NCBI GenBank assembly: GCA_016794035.1
Contig: JAEUHS010000033.1
Span: forward strand, 62,001 to 126,000
DNA from: Planctomycetota bacterium
GTDB lineage: Bacteria > Planctomycetota > UBA1135 > UBA2386
DNA: 64,000 bases
Direction of reading: 5' to 3'
In this document: one piece after another, positions 1 through 64,000 of the stretch
How positions within the stretch are numbered: the stretch's first letter is position 1
Layout of the letters: the number at the start of each line of letters is the position of its first letter
Notes under the pieces: model-generated
Database searches by the model: none
The model's input: the letters and a program-made list of their open reading frames with translations, nothing else
What the model was told of the DNA's origin: nothing
Program-made: the position numbers and the translations under genes

Positions 1-117
1 GTGCCGGCGTTCGCGGCGCTGCGCGAGGCGGCGATCGCACGCGCGCGCACGTTCACCTGGCGCCGCACCGCCGAGGGCGTGCTGCAGGCCTACCGCGACG
101 CGGCCGCGCGACGCTGA
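1..117 (+). CDS. Glycosyltransferase (GT4-like), C-terminal end only
   Basis: This is the last 38 codons of a gene that begins before the window and ends at TGA 115-117. The tail reads RARTFTWRRTAEGVLQAYRD, which resembles the final helix of GT-B glycosyltransferases of family GT4, where an F-W-R-TA pattern followed by an L--Y motif closes the protein. The likely role is transfer of a sugar from a nucleotide donor in cell-surface glycan synthesis. Only the tail is visible, so neither the family nor the substrate can be confirmed. Confidence 0.5.
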   Translation: MPAFAALREAAIARARTFTWRRTAEGVLQAYRDAAARR

Positions 118-164
118 CGGCGCGCGGGGTTGACGACCGCCGGCGCGTGGTCTCCACTGCCGCG

Positions 165-797
165 ATGTACCGCCTGCTGCTCGTCGCCGCGTCCTTGTTC
201 GCCGTGACCGCCGCCGCGCCGACCGCGACGGAGCACCAGGACCCGCCGTTGCGGCTGACGCTGCGGATCGACGGCCAGGACCACAGCCTGCTCGACGGCC
301 AGGAGGTCCTGCTGACGATCGAGGGCAAGCAGCAGAAGGTGAAGGTCATGGTCGCGCCCACGCGCCGCTTCGATGGCGCCGGGGTGCAGTTCGACTTCCC
401 GCGCGACATGCCGCTCGAGTTCGAGCACGACGACCCGATGCGGACGTGGACACTCGACGGCACCGACGTGACCGTGATGCTGTTCGCGCTGGGCTTGGGC
501 CGGGCGGAGATGGCCAAGACCATCCTCGACAGTCAGTCCGCGGCGCTCGGCGTCGAGGTCGCGGCGCCGACCGCGACGACGCTCGACCTCGGCGGCGTCG
601 CCCACGCCGCGTTCGAGGTCCGCGTCGAGATCGCCGGCACGACGATGCACATGCTCGCCGCCGACGTCCGCGTCGGCGACGGCGCGGTGACGCTCGTCGT
701 GCAGGACTCGCTCACCGACGACGGCGCCCGCAGCGCCGACTGCGCGCGCATGCTCGACCTGCTGGCGAAGACCTGGCAGGTCACCGCCGCGAAGTGA
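165..797 (+). CDS. Secreted protein of unknown function
   Basis: The ATG at 165 is preferred over an in-frame GTG at 147 because it directly opens a signal peptide (MYRLLLVAASLFAVTAAAP, cleavage near residue 19). The 210-residue product is otherwise soluble, acidic and rich in beta-prone segments, with no Cys pairs, repeats or catalytic motif that I recognise. It stands alone, 48 bases after the glycosyltransferase end and convergent with the dehydrogenase gene. An exported protein is inferred; no function is assigned. Confidence 0.7.
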   Translation: MYRLLLVAASLFAVTAAAPTATEHQDPPLRLTLRIDGQDHSLLDGQEVLLTIEGKQQKVKVMVAPTRRFDGAGVQFDFPRDMPLEFEHDDPMRTWTLDGTDVTVMLFALGLGRAEMAKTILDSQSAALGVEVAAPTATTLDLGGVAHAAFEVRVEIAGTTMHMLAADVRVGDGAVTLVVQDSLTDDGARSADCARMLDLLAKTWQVTAAK

Positions 798-835
798 GCT
801 CGCCAGCCCGCGTCACGCGCGGGCGAGGGTCGCTA

Positions 836-1948
836 TCAACCGCGCGCCTGGCCCTTCGGCGGCACGCTGCACGAGGCGTCCTTCTTGGCGCCGCGCGCGT
901 CGGCGAGGATGCGCTCGGCGAGGCGGTCGGCGGCGTCGCTCGGCGGAATGCGCTCCTCCTTGGCGATCGTCCACAGCTCCTTCAGGGCCTGCGGAATGCG
1001 CTCGATCTTGCCGAGCGCGACCTTCTCGTCGTAGCCGCCCGGGTGGAACTCGACGCCGACGTTGATGATGCCGCCGGCGTTGATCACGTAGTCCGGCGCG
1101 TAGAGCACGTTGCGGTCCGCGAGCACCTTGCCGTGCCGCGGCTCGAGCAGCAGGTTGTTGGCGGCGCCGGCGACGATCGGCGCTTGCAGCTTCGGGATCG
1201 ACTCGTCGTGCAGGATCGCGCCGAGCGCGCACGGCGCGAACACGTCGCACTTCATCGACAGGATCTCGGACTCGGCCACCGGCACGACGCCGATGTCCTT
1301 GGCCAGCTGCTGCAGCCGCTCCGTGTTGCGGTCGGCGCCGTAGACCTTGGCGCCGGCGTCGATCAGCCGCTTCGCCAGCGCCGAACCGACCGCGCCGGTG
1401 CCCTGGATCGCGACCGTGCGGCCCTTGCAGGCGTCGTTGCCGAACACCCAGCCGAGCGCGGCGCGCACGCCGAGGTAGACGCCGTAGGCGGTGTACGGCG
1501 ACGGGTTGCCGCTGCCGCCGTCCTTGCGCTCGAGCCCGGTCACGTGCCGGGTCGCGCGGCGGATGATCTCGAGGTCGGCGACCGACGTGTTGACGTCCTC
1601 GGCGGTGATGTACCTGCCGCCCAGCGAGTCGACGAGGCGGCCCATCGCCAGGTAGAGCGCCTCGGACTTGACCTTCTTCGGGTCGCCGATGATCACGGCC
1701 TTGCCGCCGCCGAGCCCGGTCTTCGCCACGGCCGACTTGTAGGTCATGCCGCGCGCGAGGCGCTTGACGTCGAACAGCGCCTCGTCCTCGGAGGCGTAGG
1801 GCCACATGCGCAGGCCGCCGAGCGCGGGGCCGAGCGTCGTGTCGTGCACGGCGATGATCGCGTGCAGGCCGCTCGATGGATCGACGCCGCGCACGACGCG
1901 CTCGTATCCGGCGACGGGGATGTCGGTGATCTGGAGGGTGCTGGTCAC
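836..1948 (-). CDS. Leucine/valine-type amino-acid dehydrogenase
   Basis: The product is an NAD-dependent branched-chain amino-acid dehydrogenase (Glu/Leu/Phe/Val dehydrogenase family), which interconverts an amino acid with its 2-oxo acid plus ammonia. With a GTG start at 1948 it has 370 residues, close to the family's usual length. The longer open frame upstream is Arg/Pro-rich and looks non-coding. Visible motifs are the substrate and catalytic lysines in MTYKSAVAKTGLGGGK (K71 and K83), a Rossmann GTGAVG at about 183-188, and a C-terminal dinucleotide-binding half containing NAGGIINV. Leucine, valine and phenylalanine preference cannot be separated by eye. It is monocistronic, divergent from the kinase at 2107. 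Confidence 0.9.
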   Translation of the reverse strand: MTSTLQITDIPVAGYERVVRGVDPSSGLHAIIAVHDTTLGPALGGLRMWPYASEDEALFDVKRLARGMTYKSAVAKTGLGGGKAVIIGDPKKVKSEALYLAMGRLVDSLGGRYITAEDVNTSVADLEIIRRATRHVTGLERKDGGSGNPSPYTAYGVYLGVRAALGWVFGNDACKGRTVAIQGTGAVGSALAKRLIDAGAKVYGADRNTERLQQLAKDIGVVPVAESEILSMKCDVFAPCALGAILHDESIPKLQAPIVAGAANNLLLEPRHGKVLADRNVLYAPDYVINAGGIINVGVEFHPGGYDEKVALGKIERIPQALKELWTIAKEERIPPSDAADRLAERILADARGAKKDASCSVPPKGQARG

Positions 1949-2106
1949 GGGGTCTGGGGGGTTGGCCCGGAAGAAGGGGCGAGCAGGATAGCGCCTCGGC
2001 GGCCGAGCGCCAGCGACGGGTTCCGGCCGGCGCTTGACGGCGTCGGGCGACCGCAAGAGCATGCCTGCTCGCAGCGGGGAGACGCCCCGTCGCGGCAGCA
2101 GGCGGC

Positions 2107-4584
2107 ATGGACGACACCGAGCCGGCAGGACCGTCCGGAGCGAAGCGGGTTACGCCGGGAACGGAGCCGCGCGTGCCGTCGGTCGCCACGGACGCCGCCC
2201 ACGAACTGCTGGCGCGCCTGCAGGCGGAGCCGCAGCGCGTGGCGCGCTACCGGGTCGAGGAGGAGATCGGACGGGGCGGCATGGGCACGGTGCTGCGCGC
2301 CGTCGACCGCGAGATCGGGCGACGCGTGGCGATGAAGGTGCTCGACGTGCGCGTCGCCGAGCGGCAGGACCCGGACTCGGTCGCGGACCGCACGCGGCGC
2401 TTCCTCGCGGAAGCCCAGCTTGCGGGTCAACTGGACCATCCGGGCATCGCGCCCGTGCACGAATTGGGACTCGACGCGCAGGGCCGCGTGTTCTTCACCA
2501 TGAAGCTGGTGCGCGGTCGAACGCTGACCGAGGTGTTGGACCTGCTGACGCGGCGAGAGCAGGGCTGGACGGAAACGCGCGTGCTGGCGGTGATCCAGCG
2601 CGTCTGCGAGGCGCTGGCGTTCGCCCACGCACGCGGCGTGATCCACCGCGACCTGAAGCCGGACAACGTCATGATCGGCCGCTTCGGCGAGACCTACGTC
2701 ATGGACTGGGGGCTCGCGCACGTGCTCGGGGACGGCGAGTCGGTGCACAAGCCCGCGACGGCGATGGTGACGAGCAACCTGCACACGGTGCGCGACACGC
2801 CCGACGCCGACGCCGGATCGCCCTTGCTGACGGCCGACGGCATGGTGATCGGCACGCCGGCCTTCATGGCGCCGGAGCAGGCCGAAGGCCGCGTCGCCGA
2901 GCTGTCGCCTCGCACCGACGTCTATGCGGTCGGCACCCTGCTCTACCAACTGCTGACCGGCCAGGTGCCGTACGCGAGCACCGGCGTCGTGCAGTCGCCG
3001 CGCACGATCCTGGCGCGCGTGCTCTCGGGCCCGCCGACGCCGGTGCTCGAACTGAAGCCGACCGCGCCGGTCGACCTCGTCGCGGTCTGCGAGAAGGCCA
3101 TGGCCCGGCGCGCGGACGATCGCTACCCGGGCACGATGGAGTTGGCCGCAGACCTCGAGGCGTATCTGGAGCGGCGGCCGGTCGCCGCGCGCCAACTGGG
3201 CTTGCTGCACGCGCTGCGGCTCCGCATGGCGCGCAATCGGGCCGTGGTCGTGACGACGGCCGTCGCGATGCTGGCGCTCGCCGTGCTCGGCACCTGGTTC
3301 CTGCTGCGGGTCGCCGAGGCGCACCAGCGCGAACAGCTGGTCGCCGACCTGATGACGGCGCAGGCACTGGTCGAGGCGGCGAGCAGCTCGTTGACCCCGC
3401 GGGCTCCGGACCAGTTCGCTCGTACGTCGCGATGGGCCGAGCGAACCACCGCACTGCTGGACCGCGCCGGCCGATACCGCGAGGCACTCGCGCAAGGCGT
3501 GCTGGCGCCGTTCCTGCCCGACGAGGTGCAGCGCCTGCAGCGATTGCTCGACGAGCTGACCGCGCGACGCGCCGTGGTGCGCGAGGAGATGCGGTTGGCA
3601 GAGAGGGTGGCGGCAGAACCGACCCGGTCCGTACTCGCACTCTGGCAGCCCGTGCTCGAGCAGATCCGCAGCACGGCGCACTACGCAGGCATCGATGACG
3701 TCGCGCAGCCGGGCCTGCTGCCGCTGCGGCAGAACGACGCCGGCTTCTGGCAGTTCCTGTTGCTCGGCTCCGGCGACGAGCCACCCTTCGACCCGGTCCG
3801 CGGGGTGTACACACAGGATCCCGGTTCGGGCGTCGTGCTGGTGCTGCTGCCCGGCGGCGAACTGGCACTCGGCTCGTCGTTCGACGAAGCCAACGAACTG
3901 CCACACCGCGCGGTGCTCGCCCCGTTCCTGCTGGCGGCGCACGAGGTCACCCAAGGGCAGTGGCGCAGACTGGTCGGCAACAACCCGTCGCGTCGCCAAC
4001 ACGGCATCGACTACGACGAGATCGCCTACGACGACCGCCACCCGGTCGAGAGCATCAGCTGGTACGAGGCGGAACGCTTCGCCGCGCTGTGCTGGGCGCG
4101 CATGCCGGGCGAGGACGAGTTCGAGTACGCTGCGCGCGCGAAGTCCCCAGGCGAACGCTGGTTCGACGGGCACGAGCCGACGGACCTGCAAGGGTACGAG
4201 AGTCTGCGCGACCTCGCGTTCCGGGACGGCGGCGCACAGCTGCCGTGGAACGACGGCTTCCCCGAACACGCGCCGGTCGGCACGTTCCGGCCCAACTCGT
4301 TTGGCCTGTTCGACGTCGGCGGCAACGTGTCGGAGTGGACCCGGGACTACTACGGCCGCGAAGACGCGGCGCACCTCGGCGAGCCGGACGCCGACCGCCC
4401 CGATGCGCTGCGGCTGCGCGTCGTGCGCGGCAGCAACTGGGGCGAGCCGGAGGCGCGCCTGCGCGCTTCGTACCGGAAATTCCAGCGACCCGACTACTGC
4501 TCGCACTGGCTCGGCATGCGCCTCGCGCGCAGCTGGATGAGCCGGGAGCAGGTCGCCGGACTCAGGGCGGCTTTCAGCCGCTGA
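2107..4584 (+). CDS. Ser/Thr protein kinase fused to an FGE-sulfatase (SUMF1-like) domain
   Basis: This 825-residue protein has an N-terminal Hanks-type kinase domain, a single transmembrane helix (about 379-401), a helical linker and a C-terminal formylglycine-generating-enzyme-like domain (about 575-815). Kinase motifs are the glycine loop GRGGMG (55-60), Lys77 in AMKVL, catalytic HRDLKPDN from residue 180, and a metal loop that reads DWG (200-202) instead of DFG. The FGE module shows PGGELALGS, HEVTQGQWRRL, GGNVSEWTRDYY and VVRGSNW. In such fusions the C-terminal module usually faces the periplasm and may sense or bind ligand; whether it is an active oxidase is unknown. The 3' end overlaps the convergent gene at 4574 by 11 bases. 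Confidence 0.92.
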   Translation: MDDTEPAGPSGAKRVTPGTEPRVPSVATDAAHELLARLQAEPQRVARYRVEEEIGRGGMGTVLRAVDREIGRRVAMKVLDVRVAERQDPDSVADRTRRFLAEAQLAGQLDHPGIAPVHELGLDAQGRVFFTMKLVRGRTLTEVLDLLTRREQGWTETRVLAVIQRVCEALAFAHARGVIHRDLKPDNVMIGRFGETYVMDWGLAHVLGDGESVHKPATAMVTSNLHTVRDTPDADAGSPLLTADGMVIGTPAFMAPEQAEGRVAELSPRTDVYAVGTLLYQLLTGQVPYASTGVVQSPRTILARVLSGPPTPVLELKPTAPVDLVAVCEKAMARRADDRYPGTMELAADLEAYLERRPVAARQLGLLHALRLRMARNRAVVVTTAVAMLALAVLGTWFLLRVAEAHQREQLVADLMTAQALVEAASSSLTPRAPDQFARTSRWAERTTALLDRAGRYREALAQGVLAPFLPDEVQRLQRLLDELTARRAVVREEMRLAERVAAEPTRSVLALWQPVLEQIRSTAHYAGIDDVAQPGLLPLRQNDAGFWQFLLLGSGDEPPFDPVRGVYTQDPGSGVVLVLLPGGELALGSSFDEANELPHRAVLAPFLLAAHEVTQGQWRRLVGNNPSRRQHGIDYDEIAYDDRHPVESISWYEAERFAALCWARMPGEDEFEYAARAKSPGERWFDGHEPTDLQGYESLRDLAFRDGGAQLPWNDGFPEHAPVGTFRPNSFGLFDVGGNVSEWTRDYYGREDAAHLGEPDADRPDALRLRVVRGSNWGEPEARLRASYRKFQRPDYCSHWLGMRLARSWMSREQVAGLRAAFSR

Positions 4585-5005
4585 ACAGACGGTACAGGCC
4601 GTAGCTCGTCGCCCCGCCGACGAGCCCACCGACGATGGCCGGCAGCGCGACCCACCAGAATCGGCGCCACGTGTAGCGGCCGTCCAGTTCGACGCCGAGG
4701 CTGCCGCCGGTCGGGTGCATCGTGTTTGCCGGTTTGTGGCGACAGTTGCGAGCGATGCGCGCGTCCTCGTCGGGCGGGTCCTTCACGTCGCCGTGCTCGT
4801 CGTGCAGCTTGATGGTCCAGCCACCGATCTGCTTCGCCACGATCCTCGCCTGCCAGACGTACAGGCGAGCCAGGTTGGGGACCATCGCCTGCTCCGCAAG
4901 TCCCGGCTGACCCTGCTGCTCGTGGTTTCCCATGCCGGCATCTTCCGGACGCCAATCGCCGCCGTCAATCGGATCCGTGACCACCGGGACCACGGATCGG
5001 GGCAT
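4574..5005 (-). CDS. Small membrane protein of unknown function
   Basis: The 143-residue product has a hydrophilic N-terminal part, a central basic/acidic segment and one clear C-terminal transmembrane segment, WWVALPAIVGGLVGGATSYG, containing a GxxGG helix-packing pattern and ending just before the stop. It overlaps the 3' end of the kinase-FGE gene by 11 bases, tail to tail. A later ATG at 4933 is an alternative start. I do not recognise a family. The well-formed membrane segment at the C terminus is the main reason to regard it as real. Confidence 0.55.
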   Translation of the reverse strand: MPRSVVPVVTDPIDGGDWRPEDAGMGNHEQQGQPGLAEQAMVPNLARLYVWQARIVAKQIGGWTIKLHDEHGDVKDPPDEDARIARNCRHKPANTMHPTGGSLGVELDGRYTWRRFWWVALPAIVGGLVGGATSYGLYRLFSG

Positions 5006-5097
5006 GGCGCGAACGTACGGCGAACGGCTGCGCCTCGTCACTGCGGGCGGCGTGCACGCCAGACAGTCGGTGCCCGCCAGACGGGCAATGCCACGAC

Positions 5098-6360
5098 TCA
5101 GTGCGACGTGCGCGAACCGACCAGCACCTGCAGGTCGACCATCGCCTCGCCGCGGCGCACGCGCACCGTGATCGTCTTGCCGATGATCTGCTCGTCGAGC
5201 GCTTCGGTGTAGCTCTGCACGTCGGCGACGTCGATGCCGCCGACGTTGACGATGTAGTCGCCGACCTCGATGCCGGCGACCTCGGCCGAGCCACCCTCGC
5301 GCAGCGACGCGACCAGCACGCCGCTGCCACCGGCGTCGGCGTAGTCGGGCATCAGGCCGAGCGCCGGCCGCAGGCCTTCGGGATTGCGCGGCAGCGGCGG
5401 CACCTCGGCGACCGGCGGCACCGCCGCCGCCGTGGACCCGGCCGCCGGCGTGTCGGCGGGCGGCTTCGCGTTCGGCTTGCCCTTCGGCGCGGCGGCCTCG
5501 GGCTCGCCCTCGGCGACCACGACGAAGTCGGCGACCTCGCGCGGCACCGAGTAGGTGCCGTCGTCGATGTCCTGCACCAGCTCGGCCGACAGCACGCGCA
5601 CGTCCAGTTCGGGCATGCGGCTCTTGATGCGGGCGACGGTGCCGCGGCCGTAGTCGCTGTGGCCGTGGCCGCAGATCACCACGCACAGCGGCCGGTCGCC
5701 GGCGGCGCGGCGCGCCCGCAGGTGGTCGACGACGGTCTCGGCCATGGTGTCGTCCCGCAGGCACTGCGCCTGGTAGAAGAACTGCAGCGAGCCGCCGTGC
5801 GCGGTCGCGTGCGCGCCGCCGTCGTCGTTCATCGTCTCGACGAAGGCGTCCCAGTACTCGTCCTCGGGCGCCGTGGTCTCGCGCGCGACGTTCGGTTCCC
5901 CGGCGATGCTGCCGATGCCCTGCATCGCCACGCGGTGCACCAGTTCCTTCGGCGCGTTCGCGGCCAGCACCAGCAGACCGTGCTGTCTGGCGAACTCCAC
6001 CACCGGCCGGTAGTCGCGGGCGTAGTTCGGCCACGGCCGCGCCTGTTTCAGGAACACGGCCTCGTCGATCATGCCGGCCAGGTACTGCAGCAGCACCGTC
6101 TGCACGTCGCGATCGAACATCTCCATCGCGATCACCAGGTTGCCGCGCCGCTCGAGCAGCGCCTGCAGCAGTTCGTGGTGCACCGCGTGCACGGCCGGCG
6201 TGTCGTGCGCCTCGCCGAGCACGACGACGTCGGCGGCGCCCAGCGCGGTCGCGGCGCTCCGCACCGAGGTCACGGTGTCGTTCGAGGTGACGACGAGGCG
6301 CGCCGGTGTGGCGCAGGCCACCGACAGGAACAGCGGCAGGGCGGCGAGGAGGGATCGCAT
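5098..6360 (-). CDS. ChaN-like (Tiki/DUF399) protein with C-terminal PDZ domain
   Basis: The 420-residue product begins MRSLLAALPLFLSVACATP, an export signal with a Cys placed like a lipobox although the -3 residue is not the usual Leu. Residues from about 25 to 260 match the haem-binding ChaN/Tiki layout: VVVLGEAHDTPAVHAVHHEL near the start, VIAMEMFDR, and ICGHGHSDYGRG before a variable Pro/Ala linker. The last 90 residues form a PDZ domain (GSAEVAGIEVGDYIVNVGGI). ChaN proteins are linked to iron or haem handling; Tiki homologues are proteases. A periplasmic role is inferred. It is divergent from exonuclease III with 156 bases between them. Confidence 0.82.
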   Translation of the reverse strand: MRSLLAALPLFLSVACATPARLVVTSNDTVTSVRSAATALGAADVVVLGEAHDTPAVHAVHHELLQALLERRGNLVIAMEMFDRDVQTVLLQYLAGMIDEAVFLKQARPWPNYARDYRPVVEFARQHGLLVLAANAPKELVHRVAMQGIGSIAGEPNVARETTAPEDEYWDAFVETMNDDGGAHATAHGGSLQFFYQAQCLRDDTMAETVVDHLRARRAAGDRPLCVVICGHGHSDYGRGTVARIKSRMPELDVRVLSAELVQDIDDGTYSVPREVADFVVVAEGEPEAAAPKGKPNAKPPADTPAAGSTAAAVPPVAEVPPLPRNPEGLRPALGLMPDYADAGGSGVLVASLREGGSAEVAGIEVGDYIVNVGGIDVADVQSYTEALDEQIIGKTITVRVRRGEAMVDLQVLVGSRTSH

Positions 6361-6516
6361 CGGCGCATCAGAAACCCATCGCCCGCGCGCGGCAAGCACC
6401 TGCGCGCGACGCCCGGCAGCGACGATGCCATTGCGACTTTCGCGACCGCCGCCTTCCGCCGCTGCGCGCCTCTGCTTGAATGCGCACCGCGCCCGCGCGG
6501 CACCGCCACCACCGGC

Positions 6517-7302
6517 ATGAAGATCACCACCTGGAACGTCAACGGCCTGCGCGCGCGACTGACGCACGTCGTCGACTTCCTGCGCGAACACGAGCCCGAC
6601 GTGCTGTGCCTGCAGGAGACCAAGGTGCAGGACGACCTGTTCCCGCGCGAGCCGCTCGAGGACGAGGGCTACGACGTCGAGTTCTTCGGCCAGAAGAGCT
6701 ACAACGGCGTCGCGCTGCTGTCGCGGCACCGGCTCGACGACGTCGTGCGCGGCCTGCCCGACGACGACGCCGACGCCGAACGTCGCGTGATCGCGGCCAC
6801 CACCGGCGGCGTGCGCGTGCTGAACCTCTACGTGCCGAACGGCCAGGACGTCGGCACCGACAAGTACCGCTTCAAGCTCGACTGGTTCCGCCGGCTGCGC
6901 GCGTTCCTCGACGCCAGCTACGCCGCGACCGATCCGATCGTCGTCGTCGGCGACTTCAACGTCACGCTCGACGATCGCGACGTGCACGACCCCGACTGGT
7001 GGCGCGACCGGATCCTGTGCTCGGCGCCCGAACGGCAGGCGATGCGCAACCTGCTGGCGTTCGGCCTCGACGACGCGTTCCGCCGCCACCACGAGCAGGG
7101 CGGCGTCTACACCTGGTGGCACTACACCGCCGGCGCGGCGTTCAAGGACGACGGGCTGCGCATCGACTACGTGCTGACGTCGGCGCCGGTGACGCAGCGC
7201 TGCCGCGACGTGATCGTGCACAAGGATCTGCGGCTGCAGAAGAGCCCGAGCGACCACGTGCCGGTGACGGCGCTGCTCACCGACGCCGGAACCGCGCGAT
7301 GA
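6517..7302 (+). CDS. xthA: Exodeoxyribonuclease III
   Basis: This 261-residue AP endonuclease/3'-5' exonuclease acts in base-excision repair. The ATG at 6517 begins the diagnostic MKITTWNVNGLRAR. Catalytic motifs follow at the usual places: LQETK (32-36, metal-binding Glu34), LNLYVPNGQ (102-110), VGDFNV (144-149, Asp and Asn), and C-terminal LRIDYVL and SDHVPV (245-250, catalytic Asp-His). The stop codon overlaps the ATG of the ABC ATPase (ATGA at 7299-7302), so the two genes are probably translationally coupled although their functions seem unrelated. Confidence 0.95.
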   Translation: MKITTWNVNGLRARLTHVVDFLREHEPDVLCLQETKVQDDLFPREPLEDEGYDVEFFGQKSYNGVALLSRHRLDDVVRGLPDDDADAERRVIAATTGGVRVLNLYVPNGQDVGTDKYRFKLDWFRRLRAFLDASYAATDPIVVVGDFNVTLDDRDVHDPDWWRDRILCSAPERQAMRNLLAFGLDDAFRRHHEQGGVYTWWHYTAGAAFKDDGLRIDYVLTSAPVTQRCRDVIVHKDLRLQKSPSDHVPVTALLTDAGTAR

Positions 7303-8057
7303 GCACCGCCGAAGCGGCGATCCGGACGCACGGCCTCGGCCGCCAGTTCGCCGGCAGGTGGGCCGTGCGCGACCTCGACCTGTCGGTGCGGCCCGGCGAG
7401 CTGTACGGCTTCCTCGGCCAGAACGGGGCCGGCAAGACGACGACGCTGCGCATGCTGACCGGGCTGTTGCGGCCGAGCGCCGGCACGCTGCAGATCGCCG
7501 GCCTCGACCATCTGCGCCACGGCCGCGCGCTGAAGCAGCGGCTCGGCTTCGTGCCCGACACGCCGCCGCTCTACGACTACCTGACCGGCCGCCAGTACGT
7601 GGCGCTGGTCGCGAGCCTGTGGCACACCGACCGCGCCCGGCGCGACGAACGCTGCGAACGGCTGTTCGCCCTGCTGGACCTGGCCGCCGTCGCCGACGAT
7701 CTGTGCAAGGGCTACTCGCACGGCATGAAGAAGAAGCTGCACCTCGCCGCCGTGCTGACGACGGCGCCGCAGGTGCTGCTGCTCGACGAGCCGACCACCG
7801 GCCTCGATCCGCTGAGCACGCGCCGGCTCAAGGAACTGCTGCGCGAACAGTGCCGCGGCGGCACCACGGTGCTGCTCAGCACGCACGTGCTCGACGTCGC
7901 CGAACAGATCTGCGACCGCGTCGGCATCCTGCACGACGGCACGCTGTGCGCCGAGGGCACGGTCGCCGAACTGCGCGCGCAGCACGGCGGCCGTTCGCTC
8001 GAGGACGTGTTCGTGCAGACCACCGGCGGCACCATCGATGGGCCTGCTGCGGGCTGA
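7299..8057 (+). CDS. ABC transporter ATP-binding protein
   Basis: The 252-residue ATPase has Walker A GQNGAGKTT (40-48), a degenerate signature motif YSHGMKKK in place of LSGGQ, Walker B VLLLDEPTTGLD and the switch His in LLSTHVLD. This is the arrangement of ABC-2 export ATPases of the CcmA/NatA type. It overlaps exonuclease III by 4 bases and the permease gene at 8038 by 20 bases, so the ATPase and permease form one exporter. The substrate is not evident. Confidence 0.93.
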   Translation: MSTAEAAIRTHGLGRQFAGRWAVRDLDLSVRPGELYGFLGQNGAGKTTTLRMLTGLLRPSAGTLQIAGLDHLRHGRALKQRLGFVPDTPPLYDYLTGRQYVALVASLWHTDRARRDERCERLFALLDLAAVADDLCKGYSHGMKKKLHLAAVLTTAPQVLLLDEPTTGLDPLSTRRLKELLREQCRGGTTVLLSTHVLDVAEQICDRVGILHDGTLCAEGTVAELRAQHGGRSLEDVFVQTTGGTIDGPAAG

Positions 8058-9687
8058 TCTGGTCGCGCTGACCAACCTGCCGGCAACCGCCGCCGGCCGG
8101 CGCGTGGCCATCGGCATGCTGCTCGGCCTCGGGCTGCTGGCGCTGCTGTGGTGGTCGGTGGCGCAGGCGATGGTCCGCAACCCGCAGCTGCTCGGCGTGC
8201 TGGACCGCACGTCCGGCGGCGACGCGCTGCGCGCGCTGCTCGGCATCGGCCTGATGCCGTGCGTGATCGCGGCGTCGTGGCTCGGGCTGTCGCTGGCGCA
8301 GCGGCAGCTGTTCGAGACGCCGGAGCTGCTGCTGTGGCGCACGGCGCCGCTGCCCGGCTGGCGCGCCGCGATGCAGGTGCTGTTGCGCGCCTGCTTCCTG
8401 ACGCTGCTGTGGGCCGGCGCCCTGTCGGTGCCGTTCGTGGCCACGGTGCTGGCGCGCTCGCCGGCCGGCTGGCTCGCGTGGCTGCTGGTGCCGATCGCGG
8501 TCCTGTGCTGCACGGTGCCGCTGCTGGCGGCGCTGCTGGCGGTGCAGATCGTGCTGGTGCGGTTCTTCGCCGGCCGCGTGCTGCGCTTCGTGCTGGCGCT
8601 GGTCGCCGCGCTGGCCTCGGTCGGCTTCACGACCTGGCTGCTGCTCGGCCTGTTCGCACCCGAATCGACGCGCCTGCAGATGGTCGCCAGCGTGCCCGGC
8701 GGCACCGACCGGCTGCCGTGGACGATCGAGACCGCGGCGACGCTGCTGGCGCACGCGGCGAACGGCCGGCTCGACACCGACGCGCTGCGCGCGGCGCTGG
8801 GCTGGCTCGGCCTCGCCGTGTCGCTGTTCTGGTTCGCGGCCAAGCTGCACGCGCGCGCGGTCGAGAAGCACATGGAGGCGCAGGCGCCGCTGCTGCGGCG
8901 CCGTCGCTCGCGCTGGCCGTCCGGCATCGCCGCGAACGTGCGCCGCAAGGAGATCGCGCAGGTGCTGCAGCAACCGGGCGCGCTGATCGGCTTCCTGGTG
9001 TTCGCGGTGCTGGTGTTCGCGCTCGCGCGCGAACGCGTGCTGGTCGCCGGCATGCTCGCCGACACCCGCCTGCCGCGCGAACTCGCGCACCCGGCGGCGA
9101 TGGCCGTGCTGTGGTTCCTCGCCGTGCTGCTGGTGCTCTACGCGCACATGGGACGCCTGGCACTGTGGGACGGCCCGCAGTGGTCGCTCTACGCCGCGTC
9201 GCCGGCGGCGCCGCGCACGATCCTGCGCGGCAAGCTGACCGCGGTGTCGGTGTTCCTGCTGTGGCCGCTGCTGCTGGTCGCGGCGGCCGGTGCGCACCTG
9301 TTCGGCGCCGGCCTGGTGTCGGTCGCGAGTTTCGCCGGCATCGCGGTCGGCGGCACGTTCGCGGCCCTAGGCGTGCTGGCGATGGTCGGCACCTCGCCGC
9401 GGCTGATGCGACCCGACGACGGCGGCCACATCGTGCAGGGCGGCCGCAGCTTCGTGGCCGCGCTGCTGCTGGTGCTGCTGTTCCAGCTGGCGATGACGCC
9501 GGCGATGTACGGCTGGCTGCAGCTCGGCGCACACCTGCGCACGCACCGCATCGGACCCGAACTGGTGCGGCAATGGGCGCCGTGGGTCGTCGCCGCGGCG
9601 CTGCTGCACGGCGTCTTGGTGTTCGCGGTCGGCGTCGCGTTCGGCGCGCGCAACTTCCGCCGGCTGATGGCGCCGCGTGTGAACTGA
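8038..9687 (+). CDS. ABC-2-type transporter permease, large
   Basis: The 549-residue integral membrane protein has numerous Leu/Val/Ala-rich transmembrane segments in two groups separated by a soluble stretch at about residues 240-310. It begins within the last codons of the ATPase gene, which makes it the membrane partner. The length fits a permease in which two six-helix halves are joined, so one copy could form the channel. There is no recognisable substrate motif, and the assignment rests on hydrophobicity and operon position. Confidence 0.85.
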   Translation: MGLLRADLVALTNLPATAAGRRVAIGMLLGLGLLALLWWSVAQAMVRNPQLLGVLDRTSGGDALRALLGIGLMPCVIAASWLGLSLAQRQLFETPELLLWRTAPLPGWRAAMQVLLRACFLTLLWAGALSVPFVATVLARSPAGWLAWLLVPIAVLCCTVPLLAALLAVQIVLVRFFAGRVLRFVLALVAALASVGFTTWLLLGLFAPESTRLQMVASVPGGTDRLPWTIETAATLLAHAANGRLDTDALRAALGWLGLAVSLFWFAAKLHARAVEKHMEAQAPLLRRRRSRWPSGIAANVRRKEIAQVLQQPGALIGFLVFAVLVFALARERVLVAGMLADTRLPRELAHPAAMAVLWFLAVLLVLYAHMGRLALWDGPQWSLYAASPAAPRTILRGKLTAVSVFLLWPLLLVAAAGAHLFGAGLVSVASFAGIAVGGTFAALGVLAMVGTSPRLMRPDDGGHIVQGGRSFVAALLLVLLFQLAMTPAMYGWLQLGAHLRTHRIGPELVRQWAPWVVAAALLHGVLVFAVGVAFGARNFRRLMAPRVN

Positions 9688-9738
9688 GCGTCGGCGGCCG
9701 GCAGAACGGGCCGGGCAACGCTACGATGCGATGGCACG

Positions 9739-10992
9739 ATGCGCCGCATCCCGTCCCTCCTGCTGCCGCTCGCCCTCGCCGCCACCGCGCCGGCCCAGGA
9801 CGACCTGCGCGACAAGGTGACGCGCCGCGACGGCAAGGTCCTGACCGGCCGCGTGCAGAATCCGTTCGCGGTCGACGAGGTCGTGCTGCTGCAGGGCGGC
9901 AGGCGCGTGCGCCTCGCGCGGCCGGACATCGCGGCCATCGACCGGGTCGGCGACCGCGTGCGCGAGTTCTGCGAACGGCGTGTGCGGCTGCGCAGCTCGC
10001 CGAAGGCGCAGGGCTATCTGGTCGACTGGGCGGTGTCGCAGCAGCTGCCCGGCCTCGCGCGCGCGCAGGCGATGTGGCTGGCGCTGACCGACGACGACCA
10101 CACAGCCGCGCACGAGTTCCTCGGCCACGAACGCGGGCCGAAGGGCTGGCTGTGGCCGCACGCCGGCCGCAAGCTGCTGCGCGCGCAGCTCGACGACCTG
10201 CTGGCCCGTGAGCCGCTGACGATCACCGGCGAACGCTTCTCGCTGCGCTGCGACGCCGACCTCGAGACCAACGTCGCAGCCCTGCTCGACCTCGAACACC
10301 TCGGCGTCGTCTGGCAGCAACGCTTCGGCGAGGCGCTGCAGCTGCGCGAGGTGCTCGCGCCGATCGACGTCGTCACCCACCGCAACACCGACGACTTCCC
10401 GAAGTGGGGCTTCCGGCCGCTGCCGTACTACGTGCCACCGCCGCACGGCGACGTCGCGCACACGTTCTACTCGGGTCCCGCCCCGAAGCGCCCGCAGCGG
10501 CTGTTCTTCGTCGGCACGCAGGCGCTGCTCTACCGCACGTTGATCGGCGAGGTCAGCCGCAGCGACGACCGCGACCGCGTCTGCGCCTGGCTCGAAGTCG
10601 GGCTCGGCATGGTGATGGAGAACACGATGCAAGGCGACGCCGGCTTCGCCGCGCCCGGCGAACTGCGGCGGCAGGACCTGCAGGCGCTGACCGCGCTGGG
10701 GCGCGACTATCGCCTGACCCACCTGCTGCACCTGCCGATGTACAGCGCGTTCTACCTGATGGACGACACGGCGACGGCGATCAACTGGAGCGCCGCGACC
10801 ATGTTCACCACCTGGCTGCTCGAACCCGACAACACGCCGCGCACGCGCGAGCCGTTCCTGCGGTTCGTGCGCGCGGCGCTCGGCGACCGCAAGGGCGACA
10901 GCAGTTCGCTGTTCGACAGGGTCATGGGCCAGCGCGTCGAGGAACTCGACGCGCCGTGGCGCGCGTGGCTCGCGCAAACCGCCGGCTACTAA
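9739..10992 (+). CDS. Secreted protein of unknown function
   Basis: The 417-residue product starts with a signal peptide (MRRIPSLLLPLALAATAPAQ) followed by a short SH3-like beta segment (VTRRDGKVLTGRV...VRLARPDIAAID) common in exported planctomycete proteins. The central and C-terminal parts are rich in Trp, Tyr and Arg. The stretch around AWLEVGLGMVMENTM is reminiscent of the second half of peptidase-MA metalloproteases, but the HExxH zinc motif that should precede it is absent, so I do not call it a protease. The stop codon lies inside the first bases of the 138-bp repeat. Confidence 0.7.
   Translation: MRRIPSLLLPLALAATAPAQDDLRDKVTRRDGKVLTGRVQNPFAVDEVVLLQGGRRVRLARPDIAAIDRVGDRVREFCERRVRLRSSPKAQGYLVDWAVSQQLPGLARAQAMWLALTDDDHTAAHEFLGHERGPKGWLWPHAGRKLLRAQLDDLLAREPLTITGERFSLRCDADLETNVAALLDLEHLGVVWQQRFGEALQLREVLAPIDVVTHRNTDDFPKWGFRPLPYYVPPPHGDVAHTFYSGPAPKRPQRLFFVGTQALLYRTLIGEVSRSDDRDRVCAWLEVGLGMVMENTMQGDAGFAAPGELRRQDLQALTALGRDYRLTHLLHLPMYSAFYLMDDTATAINWSAATMFTTWLLEPDNTPRTREPFLRFVRAALGDRKGDSSSLFDRVMGQRVEELDAPWRAWLAQTAGY
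10978..10989 (+). repeat. 12-bp direct repeat, left copy, flanking the repeat array
   Basis: ACCGCCGGCTAC here recurs exactly at 11268-11279. The pair brackets the two tandem 138-bp units and looks like a target-site duplication. The left copy forms the last codons of the upstream gene. Confidence 0.6.
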
Positions 10993-11122
10993 GGAACGTG
11001 CGGGGTGGCGGCCACGTCCGCCCATGCTGGAGCTGACGGCGCTGCGCGCCGCAACTCAGCGGCGACTGGCCAAGTCGCACCGTGGTTCCATGCCTTGGGG
11101 ACCGTGTCCTCACGGATGGAGT
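10985..11122 (+). repeat. 138-bp intergenic repeat, unit 1 of a tandem pair
   Basis: The unit runs from GCTACTAAGGAACG to the next identical start 138 bases later. Its core has an inverted repeat at 11030-11057 (GAGCTG, bulged A, CGGCGC, short loop, GCGCCG, CAACTC). Beginning and end also contain GGAACGTG and GGTTCC segments that could pair. The first bases overlap the stop codon of the gene ending at 10992. No convincing reading frame is seen on either strand, so this is probably a structured RNA or a small non-coding mobile repeat. Confidence 0.85.
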
Positions 11123-11260
11123 GCTACTAAGGAACGGGCGGGGTGGCGGCCACGTCCGCCCATACTGGAGCTGACGGCGCTGCGCGCCGCAGCTCAGCGG
11201 CGCGAGGCTGGGTCGCAACGACGTTCCATGCCTCGGGGTCCATGTCCGCACGGATGGAGT
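11123..11260 (+). repeat. 138-bp intergenic repeat, unit 2 of a tandem pair
   Basis: This unit repeats unit 1 at exactly 138-base spacing with scattered substitutions. It is closer in its second half to the distant copy at 51032 (GCGCGA-GCTGGGTCGCA, ACGTTCCATGCCTCGG, CATGTCCGCACGGATGGAGTGC). The hairpin is intact at 11168-11195: six pairs, a bulged A, six pairs, 3-base loop. The unit is followed by GCTACTGACC, the start of a would-be third unit, then the right 12-bp flanking repeat. Confidence 0.85.
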
Positions 11261-11267
11261 GCTACTG

Positions 11268-11279
11268 ACCGCCGGCTAC
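11268..11279 (+). repeat. 12-bp direct repeat, right copy
   Basis: This is an exact repeat of 10978-10989. On the minus strand it contains the TAG stop codon of the acetyltransferase gene (11276-11278), so the duplicated 12 bases serve as gene end for both convergent neighbours. Confidence 0.6.
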
Positions 11280-11776
11280 GGCGCGGCGGCGGCGACCCGC
11301 TGCAGCGCGTCGCCTTCGAGCCGGCACACGCGCCAGTCGGACAGCAGCACGGCGCCCTGCCGTTCGTAGAAGCCGATCGCCGGCGTGTTCCAGTCGAGCA
11401 CGTTCCAGTCGAGCCGCGGGCAGCCGCGCTGCACCGCGACCGCCGCGACCGCGCGCAGCAGGGCCAGGCCGATGCCGTGGCCGCGCCGCTCGGGCAGCAC
11501 GAACAGGTCCTCGAGGTGCAGGCAGATCTCGGTGCGGAACGTCGAGTAGGTCGGGAAGAACAGCGCGAAGCCGATCGGCGTGCCGGCGATCTCCGCCAGC
11601 AGCGCGCCGCACGCGGGCTGGGCGCCGCCGAGGTGGTCGCGCAGGCGCGCTTCGTCGAGGTCGAGCTGGTGTTCCAGCTGTTCGTAGCGCGCCAGTTCGC
11701 GGATGAAGCGCGCGACGTGGGCCGCGTCGGCGGCCGTGGCCGCGCGCACGACGACGGCGCCGCCCTTCGCCGTCAC
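11276..11776 (-). CDS. GNAT-family N-acetyltransferase
   Basis: The 166-residue product has the GNAT layout, with acetyl-CoA-binding signature [15 protein letters not shown] and a C-terminal segment [21 protein letters not shown] typical of diamine N-acetyltransferase-like proteins. N-terminal [18 protein letters not shown] is the usual beta1-alpha1. The probable reaction is acetyl transfer to a small amine; the substrate is not known. The GTG start at 11776 overlaps the IF-1 stop (GTGA), so it is cotranscribed and coupled with infA. Its stop codon lies in the right 12-bp repeat of the neighbouring element. Confidence 0.88.
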
Positions 11777-11994
11777 GCGCGATACGTGATGCGGCCGCGC
11801 GACAGGTCGTACGGCGACAGTTCCACCGTCACGCGATCACCCGGGATGATGCGGATGTAGTGCTTGCGCATCTTGCCCGAGATGTGAGCGAGCACGATGT
11901 GCCCGCTGTCGATCTGGATGCGGAACTTCGTGTTGGCGAGGGTCTCGACGACCGTGCCTTCCAGGACGATGGCTTCTTCTTTTACCACACTCAC
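11773..11994 (-). CDS. infA: Translation initiation factor IF-1
   Basis: The 73-residue S1/OB-fold protein binds the ribosomal A site during initiation. The sequence is near textbook: [39 protein letters not shown] and [19 protein letters not shown]. The length is normal. A GTG at 11994 or the in-frame GTG two codons on could be the start; a GAAGAG stretch precedes both closely. It is the first gene of a two-gene unit with the acetyltransferase and is divergent from the efflux operon. Confidence 0.97.
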
Positions 11995-12142
11995 TCTTCG
12001 ATCCCCGCTGTCGCGCGACCGGCGCGGTCGGGAACAAGGGCCAGGAGTCTACGGCAGCGCCCCCCCCGCCGACAAGCGCGGACCAGACCCCCGAACAAGG
12101 GCCCGCCTTGCCATCCCCCCCGGCCGCGCGTCTGCTGACGGG

Positions 12143-13287
12143 GTGAAGTTCCCGCGCCGTCTCGTCGCGACCGTCGTGGTGCTGGGGTTGGCCGCGGCGG
12201 GCATCTTCTACGCCACCCGCAAGCAGCCGCCGAAGGTGCTGGTGCACACGGTCGCCCGCGGCACCGTCGAGGCGACGGTCGCCAACACCCGCGCCGGCAC
12301 CGTCAACGCGCGGCGGCGCGCGAAGCTGGCGCCGGGGCAGGGCGGGCAGGTCGCGGCGCTGCTGGTCACCGAAGGCGATCGCGTGACGGCCGGGCAGGTG
12401 CTGATGGAACTGTGGAACGCCGACCTGAAAGCCCAGCGCGCGCTGGCCGAGAGCCAGGTGCTGCGCGCGAAGGCGCAGGCCGACGAGGCGCTGCTGCGCG
12501 CCGACCTCGCCGAGCGCGAGGCCCAGCGGCAGCGCGACCTGCTGGCCGAGGGCGCGTCGAGCGGTGAGAAGGTCGACCGCGCCGACAGCGAGGCGAAAGC
12601 CGCGCGCGCGATGCAGCGCGCCGCCGCGGCCGAGGCGACGGTGATGCAGCAGCAGATCGAGGTCGTCGACGCGCAGCTCGAACGCACGCTGGTGCGCGCG
12701 CCGTTCGCCGGCGTCGTGGCCGAGGTCAACGGCGAGGTCGGCGAGTTCGTGACGCCGTCGCCGGTCGGCATCCCGACCCCCCCGGCCGTGGATCTGATCG
12801 ACGACGGCGGCCCCTACGTGACCGCGCCGATCGACGAGGTCGACGCCGCACGCGTACAGGTCGGCATGTCGGCGCGCGTGACGCTCGACGCGTTCGGCAA
12901 GCGCGCGTTCGTGGGCCGCGTGCGCCGCATCGCGCCCTACGTGCTCGACCGCGAGAAGCAGGCGCGCACGGTCGACGTCGAGGTCGAATTCACCGAACCG
13001 GCGACCGATGTCGCGCTGCTCGCCGGCTACTCGGCCGACGTCGAGATCCTGCTGCAGCAGCACCCGGACGCCGTGCGCGTGCCGAGCGAGGCGGTGCGCG
13101 ACGGCGCCGTGTTCGTGCGGGCCGCCGACGGCACGGTGGCGCTGCGCAGCGTCACCACCGGCATCGCCAACTGGCGCTTCACGGAGATCACCGGCGGCCT
13201 CGAGCCCGGCGAGGTCGTCGTGCTGTCGCGCGACCGCGAAGGCGTCGTCGACGGCGCCGAGACCACGGTCGAGACCACGGGCCAGCC

Positions 13288-13291
<4 letters not shown>
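12143..13291 (+). CDS. HlyD/RND-type efflux periplasmic adaptor (MacA-like)
   Basis: With a GTG start at 12143 the 382-residue product has an N-terminal anchor (RRLVATVVVLGLAAAGIFY), then the adaptor order: barrel-sandwich half-motif, a long alpha-helical hairpin rich in Ala/Glu/Arg (AQADEALLRADLAEREAQRQ), second lipoyl half (LVRAPFAGVVAEVNGEVGEF), beta-barrel and membrane-proximal domain. It joins inner-membrane transporters to the outer envelope. The 3' end overlaps the ATPase gene by 4 bases (GTGA), and the two downstream permeases complete a MacAB-like system. Confidence 0.92.
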
Positions 13292-13972
<681 letters not shown>

Positions 13973-13986
<14 letters not shown>

Positions 13987-15178
13987 GGAGCTGGCGTTCG
14001 CCGCGCAGAGCCTGCGCGCCGCGCGTTCGCGCACGCTGCTGATCCTGCTGGCGATGGCGATCGGCATCGCCGGCGTGACGCTGCTGACCTGGCTCGGCGA
14101 ATCGGGTCGGCGCTACGTCACCGACCAGTTCTCGGCGCTCGGCACCAACCTCGTGATCGTGCTGCCCGGCCGCACCGAGACCACCGGCGGCGCGCCGCCG
14201 CTGCTCGGCGAGACCGCGCGCGACCTGACGCTCGACGACGCGCTGGCGCTGCAGCGCAGCGACGCCGTGCTGCGCCTCGCGCCGATCGTCGCCGGCAGCA
14301 TCGCGGTGACGCACGGCAGCCGCGAACGCGAGGCGATGGTGCTCGGCTCGACCGCCGAGCTGCTGGCCGTGCGCCACCTCGAGCTCGGCTCCGGCACGTT
14401 CCTGCCGGCCGGCGACCCGCGCCGGGGCGGCGCCGAATGCGTGCTCGGCCAGACCCTGCGCCACGAGCTGTTCGGCAACGCACCCGCGCTCGGCGAGTGG
14501 GTGCGGCTCGCCGACCGCCGCTTCCGCGTCACCGGCGTGCTGGCGTCGGCCGGACGTTCGCTCGGCACCGACCTCGACGAGATGGTCGTGATTCCGGTCG
14601 CCGCCGCGCAGGCGCTGTTCGACACCGAGGGCCTGTTCCGCGTGCTGGTCGAGGCCACCGATCGCGACTCCGTCGCGCGCGCGACCGCCGACTGCGAACG
14701 CATCCTGCGCGACCGCCACGACGGCGAGCTCGACGTCACCGTGATCACGCAGGAAGCCGTGCTGTCGACCTTCGACGGCATCCTGCGCGCGCTGACCTAC
14801 GCGATCGCCGGCATCGCCGCGATCAGCCTGCTGGTCGCCGGCATCCTGATCATGAACGTGATGGTGATCGCGGTGTCGCAGCGCCGCGCCGAGGTCGGCC
14901 TGCTGAAGGCGCTCGGCGCCGCGGCGCCGACGATCCGCACGCTGTTCCTGTGGGAGTCGCTGCTGCTGGCGCTGCTCGGCGCCGGCGGCGGGCTCGTGCT
15001 CGCCGAGGTCGCCAGTCGCGTCGCCGCCGCGTTCGTGCCCGAACTGACCGCCGGCACGCCGGGCTGGGCGGCGGCGGCGGCGTTCGGCGTCGCGCTGGCG
15101 ATCGGCGTCGGTTTCGGCACCGCGCCGGCGGTGCGCGCGGCGCGGCTCGATCCGGTCGCGGCCCTGGCGAGGCGCTGA
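13973..15178 (+). CDS. MacB/FtsX-like ABC permease, first of two
   Basis: The 401-residue protein has one N-terminal transmembrane helix (RTLLILLAMAIGIAGVTLL), a periplasmic domain of about 200 residues (MacB-PCD type) and three C-terminal helices with the FtsX signature region (VMVIAVSQRRAEVGLLKALGA). It ends with the common VRAARLDPVAALARR. It probably pairs with the second permease to form a heterodimer on the shared ATPase. The ATG lies inside the ATPase gene, indicating coupling. Confidence 0.92.
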
Positions 15179-15181
15179 GCC

Positions 15182-16381
15182 ATGCTGGCGCGCGACATCC
15201 TGCAGCTGTCGGTCTCGGCGGTGCGCGCACAGCGGCAGCGCTCGTGGCTGACCGCGCTCGGCATCGCCGTCGGCATCGCCGCGGTCGTGCTGCTGACCTC
15301 GCTCGGCACCGGCCTGCAGCGCTTCGTGCTGTCGGAGTTCACGCAGTTCGGCACCAACCTGATCACGGTCACGCCCGGCAAGACGCAGACGTTCGGCATG
15401 TCCGGCGCGATGCTGAACAGCGTGCGGCCGCTGTCGCTCGCCGACGCCGAGGCGCTGCAGCGGCTGCCGCACGTGCGCGGCATCGTGCCGATGGTGATGG
15501 GCAACGGCGCCGTCGAGCACGGCGGCCGCAGCCGCCGCACCGCGGTCTACGGCGTCACCAGCAGGATGCCCGAGGTGTGGCGCTTCGAGGTCGCCAGCGG
15601 CGCGTTCCTGCCCGCCGACGACCTCGACACGGCGCGCGCCTTCGCGGTGCTCGGCAGCAAGCTGCACCGCGAGCTGTTCGGCGACGCGCCGGCGCTCGGC
15701 GAAATCCTGCGCATCGGCGGCGAGCGCTTCCGCTGCATCGGCGTGATGGCCGCGAAGGGTCAGTTCCTCGGCATCGACCTCGACGACGCGGTCTACGTGC
15801 CGACGGCGCGCGCGCTGGCGATGTTCGACCGCGAGGGGCTGATGGAGATCGACGTGTCGTTCGACGACGCCGCGGCCACCGACGAGGTGAAGGCGGCGGT
15901 GCTGCGCACGCTGCGGGAGCGCCACGGCCGCGAGGACTTCACGATCACCGCCCAGCAGCAGATGCTCGACGTGCTCGGCTCGGTGCTGGCGGTGCTGACG
16001 CTCGGCGTCGCCGGGCTCGGCGGCATCTCGCTCTTGGTCGGCGGCGTCGGCATCCTGACGATCCTGACCATCGCGATCGGCGAACGCACCGGCGAGATCG
16101 GCCTGCTGCGTGCGCTCGGCGCGACGCGGCCCGAGATCCTGCGGCTGTTCCTCGGCGAGGCCGCGGTGCTGGCCGCGGTCGGCGGCGCGCTCGGACTGCT
16201 GCTCGGCAGCGGCATCGCCTGGCTGCTGCACTTGCTGGTGCCGGCGCTGCCGGTCGCGACGACGCTGCCGCACGTGCTGCTGGCCGAAGGCGTCGCCATC
16301 GCCATCGGCCTGCTCGCCGGCACGGCGCCGGCGCTGCGCGCCGCGCGCCTGGACCCGATCGAGGCCCTGCGCGCCGAATGA
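15182..16381 (+). CDS. MacB/FtsX-like ABC permease, second of two
   Basis: The 399-residue paralogue of the preceding permease begins 3 bases after it. The layout is the same: an N-terminal helix (SWLTALGIAVGIAAVVLLTS), a periplasmic domain with LFGDAPALGEILRIGGERFR, and three C-terminal helices with TIAIGERTGEIGLLRALGAT and a final LDPIEALRAE. Two different permeases on one ATPase suggest a heteromeric exporter of a lipophilic compound, peptide or lipoprotein. The substrate is unknown. Confidence 0.92.
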   Translation: MLARDILQLSVSAVRAQRQRSWLTALGIAVGIAAVVLLTSLGTGLQRFVLSEFTQFGTNLITVTPGKTQTFGMSGAMLNSVRPLSLADAEALQRLPHVRGIVPMVMGNGAVEHGGRSRRTAVYGVTSRMPEVWRFEVASGAFLPADDLDTARAFAVLGSKLHRELFGDAPALGEILRIGGERFRCIGVMAAKGQFLGIDLDDAVYVPTARALAMFDREGLMEIDVSFDDAAATDEVKAAVLRTLRERHGREDFTITAQQQMLDVLGSVLAVLTLGVAGLGGISLLVGGVGILTILTIAIGERTGEIGLLRALGATRPEILRLFLGEAAVLAAVGGALGLLLGSGIAWLLHLLVPALPVATTLPHVLLAEGVAIAIGLLAGTAPALRAARLDPIEALRAE

Positions 16382-16391
16382 GCCCGATCCA

Positions 16392-17594
16392 ATGAGCCCG
16401 GTCCGGCGCCGCCGCCTGCTCTTCGCCGCGCTGTACTTCAGCGAGGGCGCGCCGATCGGCTGGCTGTGGTGGACGCTGCCGTCGCAGCTGCGCCGCGCCG
16501 GCATCGCCGTCGACGACATCACGGCGTTGACGGCGGCGCTGGCCCTGCCGTGGGCGCTGAAGTTCGTCTGGGCGCCGCTGGTCGACATCGTGCAGACGCG
16601 CTGGTTCGGGCTGCGCGGCTGGCTGGTCGCCGCCCAGCTCGGCATGGTCGCGACGCTGCTGCCGATGCTGACCCTGGACCCCGTGGCGCACTTCGAGGCG
16701 CTGTTCGGCCTGCTGCTCGCGCACGCGTTCTGCGCCGCGACCCAGGACGTCGCGATCGACGCGCTCGCGATCCGCACCGTGCCGGCCGCCGAACGCGGCA
16801 CGCTGAACGGCGCGATGCAGGCCGGCATGATCGGTGGCCGCGTGCTGTTCTCGTCGGGCGTGCTCTACCTGGCGGCGACCACCGGCGAACGGCTGGCCGT
16901 GCCGCTGCTGCTGGCCGTGCTCGCCGGCACGCTGGTCCTGATCGCCGGCGTGAAGGTCGTACCGCGCCACGCATCGGCGCCGCCGCACCCCGGGCGCCGG
17001 CCCCGCTACCTGCGCGCGCTGCTGCGCACCGGTCGCTGCTGGCGCCTGCTCGCGTTCGCGCTGCTGGCCGGCGCCGGCTTCGAAGCCGCGGGGTCGCTGT
17101 CGGGCAGCTGGCTCGTCGACCGCGGCTTTCACGACGAGGGCATCGCCACGTTCCGATTGGTCAGCGCCGGCCTGATGGCAACGGGCGCGCTGCTCGGCGG
17201 CCGGAGCGCCGATGCCCGCGGCGCACGGCCCACCTGCCGGCGCTGGCTGTTCGCATTGGCCGCCCTGATCGGCGCCACCGCTGCGGTCGACGTCGGCGCG
17301 GCGCACACCCTGGCGGTGGCGCTCTACGCCGGCATCTACTTCGCGATCGGCGCGTTCACCGCCGCGAGCTACGCGCTGTTCATGCAGCACGCCGCCGGCC
17401 CGCTGGCGGCGACCGTGTTCAGCGCCTTCATGGGCCTGACGAACGCGTGCGAGGCGTGGGCCGGTCGGATCGGCGGCCACCTGCAGGCCGCACACGGCTA
17501 CGGCCTCGCCCTCGTGGTCCTGGCGGCGCTGTCGCTGCCGGCCGCGCTGGCGCTGCGCGGTGCGGCCTGGGGCGCCAGGAACCGGCGCCGGTAG
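16392..17594 (+). CDS. MFS transporter, AmpG/PucC-like
   Basis: The 400-residue product has about twelve hydrophobic segments. The N-terminal YFSEGAPIGWLWWTLPSQLR and the ATQDVAIDALAIR stretch resemble AmpG-type major-facilitator proteins, some of which import muropeptides in wall recycling. The ATG at 16392 is chosen because the earlier ATG at 16378 runs into a stop after five codons. It starts 10 bases after the second permease and is probably part of the same transcript. The substrate is inferred only by family resemblance. Confidence 0.85.
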   Translation: MSPVRRRRLLFAALYFSEGAPIGWLWWTLPSQLRRAGIAVDDITALTAALALPWALKFVWAPLVDIVQTRWFGLRGWLVAAQLGMVATLLPMLTLDPVAHFEALFGLLLAHAFCAATQDVAIDALAIRTVPAAERGTLNGAMQAGMIGGRVLFSSGVLYLAATTGERLAVPLLLAVLAGTLVLIAGVKVVPRHASAPPHPGRRPRYLRALLRTGRCWRLLAFALLAGAGFEAAGSLSGSWLVDRGFHDEGIATFRLVSAGLMATGALLGGRSADARGARPTCRRWLFALAALIGATAAVDVGAAHTLAVALYAGIYFAIGAFTAASYALFMQHAAGPLAATVFSAFMGLTNACEAWAGRIGGHLQAAHGYGLALVVLAALSLPAALALRGAAWGARNRRR

Positions 17595-17646
17595 GCGCGT
17601 TCGGGCCCCACGTTGACGCCGACGGGACGATCCGCGACACTGCAGT

Positions 17647-19503
17647 ATGTACTTCGAGTCGACCGAACTGTCCGGAGCAGCCGCCGGCACCGAAATCGCG
17701 GCTGTCGAGCCGAGCAGTTCCCCCGCCGCCGAGCAGATCGCCCTCGCCGGCGCGCCATCCAGCCTGGTCCCGGCGCTGCAGCGCCGCGGCTTCCTGCGGC
17801 TGACCGAGGTGCAGCGCGCGGTGCTCGACGCCGACGACGGCAAGAGCGACCTGCGCATCACCTCGCAGACCGGCTCCGGCAAGACCGTCGCGCTCGGCTT
17901 CGCGCTCGCGGCCGGCCTGACCGACGGCCGGCGCAATGGACCGAACACGCTGGTGATCGCGCCGACGCGCGAGCTGGCGATGCAGGTGAAGGAGGAACTC
18001 GGCTGGCTGTTCGCCGACCTGCCGCACGTGCACTGCGAGGTCGTGACCGGCGGCACCAGCCTGATGCGCGAACGCCAGCAGCTCAAGCGCCGGCCGGCGA
18101 TCGTCGTCGGCACGCCGGGCCGCCTGCTCGACCACCTGCGACAGGGCGTGCTGGACGTCACCTCGGTGACCCAGCTGGTGCTCGACGAGGCCGACCAGAT
18201 GCTCGACCTCGGCTTCAAGGACGAGCTCGACGGCATCCTCGAACAGATCCCGGCCGCGCGCCGCACGCACCTCGTGTCGGCGACCTTCCCGCGCGAGGTG
18301 CTGGACCTCGCCAACCGCTTCCAGCGCCAACCGATCTTCGTCGAGGGCTCCGCGCACGGTGTCGCCCACGACGACATCGAGCACGTCGTGCACCGCATCG
18401 GCCCGCGCGAGCACTATGCCGCGCTGGTCAACATCCTGCTGATGGCCGGCGACGAACGCACGCTGGTGTTCGTGCGCACGCGCGAGAACACCGCCACGCT
18501 GGCCGACAAGCTGGCCGCCGACGGCTTCGCCGCGCTGGCGATCAACGGCGACCTCGCCCAGGCGCAGCGCACGCGCACGCTGGAGTCGTTCCGCCGCGGC
18601 GCGGTGCGAACGCTGATCGCGACCGACGTCGCCGCGCGCGGCCTCGACATCTCGTCGGTGACCGCCGTCGTGCACGTGCACCCGCCGATCGACTCGGCGA
18701 CCTACGTGCACCGCAGCGGCCGCACCGGCCGCGCCGGCCAGAAGGGCCGCAGCATCATGCTGGTGCCCAAGGGCGCCGAGCACCGCGTGCGCCGGCTCTA
18801 TCGCGAGGCGAAGCTCGAACCGACGCTCGAGCCGCTGCCGAGCGCGCGCGAGGTGCTCCAGCGCCAGCTCGAACGGGCGACCGCCGCCGCGCGCGCGACC
18901 ATCGAAGCCAGTCCTCAGCCCGGCACCGAACAGCTCGCCGCGGCCGAGACGCTGCTGCTGGGTCGCGCGCCGGCCGCCGTGGTGGCGGCGCTGCTGACGC
19001 AGTCGATGGCGACGCTGCGGGCGCCGTTCGACGTCGGCGACGGGCCGTCGCACCAGGCGCCGCGGCTCACCCCGAGGCACTCGACGATCGGCCACTCGAT
19101 CGAGGGCCCGGCGGCGCCAGCACAGCACCAGGCCCCCCCGCCGCCGCCGGTGCACCGCCGGCTGCCGGCCGGCCGCCTCGGCAAACCGGGCGCCCCGCCG
19201 GCGTGGCGCCGCGATCCGGACGCGCCGGAGCCGCCGCGCAGCCGCGCGCCGGCCCGCAACGGCGCCTTCGCGCGCTTCCGCATCAACTGGGGTCTGCGCG
19301 ACGGCGCCGACGCGCGCCGCATCCTCGCCCACGTCTGTCGCCGCGGCGACGTCGACAGCCGCATGATCGGCGGCATCGACCTGCAGCAGAGTTCGAGCAC
19401 GTTCGAGGTCGCCGAGGCGATCGCGCGTGCGTTCGCCAAGCGCGTGCAGAAGCGCGACCGCCGCGACCCGCACCTGTTCATCGTGCCGGACGACCGCGGC
19501 TAG
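17647..19503 (+). CDS. DEAD-box RNA helicase with DbpA-like RNA-binding domain
   Basis: The 618-residue product carries the DEAD-box motifs in order: QTGSGKT (74-80), PTRELA, TPGR, DEAD (180-183), SAT, then the second RecA-like domain with ATDVAARGLDIS and HRSGRTGRAG. A long Pro/Arg-rich linker leads to a C-terminal domain (about 540-610, ARFRINWGLRDGADARRIL and IGGIDLQQSSSTFEV) matching the DbpA RNA-binding fold, which in E. coli targets 23S rRNA. A role in ribosome assembly or RNA remodelling is likely. The N-terminal 40 residues are variable. It converges on the ABC-F gene across a 184-base spacer. Confidence 0.93.
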   Translation: MYFESTELSGAAAGTEIAAVEPSSSPAAEQIALAGAPSSLVPALQRRGFLRLTEVQRAVLDADDGKSDLRITSQTGSGKTVALGFALAAGLTDGRRNGPNTLVIAPTRELAMQVKEELGWLFADLPHVHCEVVTGGTSLMRERQQLKRRPAIVVGTPGRLLDHLRQGVLDVTSVTQLVLDEADQMLDLGFKDELDGILEQIPAARRTHLVSATFPREVLDLANRFQRQPIFVEGSAHGVAHDDIEHVVHRIGPREHYAALVNILLMAGDERTLVFVRTRENTATLADKLAADGFAALAINGDLAQAQRTRTLESFRRGAVRTLIATDVAARGLDISSVTAVVHVHPPIDSATYVHRSGRTGRAGQKGRSIMLVPKGAEHRVRRLYREAKLEPTLEPLPSAREVLQRQLERATAAARATIEASPQPGTEQLAAAETLLLGRAPAAVVAALLTQSMATLRAPFDVGDGPSHQAPRLTPRHSTIGHSIEGPAAPAQHQAPPPPPVHRRLPAGRLGKPGAPPAWRRDPDAPEPPRSRAPARNGAFARFRINWGLRDGADARRILAHVCRRGDVDSRMIGGIDLQQSSSTFEVAEAIARAFAKRVQKRDRRDPHLFIVPDDRG

Positions 19504-19687
19504 GCAAGGCGGCCGGCGGCGAGCGGGCTCTCAGCCAGCCAGCGCGGCTTCGATCCGCTTCAGGTCGGCGCCGACGATCGGCGAGCCGCGCACCTCGGAG
19601 CTTCATGCTGACGCAGCAGAGGTTCCGGGCGAGGAAGTCGTGGCCGGTGTGTTCGCAGCAGCCGGCGCGACGTCGTCGCTGCGCCGC

Positions 19688-21613
<1,926 letters not shown>

Positions 21614-21621
21614 TGGGGCGA

Positions 21622-21950
21622 AGCAGTATGCGGGTGCGGCGCCCGGATGGCCACCCCGGTCGCGCGCCGCCGGCATCGTGCGGCGCGAGGCGGCGAGCCC
21701 TCATCGACGGTGCGCCGGCAGGCCCCCTGGCCGGGCCGGTGGCCGCGGGCGCGAACGCAGGGCCAGCGTCCGCGCAGCCGCAACTCGGGGAACACGATCG
21801 TCTCGGCCGCCCAGTCGCAGCCGGAGATTCCGTTCGAACGCCGCCACCGGGGACCGCGGGCGATCCCGGCGCACGGGCCGAGCGCCGGCCGGACGGCGAC
21901 CGTGCGGCCGGTCCTGCGACCGCGACTGCGTGAGGTGGCCGCGGCGCGGA
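21622..21950. other. Spacer of about 330 bases without a recognised gene
   Basis: The spacer lies between the ABC-F start and the pseudouridine synthase end, both on the minus strand. The minus-strand frame remains open and contains DWAAETIVFPELRLRG, with mixed codon quality, but I recognise no family and see no start with a ribosome-binding site. It must contain the ABC-F promoter or a leader. Confidence 0.4.
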
Positions 21951-22721
21951 TCAGGCGGCGCGGCGCGGCGGGCGCGGGCGCCCGCGGCCGGGCACCGGCG
22001 TGAACGCCGCCCGCAGCGCCGCCACCTCGTGGTCGGCCAGGCGGCGCGCCGTGCCGACGGGCAGGCTGCCGAGGGCCAGCGGGCCGATGCGGGGCCGGTG
22101 CAGCGTCAGCACCGCCGAGCCCACGGCCTCGAGCATGCGGCGCACCTGCCGGTTCCGGCCCTCGGTAAGCACGACGGTGATGGTCGTGTCCGCCGCCGAC
22201 CGTTCGAGCACCGTCACCTTCGCCGGCCGGGTGGGGCCGTCGGCGAGTTCGACACCGCCTGCCAGCAGCCGGAGCGCGGCGTCGGTCAGCACGCCGGCGC
22301 AGCGCGCCACGTAGGTCTTCGGCAGCTTGGTCGCCGGGTCGGTGATCGCGTTGGCCAGTTCGCTGTCGTTGGTGAACAGCAGCATGCCCGAGGTGTCGCG
22401 GTCGAGCCGTCCCACCGGCGCGAGCCACGGGGCCGCGTCGGGCAGCAGCGCGTAGACCGTCGCGCGTCCCAGCTCGTCGGCCCGCGTCGTGACGTAGCCG
22501 ACGGGCTTGTGCAGCATCCAGACCTCCTTCGCGGCCGGCCGCAGCGGCGCGCCGTCGCACGCGATGCGGTCGACGTCGGGGCGCACACGAAGGTCGGGGT
22601 CGCGCACGACGCGGCCGTTCACCGTGACGCGGCCGGCCAGGATGGCTCGCCGGGCGGCGCCGCGCGAGCAGAGCCCGGCGCGCGACAGGCAGCGATCGAG
22701 CGATTTCCTGGCGCTGACCAA
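21951..22721 (-). CDS. Pseudouridine synthase, RsuA/RluB family
   Basis: The product is an rRNA pseudouridine synthase with an N-terminal S4 RNA-binding domain (SLDRCLSRAGLCSRGAARRA, VTVNGRVV) and a catalytic domain with the GRLDRDTSGMLLFTND signature holding the catalytic Asp, plus ALTEGRNRQVRRM-like C-terminal motif (VVLTEGRNRQVRRML). I place the start at the TTG at 22721, immediately before the S4 domain. An ATG at 22826 would add 35 residues with poor codon use that overlap a hydrolase remnant on the other strand. The C terminus is Arg/Pro-rich. Confidence 0.88.
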   Translation of the reverse strand: MVSARKSLDRCLSRAGLCSRGAARRAILAGRVTVNGRVVRDPDLRVRPDVDRIACDGAPLRPAAKEVWMLHKPVGYVTTRADELGRATVYALLPDAAPWLAPVGRLDRDTSGMLLFTNDSELANAITDPATKLPKTYVARCAGVLTDAALRLLAGGVELADGPTRPAKVTVLERSAADTTITVVLTEGRNRQVRRMLEAVGSAVLTLHRPRIGPLALGSLPVGTARRLADHEVAALRAAFTPVPGRGRPRPPRRAA

Positions 22722-22789
22722 TCGTGCACAAGGATGGCGCCAACGGCCCGCGGGCGCAATCGAAGCCGCTGCCGCCCGCGGCGGGCCGC

Positions 22790-22921
22790 CGCTTCGCGCA
22801 CGACTGCGGCGCCGAACTGCACGCATACCCGGAGTCCGCGCACCTCATGCGCGGCGCGGACTGGTCGGACCCGTGGCAGCGCACGGCGGCGTTCGTGCGA
22901 CACCACGTCGCGGGACCGCGA
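22790..22921 (+). pseudogene. Alpha/beta-hydrolase C-terminal remnant
   Basis: The plus-strand reading contains AHDCGAELHAYPESAHLMRG followed by a W-DPWQRTAAFVRHH segment. This resembles the end of dienelactone-hydrolase/esterase-type alpha/beta hydrolases, where a strand with a Y-P-x-x-x-H catalytic His precedes the last helix. There is no nucleophile elbow or start upstream, and the sequence runs directly into the kinase gene end. Family assignment is by pattern only. Confidence 0.4.
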
Positions 22922-22934
22922 GCGGCCGGGGCGC

Positions 22935-25472
22935 CTACCTGGTCAGCGCGCGGGTCGGACGCGAGCGCACGAGGGCAGCGGCGCCGTGTTCGCCGCGGCG
23001 ATCCAGGGCCTTGGCGTGCAGTTCGCGCGCGACCTGGTCGACCCCCTTCGCGAGCTCGTCGGCGCGCTCGGCGACCGCGAGCTCCCGATCGTCGCCGCTG
23101 GCCTGCGGCGACTGCGAAAGGGCGGTCGCATAGTCGAGCCAGGCAGCCGCGTCGTCCGGCCGGCGTTCGGCCCAGCGCCGGTGCTCGGCCAGTGCGGCCG
23201 GCGCGTCGCCGGCCGCGTCGAGTGCATCGAGCAGCTGGGCATGCACGCGTTCGTGATCGGGATGCGAACGCGAAAGCGCGGCGAGATTCTCGACGGCCTC
23301 CGCGGCCGCATCGGCGCTGACCAACGCGAACGCGAGGTCGAGGCGAGCTTCGAGTTCGTCCCCGTTGGCGGCGACGGCACGTCGCATCAGGTCGAGCGCG
23401 GTCTCGTGATCGCCGCGGCGCCACGCGGCGCGACCGGCGAAGCGCAGGGCCGCGGGCTCGTCGGCGACGACCGCGAGCCAGTCGTTGGCGAGCTCCCCGG
23501 CGACGGCGTCGTCGATCTGCGCGACGATGGCGAGCAGCCTGCGACGCATCGGCACATCGGACCCCATGCCGTGGAACGCATCACGCAGCATCGCCAGCGC
23601 GGCAACGAGATCGCCACGGCGCATCAGGGCGAGGCCGAGGTTCGCCTGCACGTGCGCATTGGCACCACCGAGTGACAGGGCACGGCGCAACAGCTGCTCG
23701 GCGCGTTCGGGTTCGAGCGACACGAGGCACGCACCCGACAGCTGCAACGCCAGCGGATGCTCCGGCCAGATGCGCGACAACGCCTCGGCCACCTCGCGCC
23801 GCTCCGCAGGCCCGCCGCCGTTGCAGACGACGGCCGCCCACTGCGCGTACAGGACCAGGTTCGGGCGGGGCGAGATCCGTACCGCGAGCGACAGCAGGTC
23901 CCGGGCGCGCCCCAGCGCCCCCGGGTCGGCTTCGCGACCCTCGATGCCAAGCAACGCCTCGAGCCACAGGCCCATCGACGACGTCGGTGGTCCGAGCGAG
24001 CGCCGGAGCGCATCCGCCTCCGGCTGACGCTGCACGCGTTCGAGCAACCACGCGCGACAGCGCGCGAGGTTCTCGTCCCCATCGTCCATGGGACGGGCCT
24101 CGAGCTCCGCGAGCGCGGCGGCGGGACCACGGCTGCGCGAGGCGGCGAAGACCAGTCCCAGCACGGCCTCGCTGCGCGATGGGTCACCGCGGATCGCCTG
24201 CTCGAACCATCGCCGCTCCGCAGCCGCGTCGCCGCGCGCCAGGAAGCCGTTCACGACCGCGTCGTCGTAGGCGCGTTGCCGTTCGGCGGCCGCGGCAGCT
24301 CGCAGCTGCGGCCATTGCACGCCGATCCAGACCGACATCGCCAGCGCGATCATCGCGAGCAGGGCGAGACCGGCCACCGCGGGTTGGCGCCGCATGCGAC
24401 GCACCATGCGCCGCATGCGGGATGGCGCCCGCGCCGTGACCTCGCGCAGATCGAGGAACGCGCGCAGGTCGCCGGCGAACGCGTCGGCGGTCGCGTAGCG
24501 GCGTTCCGGCTCCTTCTCGAGCGCCTTCATGACGATCGCGGCGAGGTCGGCCGGCACGCCGCGGTTGAGCCGTCGCGGATCGGGCGGATCGTCACGGACG
24601 ATCGCCGCGAGCGATGCGGCGATCGACGGACCGGCGAACGCCGGACGCAGGGTCGCGCACTCGTACAGGGTCGCGCCGAGCGAGAACACGTCGGAACGAC
24701 GGTCGCACGCCGCCCCCCCGTGCAGGACCTGCTCGGGCGACATGTACCGGGGCGATCCCAGCACCGCGCCCGCGTTCGTCAGGCTCGGATCCCCCCGGTC
24801 CCGGGCGATCCCGAAGTCGGTCAGCACCGGGTGGCCGTCGCTGCGCAACAGGATGTTCGATGGCTTGACGTCCCGGTGCACGACGCCCGCCTCGTGCGCA
24901 TGGTGCAGGGCCTGAGCGATCCTCGCGATCGCCATCACCAGGTGGCGCAGGGAGTCCCCGGTGTGGCCGCCGGCAGCCGCCAGTTGATCGATCCGTGCCG
25001 CGAGCGACACGCCGTCGACGAACTCCATCGCCAGCCAGTGACGCCCGCCGGTTTCGCCGACACCCAGCACCCGCACGATCTCCGGATGGTCCAGTCGCGC
25101 CAGCGTCTGCGCTTCGCGGCGGAAGCGCACCAGCGCGGTCGCGCTGTCCGCGACGTCCGGCAGCAGCACCTTGACCGCGACCCGTCGCCCGAGCAGGCGA
25201 TCGCGCGCTTCGTGGACGCGGCCGGTACCGCCCTGCCCGACGATGCGACCGAGACGGTAGTCGCCGAGCAGTTCTCCGCCGCTCGACACCGGGCCTGACG
25301 GGGCCGGCGGATCGCTGCTGCGCACCGTTGCGTCCTCGTCGCCGCACATCGCGGTCAGCAGATCGGCGAGCTCCGGGTTGCCGGCCAGCACCTGCTGCCA
25401 GTCGCCGCCGTCCAGCCGATGCGCCACGAACAGCCCAAGCGCACGTTCGAGACGGTCCGCGGATTCGTTCAT
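22935..25472 (-). CDS. Ser/Thr protein kinase with TPR-like repeats
   Basis: The 845-residue product has a Hanks-type kinase domain (GQGGTG loop at 79-84, Lys101, HRDVKPSN from 200, DFG at 220-222, SPRYMSPEQ), a transmembrane helix (about 361-385, VAGLALLAMIALAMSVWIGV) and a long C-terminal helical region of tetratricopeptide-like units (for example NLGLALMRRGDLVAALAML). A short acidic N-terminal extension precedes the kinase. It lies 16 bases downstream of an ECF sigma factor gene, the common planctomycete pairing in which kinase and sigma factor form one signalling unit. Ligand and targets are unknown. Confidence 0.93.
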   Translation of the reverse strand: MNESADRLERALGLFVAHRLDGGDWQQVLAGNPELADLLTAMCGDEDATVRSSDPPAPSGPVSSGGELLGDYRLGRIVGQGGTGRVHEARDRLLGRRVAVKVLLPDVADSATALVRFRREAQTLARLDHPEIVRVLGVGETGGRHWLAMEFVDGVSLAARIDQLAAAGGHTGDSLRHLVMAIARIAQALHHAHEAGVVHRDVKPSNILLRSDGHPVLTDFGIARDRGDPSLTNAGAVLGSPRYMSPEQVLHGGAACDRRSDVFSLGATLYECATLRPAFAGPSIAASLAAIVRDDPPDPRRLNRGVPADLAAIVMKALEKEPERRYATADAFAGDLRAFLDLREVTARAPSRMRRMVRRMRRQPAVAGLALLAMIALAMSVWIGVQWPQLRAAAAAERQRAYDDAVVNGFLARGDAAAERRWFEQAIRGDPSRSEAVLGLVFAASRSRGPAAALAELEARPMDDGDENLARCRAWLLERVQRQPEADALRRSLGPPTSSMGLWLEALLGIEGREADPGALGRARDLLSLAVRISPRPNLVLYAQWAAVVCNGGGPAERREVAEALSRIWPEHPLALQLSGACLVSLEPERAEQLLRRALSLGGANAHVQANLGLALMRRGDLVAALAMLRDAFHGMGSDVPMRRRLLAIVAQIDDAVAGELANDWLAVVADEPAALRFAGRAAWRRGDHETALDLMRRAVAANGDELEARLDLAFALVSADAAAEAVENLAALSRSHPDHERVHAQLLDALDAAGDAPAALAEHRRWAERRPDDAAAWLDYATALSQSPQASGDDRELAVAERADELAKGVDQVARELHAKALDRRGEHGAAALVRSRPTRALTR

Positions 25473-25488
25473 GGTGGTTCGTGGGCAG

Positions 25489-26106
25489 TCACAGCAGATC
25501 CCGCAGGCGTCCCTGGCGCAGCTTGATCAGCGCCGCGGCGAGTCTCGGCAGCGCCCGTCGGTGGCGCATGCGCACCGTGTCCTCGGCTTCGCCGAAGTCC
25601 GCAGCGATCTCGACGAACGACTGCCCGAGGTAGTCGCGGCGCTCGATGACCTCGCGATCGTCAGCGTCGAGCAGCTCCAGCGCGAGACGGACCCATGCTC
25701 GGTGGTCTTCGCGGGCGGCAGCGGCGCCGGGGTCGGTCGCCGTTGCGGCGACATCGAGATCCAGCACCGTGTCGTCCGCCGGTGCCGCCCGCGGTTGCTC
25801 GCGGCGCGGGTCCCGCTTCTGACGCTGCTGGTGGCGCGCCGCCGAACGCAGCGTGTTCTCGACCATGCGGACGAAGAGGCCGCGCAGGTGTTCACGATCC
25901 GACACCAGGAAACGCGGCGCGCGGCGCAGTGCGTGCAGCATCGTCGCCTGCACGACGTCCTGCGTGTCGACGTCGCGGCGCAGCGCGGGGCCGAGCCGCC
26001 GATGCACGTGGTCGCGGACGAAGCCGTACTCCTGCTCGACCAGCTGCGCCATCGCCCGTTGATCGCCACGGTGCCAACGCAACAGGAGTTCGCGCGTCGC
26101 GTCCAC
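25489..26106 (-). CDS. ECF-type RNA polymerase sigma factor
   Basis: The 205-residue sigma factor (GTG start) carries region 2 (LVEQEYGFVRDHVHRRLG, DTQDVVQATMLHAL) and region 4 with a helix-turn-helix (ADDREVIERRDYLGQSFVEI, AEDTVRMRHRRALPRLAAAL). The long Arg/Ala-rich linker between them is typical of ECF groups that travel with Ser/Thr kinases in planctomycetes. No anti-sigma factor is adjacent. The kinase gene starts 16 bases downstream, so phosphorylation is a plausible control, as shown for some kinase-linked ECF factors. Confidence 0.92.
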   Translation of the reverse strand: MDATRELLLRWHRGDQRAMAQLVEQEYGFVRDHVHRRLGPALRRDVDTQDVVQATMLHALRRAPRFLVSDREHLRGLFVRMVENTLRSAARHQQRQKRDPRREQPRAAPADDTVLDLDVAATATDPGAAAAREDHRAWVRLALELLDADDREVIERRDYLGQSFVEIAADFGEAEDTVRMRHRRALPRLAAALIKLRQGRLRDLL

Positions 26107-26170
26107 GCCTCCCGATTGGAGACGGGAGCGACGTGTCCGTCAACGCACGCGCACGTGGACGCCGGCAGGG

Positions 26171-27364
26171 TCACGGCTTGAACAGCCGGGCCTTCTCCTT
26201 CTCGATCTCGGGTTCGGCCTGCTCGGCGGCGGCCGCGTGGATCAGGTCGGCGTTGCGCTTCAGCAGCCGCAACCGGCCAGGGGTGAACTCGGGCAGCAGC
26301 CGGTTCTGCGAGCCCTCCCGCATCTGCAGCTTCAGGTTCGCACCGGGATTCGCGGCCACGTCGATGTTCGCGAAGCCGTCGAGCGGGCCGTGGAACTCCG
26401 TTCCCTGCATGAAACCACCCGGTCCGCGCGCATCACGCAGCAGTTCGTGACCGAAGGTCTGGAAGAAGTTCTCCTTCTTGGTCGCCAGGATCGGCGCCTT
26501 CATCGTCGCGATCTTGAACGGCGCGAAGGTCACCTCGTCGGGCGCGAAGAAGGCGCCGTCGTTGATCGCGAGGTAGTCGATCTTGACCAGTCCGGTGAGC
26601 CGCGCGGCGCATTCCAGGGCCGGCAGGGCGCCGACGCTGGAGCCGACGATCGCGGTGACACCCTGCTTCGCGAGCGTGCGCAGCTTGACGACCTCTTCGG
26701 CCGCCTCCTGCGCCTTGTTCTTGCTGCCGCGACCGCCGACGAAGCAGATCCCGAACGCCGGCAGGTGGGTCTGCAGGTACGCCGGCGTGCTGAACTTCGC
26801 GCTGAAGTCCGCCTCGGTCTTGCGCTGTCGCGTGCCTTCCGACGCCGCGTCGCCACCGTCGAACTGCACCAGGATGTCGAGCGGCGGCAGCACGACGCCC
26901 GGGCCGAGGCCGAGGATGTCGGTCAGGTCGAGATCCACCAGCGATCCGACGACGTCGCCGGAGTTGAAGCCGAGCTTCACGAGCGGCGCGACGCTCATCT
27001 TGACGCGCGGCGGCCGACCCGGCGGCAGCTGCTTCTTCAGCATCTCGGCGTCCAACGCGGCGATCGTCTTCTTGCCGACGACGTTGTCGGGGGTGGTCTG
27101 GTGCAGCGCGGTGTTGAGGATGTTGCGCTCGCGCTTGAACCGCAGCACGGCGGCAGCCGTGTTGGGCCCGTACTCGGCCCGCACCGCCTCGGTGCCGAAC
27201 TGGACGTTCGGCAGGATCGTCAGCAGCGCGAGCTGGATGCGCGTCACGTGTTCGCCGCGTTCGCGAGGCTGGCGCAGCGGCACGTGGGCCACGTCGTCGA
27301 CCAGGCACTTGTCGAGCCGGGCACTGCGTCGGGGCTTGGTGAACAGGTTCGAGCGGAGCACCAT
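26171..27364 (-). CDS. Hypothetical protein with peptidoglycan-binding-like region and GxSxG motif
   Basis: The 397-residue product starts at ATG 27364, preceded by AAAGGA at good spacing. Residues about 55-115 (YGPNTAAAVLRFKRERNIL ... VVGKKTIAALDAEM) resemble the repeat of peptidoglycan-binding domain 1. A later segment, VTAIVGSSVGALPALECAAR, places Ser243 in a GSSVG sequence like an alpha/beta-hydrolase nucleophile elbow, after a KLRTLAKQG helix. No signal peptide is apparent. A cell-wall or lipid hydrolase is possible but not demonstrated. The gene is divergent from the propeller lipoprotein at 27588. Confidence 0.7.
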   Translation of the reverse strand: MVLRSNLFTKPRRSARLDKCLVDDVAHVPLRQPRERGEHVTRIQLALLTILPNVQFGTEAVRAEYGPNTAAAVLRFKRERNILNTALHQTTPDNVVGKKTIAALDAEMLKKQLPPGRPPRVKMSVAPLVKLGFNSGDVVGSLVDLDLTDILGLGPGVVLPPLDILVQFDGGDAASEGTRQRKTEADFSAKFSTPAYLQTHLPAFGICFVGGRGSKNKAQEAAEEVVKLRTLAKQGVTAIVGSSVGALPALECAARLTGLVKIDYLAINDGAFFAPDEVTFAPFKIATMKAPILATKKENFFQTFGHELLRDARGPGGFMQGTEFHGPLDGFANIDVAANPGANLKLQMREGSQNRLLPEFTPGRLRLLKRNADLIHAAAAEQAEPEIEKEKARLFKP

Positions 27365-27587
27365 CCGGTTTCCTTTCGTTCGGGCGATCCAGGAGCGTCG
27401 TCGCCCCCGGCAAGCGAACCGCGGGCGCGCCGGATTCCGTCCCGGTGCGAGCCGGCGACCGCCCGCGCCGCCGCCAGGAAGGTGGGGCGAAGCACCGGAC
27501 AGGCCCGTGGGCGAACACGAATTCCGCCCGGATTTCCGCCGGCCACGAGCCGTGCAACGCACTCCGCCGCCCGTGGTTGTGGTCGCC

Positions 27588-28730
27588 ATGTCCACGACGA
27601 ACCACACCTGCCGGCCGAGCCGGCGGAGCCATCTCCCGATCCTCGCCCTGGTCCTCGCGCTCGCCGCCTGCAACAGCGGCGGCGGCGCCGCCGCGGGCAA
27701 CTCCGGTGGCGCTCCCGCGCCGACGCCGGCCCCACCCGCGAACCCGCAGAACGCGCAACCCGCGTTCGCGCGCCTGTGGCTGCCCAACTTCAACGCCGCC
27801 GAACTGCGCGCCTGGAACCGCGCGTCGTTGCTCGCCGATCGCGACAACGCCCCCGACGTCGTCGTGCGCCTGCCGAACGGCAGCCGCCCGAACGCCGCCA
27901 CGTTCGACGCGACCGGCAACCTCTACGTGACCGACAACCAGAACGCGCGCATCCTGCTGTTCACGCGCGCGCAGCTGCAGGTCTCGGGACAACCGACGCC
28001 TGCGGTCGTCATCGACACCGACGGCACCAGCCTGCAGAACGCGATCGGTCTCGCCTTCGACCGCGACAGCAACCTCTGGGTCGCGGCCGGCGGCCGGCTC
28101 GAGATGTACGAGCCCGAGAACCTCGACGACTCCGGCCCGACGACGCCGAACCGGGTCGTCACCGCCGCCGGCCTCGGGTTGCCCGCCGACCTCACGTTCG
28201 ACGCCGGCGGCAATCTGTGGCTGAGCAACGCGAGCTTCACCGCCGGGCAGAACTCGGTCGTCGTGTTCACGCCCGACCAGTTGGCGGCCGGCGGCCAACA
28301 GGTGCCGCGCCTCGTGCTGCGCTCGAACGCGTTCGCGCTGATCGAAGGTCTGCGGTTCGACGCACAGGGCTCGCTGTGGGTCGCGAGCAACGACGGGCTC
28401 AACATCGCGAAGTTCGCCGCCGCGGATCTCGTGCTGCCGGCGACGCCGGCGACCCGCAACCTGGTGCCCGCGGCCTCCCTGACCGCCAACGGCGACGACG
28501 CGCCGACCGGTCGCAGCGTGCGCAAGCCCGGCGGCATCGTCTTCGACAGCGACGGCAGCCTGTGGGTCAACTCGCAGCGTGGCAACCAGGGCGGCACCGA
28601 CTCGGGCCTCCTGCAGTTCACCGCCGCGCAGCTGGCGTTCTCGGGTCCGGCAGCCGTGCCGGCGAACATGCTGGTGCGCAGCGCGACTTCGAACCCGGGT
28701 TTCGGCGGCATGGTGCTCGAGCTGCCATGA
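27588..28730 (+). CDS. Lipoprotein with NHL/SMP-30-like beta-propeller
   Basis: The 380-residue product has a lipoprotein signal (HLPILALVLALAACNSGGG, lipobox LAAC) and a low-complexity Gly/Ala/Pro linker, then repeated blades with G-LYVTDNQNARIL, IGLAFDRDSNLWVAA, LTFDAGGNLWLSN, LRFDAQGSLWVAS and IVFDSDGSLWVNS. The D--GNLWV pattern is that of NHL/SMP-30-type propellers, which bind ligands or other proteins in the periplasm. The stop overlaps the start of the next gene (ATGA), indicating coupling. Confidence 0.87.
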   Translation: MSTTNHTCRPSRRSHLPILALVLALAACNSGGGAAAGNSGGAPAPTPAPPANPQNAQPAFARLWLPNFNAAELRAWNRASLLADRDNAPDVVVRLPNGSRPNAATFDATGNLYVTDNQNARILLFTRAQLQVSGQPTPAVVIDTDGTSLQNAIGLAFDRDSNLWVAAGGRLEMYEPENLDDSGPTTPNRVVTAAGLGLPADLTFDAGGNLWLSNASFTAGQNSVVVFTPDQLAAGGQQVPRLVLRSNAFALIEGLRFDAQGSLWVASNDGLNIAKFAAADLVLPATPATRNLVPAASLTANGDDAPTGRSVRKPGGIVFDSDGSLWVNSQRGNQGGTDSGLLQFTAAQLAFSGPAAVPANMLVRSATSNPGFGGMVLELP

Positions 28731-29650
28731 ACGCGCTGCTGCCCGTGCTCGTCCTGGGGTGCGTCGCCGCGGTCACGATCGCGGCCGACAACCTCCCCGA
28801 CCCGGAGCCGCCGCCGGTGCCCGTCGCTGGCGACGGCGCCACGGCGCCCCCACCGGCGGCGCCGATGTCCGTCGTGACCGAGCCCGGGCGCAGCGCCGTG
28901 CCGGATGCGCTCGCCGGACCTGCACCGGCGGAGTCCAGCAGCCCCGGCGCCACGTTCGCCACGCAGCTGGCCGACACGCTGGCCGCGATCGACGCGGGCG
29001 CCGACGGCGCCGTGCAGGTGCGCCGGCTGCGCGATCTGCTGGCCGCATCGCCCGCGATCGTCGCGACGGTCGCCGACCTGGCACGCTCGCCTGCGCGCAG
29101 CGAACGCTGCCGGCTGCGCCTGCTGCAGGCCCTGCAACTCCAGGGCGACGACGCCTGCCAGCGCATGCTCGCCGTGCTGGCGGCCGACCCGTCGCTGCGC
29201 GACCGTGCGTTGCGCGCGCTCGGCGGCGTGCCGTCGCCGTCGCCCGCGAGCCTCGAGGTGCTGTGGACGTTCGCGAGCCACGATGCGGCGCGGGCGCCCC
29301 TGTCGGCGTTCGCCCGCGCCACCGCGAGCTTGCGCGAGGTCGACGCCGCCCGGCACGAAGCATGTTGCATGCGGCTGCGTGCCGAGCTGCGTCGTGCCAC
29401 CGGCACCGCGCCGGTGTGCGCCCTGCTGCGGGCGCTTCGCGTCGCCGACGATCGAGCAGCCGCCGACCACGCCGTGCCGTTCGTGTCGTCACCCGAGGTC
29501 GCCATTCGGGCAGCGGCGGCGTCCGTGCTGGCGACGTCGTGCGAGCCGCGCCACGAGATGGTCCTTCGCGACCTGCTCGCGCACGAGACCGACCCGGAGG
29601 TCCGGCGTCTCGGCGCCCGTGCGCTCACGATCACCGCCAACGCACCGTGA
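28727..29650 (+). CDS. Secreted protein with HEAT-like helical repeats
   Basis: The 307-residue product has a hydrophobic N terminus (MNALLPVLVLGCVAAVTIAA) that may be a signal peptide or anchor, a Pro/Ala-rich linker, and an all-helical remainder of roughly 35-residue units such as SPEVAIRAAAASVLATSCEP and DPEVRRLGARALTITA, which resemble HEAT repeats. It is probably a scaffold. It overlaps the upstream propeller lipoprotein by 4 bases, so the two may act together at the envelope. Confidence 0.75.
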   Translation: MNALLPVLVLGCVAAVTIAADNLPDPEPPPVPVAGDGATAPPPAAPMSVVTEPGRSAVPDALAGPAPAESSSPGATFATQLADTLAAIDAGADGAVQVRRLRDLLAASPAIVATVADLARSPARSERCRLRLLQALQLQGDDACQRMLAVLAADPSLRDRALRALGGVPSPSPASLEVLWTFASHDAARAPLSAFARATASLREVDAARHEACCMRLRAELRRATGTAPVCALLRALRVADDRAAADHAVPFVSSPEVAIRAAAASVLATSCEPRHEMVLRDLLAHETDPEVRRLGARALTITANAP

Positions 29651-29743
29651 GCGCTGCACGGGCTCGGCTTCGCTGACAGCCAGATCGATGGCGACGTCGG
29701 CGCGCTCTCGGGCGGCTGGAAGATGCGCGTCGCATGGGCTGTG
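29651..29743 (+). pseudogene. ABC-F ATPase fragment
   Basis: Right after the preceding stop, about 30 codons read ALHGLGFADSQIDGD followed by VGALSGGWKMRVAWA. This is the signature-motif region of an ABC-F ATPase (LGF, LSGGWKMRVA), with no Walker motifs around it. The intact ABC-F gene at 19688 has a related but different sequence (LSGGWVMRAHLAR), so this is not a simple copy. The rest of the spacer to 29993 shows no recognised gene. Confidence 0.65.
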
Positions 29744-29993
29744 CGTTGGAGTTGGCGGCGATCTACCAGCGCACGGGCTCCAGTCCAGTTCTTGCAGCAG
29801 CGACGACTCGATCTCAGCCGGAACTGCGGCGGCGCCGTCGTCGCGGGAAACAGCCTGCCGTCGCGCAGTGCTCGCGACGATCGAATGCAGAACGCGCGAC
29901 CGCATCGGGTCGGCGCGCACTTGCGGATGCCATGGCACCGGTCTCAGCGCGAGACGTCGGCAGCCACGGGCGAACTCGCGGAGACCCCCGGTG

Positions 29994-32900
29994 TCATCGG
30001 GAGGCGACGGCGCGGGCGGCAGCCAAGAAGCCGCCGAGGCCAGGGTCACAGTGTTCCCCCGTGCCCAGCAGGCACTTCGCCCATCGTGCCTCGGCCGTCC
30101 ATGCGCCACCCTTCTTCGTACATTCCTCCGCGTACGCGTCGAGCCGATCGCTCAGCAGCCGCGCGAACAGCGACGCGGCGGCAGCTGGGAGGGCTTGTTC
30201 GAACTCCCGCTCTGCCGTGTTCCGCATTTCCTCGGGCGTCTTGGTCGTGGTGGCGAGCTTGAACTCCTGTTGCTCCGAACCGCTGCCGCGCGCTCCCGTG
30301 AACTGCAGACGACGAGAGAACTCCACGGTGAAGAGCACCGATTCGAACTCGCGGACTTCTTCGTGCTCCACGATGCGCTCGCTGGTCGCCAGCGGCCGCG
30401 TCGCGAGCATGTCGTTGTACCGGTCGATCAGGCTGTTCCGCGCCTTCGCGAGCCGGTCCCTGTAGAGTTCCGTTCGCGATCGCATGTCCTGCCCGTACCC
30501 GAGTTCGCCGAACTCGCGGGTCAGAGTGGTGGCGGCGACGCGGGCCAACAGCGCGTCGTCGCGATGCCCGTTCGCGAGGTTCACCGCGTCGATCCACAAC
30601 CGCGCCATCTCGTCGATCTGTTTCTTCAGCTCGACGAGTTCGGCGGTGCGCTGGTCGCGGGCTGCCGAGTTGTCGATCATCTGCCGCTCCCTGGTGCGCA
30701 CCGGGGCGGTGTACGTGGTGCGCGTCGACTTCACGTCTCCCTGTATGTCGCTCACTTCGAAGCGCCCGAGCGGCATGCCAAGCTTCGTGAGCGACGTGGC
30801 TGCGTTCGTCAGCGTGCCGACCTCGAGACGACCCAGGGTCCAAGCCAAGGTGTCGCGCAGCATGCCATTTCCTTCGAACGTCGGAACGAGCGCATCGAGG
30901 CGGGCGCACGCAGCCGGATCGGGAACGGGAACGAGCCTCGCGAACACCGACGCGAGGTCATGTCGCGCGCGGTCGATGTTGCCCGCTCCTTCGGCGAGAC
31001 CTTGCTCGAGAGACCACCCGAACTGCTCGCCGTCCGTGGGCACCGCGCCGCCGGCGAACAGATGAGCGACGAGCCGGCAACCAGCCGCCGTCGCGAGCCT
31101 GCCGTCGCTGGTAGCACCTTCGGCTTGTTCGCGCGCGGCTGGGAGCAGCTCCTCGCGGTACTTCGCGAGCAACGTGCCGAGGCTGCCCAATGCCCGCTCG
31201 CTGGCGAAGATCTCGGCGTACCCATCCAAGCGGGCCTCGAATGACGACGATGGCCAGCGCTGGATCAGCGGGATCACGTTCCGCGCCTGCAGCAGTCTCT
31301 CGCGGAGGTCGTCCATCGCCTGCTTGCCGAGCGACGTGCTCGCGTCGCACCCGACTGCCGCGGCCAGGGCCCGGAACGCGCCTGCCTCGGCGGGCTGGTT
31401 CTCGCTGCCGAGACGCTTGCACTCCGCCGTGCATGCGTCCGCGAACGCGTTCACGCAGCCGACTGTTCGCTCGGAGAGTCGCCACGGAACCCGGCCCGAC
31501 GCGCCGTCGAACTCGATCGCGATGGTGAGCGAATCGCCGGCCGCGGCGCATTTCTCGAGCAGTGTGGTCCCGGTGCCAGTGGCGCGTTCCTCGGCCGCGT
31601 CCAGCATCAAGCCGAACACCGTCGGCTGCCATTCGGCGAGGATGCTCTGCATGCGCTGCTTGCCGAGTGAAACTCCTGAGTCGACGCGTATCGCCGCGAC
31701 GAGGTTCTCGAGGGTCGTAGCGCGTGCCGCATGGCCTTCCGCTGCCGCACGTCGTGCCGCCGAAGCACTCTCAACCACGAGTGCGTCCACGCACGCGCGC
31801 ACGCGTTGGAGCACCGCTGGAACCACCGGGCTGTCCTGATTCGCGAACGCATCGTCCGGAAGATCGCACGCGAAGCCGATCGTGATGCCGACGTCTTCCC
31901 ACTTCCGATCCAGCGGCTCCTCGGTCGGCGGCGCGGCATCCTGTGCCTTGGCCAGCAACCGATCGACGGTTTGTCCCCAGTTGGAGTCGACGAAGCGTTG
32001 CAGCGCGGATGCCGAAGGTGGCGCGTCCGGGTCGAGCCGTGCCTCCGCCGCGAGCCGGGAATAGAGCGCGGCCTGGCCGGGACGACCCTCTTCTCGCGCT
32101 GTCTTCGCCCACGCCTCGCCCGCGTCCGCGAATGCGTTCATGGCGCGACGCACGAGTTCGAGCTCTGACGCCGGCATCCGGCCGAGCACCTCGGTGAACA
32201 CGAGCGCGATCTCGGCGGCGTTGAAGGCTCCGTCCAACCTGGCGTCGACCGTCTTGTCTGCCGCCGTGGCCTGCACGACGTCACGCAACAAGTCTTCCTT
32301 GAACTCCTCGACCAGACGCAGCCCGACCGCCGCGACGAGTCGGTTCGCTTCAGGAATGCCGAGGTTCCTGGCTCGGTCGATCACCTGCCGAAGTTCCTGT
32401 CTCGTCTTCGCGTGGTGCAGACCCTGGTACGCGACCATGTCCTTGGTCGCTTGCTCGACGGTGCGCTCGAGCGTGCTCCAGTCCTCGAACTCCTCGCTCC
32501 CCGCCGCGGGACCACAGAATCGTGCGACGCCAACTCGCTGCGGGCCATCGGCCGTCGCCTTGCTCACGACGAGGAAGACCTCGGGGATCTGCGTCCGGTG
32601 GAGGATGCCGAACCGCGGCGAGATGTACGCGGGCCTTCCCATGTCGAGGCCGAGCCGCGCCGCCTGACCAGGGAGATCGTCGGGTCCTGCTTCCACCGGC
32701 TCCACGATCACGACGGCCGGCTGTTGGGGGTCGCCGAGGAAGAGCACTCGCCGCACGTCGCCGCCGCGTACACCATCGAGATCGAGACCATTGGAATCCC
32801 AGACAGCACGTGCGATGCGTCCGTCCGCCACCGCACGTTCGATCGCGGCATGATCCAAGGTGCTGCGGTCCACGGCGGCGGTCGAGTCGAAACGGATCGG

Positions 32901-33050
32901 GATCCCGGCGACGACGTTCTTCTCGCGGAAGTCCGCGAGCCACGCGGGGCCGATCTCGATCGGGGCGGTGCGTTCGACGCTCGCGCACCCGGCGGCGGCC
33001 AACGCGAGGATCGGGACCACGAACATTGCCAGGGAAGAATGGTCGCCCAT
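29994..33050 (-). CDS. Very large lipoprotein of unknown function (paired with 33632)
   Basis: The 1018-residue product starts at ATG 33050 with a lipoprotein signal (MFVVPILALAAAGCASV, Cys in LAAAGC). The body is mainly helical with many charged segments and no family that I recognise. The last ~350 residues share a layout with the divergent neighbour at 33632: an M-PL-x-FE-V segment, a coiled-coil-like ELVELKKQIDEMARLW, then RYNDMLATRPLATSERIVEH, VEFSRRLQFTGARG, ATTTKTPEEMRNTAEREFEQ and a final helix around ARLLSDRLDAYAEE. Probably anchored in a membrane and facing the periplasm. G+C at codon third positions seems lower than in flanking genes. Confidence 0.8.
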   Translation of the reverse strand: MGDHSSLAMFVVPILALAAAGCASVERTAPIEIGPAWLADFREKNVVAGIPIRFDSTAAVDRSTLDHAAIERAVADGRIARAVWDSNGLDLDGVRGGDVRRVLFLGDPQQPAVVIVEPVEAGPDDLPGQAARLGLDMGRPAYISPRFGILHRTQIPEVFLVVSKATADGPQRVGVARFCGPAAGSEEFEDWSTLERTVEQATKDMVAYQGLHHAKTRQELRQVIDRARNLGIPEANRLVAAVGLRLVEEFKEDLLRDVVQATAADKTVDARLDGAFNAAEIALVFTEVLGRMPASELELVRRAMNAFADAGEAWAKTAREEGRPGQAALYSRLAAEARLDPDAPPSASALQRFVDSNWGQTVDRLLAKAQDAAPPTEEPLDRKWEDVGITIGFACDLPDDAFANQDSPVVPAVLQRVRACVDALVVESASAARRAAAEGHAARATTLENLVAAIRVDSGVSLGKQRMQSILAEWQPTVFGLMLDAAEERATGTGTTLLEKCAAAGDSLTIAIEFDGASGRVPWRLSERTVGCVNAFADACTAECKRLGSENQPAEAGAFRALAAAVGCDASTSLGKQAMDDLRERLLQARNVIPLIQRWPSSSFEARLDGYAEIFASERALGSLGTLLAKYREELLPAAREQAEGATSDGRLATAAGCRLVAHLFAGGAVPTDGEQFGWSLEQGLAEGAGNIDRARHDLASVFARLVPVPDPAACARLDALVPTFEGNGMLRDTLAWTLGRLEVGTLTNAATSLTKLGMPLGRFEVSDIQGDVKSTRTTYTAPVRTRERQMIDNSAARDQRTAELVELKKQIDEMARLWIDAVNLANGHRDDALLARVAATTLTREFGELGYGQDMRSRTELYRDRLAKARNSLIDRYNDMLATRPLATSERIVEHEEVREFESVLFTVEFSRRLQFTGARGSGSEQQEFKLATTTKTPEEMRNTAEREFEQALPAAAASLFARLLSDRLDAYAEECTKKGGAWTAEARWAKCLLGTGEHCDPGLGGFLAAARAVASR

Positions 33051-33159
33051 GGGATTCCGCACTGTAGCGGCCGCACCGAAGTCCAACCCGTCGACGGCGG
33101 TGAGGATGTCGATGCGATTGGGCGACGCCGGGCCGCATGAAGTCTGCCGCCGACACGCC

Positions 33160-33411
33160 GTGCGCGGCCAGCAGCGCCTGGTTGTCCAGGCTCAGGTCCG
33201 CGACCATCTGCTTCAGGCGGCGATTCTCATCCGCGAGCGGGCGCAGGCGCTTGGCCTCGCTGACCTCCATGCCGCCGTACTTCGACTTCCAGCGGTAGAA
33301 GGCCTGCTCGCTGATGCCGTGCTTGCAGATCAGGTGGGCGACCTTCACGCCCGCCGCGGCATCCTGCAGGATGCCGATGATCTGCTCTTCGCTGTGTCGG
33401 GTCTTGCACAT
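33160..33411 (-). pseudogene. IS3-family transposase OrfA remnant
   Basis: About 84 codons from ATG 33411 match the IS3 OrfA helix-turn-helix protein: RHSEEQIIGILQDAAAG, CKHGISEQAFYRWKSKYGG, MEVSEAKRLRPLADENRRLK and LDNQALLAA. An ideal GGAGG precedes the ATG. The reading then continues into unrelated sequence (HGVSAADFMRP) and there is no OrfB, so only the first gene of the element remains. Confidence 0.85.
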
Positions 33412-33413
33412 CT

Positions 33414-33442
33414 GTCCTCCGGGTCTGGTTGTACCGGAGGAC
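33414..33442. promoter_or_regulatory. Perfect 9-bp inverted repeat over the OrfA ribosome-binding site
   Basis: GTCCTCCGG (33414-33422) and CCGGAGGAC (33434-33442) are perfect inverted repeats around an 11-base loop. The left arm contains, on the minus strand, the GGAGG that serves the transposase start at 33411. In a minus-strand transcript the hairpin would hide that site, a known way to damp transposase translation. It could also be part of the element's terminal repeat. Confidence 0.55.
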
Positions 33443-33504
33443 TCCCGTGCTTCATGGACCGGTTCTCGGGGGCTGGGCACCACCGCGCTCCCACGGTCAC
33501 GCTC

Positions 33505-33550
33505 GAGTGTTACCCGTGTGCCCGGACACGAGTGTCACCCATGTACCCGG
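33505..33550. repeat. Paired 21-bp direct repeats resembling an insertion-sequence end
   Basis: Two copies of GAGTGTYACCCRTGTRCCCGG lie at 33505-33525 and 33530-33550, 25 bases apart. Closely spaced direct repeats of this kind occur at ends of some transposons as transposase-binding sites. No transposase for this end is present. The repeats sit 80 bases before the lipoprotein at 33632 and so may lie within its promoter. Confidence 0.5.
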
Positions 33551-33631
33551 GTTGGACCCGTGCCCCACGCCGGAGCACAGAGAGCCCCCCCTGCCCGGCT
33601 ATCATCCGCAATCTCGCCACCCGGAGTGCCC

Positions 33632-36169
33632 ATGACCCATCACGCCACCTCCACCACCGGTCGAGACCTGGCTCTGCTCGCCGTTCTCATCGCTGCTGGC
33701 TGCTCCAGCGGACCGCACCCAGGCTGGGACGAGGAATACGAGAGAACCGTGCGGGCGCAAGGCGATCAACCGCGTCCCGCCGACTGGGCCGAGATCCGCC
33801 TCGGCGACTTCGGCGAATGGGCGAGCCGGGACTGTCTCGCGCAGTCGCTGCGGACCACCGGCACGGTGTTCCTCACGAACCCCGAGCACCCGGATCTGGC
33901 GTGGAGCCGGCAGAACGGCGCCGTGGGCGACGTGCAATGGCTGGAAGACGACCGCGGCGACCATCCACCCGGCAAGCCAAACGCGCTGCGGCTGCGCAAC
34001 CTGCGTGGGGACTTCGAGGAAGCGCTCTTCGTGTACGAGGCAGCGACGGCAGAGCAGTACTACCTCGTCGCCGCGTTCCTGACCCCGCGCCAGCCCGTGG
34101 CATTGCCCGACGAAACGGCGCGGTCGGCGATCGGCGAGCAGCAGCTCGCGCACTTCGGCATGACGCTCGACGTGCGACAGCCGTACTGGACGAAGCTCGG
34201 GTTGCTCTGCGCGTCCGGGCTCGAACAGTGGCACCTCGCCCTCGATCGCCAGTCCGCCGAACCGCGCGTCGAAGCGATCGTCGGTCCCTTCGAGACGACC
34301 GACGACTACTGGCGCCGCCGGTGCCTCCCGGTCGCGGACTTCGAGCCGCGGGCCGCCGAGCTGCTTCCTTGCGAAGAGTGGCGCACCTTGTACGAACATG
34401 CGGCGCGAGCTGGCAGCCAATCCGCAGCGCGAGCGCTTGCAGCCTTCGCCGCGGACGCCGAGGCGAGCGTGCGGGACGCAGTGGCACGGTACGAGGCCGT
34501 GCCGACCGATGACACGCTGCTCGCCCGCTGCCGACTGGCGAGAAGCCTCGCGGGCGAACTCGAAGACATCGTGCGACGCACGCAATGCGCCGGCACGTCC
34601 GCCGTCGCGGGACTCGAACGCGCAACGTCGCTGGTGCTGGATCGCTGCGAGGTCCGTGCGCCGTTCGAGCGCAGCGTCGGACGCGCGCTCGTAGCCGAAC
34701 TGATCGATCTGTGCCGACGACGGATCGCTGCGGCGCGTGCGTCGTCGGCCGACGCGGCGGAGTGCTTGGGCCGGCATCGCACGGTGCTGGAGGAGTGCGA
34801 ATGGACGCTCGCGTGGGGCGACCGGCTGTCGGGCAGGCCGATGAACGAGCGCCTGGCGCTGCACGGGGAGCTCGCCGCGTTCCAGAACCCGACGTCCGAC
34901 GTCGACGAACTGGTCGCGGCGATCGAGCGCAACGATCTCGCGGATGACTTCGTGCGTCTGGGGGAGAATGCGCAGGCGCTCGGCCTGCTGGCGATGGCCA
35001 CGTCGCACTACGCGATCGCGCACCTGCTCCGCGAGTCGACCGGCAGTGAGACCGCCGACTTCCGCACCGTGATGCAAGTGGACCCAGGTACCTCGGCTCT
35101 TGCCTCGGCGCGCCGGTGCGCGTTGCAGGTGTTCGAACGCATCTATCCCATCATCGGCTCCACCGATGCAAGATACGGGAACTGGCGCGAGCCGGGAGGG
35201 CGCGGACTCGATCTGGTGCCGGGCGCGCGCGCGTTCGACCCCGCGTTCCTCGGCCTGGTGCCCGGCCACGTCGGTCAACTGATCGAGTTCGCCAAGGAGC
35301 GAGGCATGCCCGTGCTGCAGGTGGAGGCGCTGCCGCACGTGATCGACAAGGTCACCCTGCGCGCTTCGAACGAGCAGCAAACCGTGCAGGTCGCCGGGTC
35401 CAGGTTCATGGCGAACGACACCGCCACACAGAGGTGGGTGGAAGAGATGCGGCCGCTCGCCGAACGGCTCACGCGTATCGACCGTGAACTCGCGAATGCT
35501 CAGGAAGCCGCAGGCCAAGCCACCAGCACCGAGTCGCTCGACTACTTCCAGTACCTCGGCGGCGGCGCGTACGTCACGGTGACCACGACCGCACGCCGCG
35601 AGACGCTCGCTTCGATGATGGACCGCGCCAAGGCGATGGATCGAGCCGCCGATCTGACGAAGCAGCGCGAGCCGTTGTTGGCGGAGTATCAGCGGCTGCT
35701 GCAACGGCGGCCGGCGGCCACGCGCGTGGAGCAGCAGCAACAGGCGAAGAGCTACACGGCCCGAGTGCAGCGGGTGACGGTGAACTACACGACCGTCGTG
35801 CGGGTGATCGGTGGCGCGCTTCCCTACGAGACTACGTTGCAGGCCACGATCGAGTTCACCGGTGTGCAGCACGATGCCGTGCCCGGACTCGGACTCGCGG
35901 CCGTCGACACCACCACGACCGAAGCAGCGGTGCGCGCCGATACACAGCGCTTCGCGGCGAACCTGCCCGAGATCGTGCGCACCGCGGTGCGCGGCCTGGT
36001 CGCCGAGCGGTTCGCGCGCTACCGTGCGGAGGTGCTGGCGCTCGCAGTCACGGCCGCGGATCGCGACGCCGAACTCGCGTGGTTCGAGTTCCTGTTCGCC
36101 GCTCGGGATGGCGATGCCAAGCCGCCGGCGCCGGAGCTGATCCAACGGTTCGAGATGGCGCGCAAGTAG
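33632..36169 (+). CDS. Very large lipoprotein of unknown function (paired with 29994)
   Basis: The 845-residue product begins with a lipoprotein signal (GRDLALLAVLIAAGCSSG). The N-terminal half is unlike that of the divergent partner; the middle is helical. The C-terminal third follows the partner's order: GMPVLQVEALPHVIDK, a charged helix (EEMRPLAERLTRIDREL), EYQRLLQRRPAATRVEQ, a beta-rich TTLQATIEFTGVQHD, TTTTEAAVRADTQRFAANLP, and a final helical VRGLVAERFARYRAEVL. I read these as one homologous, unnamed domain. The intergenic region holds insertion-sequence scars. Confidence 0.8.
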   Translation: MTHHATSTTGRDLALLAVLIAAGCSSGPHPGWDEEYERTVRAQGDQPRPADWAEIRLGDFGEWASRDCLAQSLRTTGTVFLTNPEHPDLAWSRQNGAVGDVQWLEDDRGDHPPGKPNALRLRNLRGDFEEALFVYEAATAEQYYLVAAFLTPRQPVALPDETARSAIGEQQLAHFGMTLDVRQPYWTKLGLLCASGLEQWHLALDRQSAEPRVEAIVGPFETTDDYWRRRCLPVADFEPRAAELLPCEEWRTLYEHAARAGSQSAARALAAFAADAEASVRDAVARYEAVPTDDTLLARCRLARSLAGELEDIVRRTQCAGTSAVAGLERATSLVLDRCEVRAPFERSVGRALVAELIDLCRRRIAAARASSADAAECLGRHRTVLEECEWTLAWGDRLSGRPMNERLALHGELAAFQNPTSDVDELVAAIERNDLADDFVRLGENAQALGLLAMATSHYAIAHLLRESTGSETADFRTVMQVDPGTSALASARRCALQVFERIYPIIGSTDARYGNWREPGGRGLDLVPGARAFDPAFLGLVPGHVGQLIEFAKERGMPVLQVEALPHVIDKVTLRASNEQQTVQVAGSRFMANDTATQRWVEEMRPLAERLTRIDRELANAQEAAGQATSTESLDYFQYLGGGAYVTVTTTARRETLASMMDRAKAMDRAADLTKQREPLLAEYQRLLQRRPAATRVEQQQQAKSYTARVQRVTVNYTTVVRVIGGALPYETTLQATIEFTGVQHDAVPGLGLAAVDTTTTEAAVRADTQRFAANLPEIVRTAVRGLVAERFARYRAEVLALAVTAADRDAELAWFEFLFAARDGDAKPPAPELIQRFEMARK

Positions 36170-36183
36170 TCGTTCCGCCCACC

Positions 36184-36240
36184 TCCATCGGCGCGCAGCG
36201 CCTGCAGCGGATCGAGCGACGCCGCGCGCAGCGCCCGCAT
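36184..36240 (-). pseudogene. FtsX/MacB-type permease C-terminal scrap
   Basis: The minus-strand reading contains LMRALRAASLDPLQALRADG, the stereotyped end of MacB/FtsX permeases (compare LDPIEALRAE at the end of the gene at 15182). Nothing permease-like remains upstream of it. The rest of the 36170-36356 spacer has no recognised gene. Confidence 0.55.
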
Positions 36241-36356
36241 CAGGCCGTGGCTGTCGATGATACCGGTCGTGCTGCCGTGCCACGCGGCGACGCAGCGAAG
36301 GCTCGAGGTCGGCGACATGCTGCCGCGCGAGATCGGCTGCCGGCGGTGATCGCCGC

Positions 36357-36857
36357 TCAGGCCAGGCTCTTCTCGGCGACCTGCGCCCCGTGCTCCGTCA
36401 GGGCCTGTTGCACCTGGTCACAGGTCGCGCGGTCCACGGTCCGAACGGTGATCACGACCTCACCCGCGTGCAGGTTCTGCGTCAGCCGCTGCAGGCGTCG
36501 GTCCATGAGCCCCGTACCGAAGATCGACATCATCAACAGCCCCACCAGGACGCCCATCAGGGCGCCGAACCCGAGGCCCACGAACGGGGTCCCGGGGAAG
36601 AAGCCGACGAGCGCGAGCACGAGTCCGAGCACAGCGCCGGTCAGCAACCCGCTCACACCGCCGACCACGATGGCGTGACGCAGATCGGTCTCCGCGAACT
36701 CGCCGGAGTGCTGGACGACCTGCTCGAACTCCGCCGCGTCGGTGGCGCCGAAGTGGGCGACCATCCGGGTCGCGCCGGCGCCGCGTTCTCGGACCGCGCG
36801 GACGCCGGCGATGGCATGCCGCCGGTCGGGGAAACGTGCGAACAGGATGTGGTCCAT
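36357..36857 (-). CDS. Glycine-rich membrane protein of unknown function
   Basis: The 166-residue product has a soluble N-terminal segment (RFPDRRHAIAGVRAVRERG), two adjacent Gly-rich transmembrane helices (VSGLLTGAVLGLVLALVGFF and GLGFGALMGVLVGLLMMSIF), and a soluble C-terminal segment (GEVVITVRTVDRATCDQVQQ). The duplicated regulatory-domain-like ends around a glycine-zipper core resemble small stress-associated membrane proteins. It lies 95 bases downstream of the ZIP transporter gene on the same strand. Confidence 0.75.
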   Translation of the reverse strand: MDHILFARFPDRRHAIAGVRAVRERGAGATRMVAHFGATDAAEFEQVVQHSGEFAETDLRHAIVVGGVSGLLTGAVLGLVLALVGFFPGTPFVGLGFGALMGVLVGLLMMSIFGTGLMDRRLQRLTQNLHAGEVVITVRTVDRATCDQVQQALTEHGAQVAEKSLA

Positions 36858-36952
36858 CGCGGCATGGTAGCTGGGCCGTGGCCGGCCGCGCATCCGCAGT
36901 TGCGCCCAGGCCACCGCACCGCCGGGCGCCGACCTCGCCTTCCGGGCGGCGA

Positions 36953-37702
36953 TCAGTGCGCGGCGCCCGAACCGAGCAGGGCGAGCGCGAGCAGCAGCGC
37001 GAGACCCGCGGCGAACGCCAGGAAATGCACCAGACTGGGCCCCAGCGCGTGCGACTTGTTGACCTCCGGCACCAGGTCCGAGGCCCCGATGTAGATGAAG
37101 TTGCCGGCTGCCAGCGGAACCAACCACGTCACGTCCACGCGCTGCGCCACGGCATGTGCGATCAGGCCTCCGACGAGGAACGTCGAGCCGGACAGCAGGT
37201 TGAACAGCAGCGCCGCACGCGGCTTCCACCCGCCGTGCACGAGCACGCCGAAGTCGCCCAGTTCCTGTGGCACCTCGTGCAAGGCGGCGGCCACCCACGC
37301 CGCGAGGCCGAGGCGCACGTCGACGAGGAAGACCCCCGCGATCGAGAGCCCTCCGAGGAAGTTGTGCAGCGCATCGCCGATCAGGACGAGGTACGTGAGC
37401 GGCTGCCTGCAGCTCGCCCCGGCGCGATGGCAATGGTGCCAGTGCAGGAACTGCTCGAGGGCGAAGAACACCACGTAGCCGACCGCGACCAGCCCGAAGG
37501 TGGTCATCGCCGGCAGGCGGCCCAACGCGACCGGCAGCATGTGGAACAGGGCGCCGCCGATCAGCGAACCGGCGGCGAACGCCACCAACGGCAGCAGCAG
37601 CCTGGCCAGCGTCCGCTCGCGCAAGACCAGCGTCAGACCGCCGACGAGGGCGATCGCGGTCATCGCGATGCCGCTGAGGAGGATCCAGAGGAACGTCGTC
37701 AT
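36953..37702 (-). CDS. ZIP-family metal transporter
   Basis: The 249-residue membrane protein has about eight helices with the ZIP metal-site motifs HNFLGG in helix IV and HEVPQELGD in helix V, plus a His-rich loop (HWHHCHRAG) between helices III and IV. ZIP proteins move zinc, iron or manganese into the cytosol. The ATG at 37702 is preferred to 37720 because it overlaps the TGA of the upstream gene (ATGA). Neighbouring dps suggests a metal or oxidative-stress setting, by inference only. Confidence 0.92.
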   Translation of the reverse strand: MTTFLWILLSGIAMTAIALVGGLTLVLRERTLARLLLPLVAFAAGSLIGGALFHMLPVALGRLPAMTTFGLVAVGYVVFFALEQFLHWHHCHRAGASCRQPLTYLVLIGDALHNFLGGLSIAGVFLVDVRLGLAAWVAAALHEVPQELGDFGVLVHGGWKPRAALLFNLLSGSTFLVGGLIAHAVAQRVDVTWLVPLAAGNFIYIGASDLVPEVNKSHALGPSLVHFLAFAAGLALLLALALLGSGAAH

Positions 37703-37941
37703 GCGGGACCGCGCCGGCATCTGCCGTGCCGCGTCCCTCGCGACGCGCAGCGACGAAACGCCGGCAGATGACGTTCCTGCGCCGCGCGTCGCAGGCGGTC
37801 GAACACGCGACGCAGGTCGTCACGGACCGTGCTGCGCATCAGGCGCGCGTGCAGAGTCGCGTTCCCGACCTCCGCCGCGACCGCGGCCGCGCCCGCCTCG
37901 TGCAGGGCGCGCAGTTCCGCGTCCTCGAGACGGTTCGACAT
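37699..37941 (-). CDS. Small basic protein of unknown function
   Basis: The 80-residue product (SNRLEDAELRALHEAGAAAV ... RSTVRDDLRRVFDRLRRAAQ) is largely helical with an Arg-rich C terminus. ATG 37941 is preceded by GGAG at 6-base spacing; an ATG at 37953 would add four residues. It overlaps the ZIP gene by 4 bases, and that tight coupling supports it being real. No family is recognised. Confidence 0.6.
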   Translation of the reverse strand: MSNRLEDAELRALHEAGAAAVAAEVGNATLHARLMRSTVRDDLRRVFDRLRRAAQERHLPAFRRCASRGTRHGRCRRGPA

Positions 37942-38015
37942 CGGTGTCTCCATGGTCGGTACTCGCGATGGCGACGACCGGCGCACGCCGCCGCGAGGAC
38001 GGCGCCGCCTCCCGT

Positions 38016-38483
38016 CTACGCGAGGCTGCTGCGCAGCATCCAGGCGGTCTTCTCGTGGATCTGCATGCGCTGCGTCAGCAGATCGCAGGTCGGCTGATCG
38101 TTGGCTTCCTCGGCGGTCTTGAAGACCTCTCGCGCGGTGCGCGCCACGGTCTCGTGACCTGCGAGCATGAGCCGGACCATGTCCTGCGCCGCTGGCACGC
38201 CGTCGTCCTCCTTGATCGCGGACAGCTGGGCGAACTGCCGGTAGGTGCCCGGCGCCGGCAAGCCGAGCGCTCGGATGCGCTCGGCCAGGAGGTCGACCGC
38301 GAGCGCGAGCTCGTTGTACTGCGTCTCGAACATCTGGTGCAGTTGCTGGAACATGGGCCCGGTCACGTTCCAGTGGAAGTTGTGAGTCTTGAGGTAGAGC
38401 GTGTAGGTGTCCGCGAGGACCCGTGACAGCCCCTTGGCGATCTCTTCTCGCTTCTTGGCGTCGATGCCGATGTCGATGTTCAT
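38016..38483 (-). CDS. dps: Dps-like ferritin (DNA-protecting protein)
   Basis: The 155-residue product is a Dps/miniferritin. The ferroxidase signature is clear: [20 protein letters not shown] then [20 protein letters not shown], giving the His, Asp and Glu ligands shared between subunits. Dps dodecamers oxidise and store iron and protect DNA. The start at 38483 is chosen because GGAGG sits 6 bases before it (ATGGAGGCCAACATG). It is first in a run with the small protein, ZIP and glycine-rich genes on the same strand. Confidence 0.94.
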
Positions 38484-38743
38484 GTTGGCCTCCATGGTAT
38501 CCGGTCGGTGGGGCATGCGCCTGGTGCCACGCCGTCTGCGCGCTCGCTTGGATCATTGCCGCCCGCACCGCGATGCAGACGCCTGCGATGTGCGCAACCG
38601 GCGCACCCCTTGTGCGCAGGCGGCGGGGCATGGGCCATGGCCTCGCCACGGCGCATCGCAGCAGCTGCCACCGGCTCAGGCGGTCGCGGCGAGGTGGGTC
38701 GGATTCCGGCTGCCGGGTGGGACCGTTTCAGATCGCCACCGAC

Positions 38744-39010
38744 ACGCGGCCGCAACCCGGCCGCCGGCGCCAACACGCCGCAATACGTCACCGGGTGCTG
38801 CTTCGGCCGCACCACCAGCGCGCACCGTCGTTCCATCAAGACCTGCGGCGTCAGCACCACGTGGCTCGTGCCGTCCTGCCACCGCTTCTTCAGCGAATAC
38901 GCCACCCGCCCATCCGCCAGCAGCCGCAGCCGCAACTCCGCGATCGCCGGCCGGCCCGCATACCGGCACAGCTTCTCCAGCCGCTCGCGGTCGCGCGCCG
39001 CCCCCCACAG
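38744..39010 (-). pseudogene. IS91-family transposase, C-terminal fragment
   Basis: The minus-strand reading shows the end of an IS91-type (Y2) transposase: RERLEKLCRYAGRPAIAELR, LRLLADGRVAYSLKKRWQDG, TSHVVLTPQVLMERRCALVV and VTYCGVLAPAAGLRPRV. In the family this follows the catalytic domain and is normally joined to it. Here no catalytic part precedes within the next 5 kb on this strand; a matching N-terminal piece lies at 43985-44231. The remaining bases from 38484 to 39122 show nothing recognisable. Confidence 0.8.
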
Positions 39011-39122
39011 GGCGGTCAGCAGGCGCAGGCGGAACAGGAACATCGGCGGCGCGACTGCAGTGCGGTCGGTGGCCACTGTCGCGCCTTGGACCACTCGGCG
39101 GTCGGCCGGGCGGTTGCCCGGC

Positions 39123-41387
39123 TCACACGCCGAGCACCATGGCGGCCGCCTCGGACAGCACGGCACCGAAGGTGTTGCCGGCAGCGGCGTCGAGCACCAG
39201 CGCCTGCTGGTGGAGGCGCAGGCCGAGGATGTCGACGTCGTAGGGCAGTGGCACGTCCAGCGTCGCCTGCTGCCCGGCGCCGACGACGCCGACCAGGATC
39301 TCGAACGTCGCGTGCAGCGGGCAACCGGGCATGCCGAGGAAGCCGAGGTCGATCGGCGGCGCGATCTGGGCCCAGCCGATCGCCATCACGGCCAGATCGT
39401 CGGGCAGGCCGAACAGTCGCGTGCGCATCGTCCTGCCGATGCGCGGCGTGTCGTGCGGCACGAGCCGCGCCGCCGGCAGGCTGCCCGCGCAACCAGCGCC
39501 GATCGTCACGAACGTGCTCGGCCGCCCCCAGCGCGCGAGCGAGAAGTTGAGCCCCGCATCGATCTCGACGTGTTGCATGCCCGCGGGCGGCGACGGGATG
39601 TTCTTCTGCCCATGACCGTTGTCGCCGATCGCGATGACGACGCCGTCCGAACGCCGCAGCAGCGCATGGAACTGGCCGGCACTGAGCTCGACGTAGCTGG
39701 TCCCTGCCGGCAGCGCCGGCACCGTGCTCTGGCCGAACGTGTTGTGGCCCCAGCCGATCGCCGAACCGTCCGACCGCCGCGCGAGCGTGTAGGCATCGCC
39801 GGCGGCGATGTCGACGTAGCGCAGGCCGGCCGGCAGCGCCGGGACGTTGCACTGGCCGAAGTAGTTCGCGCCCCACGCCACCACCGCGCCGTCGGAACGG
39901 AGCGCCACCGAGTGGCCGCCGCCGCACGCGACCCGTTCGTAGACGAGGCCCGGCGGCAGCGCCGGCACGCCCAACTGCCCGGTCGAATTGTCGCCGAACG
40001 CCACCACCGCGCCGTCCGAACGGCGCAGCAGCGAATGGAACGAACCGCCCGCGGCCTCGACGTAGGCGGTCAGGATCGGCAGCGCGGGCACGTTGCACTG
40101 GCCGTAGTAGTTGTAGCCCCACGCCAGCGCCGCGCCGTTCGACAGCAGCGCGAGCGAGTGGTCGCCGCCGGCCGCGATGTCGACGATGGTGGTGCCGGCG
40201 GGCGGCGCCGGCACGTTGCATTGGCCATAGGTGTTGCGTCCCCACGCCGTGACCGAGCCATCGGCGCGGCGTACCAGGCCGTGGTAGCCGCCGGCTTCGA
40301 TCTCCTCGATGTTGGCGGTGGCCAACGGCACGTTGCACTGGCCATCGAAGTTGTTGCCCACCGCGGCAACGTCGCCCGCCGAGTCGCGCACCACCGTGTG
40401 GAAGGATCCGCAGGCGACTTCGGTGTAGTAGCGGCCCGCCGGTGGTGGCGGCACGTTCAGCATGCCGAACGAGAACTGGCCCCATGCCAGCGCCGAACCG
40501 TCCGAGACGATGGCGGCGGAGTGGAACGGTCCCGCCGCGATGCGTGTGAAGGTCTGGCCCGGCGACAACGAAGGCACGTTGCTCTGGCCTTCCTGGTTGT
40601 TGCCCCAGGCGACGAGGACGCCATCGGAGCGGCGAGCGAGCGTGTGCCACCCGCCAGCGGCGACGTCGACGTAGGCGACACCCGCGGGCGGCGCCGGCAC
40701 GTTGCACTGGCCGCTGCTGTTGTCGCCCCAGGCGAGCAGCGCTCCGTCGGAACGCCGCGCCACGGTGTGGGTCCAGCCGGCGGCGACCTGTACGTAGCTG
40801 GTGCCCGCTGGCAGAGCGGGCACGTTGCACTGGCCCGTACTGTTGAGACCCCAGGCGAGGACCTGCCCGTCCGAGCGCAGCCCGACGGCGTGGTAGGCGC
40901 CACAGGCGACGTCGACCCAGGTCTGGCCGCCCGGCAGCGCCGGCACCAGCTGCTGGCCGTGGTTGACCGTGCCCCACGCGACGATCGTGCCGTCCGATCG
41001 CAGCGCGAGGGCGACGATCTGCCGCGACGAGGCCCGCACGTAGGTGACACCGGCGGGCAGCGCCGGCACGTTGTTCAACAGCGAAGTGGCGCTGCCGAAG
41101 GCAGTGATCTGGCCGTCGCTGCGACAGACGATCGTGTTGTCGGCGCCCGCGGCGATGCCCGTGAACGCGAGCAGCGGCGGCAGCACGGGCACGTTGGTCT
41201 CGCCGAACGTATTGCTGCCGCAGGCGACCACCGATGCCTGGCCGCGGGCGCCGCCGACGGCGAGGCTCACGGCGAGCACCGTCAAGGCGAGTGGGCCGGC
41301 CCGGCGGTGCGAGCGATGGCGAGGAGCAGGCGGGCAATCCGTGCGGGGGGCGTGGGTGCGCATGGTCGTTCTCGGTCGCGGGGTCAT
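39123..41387 (-). CDS. Giant secreted RCC1-like repeat protein
   Basis: The 754-residue product has an export signal (GPLALTVLAVSLAVGGARGQ), about 14 repeats of roughly 42 residues, and a C-terminal domain. A typical repeat reads VDVAAGGWHTLARRSDGVLV then AWG-N--GQCNVPALPAG, the RCC1/BLIP-II pattern that forms seven-bladed propellers, so one or two propellers are expected. The C-terminal domain (VTIGAGCAGSLPA ... MPGCPLHA ... YDVDILGLRLHQQAL) is related to those in the next two giant genes. An ATG at 41363 is an alternative start. Probably outer-surface or secreted. Confidence 0.87.
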   Translation of the reverse strand: MTPRPRTTMRTHAPRTDCPPAPRHRSHRRAGPLALTVLAVSLAVGGARGQASVVACGSNTFGETNVPVLPPLLAFTGIAAGADNTIVCRSDGQITAFGSATSLLNNVPALPAGVTYVRASSRQIVALALRSDGTIVAWGTVNHGQQLVPALPGGQTWVDVACGAYHAVGLRSDGQVLAWGLNSTGQCNVPALPAGTSYVQVAAGWTHTVARRSDGALLAWGDNSSGQCNVPAPPAGVAYVDVAAGGWHTLARRSDGVLVAWGNNQEGQSNVPSLSPGQTFTRIAAGPFHSAAIVSDGSALAWGQFSFGMLNVPPPPAGRYYTEVACGSFHTVVRDSAGDVAAVGNNFDGQCNVPLATANIEEIEAGGYHGLVRRADGSVTAWGRNTYGQCNVPAPPAGTTIVDIAAGGDHSLALLSNGAALAWGYNYYGQCNVPALPILTAYVEAAGGSFHSLLRRSDGAVVAFGDNSTGQLGVPALPPGLVYERVACGGGHSVALRSDGAVVAWGANYFGQCNVPALPAGLRYVDIAAGDAYTLARRSDGSAIGWGHNTFGQSTVPALPAGTSYVELSAGQFHALLRRSDGVVIAIGDNGHGQKNIPSPPAGMQHVEIDAGLNFSLARWGRPSTFVTIGAGCAGSLPAARLVPHDTPRIGRTMRTRLFGLPDDLAVMAIGWAQIAPPIDLGFLGMPGCPLHATFEILVGVVGAGQQATLDVPLPYDVDILGLRLHQQALVLDAAAGNTFGAVLSEAAAMVLGV

Positions 41388-41536
41388 GGCCGCTGCGGTG
41401 CGGTTGCGAGTGCGATGCGGCAGCCGGCTCCTCGTGACGCGGGACCGACGATTTCCGGCCGCCCCCGATGGCGACCGGATTCCGGATCACGGCCATGGGC
41501 GCCCTGCATCTGGGCGAGGACCCTCGAGGACTTCGC

Positions 41537-43981
41537 ATGCACGACCGCTACCGCCACCCTCGCCCTGTTTCGCTGCCCACCGTGTTCGCTGCCTGGATGG
41601 TGATGTCGGCCACCATGCAAGTGCCCGCCCAGTGTGACCCGGTGTGGGCCGCCGGTGACCCACCGGCGAGCCTGGTCGGCACGGTGCGCAAGATGCTGCC
41701 GTGGGATCCCGACGGCCCGGGGCCGCTCGCGTCCGTACTGGTCTGTGTCGGCGACAGCGGCGGCTTCCTCCCGATCGCCAGGGTCGCCACGTTCGACGGC
41801 ACGCGCTGGACGCAGCTCGGCGAACTGGGTCCCGGCACGGTGCGCGCGGCGGCGAGCTTCAACGACCAGTTGTTCGCCGCCACCGACACGCAGTTGCTGC
41901 GGTGGACTGGCAGTGCCTGGGTCGCGGTCGCGTCGATCCCCGATGTGCGGGCGATGCAGGTCTACGCCGGCGAGCTGTACGTCACGGGCCACTTCACGTC
42001 GGTCGCTGGCGTCACCGCGAGTCGCATCGCACGGTGGGATGGGGCGACATGGAGGTCGCTCACCTGGCCCCTTGGCCAGGGTCTCGACGGTCCCGGTTTC
42101 GCGCTCACCGTGTTCCAGAACGTGCTGTACGTGGGCGGCTCGTTCCAACAGGCAGGCGGCCTTGCCGTCGGCAACCTGGCGATCTGGAACGGCGGCCAGT
42201 GGGTCACGACCGGCGTTGCCAACGGTCCGGTCACGGCGTTGGCCCCGCGCGTCGGCACGTCCCTGACGTCGACGTTCTTGTTCGCCGGCGGCTCGTTCAC
42301 CTCGCTCGGCGTGGCCGCCCAATGCGTCGCCCGCTTCAGTCCGTCCGCCGGCACGTGGACGGCGATGGGCAGCGGGCTCGTCGGCAGCAGCTGCACGGCG
42401 CTCAACGTGCGATCGACCGGCATCAGCAGCTACGAACTGGTGGCCGCCATCCCCGACAACTTCGGTACCGTGGTGTTCCGATGGGACGGGGTCTCGTGGG
42501 CTGGCCTGGGCGGGCTGCAGGGCAGCGCCGAGGTCTGGTGCATGTCCGTCTTCGCCGGGGAGCTCGTGGTCGGCCGCGACACGATCGACGGCGGCGTGCA
42601 TCGCTACACCGGTGGTGCCTGGCAGCCGCTGCTCGGCCAGGGCATCCACGGCACCGTGCGCACCGTGCTGGCGGATGGCGCCGACACCATCCTCGGCGGC
42701 AGTTTCGCGACGATCTCCGGGACCGTCGTCAACCACATCGCGCGCGGCACACCTGGCAACTGGACCCAGCTCGGCACCGGCGTGACCGGCGGCAGCACGT
42801 TCGCCACCGAGGTGCGGGCCCTGCTGAAGCTGCCGAACGGCGACATCCTGGTGGGCGGTTCCTTCGCGAGCGCCGGTGGCCAGCCCGCCAGCAACATCGC
42901 GCGGTGGAACGGCAGCACGTGGAGTCCGCTCGGCAGCGGCGTCAGCGGTCCGGTCCTGGCCCTCGGGCTGTTGCCGAACGGGGACGTGATCGCCGGTGGC
43001 GTGTTCCAGTACGCCGGCGGTGGTCTGGTCAACAACGTGGCGCGCTGGACGGGCACCACCTGGGTGCCGCTCGGCGCCGGCTTCAACAACTATGTGCTGT
43101 GCCTGCTCGTGCACAGCGACGGCGGCATCGTGGCCGGCGGCGGCTTCACCAACAACGGCATGAAGGTCGCCCGCTGGAACGGGCTCAACTGGTTTCCGCT
43201 GGCCGGCGGCTCGGCGGCCGACGTGACGGCGCTGGCTGAACTGCCGGGCGGCAACGTGCTCGCCGCGACGTTCGCAGGGGCCGGCGGTTCGTCGCGCTGG
43301 AACGGCTCGAGCTGGACGTCGGGTGGCACGCTGCCACCTGGCGGGTTCGAGGCGCGCGCGCTGCGTGTTCTCGGCGATGGCGACGTCGTCGGTGGTGGCC
43401 GCTACGGTGTGTTTCGACTGCATGCCGGGGCCTGGGCGTCCGTCGCCACCGGCGACGTCCACGGGCTGGATCGCGGCACCGACGAGGTGTGGCGCTGCGG
43501 CGGCGCCTTCGATGGCATCGCTGGCGCCGCGGCGGCGCGCTTCGCGCAGCGCCAGCTGCCGTGTCCTGCGACCGCGGTGACCTTCGGCGCCGGCTGCCCA
43601 GGCTCGGGTGGCGGCAACACGCTGGCGGTGACGTCGCCCGCGTGGGCGAACACGGTGTTTCGCGCGACGGGCACGGGCCTGCCACCGACCTGCTACGCGC
43701 TGGCCATCTGGGGGCTGACACCGGTCGTGCCGTCGCTGGCGCTCGACAGCGTCTTCGGCGCCGCGCTGCCGGGCTGCCACCTGCACGTGACGCCCGACGC
43801 CATCGACACGCTGTTCACGACGACCGGCGCCGTGCAGTCACAGATCCTCCTGCCGAACACGCCGCCGATCGTCGGCCTGCAGCTGTTCCACCAGCTCGTG
43901 CCCGTGGTCGTCGATGCGCAGCTCGTGCCGCTGGAGATCAGCACCACCAACGCGCTGCAACTCACCATCGGCGTCTTCTGA
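41537..43981 (+). CDS. Giant secreted beta-propeller protein
   Basis: The start at 41537 is preceded by GAGGA at 6-base spacing and opens a signal peptide (SLPTVFAAWMVMSATMQVPAQ). The 814-residue product consists of blades with LPNGDILVGGSFASAGGQPA and NIARWNGSTWSPLGSG, one of the most distinctive repeats in planctomycete exoproteins. It ends in a C-terminal domain (PCPATAVTFGAGCPGSGGGN ... LPGCHLHV ... LLPNTPPIVGLQLFHQ). Likely cell-surface or matrix protein. It is divergent from the RCC1-like gene with 149 bases between. Confidence 0.88.
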   Translation: MHDRYRHPRPVSLPTVFAAWMVMSATMQVPAQCDPVWAAGDPPASLVGTVRKMLPWDPDGPGPLASVLVCVGDSGGFLPIARVATFDGTRWTQLGELGPGTVRAAASFNDQLFAATDTQLLRWTGSAWVAVASIPDVRAMQVYAGELYVTGHFTSVAGVTASRIARWDGATWRSLTWPLGQGLDGPGFALTVFQNVLYVGGSFQQAGGLAVGNLAIWNGGQWVTTGVANGPVTALAPRVGTSLTSTFLFAGGSFTSLGVAAQCVARFSPSAGTWTAMGSGLVGSSCTALNVRSTGISSYELVAAIPDNFGTVVFRWDGVSWAGLGGLQGSAEVWCMSVFAGELVVGRDTIDGGVHRYTGGAWQPLLGQGIHGTVRTVLADGADTILGGSFATISGTVVNHIARGTPGNWTQLGTGVTGGSTFATEVRALLKLPNGDILVGGSFASAGGQPASNIARWNGSTWSPLGSGVSGPVLALGLLPNGDVIAGGVFQYAGGGLVNNVARWTGTTWVPLGAGFNNYVLCLLVHSDGGIVAGGGFTNNGMKVARWNGLNWFPLAGGSAADVTALAELPGGNVLAATFAGAGGSSRWNGSSWTSGGTLPPGGFEARALRVLGDGDVVGGGRYGVFRLHAGAWASVATGDVHGLDRGTDEVWRCGGAFDGIAGAAAARFAQRQLPCPATAVTFGAGCPGSGGGNTLAVTSPAWANTVFRATGTGLPPTCYALAIWGLTPVVPSLALDSVFGAALPGCHLHVTPDAIDTLFTTTGAVQSQILLPNTPPIVGLQLFHQLVPVVVDAQLVPLEISTTNALQLTIGVF

Positions 43982-43984
43982 GAT

Positions 43985-44231
43985 GAAGCGGTCCGTCGGC
44001 CTGCCGGGGCGACGGACCGTTCGCCGCGCGAGCCTGCGTCGAAGGGACCGTGTCGCGCAGCCGCCGCCGCACGGCGGTCACCTGGTCGGCGGTCGGCGCC
44101 GTGGCGTCGATGCGGCACGTCGGCGGGTAGGTGAGCCACAGCACGTGGAAGTGCAGGTTCACCCGCAGCCCCGAGTCGAACCGCTGCACGAACGCCACCG
44201 CTCCCGCCCGCGGCCGGCAGATCGACTGGGG
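43985..44231 (-). pseudogene. IS91-family transposase, N-terminal/central fragment
   Basis: The minus-strand reading contains ICRPRAGAVAFVQRFDSGLR then VNLHFHVLWLTYPPTC and PTADQVTAVRRRLRDTV. This is the central IS91 transposase region with the HFH metal-binding motif. It stops where the family would continue to the tyrosine region, and the missing C-terminal end is found at 38744-39010 in the same orientation. The fragment occupies the whole spacer before the next giant gene and so overlaps its promoter. Confidence 0.8.
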
Positions 44232-44269
44232 CTATGCTGCTGCGACCGCCTCGACCCACGCCGCCACCC

Positions 44270-46810
44270 ATGCCCGCCCGCGCCCGGCTGCTCCTCCTCT
44301 CCTGCCCCTTCCTGCTCGCGACGACACTCGCCGCCCAGTGCACGAGCGTGTGGTTGCCCGGCTTCGGCTGGAACGGCACCGACGCCACCGTGCGCGCGGC
44401 CACGAACTGGGATCCCGACGGCCCCGGCCCGTTGCCCGCGTTCACCGTGGTCGCAGGTGACTTCGAGGCTGCCGGCCAGGCGGTCGCACATCGCATCGCG
44501 ATCCTGGACCCGGTGACCGGCAACGCGACGCCGTTCGGCGGCGGCATCGACGGCCTGGTCTTCGCACTCGCCGCGATGCCGAACGGCGACCTGATCGCCG
44601 GCGGCGTGTTCACCAGCGCCGGCGGCGTGCCGACCGCCAACATCGCGCGCTGGAACGGCAGCTGGACCGCGCTCGGTCAGGGCATCAGCGCGACGGTGCG
44701 CGCACTCACCGTGCTGTCGAACGGGGACCTGGTCGCCGGCGGCGACTTCCTGTCGGCGGGCGGCGGCGCCGCGGCCCGCATCGCGCGGTGGGACGGCACG
44801 GCATGGTCGGCACTCGGCGCCGGCATCACCGGCAACTCGGTGCTGGCGCTCGCCACGCTGCCGAACGGCGACCTGTGGGCGACCGGTTCGTTCTCGGCTG
44901 CTGGCGGCGCGCCGGCAAACGGCATCGCGCGCTGGGACGGCGCGGCGTGGTCGGCGCTCGGCAGCGGTCTGATGCTCGCCGGTGGCCCCGGCACCGGCAC
45001 CAGCATCGCCCTCGGTCCGAACGGGCACATCGCGGTCGCGGGCTCGTTCGACACGGCGTTCGGCGTCGCGGCGAACCGCGTGGCGGAATGGGACGGATCC
45101 ACGTGGTCGGCGCGCAGCCTGGGCGGCAGGATCGCGTTCCTGGTGTCCGTCGGGGCGGTCGCGTTCCTGCCGAACGGGACCCTGATCGCCGGCGGTCGCT
45201 TCAATGTATTCGGCGGAGTGAACGCCAACTCGATCGCCTCCTGGTCGGGCACGGATTGGGCGCCACTGGGCACCGGGATCCTCGGCGGCTCGCTGCCCAC
45301 CGTGCACTCCCTGTGTCCGCTGCCCACCGGCGATCTGCTCGTCAGCGGCTCCTTCACGGGCGCCGGTAGCGTCGGCGTCGCGAACGTCGCCCTCTGGAAC
45401 GGCACCGCGTGGTCGGCGATCGGCACGACGTTGGACGGCTGGGTCCAGTGCACGGCCAACCTGCCCAACGGCGATCTCGTGGTCGGCGGACTCTTCTCGA
45501 CGATCGGCGGGGTGCCGGCGACAGGCGTCGCGCGCCGCAGCGGTGGCGTCTGGTCGCCCCTGGCGAGCCTGCCCGGGCTCGTGACCGCGCTCGCGGTGCT
45601 GCCGAACGGCGACCTGATCGCCGGCGGCGACTTCACGATCCCGGGCCAGCTGCAGATCAACCGCATCGCCCGCTGGAACGGCGGCGCCTGGCAGCGGCTC
45701 GGCACCGGCCTCACCGGCGGCTCTGCGGTGTTCACCCTGACGGTGCTGCAGAACGGCGATCTCGTCGCCGGCGGCTTCTTCAGCAGCGCCGGCGGCATGC
45801 CGGCCAACAACATCGCGCGCTGGAATGGCACCGCCTGGTCGCCGCTCGGCGCCGGCACCAACCTGACCGTGCGCGCCATCGTCGAACTGCCGAACGGCGA
45901 ACTGCTGGTCGGCGGCAACTTCTCGATCGCGGGCGGCGTGCAAGCCAACGGCCTGGCCCGCTGGGACGGCGCGAACTGGTCGCCGCTGGGCGCCGGTGTC
46001 ACCGGCTCGGTCAACTCGCTGCAGCGCCTGGCCAACGGCGACGTGCTCGTGGGCGGCGACTTCGTCGCGATCGACGGCCAGCCGCTCGCCAGCATCGCGC
46101 GCTGGAACGGCACCACCTGGGCACCGCTCGGCGCCGGCTTCACCGGGCCCGTGCGCGCGACGCTCGAACTGCCGGACGGCGACCTGCTCGCAGCCGGCTC
46201 GTTCACCAACGGCGGTTCGCTGCTGCGCGTGGCGCGCTTCGACGGCACCAGCTGGCAGCCGGTCGGCACCGGCGCGAACGACACGATCTTCACGCTGGGC
46301 GCGCTGCCGAACGGCAACGTCGTCGCCGGCGGCTACCTGACGCAGGTCGATGGCCTCGTCTCGCGCGGCTTCGCCGACCTGGTCACGCCGTGCCCCGCAA
46401 CCGCGGTGACGTTCGCCAGCGGCTGCCCCAGCAGCGGCGGCGCCAACCTGCTGACCGCCGTGACGCTGCCGTGGGTCGACAGCACGATGCGCACGCGCGG
46501 CAGCGGCCTGCCGACCACGTCCATCGTCGTCGCCGCGACCGGCTTCGCCGCCCTGGTGCCCGGCCTCCCGCTCGACGCCGTGTTCCCGCAGGCGCCTCCC
46601 GGCTGCGTGCTGCACGTCGATCCGCTGATCCAGCAGCCGCAGCTGACGACGACCGGCACCGCCGATTCGCTGCTGCCGCTGCCGAACACGCCGCCGCTGG
46701 TCGGCGTCGTGTTCCGGCAGCAGATGGTCGTGATCGAGGTCGACGCGTTCCTGAACTTCGTCCAGGTCACCGCGACCAACGCGCTGGAGTTCGTGCCCGG
46801 CGATTTCTGA
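44270..46810 (+). CDS. Giant secreted beta-propeller protein
   Basis: The 846-residue product begins with a signal peptide (RARLLLLSCPFLLATTLAAQ) and is built from about 15-16 repeats of about 45 residues with the LPNGDLIAGGVFTSAGGVPT and NIARWNGTAWSPLGAG pattern. It closes with the C-terminal domain seen in the preceding genes (PCPATAVTFASGCPSSGGAN ... PPGCVLHV ... LLPLPNTPPLVGVVFRQQ) and the terminal TNALEFVPGDF. An ATG at 44234 would add 12 Pro-rich residues. Function is unknown; surface attachment or biofilm matrix is inferred. Confidence 0.88.
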   Translation: MPARARLLLLSCPFLLATTLAAQCTSVWLPGFGWNGTDATVRAATNWDPDGPGPLPAFTVVAGDFEAAGQAVAHRIAILDPVTGNATPFGGGIDGLVFALAAMPNGDLIAGGVFTSAGGVPTANIARWNGSWTALGQGISATVRALTVLSNGDLVAGGDFLSAGGGAAARIARWDGTAWSALGAGITGNSVLALATLPNGDLWATGSFSAAGGAPANGIARWDGAAWSALGSGLMLAGGPGTGTSIALGPNGHIAVAGSFDTAFGVAANRVAEWDGSTWSARSLGGRIAFLVSVGAVAFLPNGTLIAGGRFNVFGGVNANSIASWSGTDWAPLGTGILGGSLPTVHSLCPLPTGDLLVSGSFTGAGSVGVANVALWNGTAWSAIGTTLDGWVQCTANLPNGDLVVGGLFSTIGGVPATGVARRSGGVWSPLASLPGLVTALAVLPNGDLIAGGDFTIPGQLQINRIARWNGGAWQRLGTGLTGGSAVFTLTVLQNGDLVAGGFFSSAGGMPANNIARWNGTAWSPLGAGTNLTVRAIVELPNGELLVGGNFSIAGGVQANGLARWDGANWSPLGAGVTGSVNSLQRLANGDVLVGGDFVAIDGQPLASIARWNGTTWAPLGAGFTGPVRATLELPDGDLLAAGSFTNGGSLLRVARFDGTSWQPVGTGANDTIFTLGALPNGNVVAGGYLTQVDGLVSRGFADLVTPCPATAVTFASGCPSSGGANLLTAVTLPWVDSTMRTRGSGLPTTSIVVAATGFAALVPGLPLDAVFPQAPPGCVLHVDPLIQQPQLTTTGTADSLLPLPNTPPLVGVVFRQQMVVIEVDAFLNFVQVTATNALEFVPGDF

Positions 46811-46825
46811 GCGACCGCTGCCTGC

Positions 46826-47173
46826 TCACTCCAGACCGAAGCCGAGCCGCCGCCGCTCGGCGCACGAGGTCGTCCGCGCCTTCGCATACGCGTCCGCGGC
46901 GCCGCGGCGATCGAGTTCGGACGGCAGGAAGTGCAGATCCTCGGGCGTCCGGACGAACGAAAGCCCGACCATGTCGACGTTCGCCGCCGCGAAGTCGAGG
47001 TGTGCAGCCGGGTGGCTGGTGCAGATGCGTTCGAGTTCCGCGGCACGATCCGCGGCAGGCGTGTCGGGCAGGGCGTCGAGGAGCGCCTCGATCGGGTCGT
47101 TCTCGCTCCTGTCGTTCCGGTCCCCGGTCTTCCCCTCGGCAATGTCGGTCCCCGCGCGCCAGCCGATCTGCAT
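46826..47173 (-). pseudogene. Chimeric remnant: Ser/Thr-kinase N terminus joined to a pyruvate-kinase scrap
   Basis: The 115-codon reading begins with RNDRSENDPIEALLDAL and ERICTSHPA (about 47009-47125), very close to the N terminus of the kinase at 60180 (RNDRRDHDPIEALLDAL, ERACASRP). It then passes into VDMVGLSFVRTPEDLHFLPS (about 46898-47002), which matches the SFVR-x-x-ED region of pyruvate kinase. No kinase catalytic motif follows. The upstream DNA also shares a CATTGCCG leader with the intact kinase gene. Confidence 0.65.
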
Positions 47174-47223
47174 CGCGACGCACCGACCTGCGCACCGCAC
47201 CGGCGTCCACACGGAGTCGGGGC

Positions 47224-50187
47224 TCAGCGACCGTTCGAGGTCAGCACGAAGGCCGCCCACATGGACGCCGGATCGCCAGCCTGCCGGCGATCCCGCTGTG
47301 CACCACGGAAGGCAGCGGCGAGGTCCTCGCGGTTCTGCCACAGCCGATCGTAGAAAGCCGCGAAGAAGCGCTCGGCGCCGACGTCGTCCACCTGCCATAG
47401 CGTCGTGATCGTGTGGCGCGCGCCGGCGGACAGCAGCGCCGCGTTGAGCCCCGTCAGGCCCTGTCCGAACGAACGCGCGCCCACGTTCGTGTTGCAGGCG
47501 GACAACACGATCAGCTCGCAGCTGCGCAGGTCGAGCGTCGCCAGCTCGGCCGCGGTGACGATCGACATCTCGCGTCCGCCGGGCTGAGGGTGGCGGTTGG
47601 CGCCCGCCAGCACGATGCCGGCCCGGGCCCGCCGCAGCGCTTCGAGGTCGCGCTCCTGCTCGCCGTGACGGCCGCCGGTTGTGCCCCACAGTGGCTCAGG
47701 CGTGACGAACGCATGCGTCGCGAGGTGAGCGTAGCGGACCTTCGGCAACAGGCCGTACAGGTAGTGCGCATTGGCGTGCGCGCCATCGCAGTTCCACACC
47801 TCGCCGTCCGGATGCGCGGCGCGAAACCGTCGCTCGACTTCGTCGCGCTCGCGCGCCGCCCCGGGCAGTCGGGGCCAGTGGACATCGGCGGCGAGGCCGA
47901 TCACGCGCGCCAGGCCCCGCGCTGCGTCGGCGGGAGGGGTGCCTGCGATCTGCGGCGGGTCGTCGAACGCGACATTGCCGAACGCCAGGAGCCGCGGGGC
48001 CGCGTTGCTCGCCGGCCGCGCGACCATCGCGAGTGGGCCGCTGACGTGACGCACGGCAGGCGGTTCGGTCCAGCCAGCGTCGACCAGCATCACTTCCCAC
48101 GGCACCGACGCGAGGGCGCCGTCGGCGGCGACCCACAGCGTGTCGAGGTCGCGCGGCAGCGCGTCGAACAGCGGCCGGAGACCGTCGCGCAGGCTCGCGA
48201 GATTCGGATCCTCGGCGGCAACCGGAGCGCCGTCGGTCGGATGGCGGCCGCGGTTGCCGCTGCTCGACGAGAGGCACCGGTCGCGCAGAGCCTGGCAGCC
48301 GAGCTGGAGCGCCCGCGCGGCGCCGAGATCGATGCGTCGCACGCCGGTGCCGGTGGCCACGAACGCCGCGTACCGCGCGCCGAGCTGCGGACCGGCAGCC
48401 GGCCCATCCTGCCAGCCGACGCGCTGGCGGTGGCCGGCCGTCAGCACCAGCGCCTCCCGCGGCGGCAGTGCCCGCACGGTGTCGGCGGCCCGCACAGGCG
48501 CCACCAGCCGCTGCACGCCCGGCAGCGCCAGCAGCCTCTCGACGAGGGTCTCGTCGTAGAGCAGGAACGCCTGCGGCGGCGGTTCGGATCGGTCGCCGTT
48601 CCAGCGCCGATCGATCGCCAGCGCGCGCATCAAGTCCTCGCCGCGGTCGTGCAGCAGCACGAACAGCAGCTGCTGCACGAGCCCGTCGTCGCCGGCGGCG
48701 GCGACCTCGTCCAGCAGGCGCACCCGTTCCTCGTGCAGGCTGCGCACCGCCGAGGCCAGCCCGAAGACGCGCTCGGCGTGCGCCGGGTCGGCGTCCGCCA
48801 GGAGCCGCTCGACGCGGTCGGCGAGCCACGCCCGCGTTGGCGCATCGGGTCCACCGAGCAGCAGGCGCAGCCGGCCAGCACCCTCGAGATGTCCGGCGAG
48901 GTCGCTCTCGAGCAGGCGTACGGCCGCCGGGCGTTGTCCGTCGGCCGCCAGGCTGTCCGCGAACGCCAGCGTGTCCGCTGCGCGGTCGATCATGCGCCGC
49001 AGCCCGACGCTGACCAGCGTCGACGTCTTCGGCAGCGCCGCCTCGGCCGCCCCGCGCAGTTCGCGCACGCGCTGCCACTCCTTGGCGGCGCCTCGGTGGT
49101 CACCACCCATCGCCCGCACACGCGCCAGGTGGGACGTCACGAAGTAGTGGTCCAGGGCGCCGTCCTCGCGGTCGCGCCACGTCTTGCGGAGGCGCTCGAG
49201 CTGCTCGACGCCGCGTTTCGTGGTGCCGCGCGCGGCCTCGACCAGCGCCAGCTCCAGCGCCACCGACTCGAGGGTGGCGGCGCCGAGGTGCTTCGTCGAG
49301 CCGTAGAGCCGTCGGAACAGCTCCGCGTCTGCTTCGAGGAAGCCGTCGACCACCAGTCGCGCGCAGGCGACGAGCACCGCGCCGGTCCGATCGTCCGGCA
49401 CGTCGCTCGCGTCGTCGTCCCAGCTCAGGAATGCCGCGAGCTCGTCCTGCCACGCCGCCAGCATGCTGCCGCGCCAAGGAGGTGGTTCGACTTCCGTGCT
49501 CACCGCGCCGAAGACCTGGTCGGCGGCGGTCGAGGCGGCTTGTGCACCCGCGCCGGTCAGGCGGGCGAGAGCCACAGCGTGGGAGGCGCGCCACATGGCC
49601 AGCTGGGTCGCCCGTTCGGAGCGCAGATGCGGCGCGTAGCGCGACGCGGGCGCCACGCGAACCAGGTACTCGCCGTGCAAGTCGGCGAAGTCGGCCAACC
49701 AGTCCCGCAGTGCTTGCCGCCCGGCCAGGAGCCGGCTGGCTGCCGCATGCTGGGCGCGGGCAGGCGCGAGTGCGCCGCGGTTGCTTGCCGCCGCGGCCTC
49801 GAGCGCGGCCGGCAACTCGGTGCCGACGAAGTCGGGGCGCGGCCGGGCGCGCGCCGGTGCGGCCGGCAACAGGGCTGCCCGCACCAACTGCTCACCGATC
49901 GCTGCGTCGCCGAGCATGACCGCGAGCGCGGCGACCGCCGGCGCGAGTTGGCGATCGGCGTCGCCCTTCGCGTCGGCGCGCCCGCGCGATTGCGTCCAGT
50001 CCTGCAGCCCACGCAGCGCCCGGCCGAGCCCCGCCTGGAGCGCCCGTTCGTGTACGACCGCGAATTCACGGTCGGCCGCGGCGACAGACGCATGCGGCCG
50101 ATAGGCGGCCGGTGGACCGGCCTGCGCGTGCGCCCACGGCGCGAGCACTAGGACCACTGCCTTGGCGACCAGACCCCTGTTCGTCAT
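47224..50187 (-). CDS. Exported CHAT-domain (caspase-like) protein
   Basis: The 987-residue product starts at ATG 50187 behind a strong GGAGG, with a signal peptide (LVAKAVVLVLAPWAHAQAG). The first two thirds are helical, with TPR-like character. The C-terminal domain has the CHAT hallmarks: the catalytic His in KVRYAHLATHAF (about residue 826) and the catalytic Cys in LRSCELIVLSACNTNVGA (about residue 896), followed by TTLWQVDD. CHAT proteins are caspase-family proteases, usually cytosolic and TPR-associated; export is unusual. No gasdermin-like neighbour is seen. Confidence 0.88.
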   Translation of the reverse strand: MTNRGLVAKAVVLVLAPWAHAQAGPPAAYRPHASVAAADREFAVVHERALQAGLGRALRGLQDWTQSRGRADAKGDADRQLAPAVAALAVMLGDAAIGEQLVRAALLPAAPARARPRPDFVGTELPAALEAAAASNRGALAPARAQHAAASRLLAGRQALRDWLADFADLHGEYLVRVAPASRYAPHLRSERATQLAMWRASHAVALARLTGAGAQAASTAADQVFGAVSTEVEPPPWRGSMLAAWQDELAAFLSWDDDASDVPDDRTGAVLVACARLVVDGFLEADAELFRRLYGSTKHLGAATLESVALELALVEAARGTTKRGVEQLERLRKTWRDREDGALDHYFVTSHLARVRAMGGDHRGAAKEWQRVRELRGAAEAALPKTSTLVSVGLRRMIDRAADTLAFADSLAADGQRPAAVRLLESDLAGHLEGAGRLRLLLGGPDAPTRAWLADRVERLLADADPAHAERVFGLASAVRSLHEERVRLLDEVAAAGDDGLVQQLLFVLLHDRGEDLMRALAIDRRWNGDRSEPPPQAFLLYDETLVERLLALPGVQRLVAPVRAADTVRALPPREALVLTAGHRQRVGWQDGPAAGPQLGARYAAFVATGTGVRRIDLGAARALQLGCQALRDRCLSSSSGNRGRHPTDGAPVAAEDPNLASLRDGLRPLFDALPRDLDTLWVAADGALASVPWEVMLVDAGWTEPPAVRHVSGPLAMVARPASNAAPRLLAFGNVAFDDPPQIAGTPPADAARGLARVIGLAADVHWPRLPGAARERDEVERRFRAAHPDGEVWNCDGAHANAHYLYGLLPKVRYAHLATHAFVTPEPLWGTTGGRHGEQERDLEALRRARAGIVLAGANRHPQPGGREMSIVTAAELATLDLRSCELIVLSACNTNVGARSFGQGLTGLNAALLSAGARHTITTLWQVDDVGAERFFAAFYDRLWQNREDLAAAFRGAQRDRRQAGDPASMWAAFVLTSNGR

Positions 50188-50535
50188 GCGGCCTCCGGGG
50201 GGCAGCAGCATAGCGGTCGCTCGTCGCGAATGCCCACCCGGTGTTCTGGCCCTCCGGCGACGGACCGAACAGGTGACGGCATCGCCGCCGGGATCACCCG
50301 CGCCTGCGCCGTCGCCGCGTGGCGACGGCGTCCGCACCTCGGTGCCAGCTCGGCAGCGGGTGATTCTGACGTGGGAGCGCCCGGGCCGCGTGGTGTTCGG
50401 GGGCATGTTGTCGGGGGTTGCAGGGCCGGGAATCATCGTGGTCGCGCGGTTCGGGGGGCCGGGCTGCAGTTCGTTCGTACTGTCCCCCCGTACTCCCATC
50501 TCGCGGCGCCGCCGCGATGTGTTAAGCATGGCGTC
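50188..50535. other. Spacer of about 350 bases with a perfect hairpin
   Basis: This divergent spacer precedes the CHAT gene and the flavin-reductase gene. It contains a perfect 9-bp stem with 4-base loop at 50308-50329 (GCCGTCGCC, GCGT, GGCGACGGC). Toward the right end it is G-rich on the plus strand (runs of five G). No reading frame with good codon use is seen. It should hold promoters for both genes. Confidence 0.5.
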
Positions 50536-51039
50536 GTGAGCAATTCCAGGAACAGTGACGACCCGACCCGCGCGGCGATCGGGCGCGGGCTCGGCCGGCT
50601 GCCGAGCGGCCTCTACGTGTTGACGGCCGGCCGCGGGGCCGCAGCGACCGGCATGCTCGCGTCGTGGGTGCAGCAGGTCGGGTTCGAGCCGCCGACCGTC
50701 GTCGTCGCGCTCAAGAAGGGGCGGCCGATCGAGGCGCTGGTGCGGGCCGAGGGCGCGTTCTGTCTGGCGGTGCTCGACGAGGCGTCGAAGGGGCTGCTCG
50801 GCCACTTCGCGCGCGGCTTCGAGCCCGGCGAGCCGGCGTTCGACGGCATCGACGTCGCGACCAGCTCGCTCGGGGTGCCCTACCCGACGGCCGCGCACGC
50901 CCACCTCGTCTGCAAGGTGCGAGCGATCGCCGACGACTGGAGCGACCACGCCGTCGTCTGCGGCGAGGTCGTCGGCGGCGCCGGCGCGCACGACCGCCAG
51001 CCGATGGTGCACGTGCGCAAGAACGGCTTCAGCTACTAG
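50536..51039 (+). CDS. Flavin reductase-like FMN-binding protein
   Basis: With a GTG start at 50536 the 167-residue product has the split-barrel flavin reductase layout: GRLPSGLYVLTAGRGAAATG, MLASWVQQVGFEPPTVVVAL, EGAFCLAVLDEASKGLLGHF and YPTAAHAHLVCKVRAIADDW. These enzymes reduce FMN with NAD(P)H or act as flavin-bound oxidoreductases. No clear ribosome-binding site precedes the start. The TAG stop lies in the first bases of the third copy of the 138-bp repeat. Confidence 0.85.
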   Translation: MSNSRNSDDPTRAAIGRGLGRLPSGLYVLTAGRGAAATGMLASWVQQVGFEPPTVVVALKKGRPIEALVRAEGAFCLAVLDEASKGLLGHFARGFEPGEPAFDGIDVATSSLGVPYPTAAHAHLVCKVRAIADDWSDHAVVCGEVVGGAGAHDRQPMVHVRKNGFSY

Positions 51040-51166
51040 GGAACGTGCGAGAAGGGCGACTCCGCCCATGCTGGAGCTGACGGCGCTGCGCGCCGCAGCT
51101 CAGCGGCGCGAAGCTGGGTCGCACCGACGTTCCATGCCTCGGGTCCCATGTCCGCACGGATGGAGT
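51032..51166 (+). repeat. Third, distant copy of the 138-bp intergenic repeat
   Basis: The unit runs GCTACTAGGGAACGTGCG to GGATGGAGTGC and is 135 bases long. It shares the hairpin (51074-51101) and nearly the whole second half with the units at 10985 and 11123. At 51167 it is followed by GCTGCCAAGGAACGTGCG, the start of a truncated next unit. As at 10985, the first bases form the stop codon of the upstream gene. Confidence 0.85.
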
Positions 51167-51263
51167 GCTGCCAAGGAACGTGCGAGCGTGTAGGTGAAAC
51201 AACCAGCGTCCCGGACCACCCGCAACCCACTGCCCCCACGATCCGCCTCGCCCGCCACCGCGT

Positions 51264-51320
51264 CACGCGCACGACCTTCGTGGGATCGATGACCCCCGCA
51301 GCGAGCAGGCCGACGTACGT
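51264..51320 (-). pseudogene. GroEL C-terminal scrap
   Basis: The minus-strand reading contains TYVGLLAAGVIDPTKVVRV. GVIDPTKVVR is a hallmark of the GroEL chaperonin C-terminal region. The following codons (TRWRARRIVG) no longer match, and nothing chaperonin-like precedes. It sits between the repeat element and the FHA-Lon gene. Confidence 0.6.
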
Positions 51321-51379
51321 CCGGCCGCGGCGCACGGGCTCGTGCGGACCTGGCAGTCACCCGCCAAAGCCGTCGCACC

Positions 51380-53770
51380 TCACTTGGTCGGGCGCGCGCC
51401 GGCGAGATCGCTCCAGAACGCCGACTCCCAGTAGGCCTCGAGCGCCGACAGCTTGTCCTCGTCGTTGCCCTCGCGCTGGGCGACGCCGAGTTGGTAGGCG
51501 TAGCGGGCGGCCATGGGCACGAAACCGACCGTGCGTTTGGCCTTGGCCGCAGCCTCGCGCGCGAGCTGGCGGGCGAGGTCCAACTGCGCCGACAGTGCCT
51601 TGCGGTTCGTCAGCGTCAACGTGCCCTGAGCGTCCTGCTGGCCGCCGAGCGAGTAGTACTTGTTGATCAGCGACGCACCCTTGAGGAACGCCATCGACCC
51701 GGCGGCGAGCCGCAGCAGGTTCGTCTCGTGCTTCTTGCCCTCGATGCCCTCGGCGAGTCGAACGGCGCGCAAGGCCAGCAGGTAGTCCAGGTCGTTCTGC
51801 GCCAGCCGGTTCTGCGCCGTGGCCTTGTCGATACCGGCCTCGCGCGCGATGTCGTCGATCGTCAGCGACTCGAGGTATGCGAGCACGGCACCCGCCGCCG
51901 AACCGTAGGCCTTCGCCGCCTTGCCGATCACCGCGGAGTCGATGGGCGCCGTCTGCCCCTCTTCGTTGCCGAAGTCCTGTTGGTCGCGGGCGACGTCGAG
52001 CATCGTCCGTGCGACGCCGAAGTACCGCAGCGCGTTGAACAGGCTCTCACCGAGCTGCGTGCCCTGCTTCTCGTCGAGCTGCTTGTCCTTCGTGGCGTCG
52101 AGGATCGCCTTCGCCTGCGCGAAGGCGGAATCGCCGAGCGACGTCAGCGACTCGCCCACGACGAGCGCGTGGAACGCGCGCAGCGTGTTGATCTGGCCGC
52201 CGCCGGTCGTGCGCTTGGCCTTGATCTCGACTTCGGCCATGAAGGCCTCGAGCTGCCCTTTGACGGTCGCGGCGGCCTCGACCTGGGCGACGAGGTCCTG
52301 GATGTCCTGCTGTTGCGCCGACTTCATGAAGCGCGCCGCGTCCTTCGTCATGCCGGCGAGAACGGCCGCTTCCACGTAACCGTCGTAGGAGGAAGCCAGG
52401 AAGTCGCTGCGTTCGAACTCCTGCGCCTTCTTGAACGCCGCATCGGCCTGCTGCGCGAGCGGCATGATCGTGTTCTTCAACTCGTCGTTGCCACCCCGCG
52501 CGAGGCTGCCGAGATTCGCGACTTCGCTGTCGAGACGGGCCTTCCACGCTTGGTTCTTGGCGCGCAGACGCGCCGAGGTGTCGCTGTCGAGTTCCATCTC
52601 GCCCTCGGCGACGGGGGCCGGACGCGCGAGGTCGTTGCCGGTGAGGAACTTGTAGCCCTCGAAGACATCGTGGATCTCCACGACCTCGAGCCCGAACTCC
52701 TTGCCGGCGTCGAACAGGTCGACGGTGCGGCCCGTGCGCAGATCCTGGTGGTTGCGGGCGCCCATCGGGAAGCCGAACCGCTTGATGCCGGCCTTCGCCG
52801 CTCCCTCCATCTTCTGCACGATGCCGCCGACGGGTCCCGCAGAGCCATCCGGGTTGATCGTGCCGGTCATCGTGGTGTCCTCGCGCAGCGCCTGGCCGCG
52901 CAGCAACGCCACCATCGTCGCAGTCATCAACATGCCCGCCGACGGGCCGTCGATGTGTCCGCCGGTGCGCACGAGGAATTCGTAGTCGGTCAGGCTCTGA
53001 CCCGTCACCTGGCTCGCGCTGAATGCCGCCAGCCACGTGGCGGTGCGCCACTGGTTGCCGGCACCGCCGGCGAACTCCTCCATGACGCCGACGCTCGGGC
53101 CTTCCTTCGTGTTCGGCGAGATGCGGACCGTCGTCGGCGAAGTGCCGCCGCTCGCCTGCGGACCGGTCGGACCGCGGAACCAAACCGCCTTCACGGTCGC
53201 TTCGCGCGGGGCCTTCAGCGACAGCTTCGCCGGAGCACCGGCCCCGGTGCCGCCGTCCCTGCTCGCCTTCGCTTCACCGCCGCCCCTGAAGAACAGGAAC
53301 GCCGCGGCCGCCAACACGAGCACGCCGGCGACGAGCCCGACCGTCTGCTTGCTGGCCACGGCCACCCTCCCGGAGACGCGCACCGCAGAGGGCAGCGTCT
53401 GGATCGCAGTGTCTCTCGTGTGCCCACCCGGAGCGACCATGCTCCTCGTGCTACCGTTCGCGTCGACCGGGCCCTTCACCTGCAAGAGTTCGATCGACCC
53501 GTTGCCGATCTTGAACTGCACACCGGGCGTCATGCGCTCCTCCGTCACCCTGCGGCTGCCGATCCACGTCCCGTTGGTGCTGCCGGCGTCCCGCAAGACG
53601 ACCTTGCCGTCCACGAAGTCGATCTCCGCGTGACGCGCCGAAGCACCGGAGTCGTGCATTGCGATGTCGCCGGTCTCGCGCCCCACGACGAGATGGCCCT
53701 GGTCGAACTCGTGATCGGCGGGAGCCTGCTTCTCGCGGCGGATACGCAGGACGAACGACGGCTTGGTCAT
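51380..53770 (-). CDS. FHA domain-transmembrane-Lon-like (S16) serine protease fusion
   Basis: The 796-residue product starts at ATG 53770. Residues 1-100 form an FHA phosphothreonine-binding domain (HLVVGRETGDIAMHDSGASA then RHAEI, DAGSTNGTWI). A transmembrane helix spans about 143-161. Residues about 185-370 match the Lon proteolytic domain: GGHIDGPSAGMLMTATMVAL with Ser277, MTGTINPDGSAGPVGGIVQK with Lys320, then AGIKRFGFP. The Ser-Lys spacing of 43 equals that of E. coli Lon S679-K722. A 420-residue helical C-terminal region follows. No AAA+ ATPase domain is present. Confidence 0.9.
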   Translation of the reverse strand: MTKPSFVLRIRREKQAPADHEFDQGHLVVGRETGDIAMHDSGASARHAEIDFVDGKVVLRDAGSTNGTWIGSRRVTEERMTPGVQFKIGNGSIELLQVKGPVDANGSTRSMVAPGGHTRDTAIQTLPSAVRVSGRVAVASKQTVGLVAGVLVLAAAAFLFFRGGGEAKASRDGGTGAGAPAKLSLKAPREATVKAVWFRGPTGPQASGGTSPTTVRISPNTKEGPSVGVMEEFAGGAGNQWRTATWLAAFSASQVTGQSLTDYEFLVRTGGHIDGPSAGMLMTATMVALLRGQALREDTTMTGTINPDGSAGPVGGIVQKMEGAAKAGIKRFGFPMGARNHQDLRTGRTVDLFDAGKEFGLEVVEIHDVFEGYKFLTGNDLARPAPVAEGEMELDSDTSARLRAKNQAWKARLDSEVANLGSLARGGNDELKNTIMPLAQQADAAFKKAQEFERSDFLASSYDGYVEAAVLAGMTKDAARFMKSAQQQDIQDLVAQVEAAATVKGQLEAFMAEVEIKAKRTTGGGQINTLRAFHALVVGESLTSLGDSAFAQAKAILDATKDKQLDEKQGTQLGESLFNALRYFGVARTMLDVARDQQDFGNEEGQTAPIDSAVIGKAAKAYGSAAGAVLAYLESLTIDDIAREAGIDKATAQNRLAQNDLDYLLALRAVRLAEGIEGKKHETNLLRLAAGSMAFLKGASLINKYYSLGGQQDAQGTLTLTNRKALSAQLDLARQLAREAAAKAKRTVGFVPMAARYAYQLGVAQREGNDEDKLSALEAYWESAFWSDLAGARPTK

Positions 53771-54077
53771 GGGAGCGCGTGGATCGAAGTGGATGACGCC
53801 CGCGGCCACCCCGCGTCTTCCAGCCGGTCGCTCGGCGGGGACGCGAGCCATGTGGCCCCAGGCGCACGGCAGCGTGGACTCCGTGGGCCAGACGCTCAAG
53901 TGGACCTAGTGCGGTCGCCATCACGGGCATTCGAGCGCGGGCACGCACTCGGAGCTGCCCGAGTACGCAGAACGGCGCGTTCGCAGTCGCGTGACGGCGT
54001 TCCATCATGGCGGTGCATCGTCCAGAGGTCGCCGCCCTCGGCACGTCGCGAGTCATGACTCGGCGAAGGATGTCCCC

Positions 54078-55964
54078 ATGACCGTCCTCCCCCACCCGCC
54101 CCTCAGGTTGCTCGCCGTCCTGTTCCTGCCTTTGGCGTGGCTCACCATGGCCACCGCCCAGGTTCCGTTGCCCAAACCGCCGAAACTGCCGCCGCTGCGG
54201 AAGACGCCGGTGGAACAACCCGCCGCGACACACCCGTTCGCCGGCACGTTCGCCAACGCCAGCATCGTGCTCGCACTGGGCTGGGACGAAGCGGCGCAGC
54301 GATACAGCGGCACGCTGACGTACGCGGGCGAGTCCATGCCCTGCTCCGGCAGCGAACAGGGTGGCAGGCTCGTCGGAACCTACGTCGACGAAGGCGAAAC
54401 CTGGGATTTCACGGTCGAGGCGCAGGGCGCGACGTTCGTCCTGACCAGCGACGGCGAACGCCACGAACTGGCACGACGCGATCGCCCGACCCCGCCGGCA
54501 ACGGCCGCCGCGACGGGTGGCGTCGGCATCCTGTTCCAGCCGGACGAGAACGGTCGCTTCGTGGTGGCGCAACTGACCCCCGGCGGCCCCGCCGAGGCCT
54601 GCAAGGTCCCCGTCGGTGGGATCCTGCGCGCCGTCGACGACAAGCGCGTCGACGGCCTGTCGCTGGAGCAGGTGCGCGACCTCGTCATGGGCCCGGTCGG
54701 CACGATGGTCGTGTTGACGATCGAGACCGAGGGGCGGTCGACCCCCATCGTGCTGCAACGCGCCGCGCTGGATCCGAACGCCGCCACGCGCGGCCCGCGC
54801 CCGACCCCGGGCGATGCACCGCCTGGCCTGCCGGCGCCGAACGGCACGGCCGGCGCCTACCCCGACTGGCTGCAGCCGGGGGTGCGCGTCACGTACTACG
54901 GGGGCAGCGCTTCGCTGCCGGGCGTTCGCAGCCAGCTCGTCGAGCACGCCGAGGGCGGTTGGGTGGACAGCAGCGGCCGGCGCTACCGCGAGGAGGAGGT
55001 GATGGGCACCGGTGGTGCGGGGCTCACGCAGTACGACTTCGTCAACGTCACGCGCGACTGCCTGGCGGCGTCGATGACGATGTTCGTGTTCGCCGGCGCC
55101 CAGCTCGAGACCGTCTCCCGCACGCTGACGCAGGGTGTCGTCGGTGATCCGAACGGGTTCACCGATGTCTGGCTGCCACCTGCGCGCCTGCGCGCGATGG
55201 AGGAACGGCAGAGCCCCGGCCTGACCATCCTGCGGCTGCAGTACCCGCTCGGTGGCCGCACCTACGACGCCGTCACGACGCAGACCACCTCGCAGACCGG
55301 CTACACGCGATACACCTACGATCTCGAGTCCGGGCTGCTGCTCGCGTACTCGAGCAGTTCCGTCGGTTCGCCCGTCGTGACGCCGCTCGGCGACACGTCG
55401 ACGACCGGCAGCGGGTCCACGACGATCACGACCGTGCAGCTGCGCAACGTGCGCGCCGTGCAGGTGCCGTGGGCCGGTCAGCGTCCGCCACGATGGCTGC
55501 AGCCGGGTCGGCTGGTGCACCTCGCCGGCACCTACGCGACCAGCCTCGGCGGCGAGCTGGCGGCGGCACCGTTCCGCTTCGACGCGCAGATCACCGTCGA
55601 CCACCGCGTCGGCGACTGCCTGATCGCGAAGCTGGCGACGCGGCTCGACTTCGGCAACGGCATGGGCCAGGACGCGGAGAGCCTGCAGGTCTACGGCCCG
55701 GCATCGATCGGCAGCCTGTTCCTCGATCCGTCGTGTGTGCAGCGCATGCAGCCGGGTCAGGTCCTGGACCAGGACCCGTTGACGGGCTGGCAGGTGACCT
55801 TCGCCGGCAGCGACGGCCGCTACGCGACGATCTTCGAACAGGGCTCGCTCGAGCAGCAGAGCTACACCTACGACCTGCAGAACGGCGCACTCGTGGCGAC
55901 GTCGATGCGCCAACAGGTCGGCCCCGCGACGAACCTGCTCGACCTGCAGTTGCAGGGCAACTGA
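54078..55964 (+). CDS. Secreted PDZ-domain protein
   Basis: The start at 54078 is supported by AAGGA at 8-base spacing and a signal peptide (LRLLAVLFLPLAWLTMATAQ). In the 628-residue product, residues about 145-225 form a PDZ domain (GVGILFQPDENGRFVVAQLT, ACKVPVGGILRAVDDKRVDG). The remainder is beta-rich with Thr/Ser repeats (GYTRYTYDLESGLLLAYSSS, QQSYTYDLQNGALVATSM), which may be a duplicated beta domain. No protease triad is seen. Probably a periplasmic or surface scaffold. Confidence 0.8.
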   Translation: MTVLPHPPLRLLAVLFLPLAWLTMATAQVPLPKPPKLPPLRKTPVEQPAATHPFAGTFANASIVLALGWDEAAQRYSGTLTYAGESMPCSGSEQGGRLVGTYVDEGETWDFTVEAQGATFVLTSDGERHELARRDRPTPPATAAATGGVGILFQPDENGRFVVAQLTPGGPAEACKVPVGGILRAVDDKRVDGLSLEQVRDLVMGPVGTMVVLTIETEGRSTPIVLQRAALDPNAATRGPRPTPGDAPPGLPAPNGTAGAYPDWLQPGVRVTYYGGSASLPGVRSQLVEHAEGGWVDSSGRRYREEEVMGTGGAGLTQYDFVNVTRDCLAASMTMFVFAGAQLETVSRTLTQGVVGDPNGFTDVWLPPARLRAMEERQSPGLTILRLQYPLGGRTYDAVTTQTTSQTGYTRYTYDLESGLLLAYSSSSVGSPVVTPLGDTSTTGSGSTTITTVQLRNVRAVQVPWAGQRPPRWLQPGRLVHLAGTYATSLGGELAAAPFRFDAQITVDHRVGDCLIAKLATRLDFGNGMGQDAESLQVYGPASIGSLFLDPSCVQRMQPGQVLDQDPLTGWQVTFAGSDGRYATIFEQGSLEQQSYTYDLQNGALVATSMRQQVGPATNLLDLQLQGN

Positions 55965-56008
55965 GGCGCCATCGCTCGCCTTGTCCCCGGTGGTTGGAGG
56001 CCATTCCG

Positions 56009-56881
56009 ATGAAGATCACGTTCTTGGCACTGCTCGTCCTGCCGCTGGCATCGCCTGCCGCGGCACAGACCGACCCGAAGGTCCTGTTCACGAGCATCTC
56101 CTGGTCCGAAGCCGAGTCCCCGCTCGGCTTCCAGATCCACCTGCGCGGAGCGATCGCGGACACCGACGGCGCGCACCGCTACGACGTGCTCTACCAGCTG
56201 CGGCAACACGCGAGACCGGGAGAAGCCGGTCCGCTGCTGGGTGACGCGCGGAACCCCGACGGCAGCGCCTTCGTGCTCGGCGAAGCGCCGGCACCCGACT
56301 CCAGCGGTCGGATCGCGTTCGAGTTCGCCTTCGACCTGACGCGCAAGGAACTCAGCGGCATGACGCCGCTCGAGAAGGGCCGTGTGGTGCTGCGGGTCGA
56401 ACCGCAGATCTTCGACAAGACCGCGCGCCGCTTCCTGACGGCGCCGCGATCCGACGCGCTGATCGCCATCGCCGACGTCGGCGAACGCGGCAAGGTCCAC
56501 ACGCTGGTGCCGTTCGGCAAGTGGTTCGGCAACTGCTACGGCGAGCAGTCGGCGACGACCGCGCTGCAACTGCTCGCGTCCCTCGATGCGATCGACTACG
56601 AAGGCAACGCGATCGTCCCGGGGTTCGAGTCGATCTTCGCCAACGAACTGACGAAGCCAGCACAGCTCGTGAGGTTCCTCTCGGCGCTGCCGGCCAGGGA
56701 ACTCGCTTTCGGCAAGAACAACCTGCGCCACTGTCTGGCGGCCCTCGCCGAACACCGGGACGCCGACGTGCGCGCCGCGGCGTCGGCCAAGATCAAGGAA
56801 GCCGAGGCACTGCCAGCGCCCCACCGCGGCGCCGACCACCGCTCGATCTCGTCGTCTCCCCGCAGGTGTTCACCCACCTGA
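56009..56881 (+). CDS. Secreted protein of unknown function, 3' end possibly altered
   Basis: The 290-residue product has GGAGG 8 bases before ATG 56009 and a signal peptide (MKITFLALLVLPLASPAAAQ). A beta-rich domain with EFAFDLTRKELSGMTPLEKG is followed by a helical segment ending RDADVRAAASAKIKEAEAL, which resembles a HEAT repeat. The last ~25 residues (APHRGADHRSISSSP...) lie over a methyltransferase remnant read in another frame, so the natural C terminus has probably been replaced by readthrough. Confidence 0.7.
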   Translation: MKITFLALLVLPLASPAAAQTDPKVLFTSISWSEAESPLGFQIHLRGAIADTDGAHRYDVLYQLRQHARPGEAGPLLGDARNPDGSAFVLGEAPAPDSSGRIAFEFAFDLTRKELSGMTPLEKGRVVLRVEPQIFDKTARRFLTAPRSDALIAIADVGERGKVHTLVPFGKWFGNCYGEQSATTALQLLASLDAIDYEGNAIVPGFESIFANELTKPAQLVRFLSALPARELAFGKNNLRHCLAALAEHRDADVRAAASAKIKEAEALPAPHRGADHRSISSSPRRCSPT

Positions 56882-57167
56882 CGCGAGCGTCGAACGAACG
56901 CTGGATCCGTGAGCTGGTACGCGTCACGCGCCCCGACGGCCGGCCGTTCTTGTCGATGCTCGGCACCTTCTCGCGGTTCGTGCTCCAACGCATGCCGGAG
57001 AATCGAGGGTTCTTCGCGATGAGCGCCGACCGGCGCGGGCTACGTGCGGCGCCTGGCGACCGAACACAGGCTGCACCACCCCCGATGACGCCGTCGACGA
57101 TCGACGCGATGGACGGCGTCGAGGCGGAGTCCAGGACTTCTACGTGCTGCGCCCGCGCGCCGGGTGA
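56842..57167 (+). pseudogene. Decayed SAM-dependent methyltransferase C-terminal part
   Basis: One frame gives LDLVVSPQVFTHLTRASNER then WIRELVRVTRPDGRPFLSML, the motif III/post-III region of class I methyltransferases (VFTHL, W-REL-RV--PDG). Shifted frames continue with GYVRRLATEHRL and end GVQDFYVLRPRAG before TGA 57165-57167, the usual terminal strand. The SAM-binding glycine loop is missing. Frame changes show inactivation. Its left end lies inside the preceding gene. Confidence 0.7.
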
Positions 57168-57323
57168 GGACCGGTTCGCGGCGCGCGCCTGGCAGTTCCC
57201 GGTGCCCTCCGTCCACGGGGCAGTGGTCCGCCGCCGGCGCCTGCGCGTCGACCGGCAGCAGATCGACACGGCGCAGGTCGTGACCAGGAACGTCCTGCCC
57301 GTGAGCGGCCAACTCGCGCAGAT

Positions 57324-59906
57324 TCACGGCGCAATGGCCGCGGCGATGGTCTGGAAGAACCGCGCCGACCACTCGGCATGGCGCGGTCCGACCTGCCGGC
57401 GCACCTGAGCGATCACGAGTTGCTGCTCCGGGTCGATCACGAAGATGCATCCCGAGAAGGAACCGTGCCCGAGGGTGCGCGGGCCGTACAGCAGGTCCTC
57501 GGGACGTCGAGAGCCTGCAGCAGCGCCCGGCTTCAGGTGGTGGACCCAGTGGATGCCGATGCCCTCGTCGGCGGTGTGTCCGCGGTCGGCAACCTGCAAC
57601 GGCTCGGGAAGGAGCTTCTCGAAGGTCTGCGGGGTGATGAACTCCCATTCCCCGTAGCTCCCCCGATTGGCGACCCACTGGGCGAGGATGCCGAGTTCCA
57701 TGGCGGTGAACTCGCCATCGGAGCTCGCATTGCCGATCGGCACATCGCCGAACCCGAGCGGCCGGAACAGGTGTTCGTCGTAGAGCCGCACCGCGCTCCG
57801 GCCCGCGACCAGTTCCATCGCCTTGGCGGCGATCTCGAACCCCATGCCGCTGTATTCGTACCTCGCGCCCGGCGTGTTGGCGTCGATCGCATTGAGAACG
57901 AGGTTCTCGAGGTGTGGATTCCGCATGCCGCCGAAGTCGCCGTGGCCAGACAGGCCACTCGTGTGGTTGAAGCACTGGCGGAACGTCGGGACGCGCGGAT
58001 CGTCCGATGGGTAGTCGGGGAAGACCTTCGACAACCGGTCGTCGAGCGCCATCAGCTCCTGGTCCAGGAACCTGCTGAAGAGCAGCGCGGTGACGGTCTT
58101 GGTGATCGAGCCCACCCAACAGCGGTAGTCGAGCGTCACCGGCTTCCCGCCCCTGTCGACGCCGAAGGCCTCGTGCGTGACGACCACACCATGCCGAGCC
58201 ACGAGGGTCACGAACGGTTCGCCGGTGTCCGCCGCCCACGCCTTGCAGACGGCGTCGAGGTTCGACTTCGCATCGTCCCGCATGCCAGCCTCCTGCCACG
58301 AGCCCTGGTGCAGCACGGTGGCAGGTGCATCGCGGCGGCGCGGCGGCTTCAGCGGGCGAACGCGCGGCCGCAGTCCCTGCAGCTCGAGCTTCAGGGCCAG
58401 ATGGGCGTCGTCGTTCAGGACCGTTGCCGATTCGACGAACCGCGCGGGTCGGCCCAGCGGCACGAACTCGGCGAGTCCCGCCAGGAGGATGGCGCCTGGC
58501 TCGCTGTCGAGAACCGCCTGCGGCACGACGCTCGACGCTGCGCGCGTGAATTCGGCCTGGTGCTCCCGCAACACCTGCGGGGCGTTCGGACCGGGGAAGT
58601 ACGGCATGACGACCGTGAAGTCGGGCACGTAGCCACCGGCAACCGTCGTCGGCAGCGCGTAGAACGTCATTGCGCGCCGGAGCGGCGTTCCATTGGGAGC
58701 GGTGCCTTCGATCCAGGCGATCCACCGCCCGGGCGAACCGGGAACGTCGCTCTCGTTGCAGTTCGCGTCGAACCAGCGCACGCGCAGCGGACCGTGGAAG
58801 CCGAGCCGCCGGACCTCTTCGAGGTCGCGCCAGACGATGCGGGGCGGCTCACCAGGCTTGAACAACCAGGTCCCGTGCCTGGCCGGGATCAACTCCTGGG
58901 ATGCGAACCGCAGCGCATCCTCACGTCGACGGATTCGGTCCTCGTCGCCGCTCGGCGGCGGGGCGGCCTTCGCTGGCGACGCAGGCGGCTCGCCGAACGC
59001 CGCGCGGTAGAACGCCCAGTTCTCATCGCCCATCGCGCGGAGCACGCCCATCGGATCGTGCGCCACACCGGGCAGCACCGACCACGTGTGCGGAATCTCG
59101 AGGCGCTGCAGGTGCTCGTGGAACTCCCTGTTGGGAACGAACGCCTCGTCCTCGGCGCCGATCACGATGCGGACGAGCGAGCCGCGCGCGATCGACCTGG
59201 CGTTCTGCTCGGCCAGCGTGCGCGGGCTGGAGCTGCGGAAGTAGTCCTGATCGCCGCCGTAGACGGTTGCCAGCACCTCCGCCACTCGACGCCGTCCGGC
59301 GCGCGGTGGCTGGATCAGTTCGGCCTGCATCGGCCCTGCCCCGACGATCGAGACGGCGCGGAACAGTTCCGGATGCTCGAACCCCAGCCGCGCCGCGCCG
59401 TACCCACCCATGCTGAAGCCGTCGAGCATCCGCCCCTCCCGCGCCGCGATGGTGCGGTTCGTCGAGTCGATGTGCGGCACGAGTTCCGTGACGATGACCG
59501 TCTCCAGCGGGACCGAGCCATCCTTCCAGTCGACGTACATGCCATCGACGAGGCCATTGACGAACACCACGAGGCACGGCGGCGCCTTCCCCGACTCGAC
59601 CGCCGCATCGAAGTGTCGGGCGACCTCAGGGATCCCCTCGAGGCCGCCCCCCGAGCCGTGCAGCCAGTAGACCACCGGAAAACGCCGCTCCAGTTCGCGG
59701 GTGTACGCGGCCGGCACGTAGAGGTGGTAGCTGACCTTGGCCTTGGCCGCGACGCTGTCGAAGGTGTGGAAGGTGACGCGCGTGGCCCTGACCGCGGGCG
59801 TGACCCACTCGACCTCGGGCGGTCGCGAGGGTCTGGTGAGACCGCCTGACTGCGCTGTCACCGCAGCGGCCGTCGACAACAGGGCCAAGAGCCATTTCCA
59901 AGCCAT
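57324..59906 (-). CDS. Esterase (Fes/EstD-like) fused to a class C beta-lactamase-family domain
   Basis: The 860-residue product starts at ATG 59906 (GAGGAG 9 bases upstream) with a signal peptide (MAWKWLLALLSTAAAVTAQ). The N-terminal alpha/beta hydrolase has FPVVYWLHGSGGGLEG, the nucleophile elbow GFSMGG (Ser165) and a later VAHDPMG His. The C-terminal half is a serine beta-lactamase/penicillin-binding-like domain with SITK (Ser600-Lys603), YSG where YSN is usual, and HGSFSG near the end. Two hydrolases in one exported chain suggest processing of a wall or surface ester substrate. The second domain is intact except for the Asn change. Confidence 0.88.
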   Translation of the reverse strand: MAWKWLLALLSTAAAVTAQSGGLTRPSRPPEVEWVTPAVRATRVTFHTFDSVAAKAKVSYHLYVPAAYTRELERRFPVVYWLHGSGGGLEGIPEVARHFDAAVESGKAPPCLVVFVNGLVDGMYVDWKDGSVPLETVIVTELVPHIDSTNRTIAAREGRMLDGFSMGGYGAARLGFEHPELFRAVSIVGAGPMQAELIQPPRAGRRRVAEVLATVYGGDQDYFRSSSPRTLAEQNARSIARGSLVRIVIGAEDEAFVPNREFHEHLQRLEIPHTWSVLPGVAHDPMGVLRAMGDENWAFYRAAFGEPPASPAKAAPPPSGDEDRIRRREDALRFASQELIPARHGTWLFKPGEPPRIVWRDLEEVRRLGFHGPLRVRWFDANCNESDVPGSPGRWIAWIEGTAPNGTPLRRAMTFYALPTTVAGGYVPDFTVVMPYFPGPNAPQVLREHQAEFTRAASSVVPQAVLDSEPGAILLAGLAEFVPLGRPARFVESATVLNDDAHLALKLELQGLRPRVRPLKPPRRRDAPATVLHQGSWQEAGMRDDAKSNLDAVCKAWAADTGEPFVTLVARHGVVVTHEAFGVDRGGKPVTLDYRCWVGSITKTVTALLFSRFLDQELMALDDRLSKVFPDYPSDDPRVPTFRQCFNHTSGLSGHGDFGGMRNPHLENLVLNAIDANTPGARYEYSGMGFEIAAKAMELVAGRSAVRLYDEHLFRPLGFGDVPIGNASSDGEFTAMELGILAQWVANRGSYGEWEFITPQTFEKLLPEPLQVADRGHTADEGIGIHWVHHLKPGAAAGSRRPEDLLYGPRTLGHGSFSGCIFVIDPEQQLVIAQVRRQVGPRHAEWSARFFQTIAAAIAP

Positions 59907-60179
59907 CGCTGCCATCTCCTCGCGCGCGATCGGGACGAGCAAGCCGCGTCCCGATCCACCCGGACCCAGCCCCGGCACGATCATCGTCCCTTTGCGTCGC
60001 GTCAACACCCGGCCAGACCTCCCCGCGGGCGCTTCGCGATCGTCGGTGGAGTTGCCGCCGCGCCAGTTCGACACATGGGCACGTTCCTCCGCGACGGCGT
60101 CGCATGCTCGTAGAGGGCGAGCCGGAGTGCCGCCGGGGCCCGCGCGCGTCCGCGCCGCCGCCGAGCGCGAATCGCCCCG

Positions 60180-61832
60180 TCAGAGGTTGATCGCGAACAC
60201 GGCGTGGGCGGGCGACTCGATACTGCCGATGCGAAAGCTCACGATTGCGACGGAGTAGGTGCCGGGGTCCAATCGGACCCTGGACGGAAACAGCCAACGG
60301 AACGAGCGCTCTCCCTTGGCCTGCACCTCGATGACTTGTGTCCGGTTCTCCGGGTTCACGGGCGACACGTCCCGTCCTGCGTTCCGGAGGCGCACGTCTC
60401 CGAGCTCGAACGAGATCGCCAAGTCTCTGTCGTTCCTGATTCGCACGGAGACTTCGACGCCCGCCTTGCTGTTCTTGACCTTGAGCACGTCGAACAGAAG
60501 GTCCGCGCTGCGAGTGGTGGGTGGCTGCGCCACGCTCGTCCATTCGTCGCCGGCGATCGAGCCCGCGAGCCAGGTTCCGGCTGCGCCGACGATCAATGCC
60601 AAGACGATCGCCGGGACCAACGCAGGGTTTCGCCGTGCGATGCGACCCACGCTCGTGCGCCATGCGCTCAGCGGGCTGCTGCGCCGCGCGAGCACCCGCT
60701 CCCCAGCGAGGAATCGGCGCAGGTCCTTCGCGAACTCCTCGCACGACGCGTAGCGGTCGCGCCGCGCCTTGGCGATGGCCTTCATCGTGACGGCGTCGAG
60801 TCCGTTGCGCAGCGAACCCGCGAGCTCTTGCAGGCGGCAGCGGCGCAGTTTCAGGATCTCGTCCCGCGAGTTCTTCAGGCTGCTCAGCCGCTGCCGCGGC
60901 GTCGGCGGCTCCTCTTCGCGGATGCAGCGCTGCACTTCGAAGTAGCCCTTCGCGCGCGCCGCCTTGAAGTCGAACGGCAGCACGCCCGCCAGCAACTCGT
61001 AGAGCACGACGCCGAGCGAGAACACGTCGGAGCGCGCGTCGACGTCCTGCGCCGACGTCTCGGCCTGCTCGGGGCTCATGTACTCCGGCGTGCCGATGAT
61101 GCGCCCTTCCTCGGTGAAGAGCGTGCGCTCCGTCAGCCGTTGGTTGGTCGCCTTCGCGAGACCGAAGTCGATCACCTTCACGACGGGCTTGCCGTCGATC
61201 TCGGTGACGAGCAGGTTCGTCGGCTTGACGTCGCGGTGGAGGATCCCGCGATCGTGAGCATGCTGCAGCGCGGCGCAGGCCTGCAGCAGCAACTCGAGCC
61301 GCTCCTTCACCGACAGCCGGTTGTCGTCGCAGTAGCGCGTGATCGAGACTCCGCGCACGAGTTCCATCGCGAACCACGGCCGCCCCGTGGCCGTGGCGCC
61401 GGCGTCGAGCACCTTGGCGACGTTCGGATGATCGAGCAGCGCCAGCGCCTGGCGCTCGGCTTCGAACCGCGCGAGCACCTCCTTCGTGTCCATCCCGACC
61501 TTGATCACCTTGATGGCGACGCGGCGTCGGATCGGTTCGCGCTGCTCTGCCGCATACACCACGCCCATGCCGCCCTCGCCGAGCACGTCGAGGATCCGGA
61601 ACGGACCGAGGCGATCGGGGTGCGATGGGCCGTCGTCCCGGGTCGTTCGCGATCTGGCGTGGTCGCGGCGGGTCGTGAAGCGGCGTCGAAGTTCGTCCGC
61701 GAGATCCGGGCGGCTGGCGCAGGCTCGTTCGAGTGCCGCGGCGTGGGCCGCGGCAGGTTCGGCGAGCAGGGCGTCGAGGAGCGCTTCGATCGGGTCGTGG
61801 TCGCGCCTGTCGTTCCGGTGCTCGGTCCTCAC
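60180..61832 (-). CDS. Ser/Thr protein kinase, membrane anchored
   Basis: With a GTG start at 61832 the 550-residue product has an N-terminal acidic segment (DPIEALLDALLAEPAAAHAA), a Hanks kinase domain (GEGGMG at 85-90, Lys108, HRDVKPTN from 199, DFG at 222-224, GTPEYMSPEQAE), a transmembrane helix (about 403-425, PAIVLALIVGAAGTWLAG) and an external beta-rich domain of about 125 residues. No good ribosome-binding site is seen, so the start is uncertain. A truncated paralogue of its N terminus lies at 46826. Divergent from the TIR gene, 243 bases away. Confidence 0.92.
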   Translation of the reverse strand: MRTEHRNDRRDHDPIEALLDALLAEPAAAHAAALERACASRPDLADELRRRFTTRRDHARSRTTRDDGPSHPDRLGPFRILDVLGEGGMGVVYAAEQREPIRRRVAIKVIKVGMDTKEVLARFEAERQALALLDHPNVAKVLDAGATATGRPWFAMELVRGVSITRYCDDNRLSVKERLELLLQACAALQHAHDRGILHRDVKPTNLLVTEIDGKPVVKVIDFGLAKATNQRLTERTLFTEEGRIIGTPEYMSPEQAETSAQDVDARSDVFSLGVVLYELLAGVLPFDFKAARAKGYFEVQRCIREEEPPTPRQRLSSLKNSRDEILKLRRCRLQELAGSLRNGLDAVTMKAIAKARRDRYASCEEFAKDLRRFLAGERVLARRSSPLSAWRTSVGRIARRNPALVPAIVLALIVGAAGTWLAGSIAGDEWTSVAQPPTTRSADLLFDVLKVKNSKAGVEVSVRIRNDRDLAISFELGDVRLRNAGRDVSPVNPENRTQVIEVQAKGERSFRWLFPSRVRLDPGTYSVAIVSFRIGSIESPAHAVFAINL

Positions 61833-62075
61833 CCCGGCAATGCTGGCCGCCACGCACGCGCGCGGCAACCCCGGTGCGCACCGATTGGCCGATCGCACGT
61901 GCGTTCGCGGAGCGCCGCGTGACCGCCACCGCGACCGGTCCGCTCGGATCGTGTGCGACCGGGGGTGAACGCCCACGCCGAGGCGCCGGTGCCAGGGAGT
62001 TCCGGACGACCAACTCGACGGCAATCCCCGCTTCGGTTGGCCGCCATCCATGAGGGCACTAGCTAGGATCGCGGC

Positions 62076-64000
62076 ATGCCGGACGGGTTCTACGACGCGT
62101 TCCTGAGCTACCGCCACGCCGAACCGGATGCCACGCTGGCTCGCTCCCTGCATACGCTGATCGAGTCCTACTCGCTGCCCGCTCGAGTAGCGCGGGCACT
62201 GGGGCGGCCAAGGCGCCTGCGCGCATTCCTCGACGATCTGGAAGTCGCGGGGGCCTCGAGCCTCACCGCGGAACTGACCAACCGGCTGCGCGCAGCCCGG
62301 AGCCTGGTCGTCCTGTGCACACCGCGCGTCAAGGAATCGCAATGGGTCGCATGGGAGATCGAGGCTTTCCGCGAGCTGGCACCAACTCGTGTGTTCACTG
62401 TGCTCCTGGAAGGCGAGCCGGGCCCATCGATCCCGACGAGCCTGTTCGACCCAACGGCGCCGACGAAACAGGCGTTGTTCATCGACTTTCGCAAGCGGGG
62501 CGCCGCCCGTCGCGCGGAGTTCCTCCGTCTGATCGCGAGCCTGCACGGATGCGATTTCGACGAACTCGCGCGCCGCGACCTGACCCGAAGGCGGCGTGCG
62601 TGGGTGTCCATGTCGCTGGCCGGGATCGTGCTGGCGGGCACCATCGTCGTGTACGAACGACGGACGCAGGGAGTCGTGGCCGAGAGTCGGAACGAAGCGG
62701 CGCGCGTCGTGGTCGAGCAGAGCAAGTCCGAGCTAGCGACCGTCGAGAGCATCGCTGATTCCCGAGCCACCATGGACGTCGGCGGCCTCGTGCGCCAGCT
62801 CGGGCGACAACGCTTCTCGACCAAGGGCGGGCTGGGCTTCCAGCGCAAGCGATTGGATGGCGACCTCGCCAGCGATCTGGGCAAGGCGGCCGAGGCGCTG
62901 GAGTGCTACGTCGCTTCGCTGGCCGAACTCGACGCCTTGGTCGCGGCGCAGGGCCCCACCCCGGACTTGCTGCGGGAGCGGGCAGTGGCCATCGACCGCC
63001 AGGCCGATGCGCTGCTTGCCATGGGACGGCTCGCAGCCGCGCGAACGGCCTACGAAGCCGGCATCGTCGCGGCACGGCAACTGGTCGCGGGCGATCCGGC
63101 GAACCGGAGAGCCCTCTCGTTCCTGCTGGTCGGTCGCGGCGACGTGGCGTGCGACGAGGGACGCGCCACCGCCGCAATGGAAGACTATGACGAGGCCGCA
63201 CGGATCAGGATCGAGCTCGCCCGGGTCGGTGGCGACGAGGACGAAATCGACGTGGCGACCGTGGAGGTCAAGTGCGGCGACGCACGGTCGCTCGCGGGCC
63301 GGCTCGTCGACGCGCTGGGGTTCTATGCTGCCGCGCGGGATCGGCTCGCGACGCTGCAGACGCACTTGGGCCGTGACAAGCGGGTCGTGTCACTCCTGGG
63401 AGTGGCACGGCAACGCGTTGGTCATGCGCTGCTCGACAGTGGCCAGGTTCGAGAGGCCCTGCAGGAGTTCCAGCAGGCATCTCGCGACCTCGCGGTCGCA
63501 TCGCAGCGCGACGAAGAGAACATGGTGGTCCTCCAGCTGGCGGCCGACAGTCATCGCTGGATCTCGGACGCCTGGGTGTCCCAGGGTCGCCTCGCGGACG
63601 CGGCAACCGAATGCGAGACGGCTGTCGCCGCGATGCAGCGACTCTCGGACGCGGATCCCGACATGGTTGCATGGCGCGTCGCGGCGGCGCGGTCAGCGGT
63701 CAACTGCGCCTATGTCAAGGACCGCCAAGGCGACACGGCCTCGGCGATCGAGGTGCTCCGCGCCCAGTTGGTTCGCCTCGGCAACGACGATGGCAACCAG
63801 GACGGCATCGACAGCATGGATGCGCGTGCCGACGTGCTCAGGGCCCTCGGACAGCTGCTCGCGACGTCCGGAGCAGTACCGGCGGCAGTCGATTGCTCGC
63901 GGCAGGCACTGGCCGTGCGCGACCGGATCGCGAAGGCGACCGGAGCGGCCAGCGACCGCATCCGCCTCGGTGATGCACATCACGCATTGGCGCACACCCT
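62076..64000 (+). CDS. TIR domain-transmembrane-helical repeat protein, 3' end outside window
   Basis: The open frame from ATG 62076 continues to the window end without a stop (641 residues visible). Residues 1-150 form a TIR domain: DGFYDAFLSYRHAEPDAT, a FLDD segment, and SQWVAWEIEAF in which W90...E94 matches the WxxxE pattern containing the catalytic Glu of NAD-consuming TIR domains. A transmembrane helix follows (about 176-193, WVSMSLAGIVLAGTIVVY), then a long helical region of TPR-like units (LLAMGRLAAARTAYEAGIVA, HALLDSGQVREALQEFQQAS). Codon use is mixed, less GC-biased than in neighbours. Immune signalling or defence is a plausible role. Confidence 0.85.
   Translation, partial: MPDGFYDAFLSYRHAEPDATLARSLHTLIESYSLPARVARALGRPRRLRAFLDDLEVAGASSLTAELTNRLRAARSLVVLCTPRVKESQWVAWEIEAFRELAPTRVFTVLLEGEPGPSIPTSLFDPTAPTKQALFIDFRKRGAARRAEFLRLIASLHGCDFDELARRDLTRRRRAWVSMSLAGIVLAGTIVVYERRTQGVVAESRNEAARVVVEQSKSELATVESIADSRATMDVGGLVRQLGRQRFSTKGGLGFQRKRLDGDLASDLGKAAEALECYVASLAELDALVAAQGPTPDLLRERAVAIDRQADALLAMGRLAAARTAYEAGIVAARQLVAGDPANRRALSFLLVGRGDVACDEGRATAAMEDYDEAARIRIELARVGGDEDEIDVATVEVKCGDARSLAGRLVDALGFYAAARDRLATLQTHLGRDKRVVSLLGVARQRVGHALLDSGQVREALQEFQQASRDLAVASQRDEENMVVLQLAADSHRWISDAWVSQGRLADAATECETAVAAMQRLSDADPDMVAWRVAAARSAVNCAYVKDRQGDTASAIEVLRAQLVRLGNDDGNQDGIDSMDARADVLRALGQLLATSGAVPAAVDCSRQALAVRDRIAKATGAASDRIRLGDAHHALAHT

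Follow-up and report, generated by a model that had tools for sequence, protein, structure and literature searches.

The question raised by this locus is how a Lon-type protease could operate in a protein that carries no AAA+ ATPase, and what a phosphopeptide-binding domain might contribute to it. The gene lies in a 64,000-nucleotide stretch of planctomycete DNA (hereafter the window). An original prediction, made from the letters alone, had placed an FHA domain, a transmembrane (TM) helix and a Lon S16 domain with an intact Ser277-Lys320 dyad in one protein, and had proposed its control by phosphopeptides through the Ser/Thr kinases of the window.

Domain architecture of the FHA-S16 protein

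The gene is an ATG-initiated open reading frame of 796 codons on the minus strand, with coordinates of exactly 51380-53770, and alignment places its start methionine at the same position in orthologs. Its features are as follows.

51380..53770 (-) whole gene: FHA, linker, TM helix, linker, S16 domain and helical domain, 796 aa
53504..53689 (-) FHA domain, residues 28-89 (Pfam PF00498, E 2e-11, 44.5 bits)
53285..53347 (-) TM helix, residues 142-162, the strongest hydrophobic segment (KD mean 2.5)
52640..53209 (-) S16 (Lon-type) proteolytic domain, residues ~188-377 (Pfam Lon_C, Foldseek, conservation)
52940..52942 (-) codon of Ser277, predicted nucleophile, in the motif IDGPSAG (alignment)
52811..52813 (-) codon of Lys320, predicted general base, in GGIVQK (alignment)
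51383..52639 (-) C-terminal all-helical domain, residues 378-796, ~420 residues (model)

Both the FHA and the Lon_C matches exceed the curated Pfam cut-offs. A full-length AlphaFold2 model built with 11 related sequences is confident for the FHA domain, the S16 domain and the all-helical C-terminal part; the low-complexity linker in which the TM helix is embedded (residues 101-182) is disordered, with pLDDT <50. Mean pairwise identity is highest in the S16 domain (0.84), lower in the FHA domain (0.59) and lowest in the linker (0.37). Six further genomes of this planctomycete family carry full-length orthologs of 60-65% identity; the order of domains is therefore no artefact of assembly or gene fusion. 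The Pfam matches, the hydrophobic segment and these orthologs bear out the predicted union of FHA domain, TM helix and S16 domain in one protein; the C-terminal domain and a neighbouring PDZ gene had been absent from that account.

When modelled alone, the C-terminal part gave a pLDDT of 86.7 and a pTM of 0.87. No PDB structure matched the fold of this helical domain at E<=0.001 and no Pfam family matched it above cut-off. Its last ~110 residues are nearly as conserved among planctomycetes as the S16 domain. The domain order is thus genuine and conserved and seems not to have been described before; it consists of known parts and one unmatched helical domain. Searches for RNA families and tRNA genes found none within the 64-kb window.

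The proteolytic domain and the missing ATPase

The Pfam Lon_C family (PF05362) matches residues 274-344 (E 5e-12, 46.2 bits vs a cut-off of 21.1), and both the model and conservation extend the S16 domain beyond this match. Ser277 and Lys320 are separated by 43 residues, the spacing found in Lon. In an ungapped alignment with E. coli Lon (1RR9), S277 falls on the position of Ser679, which is Ala in that mutant, and K320 falls on Lys722; these are the dyad residues as numbered in PMC2605481. Compared by Foldseek with Lon of E. coli, the S16 model gave target TM-scores of 0.73-0.78 for the proteolytic domain in most chains, and of 0.67-0.78 against isolated Lon proteolytic domains; this part, as modelled, has the Lon proteolytic fold and does not contradict the prediction. 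All seven planctomycete orthologs keep Ser277, Lys320 and Asp274, as do four relatives from Myxococcota. An active enzyme fits these data because the S16 domain is the most conserved segment of the protein, and catalysis by Ser277-Lys320 is probable.

No AAA+ domain was found in the protein by Pfam, NCBIfam or structure search, as had been predicted, and the NCBIfam Lon models match the proteolytic part only. An AAA+ domain in the C-terminal region would have overturned the prediction; one hidden in that half is ruled out, as no Pfam AAA family scored over cut-off and no PDB structure matched at E<=0.001. A role as the Lon replacement of the organism is likewise ruled out, since the host genome encodes a canonical Lon and a LonB-type protein elsewhere. 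Spread of the gene by plasmids was considered and rejected: the ten plasmid matches listed align with no more than 12-19% of the query, and those with an annotation are labelled lon.

Relatives and distribution

Within the planctomycete class the family was detected in 7/154 genomes, all belonging to one family-level group. One of these genomes (G031) also holds a second, diverged protease copy (L046, G031:C31:99-1922), which the contig start truncates before any FHA domain could appear. A scan of GTDB contigs recovered the same FHA-TM-S16-helical order in two Myxococcota (L027, L028), together with proteins made of the S16 and helical domains only, with no FHA domain (L029, L030). Searching 195 Myxococcota genomes with an S16-helical profile gave 13 positives, most of which, where the N-terminus is readable, begin with a signal peptide judged typical by eye. 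One distant planctomycete (G494) carries the signal-peptide form as well (L062). A phylum search with a broader profile, considering the best three candidates per genome, found no further full-length Planctomycetota members beyond the family (f1) and this genome. In the tree the FHA forms are grouped (support 90/97), and the chief Myxococcota group with signal peptides (100/100) stands apart from them. This topology fits a single acquisition of the FHA-TM module together with transfer from one phylum to the other, which may have run in either direction.

These relatives also bear on whether the S16 domain might be a pseudoprotease or scaffold that binds peptides or the PDZ protein without cutting them. 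One Myxococcota clade of signal-peptide members of this exported family has exchanged the catalytic lysine for Met in L053 and for Arg in L054, L056, L057 and L058. This clade is likely to consist of pseudoproteases, and the loss of the lysine in these relatives indicates that the S16 fold can also serve without catalysis. Purified YlbL, a membrane-bound S16 protein, was likewise inactive in vitro (PMC6051672). The serine, the lysine and Asp274 are, however, invariant in every FHA-bearing member, and no region is better conserved than the S16 core; we regard a non-catalytic role for the window protein as improbable.

Membrane topology

The strongest evidence on topology comes from the relatives in which the FHA-TM module is exchanged for a signal peptide. 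In seven proteins (L029, L030, L051-L054 and L062) the S16 and helical domains stand directly behind a signal peptide, which argues for a periplasmic location of the S16-helical block. The charges flanking the TM helix agree weakly with an N-in/C-out orientation: positive charge before the helix is equal to or greater than that after it in 9/9 FHA forms, being tied in the window protein and in L023 and in excess before the helix in most of the others. Taken together, the TM helix, this weak positive-inside bias and the export of the homologous domain lead us to infer, strongly, a single-pass protein with a cytoplasmic N-terminus and a periplasmic protease half.

No ATP is expected in the periplasm, and the missing AAA+ domain therefore needs no special explanation. 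The original prediction had remarked that Lon normally needs an AAA+ unfoldase activity, absent in this protein. The absence stands; it poses no puzzle, as the protease half appears to be extracytoplasmic and ATPase-less S16 proteins, namely YlbL/SepM and LonC, were already known. The view of the protein as a membrane-tethered Lon-type Ser-Lys protease devoid of AAA+ is retained on the basis of the TM helix, the dyad and the lack of an AAA+ match.

The FHA domain and its relation to Ser/Thr kinases

Assignment to the FHA domains is supported by homology and by the GR, SxxH and N positions of phosphothreonine (pThr) binding. The canonical residues G30, R31, S44, H47 and N66 are invariant in 9/9 FHA-bearing proteins from two phyla, and R31, S44, H47 and N66 fall within the motifs GR, SxxH and STNG. 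Binding of phosphothreonine by this domain is therefore probable, and this conservation makes regulation of the protease by phosphorylation plausible.

Planctomycete and myxobacterial genomes each encode from tens to more than a hundred Ser/Thr kinases; in the host genome there were 49 kinase matches, a few of them being pieces of a single gene. Three kinases are encoded in the window (2173-4584, 22935-25472 and 60180-61586), the first of which, on the plus strand, is fused to a formylglycine-generating-enzyme (FGE-sulfatase) domain. A kinase lies within about 10 kb at 4/7 FHA loci vs 1.7 expected (P = 0.06). As this enrichment is not significant, kinase gene linkage is not counted as support, and the connection to kinases rests on FHA biochemistry from other systems and not on gene order. 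The proposed phosphopeptide control through the kinases of the window is accordingly plausible from the conservation of the FHA site only, and its appeal to proximity is unsupported.

FHA-TM modules also head a number of proteins of ~600-700 aa in genomes of the family and the order (L008, L009, L012, L013, L016 and L018). In the three that were scanned (L008, L012 and L018), the large part after the FHA domain gave no Pfam match. Because such modules head other large proteins, the FHA-TM unit appears to be in general use in the lineage. This raises the possibility that it is a mere localisation anchor, placing a constitutive periplasmic protease near phosphorylated membrane complexes with no switching of activity. 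Its presence at the head of many unrelated proteins resembles a general anchor, relatives manage with a signal peptide alone, and the linker between the FHA and S16 domains is so long, disordered and poorly conserved that the protease is unlikely to be gated allosterically and directly through the membrane. Against this, the need for pThr binding would remain, and for anchoring alone a mere signal peptide or a lipobox would have been enough. We consider an anchor of this kind possible but doubtful.

The PDZ neighbour and its surroundings

The protease gene is flanked upstream by a divergently oriented gene for a predicted secreted PDZ protein.

53771..54077 (.) shared intergenic region, 307 bp, between the two divergent start codons
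54078..55964 (+) divergent neighbour, predicted secreted PDZ protein, 628 aa (PDZ_6, E 1.3e-7)

The N-terminus of the neighbour is signal-peptide-like. No sigma-70-type promoter match was found in the 307-bp intergenic region, the sigma-70 consensus being uninformative for this organism. A PDZ gene adjoins the protease gene in four genomes and in both orientations; the homologs next to L021 and L022 run in the same direction as the protease gene and that next to L025 is divergent. G027 lacks the PDZ gene, and in G030 and G033 it lies on a contig other than that of the protease gene. Strong PDZ homologs are present in 6/7 protease-bearing genomes of the family vs 2/27 of those without the protease (Fisher P = 1.4e-4, a value that ignores kinship, since genomes of a single family are not independent samples in phylogenetic terms). 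Apart from the PDZ gene, conserved neighbours are shared between close relatives only. These observations make it plausible that the PDZ protein is a functional partner of the protease, a PDZ domain being supplied in trans.

A further reading would make the protein's own chain or the PDZ neighbour the main substrate, for instance through release of the helical domain. ATP-free Lon-type proteases cut unfolded chains, as reported for LonC (PMC3391209), the window protein has long flexible linkers, and the PDZ gene is a conserved neighbour. The linker is variable, which speaks against such self-processing, and we judge this reading very unlikely.

Several other genes of the window encode hydrolase or signalling domains. 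Close to the protease gene, a 995-aa protein (47224-50211, minus strand) carries a C-terminal CHAT (caspase-like) peptidase domain. A putative esterase domain is fused to a beta-lactamase-type serine hydrolase domain at 57324-59984 (minus strand), and a TIR-domain protein with TPR repeats begins at 62076 on the plus strand and continues past the window end at 64000.

Comparison with known systems

Membership in the S16 (Lon) peptidase family is supported by homology, fold and dyad positions, from the sequence and the model. The window protein shares the S16 fold and dyad with the ATP-dependent LonA and LonB and falls outside both, having no AAA+ domain in the same chain. The precedent for an ATP-free membrane S16 protein is YlbL, which has a TM helix, Lon and PDZ domains and the residues S234/K279 (PMC6051672). 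YlbL/SepM (NF041438) resemble the window protein in their single TM helix, extracytoplasmic S16 domain, Ser-Lys dyad, lack of AAA+ and involvement of a PDZ domain. Their PDZ domain is, however, fused to the S16 domain, whereas in the window system it is encoded by a separate neighbouring gene, and the window protein adds a cytoplasmic FHA domain and the ~420-residue helical domain after S16. It also scores 30 bits against NF041438 (cut-off 200) and has no PDZ match of its own, which places it outside that family.

LonC (MtaLonC, TTC1975), which degrades unfolded protein without ATP (PMC3391209), is similar in having an S16 domain without a working ATPase. It possesses a large N-terminal fragment for which a degenerate AAA-like domain has been proposed; the window protein has no such domain, its S16 domain being preceded by FHA-TM and a disordered linker and its extra domain being helical and C-terminal, and it is thus no LonC member. 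An FHA-FHA-trypsin protein of Bacteroides thetaiotaomicron (NP_811686.1) also joins FHA domains to a serine protease, though one of trypsin family S1 with a different fold (PMC2605481). The same paper, a survey of 117 S16 proteins, contains no mention of an FHA-S16 fusion in the part available, and no FHA-Lon fusions were found in the open-access literature. Other FHA-TM proteins (those with the YscD-like FHA domain PF16697 and the ~690-aa proteins of this family) similarly combine a cytoplasmic FHA domain, one TM helix and a large part beyond it; in the window protein that part is a protease, whereas in the others it is a scaffold or unassigned. ATP-independent, membrane-bound S16 proteases are an already known class, and it is the arrangement with FHA that appears to be new.

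Proposed function and significance

On balance, we lean towards an inner-membrane, periplasm-facing, ATP-independent Ser-Lys protease that is recruited or controlled by pThr proteins through its cytoplasmic FHA domain. The FHA domain would bind a protein that one of the many Ser/Thr kinases has phosphorylated on threonine. On the other side of the membrane, the S16 and helical domains would cleave either unfolded or flexible chains or particular proteins of the envelope, by means of the Ser277-Lys320 dyad and without ATP, and the choice of substrate probably falls to the helical domain and the secreted PDZ protein acting jointly. Cytoplasmic phosphorylation would recruit, cluster or gate the protease, amounting to an inside-out control of envelope proteolysis. 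The narrower version of this proposal, in which cytoplasmic pThr read by the FHA domain acts as a true switch of the periplasmic Lon-fold protease and the helical domain and PDZ protein form a substrate adaptor, is put forward tentatively.

To our knowledge, few outputs are known for the Ser/Thr kinases of planctomycetes and myxobacteria. A cytoplasmic phospho-reader joined to a periplasmic protease would be a directly testable output of this kinase network. The protein is distinctive in that a helical domain replaces the ATPase module and that its putative PDZ partner comes from a separate gene, not fused as in YlbL/SepM, and it enlarges the short list of Lon-fold proteases for which ATP-independent activity is expected.

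Follow-up and report, generated by a model that had tools for sequence, protein, structure and literature searches.

The gene running off the right-hand edge of the DNA analysed here codes for a protein in which an N-terminal TIR fold with an intact glutamate and a TPR fold are arranged in a layout conserved in its family, and which, judged by sequence comparison, belongs as a divergent member to a widespread, little-studied family of TIR-membrane helix-repeat proteins. It is best explained as a receptor in the membrane that has its TIR enzyme in the cytosol, carries a TPR sensor outside and would act by messenger signalling, a reading to which we assign a probability of about one half. The layout as such had been noted before and is confirmed by Pfam matches to TIR_2 and TPR_2 above their cut-offs, by a hydrophobic segment and by a model of the full length available.

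The window, i.e. the whole stretch of 64,000 nucleotides that was analysed, comprises positions 62001-126000 of contig C80 in a source assembly (G000) of 4.83 Mb in 133 contigs, the last base of the contig being 126479, which is 479 bases beyond the window. The ATG-initiated frame (Table 1) runs unbroken to the window edge and has grown to 801 aa at the contig end with no stop codon reached, so that neither the C terminus nor the neighbours on the right can be seen. Contig C110 was rejected as the source of the missing C terminus because the 20 bases with which the query contig ends are absent there. The codon-position signal of the gene is like that of the neighbouring genes.

Table 1. Coordinates of the features in the window and the evidence on which they are based
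Feature	Position	Strand	Evidence
TIR-membrane helix-TPR gene, visible part, 641 aa	62076..63998	+	ORF reading
TIR domain, residues 1-159	62076..62552	+	Pfam, AF2 model, Foldseek, VIA-align (rows span model residues 3-159)
Box-1-like DAFLSYRH, residues 7-14	62094..62117	+	Sequence; F9, S11 and Y12 invariant in alignment A2
W90-x-x-x-E94, E94 being the putative catalytic Glu	62343..62357	+	Invariant E94, alignments
Single membrane helix, residues 175-193, after RRDLTRRRR	62598..62654	+	Mean hydropathy 1.86; continuous helix in model
TPR superhelix, residue 254 onward, extending past the window	62835..63998	+	Pfam TPR families; model and Foldseek
Ser/Thr kinase, divergently transcribed; one membrane helix, short C-terminal domain	60180..61832	-	Pkinase, E 5e-41

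TIR fold and putative active site

The N-terminal domain has a TIR fold. Pfam TIR_2 matches residues 37-149 with 36.2 bits (cut-off 28, E 1e-8) and ThsB_TIR is likewise above its cut-off (25.2 against 21.2 bits). Structure prediction, which the preliminary description had named as a possible refutation, speaks for the fold: the AlphaFold (AF2) model of residues 1-200, built from an input alignment of 23 sequences, has a mean pLDDT of 91.7, and the matches listed by Foldseek against the PDB are TIR proteins, namely C. elegans TIR-1, SARM1, the plant proteins RPP1 and RUN1, TLRs and SPARTA. With VIA-align, Z scores over 124-130 residues are 15.5 for Hydra TRR-2, 15.1 for both SARM1 and SPARTA and 12.6 for AbTir, and the TIR domains of TLRs and MyD88 are also found at similar Z. 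A phmmer search of the PDB with the query sequence alone returned no relative; the family profile matched 37 distinct sequences there.

Both motifs pointed out earlier are in place, DAFLSYRH at residues 7-14 and W90 and E94 within SQWVAWE. In profile alignments to the PDB, that is, in sequence-profile alignments and not in residue-level structural superpositions, the column of Glu94 coincides with the motif Glu of S-x-W-C-x-x-E in flax L6, Roq1 and TLR2, so that the proposed comparison with a catalytic Glu came out in favour of the assignment; in the plant proteins L6 and Roq1 this Glu is the catalytic one. All 23 rows of alignment A2 share E94, S11, Y12, D53 and S88. Four rows from the phylum stand outside A2, of which L028 and L031 (in its true frame) keep the motif and L040 and L045 do not match. 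In addition, a search of named genomes with a pattern from six members, containing neither the Glu nor the helix, gave 203 relatives, and all of the best 80 of these carry a Glu at the matching motif, the 80 rows not being independent: there are near-identical ones among them, and at least four of the loci are records that also appear among the phylum loci. The conserved Glu together with D53 and S88 suggests a kept active site, and reading the protein as a putative TIR enzyme is supported.

Membrane helix and TPR arm

Residues 175-193 are the strongest hydrophobic segment of the protein, and the single helix followed by a repeat region that had been described before is thus borne out, the repeats being a TPR superhelix. 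Pfam TPR_2 scores 31.8 against a cut-off of 27, and the 801-aa model (mean pLDDT 75.2, with a weak stretch at about 203-251) shows helical TPRs beyond the membrane helix, its closest PDB structures in Foldseek being the TPR superhelices of LGN and OGT. Around the helix there are six Lys/Arg before and three after it, and from this charge bias alone a topology with a cytosolic TIR domain and external repeats is predicted. The earlier likening to a sensor with a cytosolic TIR effector therefore holds in so far as the protein is receptor-like, with a topology predicted from charge.

A family with exchangeable outer modules

The protein shows all the features by which the family is defined here: a TIR domain, a basic stretch, one membrane helix and a long repeat module. 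The best 80 of the 203 relatives in named genomes come mostly from Lachnospiraceae, with some from Planctomycetota, Verrucomicrobiota, Lentisphaerota and others. Among the 79 that are long enough for the helix test (L053 being too short), hydropathy finds a membrane helix in 78, and Lys/Arg in the 15 residues before the helix outnumber those after it in 78 and equal them in one. Beta-propeller families are the commonest C-terminal Pfam matches in these 79 relatives (PF25174 in 29), and the 25 C-terminal Pfam families listed for them do not include a TPR family. Otherwise, the outer module consists of WD40 repeats in L007 and L015, RHS in L008 and L016, and TPRs in the query and its paralogue, which supports the view that the outer sensor module may be exchangeable across the family. 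In L015 (9840-17337) three TIR proteins lie near each other, a TIR-helix-WD40 protein, a second TIR protein and a TIR-TPR protein.

In the TIR tree the query forms a long branch, with a top identity of 42 percent, and its partners therefore need not equal those of its relatives. Close matches occur in 7 of 41 related genomes, with four of the nine matches spanning the TIR domain, the query itself among them, and the query genome contains one paralogue of the same TIR-TPR layout, closed at 1018 aa. A TIR-helix profile at E <= 1e-8 finds the family in 8 of 154 genomes of the class and 18 of 392 of the phylum.

Neighbourhood and genome of the query gene

The left side of the query is made up, according to Pfam, of a divergent kinase, an esterase-beta-lactamase protein, a PDZ protein and an FHA-Lon-like protein. 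The esterase and beta-lactamase-type domains reside within a single 916-aa frame (57324-60074), and at 51380-53899 an FHA domain is fused to a Lon-type proteolytic domain. The kinase, described as such already and upheld by its Pkinase match, probably starts with the GTG at 61832, an inferred choice that leaves 243 bp between the kinase and TIR genes. It was rejected as a partner of the TIR gene because a similar kinase lies near only 2 of 23 related loci of the phylum and none of the 80 named loci, and its PADLOC matches to PD-T4-6, mad6 and MkoA were judged to be generic kinase matches. The similarity of the TPRs to those of kinase-TPR proteins (E 2e-4) was judged too generic to count as evidence of descent.

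No defence gene was recognised by Pfam among five neighbours, and the window holds no other TIR, SLOG or RyR-like ORF; a TIR profile that has the query among its rows matches the query alone (E 4e-59) of the window ORFs of at least 100 aa. Pfam gave no match in the first-guess ORFs at window positions 55868-56839 and at L014:16840-19509, whose frames are possibly wrong. The visible neighbours of the TIR-TPR paralogue are likewise ordinary. In the query genome RyR had no match in a search that was positive in 19 of 392 genomes, and four genes matched by a TrkA_N-RyR profile (E 3.5e-9 to 1e-6, each partial over its 595 positions) were read as probable ordinary TrkA-type domains. One SLOG-SLATT homologue (E 3e-71) resides on contig C110, unlinked to the TIR gene. 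It adjoins an nSTAND1-TPR gene (L177:4334-10716), and this pair looks like a separate conflict system.

Gene context in relatives

With respect to the named relatives, BLAST clustering of neighbouring ORFs shows that one cluster of about 500 aa (e.g., L048:5197-6702, with its loci among L048-L127) is present at 45 of the 80 loci, at 42 of them directly adjoining the TIR gene; several orientations occur. Both members scanned with Pfam are DHH/DHHA1 phosphoesterases, and all 45 loci fall within one Bacillota-dominated clade of 62 rows. The DHH phosphoesterase is likely to be a functional partner of the TIR-helix-repeat gene in Lachnospiraceae and their relatives.

A TrkA_N-RyR membrane-protein profile matches strongly near 9 of 103 loci, of which L016, L066, L091, L101 and L111 were chosen from the neighbour lists as its seeds and match by construction, the others being L120, L122, L123 and L126. 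Six further loci match weakly (15 in all), and only L162 of these was counted, on account of the Pfam RyR match there; L112, another weak one, has no RyR according to Pfam. RyR is above the Pfam cut-off in L016, L066, L101 and L162 and weak in L091 and L111, and the TrkA_N-RyR neighbours span Planctomycetota, Gammaproteobacteria and Bacillota. A SLOG-SLATT profile seeded with L016, L056 and L101 finds matches near 5 of 103 loci (the seeds, L066 and L163), with weak Pfam support for SLOG or SLATT in L056, L066, L101 and L163 and none in L016. All three genes, i.e. SLOG-SLATT, TrkA_N-RyR and TIR-helix, occur together in L016 (298-13071), L101 (2257-8552) and L066 (3219-8561), two of them from Planctomycetota and one from a gammaproteobacterium. 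At most loci of the relatives, the profile search of the 103 found no RyR or SLOG neighbour.

Two further arrangements were observed. In L162 (7108-9414) RyR, TPR-S and a nucleotide cyclase are combined in one protein immediately upstream of the TIR-helix gene, and in L163 (4716-11451) SLOG-SLATT, adenosine deaminase and DUF4062 genes stand in series adjoining the TIR-helix gene.

At the level of whole genomes, RyR is found, among the 392 of the phylum, in 6 of the 18 that contain the TIR family and in 13 of the 374 that lack it (p 7e-5, one-sided Fisher's exact test, uncorrected for kinship and genome size), and in two of the six (G032 and G360) the RyR and TIR genes are at most 10 kb apart. 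When 69 of the 130 ORFs near 20 related loci were scanned with PADLOC, 13 families turned up, each in one protein, a result that, being without a control, says little. Taken together, the TrkA_N-RyR, SLOG-SLATT and DHH partners of some relatives suggest signalling by an NAD-derived messenger and not only suicide by NAD loss.

Proposed function and alternative explanations

The protein would accordingly be a single-pass membrane protein in which the helix serves as signal anchor, with the N-terminal TIR domain, retaining the Glu used by TIR NADases, in the cytosol and the TPR arm outside the cytoplasmic membrane, where it might bind a ligand, another protein as its partner or a signal from the cell envelope. 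This would bring the TIR domains together in clusters, and they would then cleave NAD+ to ADP-ribose or a cyclic ADP-ribose-type product, which could serve as a messenger to effectors that sit in the membrane or bind nucleotides; given sufficiently strong activation, the loss of NAD might itself damage the cell. The protein may thus have a part in biological conflict. Extracts of PMC9503650 describe TIRs as producers of ADP-ribose-type signals and SLATT as a predicted membrane-permeability effector under the control of such signals, which matches the partners found in the relatives, and PMC13174449 reports DUF4062 proteins to be TIR-like NADases. TIR proteins with membrane regions are mentioned in an extract of PMC9153377, and excerpts of PMC7159879 and PMC8195603 count TIR among the conflict effectors of multicellular bacteria including Planctomycetes.

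The preliminary description had proposed anti-phage abortive infection, where an infection signal would trigger the TIR domain and direct depletion of NAD+ would kill the cell. Although the intact Glu, the patchy spread in class and phylum (see above) and the clustering of some relatives with other TIR, SLOG-SLATT, DUF4062 or RyR genes would be in keeping with this proposal, it is without direct support: the query has no recognisable defence gene next to it, nor does the window hold any additional ORF resembling TIR, SLOG or RyR, the query's PADLOC matches to ThsB are weak and partial, and the PADLOC families near relatives are single, control-less hits. The context in the relatives, with recurrent partners of a messenger type, instead favours nucleotide-messenger signalling over simple depletion, the former being the broader claim of the two. 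We therefore regard abortive infection as unlikely, and an anti-phage role of this protein is something that we would at most infer.

Rather improbable, in turn, is an ordinary envelope or developmental signalling protein with no conflict role, a TIR counterpart of kinase-TPR proteins. The kinase-TPR proteins of relatives are weakly similar to the query in their TPRs, a one-helix kinase divergently adjoins the gene and the codon-position signal is that of the neighbours; however, similarity between TPRs is generic, the adjacency of the kinase is not conserved, and TIR enzymes elsewhere are mainly linked to conflict, as far as extracts of PMC7159879 and PMC9503650 go. Least probable of all appears a non-enzymatic TIR scaffold that assembles a membrane signalling complex in the manner of MyD88 or TLRs, even though their TIR domains match at similar Z and TLR2 likewise carries a Glu at this position, because the Glu is kept by every one of the best 80 of 203 relatives, from several phyla, and D53 and S88 by all 23 rows.

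Bacterial TIR defence proteins that have been studied are mostly soluble and sense intracellular events. A conserved membrane TIR family with external sensors would, if true, convert an outside cue into NAD-based signalling, and its recurrent partners would be testable effectors, namely the RyR and TrkA_N proteins and SLOG-SLATT, while the DHH enzyme could degrade the messenger. Extending the receptor reading further, the family might constitute a multi-phylum analogue of Toll-like receptors in reversed order, in which an exchangeable repeat sensor outside the cell leads, via an NAD-derived messenger made by the cytosolic TIR domain, to the opening of TrkA_N-RyR or SLOG-SLATT membrane proteins, with clearance by DHH in Lachnospiraceae; the query would be a divergent case, its partners either unlinked or past the contig end; this extension is tentative, and we hold it to be possible but doubtful. 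No description of a TIR-SLOG-SLATT-RyR cluster or of the pair with DHH was found in literature searches, outside the scope of which was the survey that Burroughs and colleagues made in 2015 of nucleotide-centred conflict systems, the reported origin of the names SLOG and SLATT.

Comparison with known systems

Thoeris ThsB, a TIR synthase of a messenger, resembles the query in that the latter is above the ThsB_TIR cut-off, has a Glu at the catalytic position and gives weak, partial PADLOC matches to ThsB, the best of which has 21.5 bits and, far from full length, covers model positions 56-112 of 155. In contrast to ThsB, however, the query is anchored in the membrane and carries a large TPR arm; on its left side no adjoining ThsA was recognised, the right side being past the contig end, and the NCBIfam model ThcB4 scores 17.5 bits where its cut-off is 220.

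The TIR-TPR proteins of group 6, as described in part of PMC7075850, share with the query the N-terminal TIR domain, many C-terminal TPRs and a length of over 700 aa, but are mainly actinobacterial with their own box-1 pattern RDFFVSY, and, unlike in the query, no membrane helix is mentioned in that part. The TIR profile also matches residues 43-113 of PDB chain 9m0n (E 1.7e-5), an 824-aa 'Tetratricopeptide repeat protein' for which a literature search found no paper.

The TIR NADases SARM1 and SPARTA are close in fold, with a Z of about 15, but have a low sequence identity to the query of about 11-22 percent. Their regulators, ARM/SAM in SARM1 and Argonaute in SPARTA, differ from that of the query.

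Finally, the resemblance to TLR/Toll receptors, whose TIR domains have a fold Z of about 12-15 to that of the query, is to be understood as an analogy of layout with no claim of descent: here as there a single membrane helix would separate a TIR domain inside from repeats that are predicted to be outside, yet the order is reversed in the query, with an N-terminal TIR domain and with TPRs in place of LRRs.
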